Origin: Eubacteriales bacterium
GTDB taxonomy: Bacteria > Bacillota_A > Clostridia > Lachnospirales > Lachnospiraceae
Length of the DNA stretch: 18,829 nt
NCBI GenBank assembly: GCA_030533315.1
Contig: JAUNJL010000049.1
Span: 1-18,829 of the forward strand
Direction: 5' to 3'
In this document: positions 1-18,829 of the stretch, in pieces
Numbering within the stretch: position 1 is the stretch's first letter
How the letters are laid out: the number at the start of each line of letters is the position of its first letter
Notes under the pieces: model-generated
What the model was told of the DNA's origin: nothing
The model's input: only the letters and a program-made list of their open reading frames with translations
Databases searched by the model: none
Position numbers and translations under genes: made by a program

Positions 1-67
1 AGACGGTCTGAAAAAGATTCAGAGGGATGTTGACATGTATGCAGTTTTAAGGGTACAGGAGAAGTGA
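1..67 (+). CDS. C-terminal fragment of an unidentified protein
   Basis: An open frame runs in from the left edge (first full codon at position 2) and ends at the TGA at 65-67. It encodes 21 residues, starting DGLKKIQRDVDMY and ending in VLRVQEK. The fragment is too short to assign a family. It is taken as the end of a real gene because its stop codon sits inside a perfect hairpin that looks like that gene's terminator, and because its mix of charged and hydrophobic residues is protein-like. The other two forward frames close within 33 bases. No function is proposed. Confidence 0.4.
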   Translation, partial: DGLKKIQRDVDMYAVLRVQEK

Positions 68-86
68 CTAGAGATAGTCACTTTTG
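62..86 (+). terminator. Intrinsic terminator of the upstream gene
   Basis: AAGTGACTA at 62-70 pairs perfectly with TAGTCACTT at 75-83 across a GAGA tetraloop, and the 3' arm runs into a short T run (82-85). The stop codon of the upstream frame lies inside the 5' arm. The U tract is short, so this could also be an RNA-processing hairpin between an upstream mRNA and the tRNA. No separate tRNA promoter could be identified, which keeps co-transcription possible. Confidence 0.5.
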
Positions 87-95
87 TGGTCTTAT

Positions 96-166
96 AGGGG
101 ATTGGTCAAATGGTATGATAGGGGTCTCCAAAACCTTTGGTGGGAGTTCGATTCTCTCATCCCCTG
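96..166 (+). tRNA. tRNA-Trp (anticodon CCA), 3' CCA not encoded
   Basis: The sequence folds as a complete cloverleaf. The acceptor stem AGGGGAT (96-102) pairs perfectly with ATCCCCT (159-165). The D stem GTCA/TGAT (105-108, 116-119) encloses a loop containing GG. The anticodon stem GGGGT/ACCTT (121-125, 133-137) has two G-T pairs, and its loop CTCCAAA places anticodon CCA at 128-130. The T stem GGGAG/CTCTC (142-146, 154-158) encloses TTCGATT. The A1-U72 pair, G73 discriminator and CCA anticodon match bacterial tryptophan tRNAs. The discriminator at 166 is followed by TTA rather than CCA, so the 3' end would have to be added by the CCA-adding enzyme. Confidence 0.9.
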
Positions 167-175
167 TTACAGAAA

Positions 176-215
176 AATCTCGCAAAGTCGTTCAGATGGC
201 TTGCGGGATTTTTTT
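176..215 (+). terminator. Intrinsic terminator after tRNA-Trp
   Basis: AATCTCGCAA (176-185) pairs with TTGCGGGATT (201-210), with one G-T pair, across a 15-nt loop. A run of T bases continues to 215. This is a classic rho-independent terminator for the tRNA transcript. From here to the promoter at 407, about 190 bases, there is only increasingly AT-rich DNA with no supportable gene. Confidence 0.85.
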
Positions 216-406
216 GTGTGTTTTTTGGCGGATATTCTCGTATGATGGCCGGTCCGGCAGCCCGTCCGCCTTCTTTGAGAGAGTCTGCTGAGAGAGTCCG
301 GCAGGCATGAACAGATCTTTTTGGTACAGAAAGGGAAAATCATACAAAGAATAAGGATTCCTTGTATTGATTTTATTTACAAAAAATAAAAAAAATAAAA
401 TAGTAC

Positions 407-434
407 TTGAAAAAAATTGTGATAGTGCTATAAT
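407..434 (+). promoter_or_regulatory. Sigma-A promoter of the alcohol dehydrogenase gene
   Basis: TTGAAA (407-412) is separated by 16 bases from a perfect TATAAT (429-434). A very A/T-rich stretch (about 361-400) lies just upstream and could act as an UP element. The predicted start near 441 leaves a leader of about 90 nt before the coding region. The match to consensus suggests strong expression. Confidence 0.8.
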
Positions 435-488
435 ACAACTACAACAGTGAGAGGGAAATGTGGATCATGAACAAAAGATCTACGAATA

Positions 489-505
489 TGATCAAGATTT
501 GATCA
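489..505 (+). promoter_or_regulatory. Inverted repeat in the adh leader, possible operator
   Basis: TGATCAA (489-495) and TTGATCA (499-505) form a perfect 7-bp inverted repeat with a 3-base centre. It lies between the predicted transcription start and the ribosome binding site (AAGGAGG, 515-521). It could be a repressor site or a small mRNA hairpin. It does not match the Rex, Fur or CcpA consensus known to me, so no regulator is named. Confidence 0.3.
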
Positions 506-529
506 AACCATCAGAAGGAGGAAAAAAAG

Positions 530-1711
530 ATGAGTCGTTTTACATTGCCAAGAGACGTTTACTATGGTGCTGGAGCTTTGGCAGAGCTGAAAAATCTGAA
601 GGGCAAGAAGGCAATCCTTGTAGTAGGCGGCGGATCCATGAAGCGCCAGGGCTTCCTCGACAAAGCAGTGGGTTATCTGAAGGAAGCTGGCATGGAGGTA
701 GAGGTGTTTGAGGGCGTAGAGCCGGATCCATCCGTGGAGACCGTTATGAAGGGCGCAGAGGCCATGAAGAAGTTTGGCCCCGACTGGATCGTTGCCATGG
801 GCGGAGGTTCTCCGATTGATGCTGCGAAGGCTATGTGGGCTTTCTATGAGTATCCGGACACCACCTTTGAGGATTTGTGCGTTCCCTTTAATTTCCCCGA
901 GCTGAGACAGAAGGCGAAGTTCGCAGCGATCTCCACCACATCTGGAACGGCTACAGAGGTGACCGCTTTCTCCGTTATCACCAACTATCAGACAGGCGTG
1001 AAGTATCCTCTGGCTGACTTCAACATCACTCCGGACGTTGCCATCGTTGATCCTGAGCTGGTAGCGAAGCTTCCCACGAAGCAGGTGGCTTACACTGGAA
1101 TGGACGCTCTGACCCATGCCATCGAGGCTTATGTGTCCACGCTGAACGGGCCTTTCACCGATCCGCTGGCTCTTCAGGCCATCGAGATGGTTCTGGACTA
1201 TCTCCCTGCATCCTATCATGAGAATATGGAAGCAAGGGAAAAGATGCACTACGCACAGTGTCTCGCTGGAATGTCCTTCTCCAACGCACTTTTGGGTATC
1301 GTGCACTCCATGGCTCACAAGACGGGAGCAGCCTTCTCCACAGGACACATTCCTCATGGCTGTGCAAATGCCATCTATCTTCCCTACGTTATCCGTTACA
1401 ACGCTAAGGATCCTGTGGCAGCTTCCCGCTATGCGGACATCGCACGCCGCATGGGCTTAGATGGAGCCAGCGAGAAAGCCCTCATCAACAGCCTTTGCAA
1501 AAAGATTCAGGACTTTAATGTTACCTTGAATATACCGAAGTCCCTGCAGGAGTTTGGCATCAATGAGGCTGAGTTCAAGGAGAAGATCGCAAAGATCTCT
1601 GAGCTGGCTGTTGCTGATGCCTGCACAGGCTCCAATCCCAGGCCCATCACCCCGGCAGAGATGGAGAAGCTGTTTACCTGCACCTACTATGGCACAGAGG
1701 TTGATTTCTAA
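530..1711 (+). CDS. Iron-containing alcohol dehydrogenase
   Basis: This 393-residue group III (iron-dependent) alcohol dehydrogenase interconverts an alcohol and its aldehyde or ketone with NAD(P)H in the cytoplasm, most likely in fermentative redox balancing. The dinucleotide-phosphate motif GGGSPID is at 91-97 and TTSGT at 136-140. Predicted metal ligands are D192 and H196 (in MDALTHAIEAYVS), H259 and H273, with H263 and H276 completing the family HxxxH...H..HG pattern. GGGS at 33-36, as in YqhD/BdhA-type enzymes, hints at NADPH preference (inference). The length is normal for a stand-alone enzyme, and the region around GIVHSMAHKTG also resembles the alcohol dehydrogenase half of AdhE. The start is set by AAGGAGG at 515-521. 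The gene is monocistronic, between its own promoter and a terminator. The exact substrate cannot be read from sequence. Confidence 0.95.
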   Translation: MSRFTLPRDVYYGAGALAELKNLKGKKAILVVGGGSMKRQGFLDKAVGYLKEAGMEVEVFEGVEPDPSVETVMKGAEAMKKFGPDWIVAMGGGSPIDAAKAMWAFYEYPDTTFEDLCVPFNFPELRQKAKFAAISTTSGTATEVTAFSVITNYQTGVKYPLADFNITPDVAIVDPELVAKLPTKQVAYTGMDALTHAIEAYVSTLNGPFTDPLALQAIEMVLDYLPASYHENMEAREKMHYAQCLAGMSFSNALLGIVHSMAHKTGAAFSTGHIPHGCANAIYLPYVIRYNAKDPVAASRYADIARRMGLDGASEKALINSLCKKIQDFNVTLNIPKSLQEFGINEAEFKEKIAKISELAVADACTGSNPRPITPAEMEKLFTCTYYGTEVDF

Positions 1712-1747
1712 ACCGAATAGATTTTCGAAAAAGTATAAAAGACTTAC

Positions 1748-1786
1748 AAAAGGCCTCCAGGACGCTGAGCATCCTGGAGGCCTTTT
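1748..1786. terminator. Bidirectional intrinsic terminator
   Basis: A perfect 15-bp stem (1748-1762 with 1772-1786) and 9-base loop begins with AAAA and ends with TTTT, so it yields a U-tailed hairpin on either strand. It lies between the ends of two convergent genes, the alcohol dehydrogenase (+) and the EAL/GGDEF protein (-), and should terminate both. Confidence 0.9.
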
Positions 1787-1815
1787 CGGGCAGTCCGTCA
1801 GGGCAGGGTCCTCTG

Positions 1816-3567
1816 TCAGGAGCATTGCCGGCCTTTTCTTTTTTTCTCTGCTTTTTTTCGGAAGCTCAGTTCCTTGGAGAGCTCGAAGCTGGTGGTAAAG
1901 CTGTGTTCGCTGCTGGTGATGCCGGCGATGGTGACGCTCATAAGTGGAAAGATCTCGGTGGTGCCGTGGCGGTTACTGGTGATGATAAAGCCCCGGCTGC
2001 GATCCTCAGGAGTATAAAATTCCTGGGCCCTCTCCTCAAAGTCAGAGGTGATGCGGCAGAGAAAATCCTCAGAGACATATCGGCGGAGGATGGCCACAAA
2101 ATCATCTCCCCCGATATGTCCCAGAAAATCCTTCTTTTTCATATAGGATTTTATGACCTCGGCCAGAAGGCGTATGATCTCGTCTCCCTTCTCAAAGCCG
2201 TACACGTCGTTGAAGGCCTTGAAATTGTCAAGATCGAAATAGAGGACGGTGTAGGGTTCCTGGCTGGAGATGCAGGAGTCCATCTCCCGTTCGATCTCCA
2301 GATTGCCGGGGAGGCCGGTCAGAGGGTTGGCGGAGCGGGCCATGTTGACGTCGATTTCCGTAGCCTTCCGAAGGAGATCACGGATGGTCACAATGCCGGA
2401 GTATTGCTCCTGCTCCGTGACCACGATGAAATCATACAGGTCCCGCTGTTCTCTCTCCATGGCCATGGAGGCGACGGCGCTGATAGGGGTGTAGCCGTCC
2501 ACCTGGAGAAAATTTTGATCCATGATCCGGGAGATATGCTTGTTTTGGTAAAGGCTGTAGCCGTATCGTCCTCCCAGACGGCTGAGCATTTTTTCACGGG
2601 TCAGGATGCCCACCACCTTATTTCCCTGGGAAACACAGATGCCGGGCTGTTCCTTGTGATCCTCCAGGTATTGAAGAGCGTGGCCGGTGACCAGGTCCGG
2701 CGGAACCGTAATGCCCTTTACGGCGATGTTCCGTATGTGGTAGCTGCTGATACCGTGCATCCATGACCGGTGCTTTTTCAGGTTGAAATCCTGGATGATC
2801 TCTCGGATATCCTCTGGAACCTCTCTCATCACAGGATCGGGCATTCCCAGATAATAGCCCTGGCCGTAATGCACGCCCAGATTGATCAGGACCTCCAGCT
2901 CCTCCACGCATTCGATGCCCTCTGCGATGAGCCGGATGTTCGTCAGGTTGGCCAGCTCCACCATTCCCCGGATGGCGGCGGCCTGTATGCCGTTTTTGTC
3001 GATGCCGTGGATCAGGTGCATGTCAAGCTTGATAAAGTGGGGATGGACGTCGCAGATCAGATTCAGCCCGGAGTAGCCAGATCCGGCGTCATCTATGGCA
3101 ATTTGGTAGCTTTCTTTTTTGTAATGCTCGATGACCCCCAAAAAGCCGGAAAGATCTGCAACGGAATCCCTTTCCGTGATCTCAAAAACGATCTGCTCAG
3201 GCTTTAGGCGATACCTCCGCACCAGATCCTTGGTAAAACCGGATCGGAATTTTTGATCATAAATGATCCGGGGGCTGACGTTTAGAAAAAAGCGTCCGGA
3301 AAAAAGCCCTTCGGACTGCGAAGAGACGGACTCAAAGGCCTTCCGTCTGGCCAGCTGCTCCAGATTCCAGATGTGGCCCGTGGAGACGGCAGTGTCAAAC
3401 AGTGTCTTGATGTCGGTGATGGAATGAAGCCCCCTGATCCTGCTGAGGGCCTCGTAGCCGGATATACTTCCATCCTTCAGGGAAACGATTGGCTGGAACA
3501 CGGGAAAGATGTCTTCCTTTTTCAGTATCTGCTCCAGATCCTTTTCATACAGATGGTTCTTTTTCAT
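1816..3567 (-). CDS. EAL-CBS-GGDEF cyclic-di-GMP signalling protein
   Basis: This 583-residue soluble protein has an EAL domain at about 15-260, a CBS pair at about 280-405 and a GGDEF domain at about 412-560. The EAL domain keeps the residues expected for a working c-di-GMP phosphodiesterase: E39 (YEALSR), N96, E129 (FEITE), the D159-D160 pair (DDAGSGYS), K180, E216 (AEGIE) and Q236. The GGDEF domain keeps LTGLPGN and YFDLDNFKAFND, but the signature is GGDDF (486-490) and the upstream product-binding RxxD site reads KKKD, so cyclase activity is uncertain. The CBS pair suggests control by an adenine nucleotide. No membrane segment or signal peptide is seen, and the last 15 residues are strongly basic. 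A ribosome binding site (GAGGAGG) lies about 12 bases before the start. It is transcribed alone, divergent from the AAA+ gene. Confidence 0.93.
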   Translation of the reverse strand: MKKNHLYEKDLEQILKKEDIFPVFQPIVSLKDGSISGYEALSRIRGLHSITDIKTLFDTAVSTGHIWNLEQLARRKAFESVSSQSEGLFSGRFFLNVSPRIIYDQKFRSGFTKDLVRRYRLKPEQIVFEITERDSVADLSGFLGVIEHYKKESYQIAIDDAGSGYSGLNLICDVHPHFIKLDMHLIHGIDKNGIQAAAIRGMVELANLTNIRLIAEGIECVEELEVLINLGVHYGQGYYLGMPDPVMREVPEDIREIIQDFNLKKHRSWMHGISSYHIRNIAVKGITVPPDLVTGHALQYLEDHKEQPGICVSQGNKVVGILTREKMLSRLGGRYGYSLYQNKHISRIMDQNFLQVDGYTPISAVASMAMEREQRDLYDFIVVTEQEQYSGIVTIRDLLRKATEIDVNMARSANPLTGLPGNLEIEREMDSCISSQEPYTVLYFDLDNFKAFNDVYGFEKGDEIIRLLAEVIKSYMKKKDFLGHIGGDDFVAILRRYVSEDFLCRITSDFEERAQEFYTPEDRSRGFIITSNRHGTTEIFPLMSVTIAGITSSEHSFTTSFELSKELSFRKKAEKKRKGRQCS

Positions 3568-3634
3568 TTCAGGTGTTTTCCTCCTCTTCCTCTTCTCTAG
3601 TATGATGGATGATGGATTTTCTGTCTACCAGAGA

Positions 3635-3664
3635 AATATAAAATGTTTTGTGGTTTTATGTAAA
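3635..3664 (-). promoter_or_regulatory. Likely promoter of the EAL-CBS-GGDEF gene
   Basis: Read on the minus strand, TTTACA (3659-3664) and TATATT (3635-3640) are separated by 18 bases. This places transcription start about 60 bases upstream of the start codon at 3567. The fit is good but not perfect, and the surrounding DNA is AT-rich, so chance matches are possible. Confidence 0.5.
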
Positions 3665-3775
3665 ATCTGAGGGATTAGGTGTTCTCATGCCACTGCCCAG
3701 GGTTTGAACGCAGATGGAGCTTTTGAATAAATAGATGAATAAATTAGAGAATATCTGTATTATCAGAAAAAAATA

Positions 3776-3784
3776 TGCTATAAT
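3776..3784 (+). promoter_or_regulatory. Extended -10 promoter of the AAA+ gene
   Basis: TGC followed by a perfect TATAAT (3779-3784) gives an extended -10 element without a good -35 box. Transcription would begin near 3791, followed by AAAGGAG (about 3805-3811) and ATG at 3819. Because in-frame ATGs at 3735 and 3783 fall before or in this promoter, the element decides the start codon of the downstream gene. Confidence 0.65.
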
Positions 3785-3818
3785 GCCCCTATCAATGTTT
3801 TCACAAAGGAGCAGATTT

Positions 3819-5303
3819 ATGCCAGTATTTGATTTCAGCGGAGCTTCGGATAAGAAAAATTATTCAGAATGTACTTATACCACCTTTGCTTCCAACGAGA
3901 GGACGGCTTCTCCTGAGAGGCCAATTCTCCTTCTGGACAACAAAAGACAGCAGTGGAAGCATCACTCCAGCGGCGTTTTTACCAATCCCACCAGGGGCAC
4001 CACCTTTGAGTTTGACCAGGAGGGAGGGACGGTGAGCGCAGACATCCTGCGGCTGGACGCCCGTTTTGTCAGCCTGATCCGGTGGCTGGGCCTGAACCAT
4101 ATCAATGTGCGTCTTTCCGGCCAAAACCGGGAGGATGGATACGCCGTGTACAAGATCAGGGAGATCGCTTTTGGAGGGGGCACGAAGCTTTCAGCCGAGG
4201 ATGGGTTTCTCCAGTTTATGATCGACCGGCTTTTTGCCAGCAATGCCCCGGCGGAGGAGTCGGAGGACGAGGAGCTGGAGGAGACGGGGGACGACATGAA
4301 GCTCACCAGTCTCCAGAGCATCACGGATTTCATGACCTGCGCCGGAAGGACTCTTCCAGACAACATCCGGCTTTGGGCCAGGCGGAACCTGGCGGTGGCC
4401 CGTTCCCATGAGGTGACGCCGGAGGAGAGGCGTCACGCCCAGAGGGCCTTGTCCATCATGATGAACATCCAGTGGAAGAGCAATTATTTTGAGGCCATTG
4501 ACCCGGTGGAGGCCAGACGGATCCTGGATGAGGAGCTGTATGGCATGGAGAGGGTCAAGCAGCGGATCATTGAGACCATTATCCAGATCAATCGTACCCA
4601 CACCCTTCCTGCATACGGGCTCCTTCTGGTGGGGCCTGCCGGTACGGGAAAATCCCAGATCGCCTATGCGGTGGCCAGGATCCTGAAGCTTCCCTGGACC
4701 ACTTTGGATATGAGCTCTATCAACGATCCGGAGCAGTTGACGGGAAGCTCCCGGATTTATGCCAATGCAAAGCCAGGGATCATTATGGAGGCCTTTTCCA
4801 TGGCCGGAGAGTCCAATCTGGTGTTCATCATCAACGAGTTGGATAAAGCGGCTTCCGGCAAGGGAAACGGGAACCCGGCGGACGTGCTCCTCACCCTTCT
4901 TGACAACCTGGGATTTACCGACAATTATATAGAATGCATGATCCCCACCGTGGGTGTGTACCCCATCGCCACGGCCAATGACAAGGATCAGATCAGCGCA
5001 CCGCTCATGTCCCGGTTTGCGGTCATTGACATCCCGGACTATACGGCGGAGGAAAAGAAGATCATTTTTTCGGAGTTTGCCCTCCCCAAGGTACTGAAGC
5101 GGATGGGACTTCGGAAGGAGGAGTGCATCGTCACCCAGGAGGGTCTGGACGCCATCGTGGAGAGGTATCTTCACACCACCGGTATCCGGGATCTGGAGCA
5201 GGCGGCAGAGCATCTTGCGGCCAATGCCCTCTACCGTATTGAGGTGGAGCAGCTTTCACAGGTGATCTTTGACCGGGAGGCGGCGGAGGAGCTGCTGGAT
5301 TGA
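3819..5303 (+). CDS. Lon-like AAA+ ATPase lacking the protease domain
   Basis: This is a 494-residue protein. From about 233 on it resembles the ATPase module of Lon: LDEELYGMERVKQRI, Walker A GPAGTGKS (272-279), Walker B VFIINELD (335-342), sensor 1 ATAND (N387), an arginine finger in MSRF (R399) and sensor 2 in GIRDLEQ (R457). The usual Walker B aspartate is asparagine (N339), but the catalytic glutamate E340 is kept. The sequence ends after the small AAA+ subdomain, so the Lon serine-lysine protease domain is absent. Residues 1-230 match no domain I recognise; an acidic run at 146-159 separates two parts. The protein probably remodels or unfolds a partner using ATP, which is inferred from the family. 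The start at 3819 is chosen for its ribosome binding site and the promoter position. The degV-family gene follows after 61 bases without a terminator. Confidence 0.85.
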   Translation: MPVFDFSGASDKKNYSECTYTTFASNERTASPERPILLLDNKRQQWKHHSSGVFTNPTRGTTFEFDQEGGTVSADILRLDARFVSLIRWLGLNHINVRLSGQNREDGYAVYKIREIAFGGGTKLSAEDGFLQFMIDRLFASNAPAEESEDEELEETGDDMKLTSLQSITDFMTCAGRTLPDNIRLWARRNLAVARSHEVTPEERRHAQRALSIMMNIQWKSNYFEAIDPVEARRILDEELYGMERVKQRIIETIIQINRTHTLPAYGLLLVGPAGTGKSQIAYAVARILKLPWTTLDMSSINDPEQLTGSSRIYANAKPGIIMEAFSMAGESNLVFIINELDKAASGKGNGNPADVLLTLLDNLGFTDNYIECMIPTVGVYPIATANDKDQISAPLMSRFAVIDIPDYTAEEKKIIFSEFALPKVLKRMGLRKEECIVTQEGLDAIVERYLHTTGIRDLEQAAEHLAANALYRIEVEQLSQVIFDREAAEELLD

Positions 5304-5364
5304 TCCGGGGTTCCGGTTTTGGAAGCTATGAGCAGTACGAAATGACAGAGAAAAGGAGAACAAA

Positions 5365-6234
5365 ATGAACGAATACAGAATTATGACGGACTCTTCCGCA
5401 GACATTCCTCAGGAGCACTTTGACAGGGACAGGATCTCCATCATTCCTATGCCCCTGCAGGTCAATGGGGAGGACGTGGTGCACGAGAGTCCCTGCGGCT
5501 GGGAAAGCAAGGCCTTTTATGAGAGGCTTCGAGGAGGCGCTACGGGAAATACCTCCCAGATTCCTCCCGCCGTGTATGTGACCTGGTTTGAGGAGGTGCT
5601 GAAGGAGGGAAAGGACATCCTGTATATTTCCCTTTCGGGAGGACTGTCCGCCACCTGGCAGAGCGCCAGCCTTGCGGCCGCCCAGCTTCTGGAAAAATAT
5701 CCGGAGCGAAGGATCGCCTGCGTGGATTCCAGGGCCGCCACAGGAGGTCAGGGGCTGCTGGTGATCTACGGGCTGGAGAACCAGAAAAATGGGATGAGCC
5801 TGGAGGAGAACGCAAGGTGGCTGGAGGAGAACAGGAACCGGATCTGCCATTGGTTTACGGTGGATGACCTGGATTTTCTGAAGCGGGGAGGACGGATTTC
5901 CCCCACCATTGCCTGGATCGGCGGCAAGCTGAAAATCAAGCCGGTTCTGAGGATCCAGGAGGACGGCACCCTGTCTATCATGGAGAAGGTGCGGGGGGCA
6001 AAGGCCGCCGCAGGCTGCATCTGCAAAAAATATCTGGCTTCCGGCTATGATTCGGAGCACCCCTATGTTTTGATCTGCCACGGAGATGCGGAGGAGCAGG
6101 CGGAGGGGATTAAGGAGGAGATCCTTCTGGCCATTCCCCAGGCCAAGGTGTACACCATGCCCATGGGCCCAGTCATCGGTATACATACCGGTCCCGGGGT
6201 GCAGGCTGTGATCTATTTTGGAAATAACCGGTGA
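5365..6234 (+). CDS. DegV family (fatty-acid-binding) protein
   Basis: This 289-residue protein has the usual DegV length and motifs: TDSSADIP (8-15), TSQ (63-65), SLSGGLSATW (89-98), DSR (121-123), GQG (128-130), DDLDFLKRGGRIS (167-179), LKIKPVL (189-195) and a C-terminal GPVIGIHTGPG. DegV proteins bind a single fatty acid in a closed pocket. Relatives called FakB present fatty acids to the kinase FakA so that exogenous fatty acids enter phospholipid synthesis. No fakA partner is visible here, so the role in this organism is inferred. AAAGGAG at 5352-5358 sets the start. The gene follows the AAA+ gene and is followed by a hairpin, so the two may form an operon. Confidence 0.93.
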   Translation: MNEYRIMTDSSADIPQEHFDRDRISIIPMPLQVNGEDVVHESPCGWESKAFYERLRGGATGNTSQIPPAVYVTWFEEVLKEGKDILYISLSGGLSATWQSASLAAAQLLEKYPERRIACVDSRAATGGQGLLVIYGLENQKNGMSLEENARWLEENRNRICHWFTVDDLDFLKRGGRISPTIAWIGGKLKIKPVLRIQEDGTLSIMEKVRGAKAAAGCICKKYLASGYDSEHPYVLICHGDAEEQAEGIKEEILLAIPQAKVYTMPMGPVIGIHTGPGVQAVIYFGNNR

Positions 6235-6270
6235 AAATAGGAATGAAGGGGGAGCAAAGCTCCGGTATCC

Positions 6271-6303
6271 AGCCTCCTCCCGTCTAAGGGAGGGGGGCTT
6301 TCT
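6271..6303 (+). terminator. Probable terminator after the DegV gene
   Basis: AGCCTCCTCCC (6271-6281) pairs with GGGAGG...GGCT (6288-6299), with a small bulge, across a 6-base loop. It is followed by TTTCTGCTTT. The stem is very GC-rich but the U tract is broken, so termination may be incomplete. It lies 36 bases after the stop codon. Confidence 0.6.
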
Positions 6304-6402
6304 GCTTTGGGCAACCTTCGTGAATTTTTGGCTGTAACAGCCCAGATATCTGAATTGTTGCACCATTTATATGGAAATGATAGGGAAAGTCCTGATTTTC
6401 TC

Positions 6403-6431
6403 TTGACATGTTAATAAAAATTCAATAAAAT
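6403..6431 (+). promoter_or_regulatory. Near-consensus promoter upstream of the repeat array and opp genes
   Basis: A perfect TTGACA (6403-6408) is separated by 17 bases from TAAAAT (6426-6431). Transcription would start near 6438, giving a leader of about 560 nt that crosses a hairpin and the tandem repeats before reaching oppB. No other convincing promoter for oppB was seen, so this is its best candidate. Confidence 0.75.
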
Positions 6432-6477
6432 GTAAAAAGTTCATTTTATGACACTTTCCGCGAAAAGGAAAGCGAAG

Positions 6478-6514
6478 GGCAGTTCCGAAAGAATACCGGA
6501 GGGAGCTGCCTTTT
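6478..6514 (+). terminator. Terminator-like hairpin in the opp leader
   Basis: GGCAGTTCC (6478-6486) pairs over 9 bp with GGAGCTGCC (6502-6510), with one G-T pair. TTTT and further T bases follow (6511-6520). It lies only about 40-75 nt after the predicted start at 6438. It could end a short RNA or act as an attenuator for the opp genes. The U tract is short, so leaky termination is likely. Confidence 0.45.
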
Positions 6515-6527
6515 CGATTTACTGTAT

Positions 6528-6913
6528 AAGTCCAGTCGCAAAGCAGGGGCGTATGGTGCGCTGGCGCACCGATACGCACATGCTTTAGCGACGACAACAG
6601 GTATGAGCAGGGAGGGCGTCAGCCCGGAGTGCGAATAGCTGTTAGGATCGCGAGAGGGCATCGTCCCGAAGCGATCCGTGGGACTTATACAAGCAAGTCC
6701 AGTGGCAAAGCAGGGGCGTATGGTGCGCTGGCGCACCGATACGCACATGCTTTAGCGACGACAACAGGTATGAGCAGGGAGGGCGTCAGCCCGGAGTGCG
6801 AATAGCTGTTAGGATCGCGAGAGGGCATCGTCCCGAAGCGATCCGTGGGACTTATACAAGCAAGTCCAGTGGCAAAGCAGGGGCGTATGGTGCGCTGGCG
6901 CACCGATACGCAC
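6528..6913 (+). repeat. 167-bp tandem repeat array, 2.3 copies, highly structured
   Basis: Two full 167-bp units (6528-6694, 6695-6861) and a 52-bp partial third unit (6862-6913) are head to tail. The full copies differ at a single base (C at 6537, G at 6704). Each unit holds several hairpins: a near-perfect 13-bp one built on GGTGCGC/GCGCACC (6549-6577 in copy 1), GGGC/GCCC (6614-6625), a 7-bp outer stem GGATCGC/GCGATCC (6645-6677), and GGACTT/AAGTCC bridging adjacent units (6681-6700). The third copy stops just after the first hairpin. Minus-strand open frames through the array restate the repeat and, since 167 is not a multiple of 3, are not credible proteins. The near-identity implies recent amplification. 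Whether the unit occurs elsewhere in the genome cannot be seen here. Confidence 0.9.
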
Positions 6914-6999
6914 CGGTGTTTGCCGGGGGATTCCCGGAGCTTGTGCTAGTTGTGATGCCTGTGACGAAGGCATGAATGTTTAGAAAAGGAGAAAAGAGA

Positions 7000-7917
7000 A
7001 TGGGAAAGTATATTCTGAAACGTCTCGGTATGGCGGTCGTGACCATATGGGTGGTAGCGACCTTGACGTTCTTCCTCATGAACATGGTCCCTGGCGGACC
7101 CTTCATGTCGGAAAAAGCGGTCAGTCCAAAAGCAATGCAAAAACTGGAAGAAAAGTACGGGCTGGACAAGCCTCTCCATGAGCAGTACCTCACCTATATG
7201 AAGGACGCCCTTCACGGGGACTTTGGGGACAGCCTGAAGCAGAGAGGCCGCACGGTGACCTCCATCATATCCTCCAAGTTTCCGGTATCTGCAAGGCTTG
7301 GAGGCATGGCTGTTTTGGCCGCCTTCTGCATCGGCGTACCCCTTGGGTGTCTCTCTGCCCTGAACAGGGGCAAGGCCGGTGACAACATTATCATCGTCCT
7401 GGCCACCTGCGGGATCGCAGTGCCAAACTTTGTGATCTGTACCGTGCTGATGTACGTGTTCAGCACCAAGCTGGGCTGGGTGTCCGCTCTGGGCCTGAAA
7501 AGCTGGTCCAGCTACATCCTTCCGGTGACGGCCCTGGCCTTTTACCCCACGGCCTACATCACCCGCCTGATGCGCTCCTCCATGCTGGACGTGCTGGGGC
7601 AGGATTACATGCGCACCGCAAAGGCCAAGGGCCTGAGCCAGTTTGTCAGCCTTTTTAAGCACGCCCTGAGAAACGCCATCCTCCCGGTGGTTACGTACAT
7701 GGGCCCGCTTCTGGCCTATACGGTGACGGGAAGCTTTATCGTGGAAAAGATTTTCACCATCCCGGGACTGGGAGGCGAGTTTATCAGCTCCATCACGAAC
7801 CGGGATTACACCGTGATCATGGGAACCACCATTTTCCTGGCCACCCTGATGATCCTGATGAACGTGGTGGTGGACATTGTCTACAAGCTGGTAGACCCCC
7901 GTATCAAGCTGAAATAA
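7000..7917 (+). CDS. oppB: Oligopeptide ABC transporter permease OppB
   Basis: This 305-residue inner-membrane permease pairs with OppC to form the channel of the peptide importer. It begins with the typical MGKYILKRLG and a first membrane segment at about 11-30, followed by an external loop with YGLDKPLHEQY, then membrane segments near 101-121, 127-155, 172-190, 227-247 and 275-297. The cytoplasmic coupling (EAA-like) loop is YMRTAKAKGLS...HALRNA (about 203-225), which contacts the ATPases. It ends in VDPRIKLK, as family members do. The start at 7000 is preferred over the in-frame ATG at 6976 because AAAGGAG lies at 6985-6991 and family members begin at MGKY. It is the first gene of the opp cluster. 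Confidence 0.93.
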   Translation: MGKYILKRLGMAVVTIWVVATLTFFLMNMVPGGPFMSEKAVSPKAMQKLEEKYGLDKPLHEQYLTYMKDALHGDFGDSLKQRGRTVTSIISSKFPVSARLGGMAVLAAFCIGVPLGCLSALNRGKAGDNIIIVLATCGIAVPNFVICTVLMYVFSTKLGWVSALGLKSWSSYILPVTALAFYPTAYITRLMRSSMLDVLGQDYMRTAKAKGLSQFVSLFKHALRNAILPVVTYMGPLLAYTVTGSFIVEKIFTIPGLGGEFISSITNRDYTVIMGTTIFLATLMILMNVVVDIVYKLVDPRIKLK

Positions 7918-7997
7918 ATATGCAGTGCTGAGGTTTGGGAGATGCCTTCCAAGCCTGTCAATACTGGCGCTTCGAATGCGCCATGAAAGGAGAGCAA

Positions 7998-9050
7998 ATG
8001 AAAGAAAATCCAAATCCATTAAGCTTTCAGGCGAGGCTGAATCCCGATGATTTCCTTCCTGCTTCCAAGGAGGAGAAGGAGAGTCTGGTGATCATGCGGG
8101 AGAGCGTCAGCTTTTGGAAGGACGGTATGCGCCGCTTCCGCAAAAACAAGGTGGCCATGGCCAGCCTGATCGTTGTTGTGATCATCATGTTTTTTTCCTT
8201 TATCGTTCCTTCCTTTTATCCCTACTCCTACGAGCAGCAGATCAAAGGAAGCAACCGTCTGGCGCCCATGACCTATTCGGAGGATGAGCTGGCCAGGATC
8301 GAAGCGGGGGAGAAGGTATTTCCCCATATCCTGGGTACGGACAGCCAGGGCCGGGATTTTGCCATCCGTGTGATGATGGGAAGCCGGATCTCCCTCATCG
8401 TCGGGCTTGCGGCCGCCGTGATCATCCTGCTGGTGGGCTCCGTGTTCGGTTCCATAGCCGCTTTCTTTGGAGGCTGGGTGGATATCCTTATGATGCGTAT
8501 TGTGGATATCATTTATACCATCCCCGACGTGCTCCTCATCGTGCTCCTTTCCTTTGCCCTGAAGGAGCCCTTGGAAAAGCTGTCTGTGATGCCCGGCTTT
8601 GGCTGGATCCAGATCCTGGGAAGAAACCTGATCAGTATTTTTATCGTGTTTGCCATCCTGTACTGGGGCGGTATGGCCCGTATGGTGCGAAGCCAGATCC
8701 TGACCCTGAAGGAAAGTGAGTATGTGACGGCGGCCCGGGCTCTGGGCGCTTCCAATGGACGGATCATCAAGAAGCACCTGCTTACGAACTGTATCGGCAC
8801 CCTGATCGTCACCACCACCCTGCAGATTCCCTCCTCCATTTTTACGGAGAGCTTCCTCAGCTTTTTGGGGCTTGGCGTGGCGGTGCCCATGCCTTCTCTG
8901 GGAAGTCTGGCCAGCGAGGCCATCAACGGTATGGGGACGTATCCATATCTGCTGTTTGTTCCCACCCTGCTGATCAGCTTGATCATCCTCAGCTTTAACC
9001 TGCTGGGCGACGGCCTTCGGGACGCCTTTGACCCGAAGATGAAAAATTAA
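7998..9050 (+). CDS. oppC: Oligopeptide ABC transporter permease OppC
   Basis: This 350-residue second permease has a cytoplasmic N-terminal stretch of about 50 residues, a first membrane segment at about 53-72, then the OppC-specific periplasm-side motif HILGTDSQGRD (110-120) and five further membrane segments. The coupling loop is EYVTAARALGASNGRIIKKH (241-260). The C-terminus LLGDGLRDAFDPKMKN is typical. The start at 7998 follows AAAGGAGAG at 7986-7992; an in-frame ATG at 7935 has no such site. A gap of 80 bases from oppB shows no terminator, so the two are probably co-transcribed. Confidence 0.93.
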   Translation: MKENPNPLSFQARLNPDDFLPASKEEKESLVIMRESVSFWKDGMRRFRKNKVAMASLIVVVIIMFFSFIVPSFYPYSYEQQIKGSNRLAPMTYSEDELARIEAGEKVFPHILGTDSQGRDFAIRVMMGSRISLIVGLAAAVIILLVGSVFGSIAAFFGGWVDILMMRIVDIIYTIPDVLLIVLLSFALKEPLEKLSVMPGFGWIQILGRNLISIFIVFAILYWGGMARMVRSQILTLKESEYVTAARALGASNGRIIKKHLLTNCIGTLIVTTTLQIPSSIFTESFLSFLGLGVAVPMPSLGSLASEAINGMGTYPYLLFVPTLLISLIILSFNLLGDGLRDAFDPKMKN

Positions 9051-9067
9051 GAAAGGAGAGTGAACAA

Positions 9068-10066
9068 ATGAGCGAATATCTTGTAAATATTGAGCATGAG
9101 CGCCTCTCCTTTTTCACCCCGGCGGGAGAGGTGAAGGCCTTAAACGACGTGAGCATCCACCTGAAGGAAGGGGAAGTGCTGGGGATCGTGGGAGAGAGCG
9201 GCTCTGGAAAATCCGTGACGGCCTACAGCCTGATGGGGCTGACGGCATACCCGGGAAAGCTGGTGGGCGGCGATCTGAATTTTAACGGCCATTATATCAA
9301 TGACATGACGGAAAAGGAGATGCGGAAGATCCGGGGAAAGGAGGTCTCCATCATCTTCCAGGATCCCATGACCAGCTTAAACCCGGTGTACACCATCGGA
9401 AACCAGATCCGGGAGGTGTTAAAGCTGCACACGGACAAGTCCAAGGAGGAGATCCAGCAGAGGGCGGTGGAGCTTTTGAGCCTTGTGGGGATCAATGAGC
9501 CCCTGAAGCGCCTGAAGCAGTACCCCCATGAGCTGTCCGGCGGTATGCGCCAGCGTGTGATGATCGCCATCGCCCTGGCCTGCGAGCCCAAGCTTCTCAT
9601 TGCGGACGAGCCTACCACGGCTTTGGACGTGACCATCCAGGCCCAGATTCTGGAGCTGATGATGGAGCTGAAGGAGAAGCTGGGCATGGCCATCATGATG
9701 ATCACCCACGACCTGGGCGTGGTGGCCAGCATGTGCGACAGGATTGCCGTGATGTACGCGGGAAATGTGGTGGAATACGGGGAGACGGACGATATTTTCT
9801 ACAACCCCAGGCATGAATACACGAAGGGCCTGATCCGAAGCATTCCCCGTATGGACAGCAAGGAGCATGAGCGGTTGGTGCCCATCGAGGGGACTCCGGT
9901 GGATCTGCTGAACCCGCCCAAGGGATGTCCCTTTGCATCCAGGTGCGACAACTGTATGCAGATCTGTTTGAGGGAAAAAGCGCCGGTGACTTATTTCGGC
10001 GATATCCATTATGCGTCCTGCTGGATGAACCAGAAGGCGGAGCTGGAAGGAGGAAGTCATAAATGA
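9068..10066 (+). CDS. oppD: Oligopeptide ABC transporter ATPase OppD
   Basis: This 332-residue ATPase energises the OppBC channel. Walker A is GESGSGKS (42-49), Q-loop Q98, ABC signature LSGGMRQ (156-162), Walker B LLIADE (176-181) and switch histidine H214. The C-terminal oligopeptide/dipeptide domain carries the family's cysteine cluster (C287, C293, C300, C318, plus C296) around the GCPFASRC motif. In some dipeptide importers this cluster is reported to hold an iron-sulfur centre. A ribosome binding site AAAGGAG (9052-9058) lies 17 bases after oppC. Its stop overlaps the oppF start as ATGA, implying translational coupling. Confidence 0.95.
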   Translation: MSEYLVNIEHERLSFFTPAGEVKALNDVSIHLKEGEVLGIVGESGSGKSVTAYSLMGLTAYPGKLVGGDLNFNGHYINDMTEKEMRKIRGKEVSIIFQDPMTSLNPVYTIGNQIREVLKLHTDKSKEEIQQRAVELLSLVGINEPLKRLKQYPHELSGGMRQRVMIAIALACEPKLLIADEPTTALDVTIQAQILELMMELKEKLGMAIMMITHDLGVVASMCDRIAVMYAGNVVEYGETDDIFYNPRHEYTKGLIRSIPRMDSKEHERLVPIEGTPVDLLNPPKGCPFASRCDNCMQICLREKAPVTYFGDIHYASCWMNQKAELEGGSHK

Positions 10067-11118
10067 GCGAAAAATTACTCAAGGTTGAACACCTTTACCA
10101 GTATTTTCCAGCAGGAGGATATGGGAAAAACAAGAAGTACGTCCAGGCGGTGGACGACGTGTCCTTTTTTATCAACAAGGGCGAGACCCTGGGCCTGGTA
10201 GGAGAATCCGGCTGCGGGAAGACCACTACGGGACGGAGCATCCTGCGCCTTTATGAGCCCACCAAGGGGCGGATCATCTACAACGATCAGGTTTTGTTTG
10301 ACAGCGGAGACGTCCCCGTGATGGATGAAAGCGGGGAGAATGAGGTGAAGAAGGACGGAAAGCCTCAGTTTGGCAAAAAGACTGCCGTGAACATGAAGCC
10401 CTATCGGAGGGAGATGCAGATCGTGTTCCAGGATCCCTATGCAAGCCTGGATCCCCGTATGACCGTGGGAGACATTGTGGGGGAGGCCATCGACATCCAC
10501 AAGCTGGCCTCCAGCAAGCAGGAGAGGTATGACAGGATCCAGGAGCTGCTGGTGCGGGTGGGCCTGAACTCCGAGCACGCCAACCGTTATCCTCACGAGT
10601 TTTCCGGCGGACAGCGCCAGAGGGTGGGGATCGCCAGGGCCCTTGCGGTAGCTCCCAAGTTTATCGTCTGCGACGAGCCCATCTCCGCCCTGGACGTGTC
10701 CATCCAGGCTCAGGTGGTGAATATGTTTGAGGATCTTCAGGAGCAGCTGGGGCTGACCTACCTATTTATCGCCCACGACCTGTCGGTGGTGAAGCATATC
10801 TCCAACCGGATCGGCGTGATGTACCTGGGACGGCTGGTGGAGCTGGCGGACAGCTACGAGCTGATCTTCCATGGGGTGCATCCCTACACAAAGAGCCTGG
10901 TGTCCGCCATTCCCATTGCGGATCCCAAGGTGGCCAGGACCAGCAGCCGTATCGTCCTGGAGGGGGATGTGCCAAGTCCCCTGAACCCGCCCTCCGGGTG
11001 CCGGTTCCGCACAAGATGTCCCTACGCCACGGAGCAGTGTGCGGCGGAGGTTCCCAAGTGGCGTGAGGTGAGCAAGGGTCATTACGCCGCCTGCCACAAC
11101 CTGGACAAGGTGAACTAG
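10063..11118 (+). CDS. oppF: Oligopeptide ABC transporter ATPase OppF
   Basis: This 351-residue partner ATPase of OppD has Walker A GESGCGKT (47-54), Q-loop Q123, signature FSGGQRQ (180-186), Walker B FIVCDE (200-205) and switch H238. A charged insertion at about 81-112, between the first ATP-binding strands and the Q-loop, is longer than in many OppF proteins. The C-terminal cysteine cluster is [15 protein letters not shown]...HYAAC (C313, C319, C326, C344). It overlaps oppD by 4 bases, with AAGGAGG inside the end of oppD. Downstream hairpins at about 11119-11175 lack a U tract, so readthrough into oppA is possible. Confidence 0.95.
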
Positions 11119-11206
11119 AGCGGGGCTGGGAAAAGGCGGCGCCCAGATGCCTCTCTCCGCGAGAAGGCACCCTTCAGCCAGGATGGAGCGGCAGGGGAAT
11201 CGGATA

Positions 11207-11235
11207 TGGACAAATGAGGCGTCAGGTGTTATACT
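11207..11235 (+). promoter_or_regulatory. Promoter of oppA
   Basis: TGGACA (11207-11212) is separated by 17 bases from TATACT (11230-11235). Transcription would begin near 11242, giving a 77-nt leader. A separate promoter lets the binding protein be made in excess over the membrane components, which is usual for binding-protein-dependent importers. Confidence 0.65.
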
Positions 11236-11255
11236 TTCTATACGTTGTTATGTGT

Positions 11256-11269
11256 CAGCGAAAACGCTG
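11256..11269 (+). promoter_or_regulatory. Palindrome in the oppA leader, possible operator
   Basis: CAGCG-AAAA-CGCTG is a perfect 5-bp inverted repeat located about 15-28 bases after the predicted oppA start. It has the general look of a LacI-family or catabolite-control site but does not match the CcpA consensus well. It could equally be a short 5' mRNA hairpin. The regulator is unknown. Confidence 0.3.
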
Positions 11270-11318
11270 GTCATATAAATCAATCTCATACTCTAAACAA
11301 TCTTATAAGGAGGTAAAC

Positions 11319-12938
11319 ATGAAGAAGAGATTAATCAGTGTGCTGCTTGCAGCAGCCATGACTGTCTCCATGACAGCCGGCCTGGTGACAAGCGTGGCTG
11401 CGGAGGAGGCAGCTGAGGGTAAGGAGCTTTCCGTTCAGGTCGGCCCGAACCCTGAGACCATTGACCCGGCTCTGAACAGCGCCGTGGACGGAGGAAACAT
11501 GATCCTCCACGCTTTCGAGTGTCTTCTGACCATCGACAAGGACGGAAAGGTTGCTCCCGGACAGGCTGAAACCTGGGAGACATCCGAGGATGGCCTTACA
11601 TGGACCTTCCATCTCCGTGAAGGGCTGAAATGGTCCGATGGAAGCGACCTGAACGCAAATGATTTCGTGTACAGCTGGAAGCGCGTGTGCGATCCCGAGG
11701 TGGCCGCACCCTATGCAGAGACCGTGCTGGGAATGGTAGAGGGCTTTGACGCCGCCATCGATGGGGATCTGGACGCCCTGGCCGTGACCGCTGTTGACGA
11801 CCTGACCCTGGAGGTGAAGCTGAGCGCTCCCTGCACCTTCTTTGACAGTCTTGCTGCTTTCGCAACCCTGAGCCCTGTTCAGGAGGCAACGGTTGAGGAG
11901 AATGGCGATGCGTGGGCCATCGAGCCGGAGACCTACGTTTCCAATGGACCCTTCTACGTGACAGAGTGGGTACCGGATGCTTACATCATCATGGAAAAGA
12001 ACCCTAACTACTGGAATGCAGACGCCGTTAAGCTTGGCAGCATCAAGTGGAACCTGATCGAGGATTCCAATGCTGCATACAGCGCATACCAGAGCGGCGA
12101 AGTCCTGATGATCAAGGACGTTCCCACCGAGGAGATTCCAAGCCTTGAGGGCAATGAGGAGTTCCACGTAGAGCCCATCATTGGTACTTATTACATTTCC
12201 TACAATACCCAGGTTGAGCCTTTTGACAATGCCAAGGTTCGCGAGGCTTTGAATCTTGCCATTGACAGAGAGTATGTTGCAAACACCCTGATGCAGGGAA
12301 CCTACAGCCCGGCTACAAACTTCATTGGACCAGGCTGGAAGGATACCGACGGCTCTGACTTTGCTGAGAATGCAAACGGCGGAGAGGCATACCTGCCGGC
12401 TTCCGCTGACATCGAGGGCGCCAAGGCTGCTCTTGAGGAGGCTGGATATCCCGAGGGAGAGGGACTTCCCGTTCTTCACTACACCACCAACGATGCCGGT
12501 TACCACAAGGCTGTTGCAGAGTACCTGCAGCAGGCATGGAAGGAGATCGGTGTGACCCTTGAGGTTGAGATCGTTGAGTGGTCCAGCTTTACACCTATGC
12601 GCCGCAGCGGCGATTTTGAGATTGCTCGTAACGGCTGGGTAGGCGACTACAGCGACCCGTCCAACATGCTGGATCTTCTGTACAGCACCAACGGCAACAA
12701 CGATGGAAAGTATTCCAGCGCTGATTATGACGCCGCTATGGACATTGCCAGAGCTACCGTGGATCCTGAGGAGCGTTCCAAGGCTCTTCATGACGCAGAG
12801 GACATCATGATGGCAGACGCCGCATGCTGCCCGGTTGCATACTACAACGACTTCTGGCTGGCAAGCAGCAAGATCACGGGAGTATGGCATTCTGCTTACG
12901 GATACTGGCATTTCATGTATGCGGACATCGAGGAGTGA
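11319..12938 (+). CDS. oppA: Oligopeptide-binding protein OppA, secreted form
   Basis: This 539-residue family 5 extracellular solute-binding protein captures peptides and delivers them to OppBC. The signal peptide is at about 1-28 (KKR, a hydrophobic core, then SVAA before EEAAEG). Family motifs follow: NPETIDPALN, TWTFHLREGLKWSDG with NANDFVYSWKR, SNGPFYVTEW, NPNYW, and DPSNMLDLLYS. The expected lipobox cysteine is absent: the position reads MTAGL rather than the usual LAGC type, and there is no cysteine in the first 60 residues. A signal-peptidase I product would not be lipid-anchored. AAGGAGG at 11307-11313 sets the start; the longer frame from 11214 begins in the promoter. It lies 200 bases after oppF and is followed by a terminator. 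Confidence 0.93.
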   Translation: MKKRLISVLLAAAMTVSMTAGLVTSVAAEEAAEGKELSVQVGPNPETIDPALNSAVDGGNMILHAFECLLTIDKDGKVAPGQAETWETSEDGLTWTFHLREGLKWSDGSDLNANDFVYSWKRVCDPEVAAPYAETVLGMVEGFDAAIDGDLDALAVTAVDDLTLEVKLSAPCTFFDSLAAFATLSPVQEATVEENGDAWAIEPETYVSNGPFYVTEWVPDAYIIMEKNPNYWNADAVKLGSIKWNLIEDSNAAYSAYQSGEVLMIKDVPTEEIPSLEGNEEFHVEPIIGTYYISYNTQVEPFDNAKVREALNLAIDREYVANTLMQGTYSPATNFIGPGWKDTDGSDFAENANGGEAYLPASADIEGAKAALEEAGYPEGEGLPVLHYTTNDAGYHKAVAEYLQQAWKEIGVTLEVEIVEWSSFTPMRRSGDFEIARNGWVGDYSDPSNMLDLLYSTNGNNDGKYSSADYDAAMDIARATVDPEERSKALHDAEDIMMADAACCPVAYYNDFWLASSKITGVWHSAYGYWHFMYADIEE

Positions 12939-13026
12939 TCCGTCAGAGAATGAACAATGAAAGAGGTGCTGCCGCCCTTTGACCGCCGCCGGTTAAATGC
13001 CGGGGAACGAAAAGGGTGACAGATCA

Positions 13027-13064
13027 AAAGTGCCGTACATGGGGAGACCTGTGTACGGCGCTTT
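13027..13064. terminator. Terminator between convergent oppA and the deacetylase gene
   Basis: A 13-bp stem (AAAGTGCCGTACA, 13027-13039, with 13052-13064; one G-T pair) closes a 12-base loop. The A/T-rich ends allow a short U tract on either strand (TTTT on the minus strand, CTTTGCATTT on the plus). It lies about 90 bases past oppA and 65 bases past the end of the minus-strand deacetylase gene. Confidence 0.7.
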
Positions 13065-13130
13065 GCATTTCAAAAAGGGGGACTGTGGAAAGGATGGGCG
13101 GCAAAGAGGATGCAGGGGACTGGGGCAGGG

Positions 13131-13970
13131 TCATTTTTGGCCTTCCGTAAAATCCGTAAGGCTGCCGAAGGCATACCCCATTTCCTCCCATCTGCTCAGC
13201 AGCTCATCCAGGATCTGGGCGTTGGTGGAGGAGGTGCTGTGAAGGAGGACGATGGCGCCGGGATGGACTCTGGGGATCAGCTTTTGGAAGGCCTCCTCCT
13301 TTGTGGGCTGATTATCCTGGTACCAGTCCACGTAGGCAAGACTCCAGAAAAAGGTGTGGTAGCCCAGCTCCTTTGCCATGGTGAGATTTTCCCTGCTGTA
13401 GATCCCCCTGGGTGGACGGTAGAGAGGGGGCATGGGAGAGCCGATGACCTGCTGATACAGATCCTCCACGGCCTTCAGTTCCCTTTGGAAGGCTTCTTTG
13501 GTGGAGATTTTGGACATATCCGGGTGGGTGAGGGTGTGGTTCCCAATGAGATGGCCCTCTGCCACCATCTCCTTTAGAAGCTCTGGTTGATCGGAAATAA
13601 AGTTTCCCACCACGAAAAAGGCCGCCGGCGCCTTGTGCTTTTTCAGCGCTTTTAGGATGTCCGGCATACAGCCGTTTTCGTAGCCGCAGTCGAAGGTGAG
13701 GTAGAGGATTTTTTCCTGGGTGTCTGCGGCGTAATAGGCGTGGTAGGGGGACAGCTCTTGGATGGAGGCGTTTCCTGTGGGAAGGCCGCCCTCCTCAGGG
13801 AAGCTCAGCCCCCAGCCGCTGCTTTCCAGGGCCAGAGGGGAGGATGCGGTCAGGGAAAAATGGAGCCGCCTTATGCCTCCCAGGAGGGAGCCTGCGAGAA
13901 AGGCGGCGAGAAAAAACAGGGGAATCCCAAAGGGACGCCAGGACGGCGGGAGAATAGAAGATGGTTTCAT
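13131..13970 (-). CDS. pdaA: PdaA-like polysaccharide deacetylase, membrane-anchored
   Basis: This 279-residue carbohydrate esterase family 4 protein has one N-terminal membrane segment at about 13-32. The catalytic domain faces outside. Motifs, numbered from the chosen start, are TFDCGYENG (92-100, metal aspartate D94), NHTLTH (144-149, metal histidines), RPPRG (185-189), AYVDW and LLHS (242-245) followed by STNAQ. The GYENG and STNA patterns are those of PdaA, which removes acetyl groups from N-acetylmuramic acid during muramic delta-lactam formation in spore cortex. Another peptidoglycan deacetylase is possible. The start at 13970 is preferred over ATGs at 14054 and 13988 because GAGGT precedes it (13975-13979) and a weak -10 box TATACT (13998-14003) would begin the transcript just upstream. 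The strong terminator of the upstream minus-strand RNA lies 70 bases before it. Confidence 0.88.
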   Translation of the reverse strand: MKPSSILPPSWRPFGIPLFFLAAFLAGSLLGGIRRLHFSLTASSPLALESSGWGLSFPEEGGLPTGNASIQELSPYHAYYAADTQEKILYLTFDCGYENGCMPDILKALKKHKAPAAFFVVGNFISDQPELLKEMVAEGHLIGNHTLTHPDMSKISTKEAFQRELKAVEDLYQQVIGSPMPPLYRPPRGIYSRENLTMAKELGYHTFFWSLAYVDWYQDNQPTKEEAFQKLIPRVHPGAIVLLHSTSSTNAQILDELLSRWEEMGYAFGSLTDFTEGQK

Positions 13971-14040
13971 GATGACCTCGTCGGACATTTTGTATCTAGT
14001 ATATGGAGACCGGCGAGGGATTATGAGCCGGGAGAAGGGC

Positions 14041-14084
14041 AAAAAAAGAGCCATCAGCTGTTCCGTCCGAAGCTGATGGCCTTT
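14041..14084 (-). terminator. Strong intrinsic terminator of the minus-strand RNA
   Basis: On the minus strand, GCCATCAGCT pairs perfectly over 10 bp with AGCTGATGGC (arms at 14071-14080 and 14050-14059) across an 11-base loop. TCTTTTTTT follows (14041-14049). The plus-strand reading has only a weak T tract, so the direction is clearly minus. It lies about 70 bases upstream of the deacetylase start codon. Confidence 0.88.
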
Positions 14085-14110
14085 ATGAAAATTCTCTGTC
14101 CAATGGAATA

Positions 14111-14440
14111 TACCTCTCTCTCTTTAGGATTTGCGTATAAAAGAAACTTTATTCGGTGGTCTAACCCTTCTATCGTAAGGATATGGCTCAAACAGGAAAT
14201 CGATATCTTCCCAAATGCGTGCAGCCCTTCGAAACCGATCTGACTCTTACTTTCCCATGGGACCGTACCTTCCTTTTTTATATTTAAAACGTAAGGAATT
14301 TATAAAATGATGATCTTGGGGGTCTGTACCTCTCTTTCTCAGATTATGAAACGATAAATCGTTTTAAAAAATAACGCTTCTGGTGGTCTGTACCTCTCTT
14401 TCTTAGATTATGAGATGACTCCTTATGTTTTCGGTGGTCT
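14111..14440 (-). repeat. Imperfect direct-repeat modules within the predicted RNA
   Basis: Read on the plus strand, TACC followed by CTCTC-rich sequence occurs at 14111, 14327 and 14391, and a diverged form (TACCTTCC) at 14265. GGTCT (usually GGTGGTCT) occurs at 14158, 14321, 14385 and 14436. The two best copies share GGTCTGTACCTCTCTTTCT, then C or T, then AGATTATGA (14321-14349 and 14385-14413), with one difference in 29 bases and a spacing of 64. Distances between modules vary (45-58 bases from TACC to the next GGTCT), and the segment between them is not conserved, unlike a CRISPR array. Confidence 0.65.
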
Positions 14441-14486
14441 CACTCCCTTGCTGTTTATTTCGTATTCCCTTTTGTTTTATGGGTAC

Positions 14487-14515
14487 AATATAACAGATAA
14501 AAGTGGATTTGTCAA
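14487..14515 (-). promoter_or_regulatory. Near-consensus promoter of the minus-strand RNA
   Basis: On the minus strand a perfect TTGACA (14510-14515) is separated by 17 bases from TATATT (14487-14492). This is one of the best promoter matches in the window, yet no coding region follows it until the deacetylase about 510 bases away. Confidence 0.75.
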
Positions 14516-14610
14516 CAGTAAAATGAAAATATTTATAAAATTTCCTGAAATAAGATTGGAAATTTTTTGAATAAAATAAATAATTCTGAAAATATAAACA
14601 AGGACTTCCG

Positions 14611-14639
14611 TTGTGGTTCCGGCGAAACAAGTGTATAAT
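14611..14639 (+). promoter_or_regulatory. Promoter of the M24 peptidase gene
   Basis: TTGTGG (14611-14616) is separated by 17 bases from a perfect TATAAT (14634-14639). It is preceded by about 90 bases of A/T-rich DNA shared with the divergent RNA promoter. The -35 box is a partial match. Transcription would begin near 14646, leaving a 30-nt leader. Confidence 0.6.
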
Positions 14640-14675
14640 GAAAGAAATCAACGATAAGAGAAAAGAGGTAATGAA

Positions 14676-15746
14676 ATGAACGTGGAACAGTTTTTGGAAG
14701 AGAGGGGACTGGATGCCCTTGTGGTGACGGATCCTTATAATATGCGCCATATCAGCGGTTTTCGGGGTGGGGAGGGCTGCCTGTATCTTTCCAGGAAGCG
14801 GCGCCTTCTCATCACCGATTCCCGCTACACCGAGGCTGCGGAGAAGGAAAGCGATTTTGAGGTTGCAAAGGAAAGCATCAGCCGAAAGAGAGAAGAGATC
14901 CTGAAGGAGGCCGTAGAGGGGGAAGGGAAGTCCTCCGGCTTTGTCATGGGGTACGAGGATCAGTCCCTGATCTGCTGTCAGTTTGACCGGCTGAGGGAGG
15001 CCCTTCCCGTAGAAAAATGGGTTCCCCTGAAGAACGCTCTGGCAGAGCTGCGCATGGTAAAGAGCCAGGAGGAGCTGGAGTGTCTGGCCAGGGCTGAGGA
15101 GATCGGCGACCGGGCCTTTGAGAAGCTTCTTCCCCAATTAAAGGCAGGTATGACGGAGCTGGAGGCGGCTGCCCTTTTGGAGTACCTGATGAAGAAGGAG
15201 GGGGCGGAGGATCTTAGCTTTGCCACCATCGTGGCCTCCGGGGTCAATTCCTCCATGCCCCATGCCATTCCGGGGGAGAAGAGATTTGAGGAGGGAGATT
15301 TTATCACCTTCGATTTTGGGTGCAAATATAGAGGCTACTGCTCCGATATGACGAGAACGGTGGTTTTGGGAAAGGCCAGTGAGAAGCAAAGGGAGATCTA
15401 CCAGGTGGTCCTGAAGGCCCAGCTGGCGGCCTTAAAGGCGCTGAGGGCCGGTGTTTCCGGAGCCAGCGTGGACAAGGTGGCCAGGGACATCATCACCCAG
15501 GCAGGATATGGAGACTGCTTTGGCCATGGGCTGGGACACAGCGTGGGGCTGGAGATCCATGAGAGTCCCCGCCTGTCTCCCTCGGACGACACCATCCTGA
15601 GAGCGGGGATGATCCAGACCGTGGAGCCGGGGATCTACGTGCCCGGCTTCGGGGGCGTCCGCATTGAGGACATGGTGATCGTGACGGAGGAGGGATGCCG
15701 GAACCTGGCCCACAGCCCCAAGGAGCTTGTGGAAATTCCGGTGTAA
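14676..15746 (+). CDS. M24 family aminopeptidase (Xaa-Pro type)
   Basis: This 356-residue cytoplasmic metallopeptidase has a creatinase-like N-terminal domain (about 1-125) and a pita-bread catalytic domain (about 132-350). The five metal ligands are present: D213 (FDFG), D224 (SDMTRT), H288 (GHGLGHSVGLEIHE), E317 (EPGIY) and E331 (RIED). H195 (PHAIPG) and H295 fit the active-site histidines. The length and N-terminal domain favour an X-Pro aminopeptidase or dipeptidase over methionine aminopeptidase. Such enzymes release residues in front of proline and help recycle imported peptides, which fits the nearby opp genes. AAGAGG at 14663-14668 sets the start; the ATG at 14671 is out of frame. The stop is directly followed by the next promoter. 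Confidence 0.93.
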   Translation: MNVEQFLEERGLDALVVTDPYNMRHISGFRGGEGCLYLSRKRRLLITDSRYTEAAEKESDFEVAKESISRKREEILKEAVEGEGKSSGFVMGYEDQSLICCQFDRLREALPVEKWVPLKNALAELRMVKSQEELECLARAEEIGDRAFEKLLPQLKAGMTELEAAALLEYLMKKEGAEDLSFATIVASGVNSSMPHAIPGEKRFEEGDFITFDFGCKYRGYCSDMTRTVVLGKASEKQREIYQVVLKAQLAALKALRAGVSGASVDKVARDIITQAGYGDCFGHGLGHSVGLEIHESPRLSPSDDTILRAGMIQTVEPGIYVPGFGGVRIEDMVIVTEEGCRNLAHSPKELVEIPV

Positions 15747-15748
15747 GG

Positions 15749-15777
15749 TTGACATCCCCCTGTTTGTTTTGTAGAAT
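15749..15777 (+). promoter_or_regulatory. Consensus promoter of the ACT/RelA gene pair
   Basis: A perfect TTGACA (15749-15754) is separated by 17 bases from TAGAAT (15772-15777), beginning only 3 bases after the peptidase stop codon. Transcription would start near 15784, giving an approximately 90-nt leader. Confidence 0.75.
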
Positions 15778-15783
15778 ATGGGA

Positions 15784-15835
15784 CAGAAGCGGTCAGGTTT
15801 TGGCCGGCCAGGGGCTTTGCCTGCTTCTGGCTGGC
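15784..15835 (+). promoter_or_regulatory. Leader with two mutually exclusive hairpins
   Basis: CAGAAGC (15784-15790) can pair with GCTTCTG (15823-15829). Alternatively GCCGGCCAG (15803-15811) can pair with CTGGCTGGC (15827-15835). The two 3' arms share CTG at 15827-15829, so both stems cannot form fully at once. No U tract follows, so any control would act on translation or RNA stability rather than by intrinsic termination. The region lies directly before the ACT-domain gene. Confidence 0.35.
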
Positions 15836-15872
15836 AGGGGAGGCCGCAGAGCATGGGACGGAGGAGTTTATT

Positions 15873-16277
15873 ATGTTAAAGCAGTTATCGATTTTTGCTG
15901 AAAATCAGAAGGGCATTATGCAGAGGATCACCGACACTCTTCAGAGAGAGGGGATCAATATTTTGGGCTCTGTCACAAATGACAGTGCGGAATACGGTAT
16001 CGTGCGGATGGTGGTCTCCGATTGCGACAGGGCGATGGAGGCGCTGGCGAAGGCCGGTTTTATCTGCAAGCTGACCGATGTTCTTGGCATCGAGGTGAAG
16101 GATGAGGTGGGGAACCTGAACAACCTGCTGCTGAGCTTTTTGGACATGAACGTGAGCATTGATTATCTGTATCTTTCCTTTAACCGGGATACGGGCAGGC
16201 CGATCATGGTCATTCACGTGGAGGACATCACGGAGGTGGAAGCGGCCCTGACCAGCAAGGGCTTTACCTCCCTCTAA
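15873..16277 (+). CDS. Tandem ACT-domain protein
   Basis: This 134-residue protein consists of two ACT domains with little else: about 3-68 (LSIFAENQKGIMQRITDTL, with the glycine turn typical of ACT loops) and about 70-134. ACT domains bind amino acids or related small molecules at domain interfaces and control attached or partner enzymes. With no catalytic domain, this protein is probably a cytoplasmic ligand sensor acting in trans. GAGGAG at 15861-15866 sets the start. The alarmone synthetase-like gene begins 11 bases after its stop with no terminator, so the two are expected to be co-transcribed from the promoter at 15749. The ligand cannot be told from sequence. Confidence 0.88.
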   Translation: MLKQLSIFAENQKGIMQRITDTLQREGINILGSVTNDSAEYGIVRMVVSDCDRAMEALAKAGFICKLTDVLGIEVKDEVGNLNNLLLSFLDMNVSIDYLYLSFNRDTGRPIMVIHVEDITEVEAALTSKGFTSL

Positions 16278-16288
16278 GGGGAAGGGAC

Positions 16289-17278
16289 ATGATCACACTA
16301 AACGATTACCTTTATGACGGGGACACCATACTGAAGATCCTGCAGCGTTATACGGCGGACCTGAAGGAAAGCGTCAGGGTGACTGAGAACCAGATCGACA
16401 TGGTTCACTGCGATTTTTTGATGCAGGTCATGGAGCTTTTGCAGCACAATGATTTTTTGGCCTCACAGTCCCAGCGTATCCGGGATTTTTATAAATACAT
16501 GGCGGGGGCCTATCCGTACCTTGCATTTACCTTTAAGGGCCGGATCAAGTCCTTGATCCGGGCGGAGGAAAAGTTTAATGGTTATGTGGTGGAGTACGTT
16601 TACGACCATTACAGGGAGCACGGCTCCTTCCCCTCCCTGACGGAGCTGAAGGAAAGGCTGAGCCGTTTTCGGGATCTGATCGCCTATCGGATTGTTATTT
16701 CCCTTCCCAAATGTCACCTGAAGAAGGGGGAGGATCAGGAGGAGAGGGAGATCCAATATCTGTATCAGGTGGCGAACCGTCTCCCCGCCTTTTTGGAAGA
16801 GAGGGGCTTTACGCCGGAGCAGTCCTGTGCATCCATGGACAGGTGTTCTTCCCTTCTCATGAGGGATGTCCGTCCCTATTACCGGGATTACGTGGCGAAT
16901 CCCAGTATTTACGGGTATCGTTCCCTTCACATCACCTTCTATGACAATCTTGCCCGGTGCTACGTGGAGGTGCAGCTTCGCACGAAGGCCATGGACGACT
17001 ATGCGGAGATCGGTCCTGCCAATCATCTGGGGTACGAAAAGCGCCAGGAGAGGGAGCGGGTGCGCAGGGCCGCCATCCCGGAGGGAGAGTTCGTCTATTT
17101 TGACGAGGCCTACCAGCGGGGACGTCTTTTGCAGGAGCTGGAGCTTTCCAAGCTGGACGTGAACATGTTTGCCGCCGTGGACAATTCCTTGATCAACGAT
17201 GGCTGCGGCCTTTTCCGCGGGAGGCAGATCCTTCCTTACGAGCATCTCTCCAGATTTCAGAACGACCTCATTGATTAG
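16289..17278 (+). CDS. RelA/SpoT-domain alarmone synthetase-like protein
   Basis: This 329-residue protein carries a RelA/SpoT nucleotidyltransferase domain at about 80-255: [12 protein letters not shown] (84-95), [11 protein letters not shown] (127-137), [15 protein letters not shown] (200-214), VEVQLRT (226-232, conserved E227) and AEIGPANH (239-246). Enzymes of this family transfer pyrophosphate from ATP to GDP or GTP to make (p)ppGpp. No HD hydrolase, TGS or ACT domain is present, so it resembles a small alarmone synthetase. It is longer than the usual 200-250 residues, with about 75 extra N-terminal residues and an insertion at about 138-195. The lysine usual in the NPK-x-NGYRS motif is serine. 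Activity is therefore likely but unproven. It follows the ACT-domain gene by 11 bases. The enolase gene follows after 104 bases. Confidence 0.85.
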
Positions 17279-17382
17279 TTGGGAGTCATAAAAAATGTCA
17301 GTTTCTGCCGGGCGTCTATTTTGTGTATAGATTATTTTTCGGAAGGAAAAACTACCTCCATCAATCGTTAGGAGGTAAGAAT

Positions 17383-18747
17383 ATGCTGCGGTATCTGCCT
17401 ATCAGAAAGGTGTATGGAAGACAGGTCCTGGATTCCCGGGGAAATCCCACGGTGGAGGTGGAGGTGACGGTGGGTGAAGGGGTCATGGGGATCAATGGAT
17501 ATACAGGAAGAGCCATGGTGCCCTCGGGGGCGTCCACGGGAAGGTTTGAAGCGGTGGAGCTGAGGGATGGGGATAAAAACCAGTATTTTGGCATGGGAGT
17601 GGAGAAGGCGGTGGCAAATGTGAACACCAAGATCGCAGACGCCATACTGGGGGAAAATGCCCTGGATCAGGCCTTTATCGACGGCCTGATCATCCGTACG
17701 GACGGCACGGAAAACAAGGGAAACCTGGGAGCGAATGCCACTTTGGGAGTGTCCATGGCGGTGGCGAGGGCGGCGGCCATGGCCCTGCGCATTCCTTTGT
17801 ACCAGTATATCGGCGGCTGCCATACCAGCCGTATGCCCATGCCTATGATGAATATCCTGAACGGAGGCCGCCATGCGGACAACACGGTGGATCTGCAGGA
17901 GTTTATGATCATGCCCCTGGGAGCCGCAAGCTTCTCCCGGGGAATGGCCATGTGCGCCCAGGTTTACCAGTATCTGAAGATCCTGCTGAAGCAGAAGAGC
18001 CTGTCCACCGCCGTGGGGGATGAGGGCGGCTTCGCCCCCAACCTGAAGGACAGCCGGGACGTGCTGGATCTGATGATGGAGGCGGTGAGGATGTCGGGCC
18101 TTGAGCCGGGTAAGGACGTGGCCTTTGCCATCGACGCCGCGGCCAGCGAGCTGTATGACGAGGAGTATTGTGCCTACTATTTTCCCGGGGAGAGCCAGAT
18201 GAAGCGGCAGCAGGTCATCCGGGACGGCCAGGAGATGGTGGACTATTACGAAGCCCTCCTGGAGCGTTATCCCATCGTGTCCATCGAGGACGGGCTTCAG
18301 GAGGATGACTGGGAGGGCTGGAAGCTTCTCACCAGACGTCTGGGGAACCGGGTACAGCTGGTGGGGGACGATCTTTTTGTCACCAATATCAAGCGCCTTG
18401 GGTGCGGCATCCGCCTGGGAGTGGGGAACGCCATCCTCATCAAGGTCAATCAGATCGGAACCCTCACGGAGACCATGGACGCTATCGAGATGGCCCACAA
18501 GGCGGGGTACCGGGCCGTGATCTCCCACAGATCCGGGGAGACGGAGGATTCCTTTATCGCAGATCTTGCCGTGGCCACGGGGGCGGGACAGATCAAGACG
18601 GGTGCGCCCTGCCGTTCTGACCGCAATGCCAAGTACAACCAGCTTCTGCGTATCGAGGAGGCTCTGGGGCAGCAGGCCAGGTTCTCATCCCCCTTCCCGC
18701 CAAAGGAGGAGCGGGCTTCGGGAGGCGGTGCAGATGCGCAGAGCTGA
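17383..18747 (+). CDS. eno: Enolase
   Basis: This 454-residue glycolytic enzyme converts 2-phosphoglycerate to phosphoenolpyruvate. It has PSGASTG (47-53), [27 protein letters not shown] (general acid E214), metal ligands D251, E302 (SIEDGL) and D329 (GDDLFVTN), catalytic K354 (LIKVNQ), SHRSGETED (381-389) and K405. Family members usually stop soon after [11 protein letters not shown]; here a glycine-, proline- and charge-rich tail of about 20 residues (435-454) follows. TAGGAGGT at 17369-17376 sets the start at 17383; an upstream in-frame ATG at 17323 lacks such a site. Only a weak -10-like TATAGA (about 17327-17332) is seen upstream, so it may be read through from the RelA-like gene. The 82 bases after the stop show no recognisable feature before the window ends. 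Confidence 0.95.
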
Positions 18748-18829
18748 CAGGACGGCTTTCCCTGCCCCCGCCTGATATCTTCATTTGCAGAAAACGGACG
18801 GGTGACAGGTCTGAGCGGCCGGGATCCGG

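Follow-up and report, generated by a model that had tools for sequence, protein, structure and literature searches.

The window analysed here is an 18,829-nt stretch of DNA from a member of the Lachnospiraceae (GenBank assembly GCA_030533315.1, contig JAUNJL010000049.1). The minus strand of positions 14515-14041 is a transcription unit with a consensus promoter and a strong terminator and without a long open reading frame (ORF). It lies between a divergent upstream gene resembling Xaa-Pro peptidases and a downstream gene, on the same strand as the unit, resembling the polysaccharide deacetylase PdaA, both matches falling below the curated cut-off. An enolase gene (TIGR01060) is found farther along the window and, upstream of it, positions 16289-17275 of the plus strand encode a protein that matches RelA/SpoT weakly (39 bits, far below cut-off).

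A preliminary description of the window had proposed this unit as a new non-coding RNA, and its account of the boundaries holds. The promoter (14487-14515, minus strand), located by motif scan, consists of TTGACA at 14515-14510, a 17-nt spacer and TATATT at 14492-14487 (11 of 12 matches), with a TG preceding the -10 to give an extended -10 element (TCTGTTATATT); transcription is estimated to start near 14480. Promoter-like sites number seven in the region 13000-15500, compared to a shuffle mean of 1.8. The intrinsic terminator (14041-14082, minus strand; dG -19.6) has a perfect 10-bp stem (14050-14059 with 14071-14080) and an 11-nt loop followed by the U tract TCTTTTTTT, and places the end of the transcript at 14041, as described. 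It begins directly after the stop codon of a mini-ORF, and was absent from our initial scan of the window because the scanner takes loops of 3-8 only. The sharp contrast in base composition is also real: G+C content is 0.27-0.44 in 200-nt windows starting at 14000-14500 and 0.53-0.63 in windows clear of the unit. The unit contains no ORF of 60 amino acids or more of its own; long frames overlapping it extend into the flanking genes or their antisense strand. A long hidden ORF was rejected on this ground and because the number of repeated modules differs between loci. The label "non-coding" does not fit the whole of the unit, because the unit ends in a conserved mini-ORF that is probably translated.

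The unit holds six copies of one module, a feature missing from the preliminary description. All six lie on the minus strand and are predicted to form duplexes of -10.7 to -16.4 kcal/mol with the 16S rRNA 3' tail. M1 (14423-14449; -12.9 kcal/mol) reads AAGGGAGUGAGACC-A-CCG-AAA-ACA-UAA, a Shine-Dalgarno (SD)-like segment with CCG at the start-codon position. M2 (14376-14404; AAGAAAG[A]GAGGUACAGACC-A-CCA; -15.7 kcal/mol) and M3 (14311-14340; GAGAAAG[A]GAGGUACAGACC-C-CCA; -15.4 kcal/mol) each have a bulged extended SD and CCA at the start position. M4 (14247-14278; -15.6 kcal/mol) joins an extended SD to a three-codon minigene, AAAAAGG[A]AGGUACGGUCC-C-AUG-GGA-AAG-UAA, while M5 (14148-14173; AUAGAAGGGUUAGACC-A-CCG; -10.7 kcal/mol) has a weaker SD and CCG at the start position. 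The terminal module M6 (14083-14122; -16.4 kcal/mol) consists of GAGAGAGAGGUAUAUUCCA and the mini-ORF UUG GAC AGA GAA UUU UCA UAA (14103-14083).

The unit is not a chance arrangement of signals, because relatives keep it. Searching with the neighbouring peptidase led to Blautia relatives, and in four of the six closest loci (L001, L003, L004 and L005) the RNA sits between the same two genes. Aligned with the window, these four share its promoter and its repeated blocks and have a near-identical 5' end (CAUAAAACAAAAGGGA); in their terminators the stem is kept and the sequence altered. In the genome of L006, the RNA is found elsewhere, between a pdaA-like gene and enolase (context taken from a blastp cluster of ORFs, with enolase read from the sequence). 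A DNA query detected the RNA in 40 of 64 Blautia-genus genomes at E<=1e-3, four of these matches (G030, G038, G041 and G060) being 26-31 nt long with E about 1e-4. At E<=1e-3, a sequence-only model spanning the promoter to the second module (R1) had matches in 96 of 397 family genomes, of which 43 reached E<=1e-6 and the weaker ones count as candidates; for the family draw, loci were returned for 30 places and 28 were used (L088 and L089 repeat known loci). A wider model (R2) had matches in 37 of 391 class genomes at E<=1e-3, and about 11 of the 29 class-level loci (L124-L152) were judged by eye to be members. The expectation that the unit would recur in related genomes is thus upheld by the genus, family and class searches. 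One genome, G213, has three good RNA-model matches at separate places (C149:27999-28133, C143:11951-12111 and C149:11675-11816); G271, G211 and G418 have only weak second R1 matches (E 5e-5 to 1e-4).

These relatives conserve the promoter, which is of the sigma-A type, as well as the modules, the mini-ORF and the terminator. The promoter pattern is correctly placed in 31 of 32 loci, and TTGACA is invariant in all 29 aligned relatives drawn from those 31, which had been chosen with a looser promoter pattern. A hairpin and T run occupy the equivalent place at the other end. A joint promoter and terminator scan of 60 loci found both elements in 42, of which L068, L074 and L100 were removed for a wrongly placed terminator, leaving the 39 transcripts used below to count 16S sites and to assess SD openness. 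L061 has a promoter of its own; positions 1-47 of its minus strand, close to one end of the RNA locus, match a group II intron (RF02001, 39.6 bits).

Copy number varies between loci, from about 3 to 10 modules. The 5' part of a module is an SD segment that reads GAAAG[N]GAGGU or GAAAGG[N]AGGU, where any of the four bases can be the extra one (AAAG[A/C/G/U]GAGG, AAAGG[C/A]AGG), or the ungapped AAGGAGGU. The 3' part is usually ACRGWCC, followed by one base and then a codon at the start-codon position, about 9 nt past the SD core. This codon is usually CCA or CCG in upstream modules, sometimes CCC, CCU, AAG or AUC, and rarely AUG; the first module with an AGGU core has NUG there in only 6 of 57 loci. 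Later modules of long arrays have AUG NNN NNN UAA. A lineage with diverged letters (the family of G645; L147 and L184-L189) replaces AGGUACRGWCC with AGGUGA[G]UCC, then RAUG or AAG. The same overall architecture can be seen there, for instance at L147:1490-1830 on the plus strand, with modules of the form AGGUGAGUCC-RAUG/AAG and short terminal frames; in L147, L184 and L185, the last module is a short AUG frame directly before the terminator. The string AGGUGAGUCC also precedes longer reading frames, in L191 and L192.

The 3'-most frame of the window RNA, at 14103-14083, is probably translated. Across loci, the terminal module carries UUG, AUG or GUG and a frame of 5-10 codons whose stop abuts the terminator. 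Under a fixed rule (SD-like segment, CC[ACG], NUG, a stop within 3-11 codons, then a hairpin and T run), 54 of 60 loci have such a mini-ORF on the RNA strand, compared to 2 of 60 on the opposite one. No automatic call was made in L091 (wrong orientation), L097, L098, L099, L100 and L116. In each of the 54 called loci, 0-2 nt separate the stop from the hairpin that follows. Starts are UUG in 34, AUG in 18 and GUG in 2, and stops are TAA in 42, TAG in 11 and TGA in 1, with UUG replaced by AUG (for example L061) or GUG (L106, L109) and TAA by TAG. One extra codon is present in 7 of the 32 first-set loci, window included, and the in-frame stop still abuts the terminator. In another lineage (L126-L129, L133), a frame of 13-14 codons ending in ..YSV was recognized by eye before the terminator.

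The encoded peptides mostly follow the pattern M-[D/E]-x..., with D or E as the second residue in 52 of 54. Five distinct sequences (stop included) code for MDSIV, and two each for MDNQVH and MDEIV. On a minimum spanning tree, substitutions at codon positions 1, 2 and 3 number 11, 16 and 25, a modest bias (p = 0.019), and codon changes comprise 29 non-synonymous and 14 synonymous ones, a pattern suggesting that selection acts more clearly on the frame than on the peptide. The set of features expected of a peptide-coding mRNA (SD, start, stop, conserved frame and synonymous change) is found only in this 5-10-codon terminal ORF.

The RNA resembles no family in Rfam 15 above its gathering threshold, in agreement with the preliminary description, which had proposed it as a new RNA. 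A scan of the whole window gave no match on the unit at E<=1. A focused scan of 14000-14560 at E<=10 returned only RT-6, on the other strand (20.7 bits; cutoff 46.7), and leu-phe_leader (16.5 bits; cutoff 70), both far below threshold, and a scan of 20 related loci at E<=1 returned two matches, neither on the RNA. A known Rfam RNA was accordingly rejected for the unit and for the RNA of those 20 loci. We regard as secure both the anatomy described above and the existence of an RNA family in Lachnospiraceae that is new to Rfam. Searches of open-licence papers gave none whose title or summary describes tandem SD modules in a small RNA, and if its modules do hold 30S subunits, this would be the first RNA known to us that consists of tandem anti-anti-Shine-Dalgarno sites. 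A paper on start sites in C. phytofermentans reports a strong unannotated non-coding unit downstream of cphy2658 (PMC5171806), which we do not equate with the present RNA.

The unit had also been read as a large structured RNA, and this part of the preliminary description did not survive. The fold of the window transcript has a z-score of -0.18 relative to shuffles, and the mean z-score of 33 related transcript bodies (those of the 39 with bodies <=480 nt) is -0.48, three of the 33 falling below -2. In the 5' region of a 29-sequence alignment, none of 11 predicted pairs covaries; these pairs are invariant 3-bp mini-stems inside modules and a spurious one in the promoter. With no excess folding and no covarying pairs in the 5' region, a conserved structured RNA of the OLE or ROOL type was rejected; nor does the unit belong with large structured RNAs such as tmRNA or RNase P RNA. 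The RNA is like OLE, ROOL, GOLLD and HEARO in being intergenic and hundreds of nucleotides long, and unlike those highly structured RNAs in its little structure and its lack of an Rfam match. An extra middle hairpin, or its conserved loop near CAGCCGGUAACGUUCAGAUAUG, was seen in some distant members (L103:1283-1381 on the minus strand, and L105, L106, L107, L109, L114 and L108), with stem sequences that differ among them; no such hairpin was seen in the window. The information in this RNA is carried instead by repeated linear modules that match the 3' tail of 16S rRNA.

The 16S tail, 5'-GGAUCACCUCCUUUCU-3', is identical in all 24 operons of six genomes matching the RNA models, one from the Blautia genus and five from the family or class (a 16S end was found in 1 of 12 and 5 of 20 genomes, the others being drafts or having no exact match). 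In the 39 transcripts, sites predicted to pair with the tail at <=-10 kcal/mol number 156, compared to 37 in dinucleotide shuffles and 40 with a reversed tail. Permuting the columns of 166 unique 23-mers, representing 192 module places with an AGGU core (modules with other cores were excluded), raised the mean duplex energy from -13.47 to -12.25, and 0 of 200 permutations were as stable as the observed set. None of 150 shuffled tails gave a mean as low (the best was -11.26) or a permutation difference as large. Permuted columns pair worse, so the letters within a module co-vary, and they do so in a manner that preserves the match to the 16S tail. Modules share duplication and descent, so these permutation tests overstate independence, and the evidence from co-variation is strong rather than conclusive. 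The modules of the letter-diverged lineage are still complementary to GGAUCACCUCCUUUCU, which is an assumed tail for that lineage, a 16S end having been found in 0 of its 8 genomes.

Several observations count against pairing. In the window at -10, the RNA has 17.6 sites per kb compared to 10.8 elsewhere, in G-rich coding DNA, although at -13 the densities are 12.6 and 3.95. L111 has no enrichment (2 sites; shuffle mean 1.35; reversed tail 2). In predicted local folding, SD cores are somewhat less often unpaired than other G/C bases (0.31 compared to 0.38), with the opposite direction in 9 of the 39 transcripts. The 16S tail is invariant in the genomes checked and so offers no compensatory changes to compare, and pairing alone would not require letters as specific as the conserved UACRGWCC. 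On balance, the predicted pairing of the modules with 16S rRNA is well supported by computation, and the data strongly suggest that the modules have been selected to pair with the single-stranded 16S 3' tail, usually with one tolerated extra base.

A sequence able to pair with the anti-SD, or to occupy the mRNA path, is what a ribosome-associated non-coding RNA would be expected to have, and by prediction this RNA has it. Since the RNA looks free-standing and its motif is not reused elsewhere, it most likely acts on ribosomes. Whether it captures 30S subunits and also carries a translated minigene, a physiological role that we infer from the features above, we consider an even question. As the upstream modules usually have CCN (or AAG) at the start-codon position, they would dock 30S subunits through the 16S tail without productive initiation, and a single abundant transcript made of such start-less modules could therefore hold several subunits, titrating them or blocking their anti-SD. 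SD-dependent initiation might thereby be lowered or retuned, perhaps when cells grow slowly, are dormant or are under stress. The 3' minigene would be translated, placing a ribosome on the terminator base, where it could protect the 3' end or tie RNA stability or termination to the supply of free ribosomes. The full form of this model, in which the array is a multi-site trap for 30S subunits and the terminal minigene reports or adjusts the RNA level by free ribosomes, is one we put forward tentatively, as a possibility somewhat short of even. We hold with similar reserve, and would not yet wager on it, that such RNAs are a new kind of translation regulator, widespread in Lachnospiraceae and with a letter-diverged counterpart in other Clostridia.

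Precedents exist for parts of this model. An independent experimental study of S. aureus ribosomes reports extended start-proximal SD-aSD helices with longer spacers (PMC13009471), and the modules are like such extended SD initiation regions of Firmicutes in pairing past GGAGG towards the start codon; they are unlike them in being repeated, mostly start-less and part of a small RNA, whereas the extended SDs drive real genes (PMC13009471). A close functional parallel is SprF1 of S. aureus: according to a review, the purine-rich sequence of this small RNA binds ribosomes, and the RNA competes with mRNAs for loading and dampens initiation (PMC8938821). The present RNA shares with SprF1 and other ribosome-associated ncRNAs (rancRNAs) its small size and its purine-rich, here predicted, ribosome-binding sequence, but SprF1, as presented in that review, belongs to the type I antitoxin RNAs and has a single purine-rich 5' sequence, compared to about 3-10 tandem modules and a terminal mini-ORF here (PMC8938821).

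Repeated modules could also bind a protein. CsrA recognizes GGA, which is exposed in the repeated hairpin loops of CsrB/RsmZ-type RNAs, and the GRAGGUACRGWCC modules might likewise titrate a translational repressor, as CsrB and RsmZ do CsrA and RsmA. Like CsrB, CsrC and RsmZ, the present RNA is free-standing and carries many copies of a short SD-like motif; a conserved linear motif in repeats of variable copy number with little structure would suit a sponge, and so would the conservation of letters past the SD (UACRG). Yet GGA is missing from the common GAGAGG and GCGAGG modules, and the sole predicted module hairpin, the invariant 3-bp GGU/ACC, has a loop without GGA; the motif here is linear rather than displayed in GGA loops. 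Nor is the motif, which a sponge would share with the upstream regions of regulated genes, found in excess elsewhere: AGGTACRGWCCA has 12 matches outside the RNA locus in eight genomes, compared to 29 for a backwards control, by which a protein-binding motif shared with mRNAs was rejected. Lack of reuse argues against a sponge with mRNA targets, and although the extra base varies freely, modules stay complementary to the 16S tail, a fit to 16S that the letter-diverged lineage retains. We consider a protein sponge unlikely.

The position of the unit raises another alternative, a cis-acting attenuator that controls the next gene downstream (pdaA in the window), in which translation of the mini-ORF would govern read-through and the SD modules would tune ribosome loading. 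The stop codon 0-2 nt before the terminator hairpin speaks for such a device, as do the 25 of 32 first-set loci in which the RNA is followed, on its own strand, by a pdaA-like gene. This linkage is not conserved more widely: the downstream gene is a different one in L076, L077, L078 and L085, no downstream ORF is present in the stretch examined for L081 and L082, and 0 of the 28 family-draw loci have a pdaA-like gene within roughly 1.5 kb. Among 27 of these (L091 excepted, its orientation being mis-set), the nearest downstream ORF is on the opposite strand in 17, on the same strand in 6 and absent in 4, with RNA ends approximate where no terminator was called. The unit from promoter to terminator is kept in all these contexts. 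A leader specific to pdaA was rejected for lack of conserved linkage and, with the pdaA-like gene absent from the family-wide draw and the next gene mostly opposite, a leader function is improbable, and we rate it below the sponge.

The modules that do have start codons suggest a minigene array, whose AUG-NNN-NNN-UAA units and terminal mini-ORF would act through peptidyl-tRNA drop-off and tRNA sequestration, effects known from the bar minigenes of phage lambda. Many AUG modules are indeed exactly AUG NNN NNN UAA behind a strong SD, like the two- to three-codon frames of the lambda bar minigenes, and the terminal ORF is coding-like. Unlike those minigenes, however, most upstream modules have no start codon (M1-M3 mostly lack one), and the array is tandem and occupies a conserved chromosomal locus; several minimal members (for example L072, L079 and L084) have no three-codon minigene, and codon identity varies. 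We consider this reading very unlikely. The least probable alternative, a guide or chaperone for 16S 3'-end maturation whose modules pair with pre-16S rRNA (tail, helix 45 strand and the trailer CUAAGG) during assembly, draws on the stronger predicted pairing, reaching past the tail, that is obtained with a longer 16S end (-23.5 compared to -15.7 kcal/mol for M2 of the window), but helix 45 is stable in mature ribosomes and the terminal mini-ORF would be left unexplained.

The preferred reading, capture of 30S subunits, would have consequences beyond this locus. The Lachnospiraceae rank among the main bacterial families of the human gut and, to our knowledge, little has been established about how they set global translation capacity; if the modules do hold 30S subunits, the RNA would offer a direct way into ribosome allocation, dormancy and dependence on the SD. 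It would also represent a class of little-structured RNAs that structure-based discovery would miss. Elsewhere in the window, the Clostridiales-1 RNA family (RF01699), of which we know no function, is represented by two tandem, very similar copies on the plus strand, at 6527-6687 (104 bits) and 6694-6854 (96 bits).
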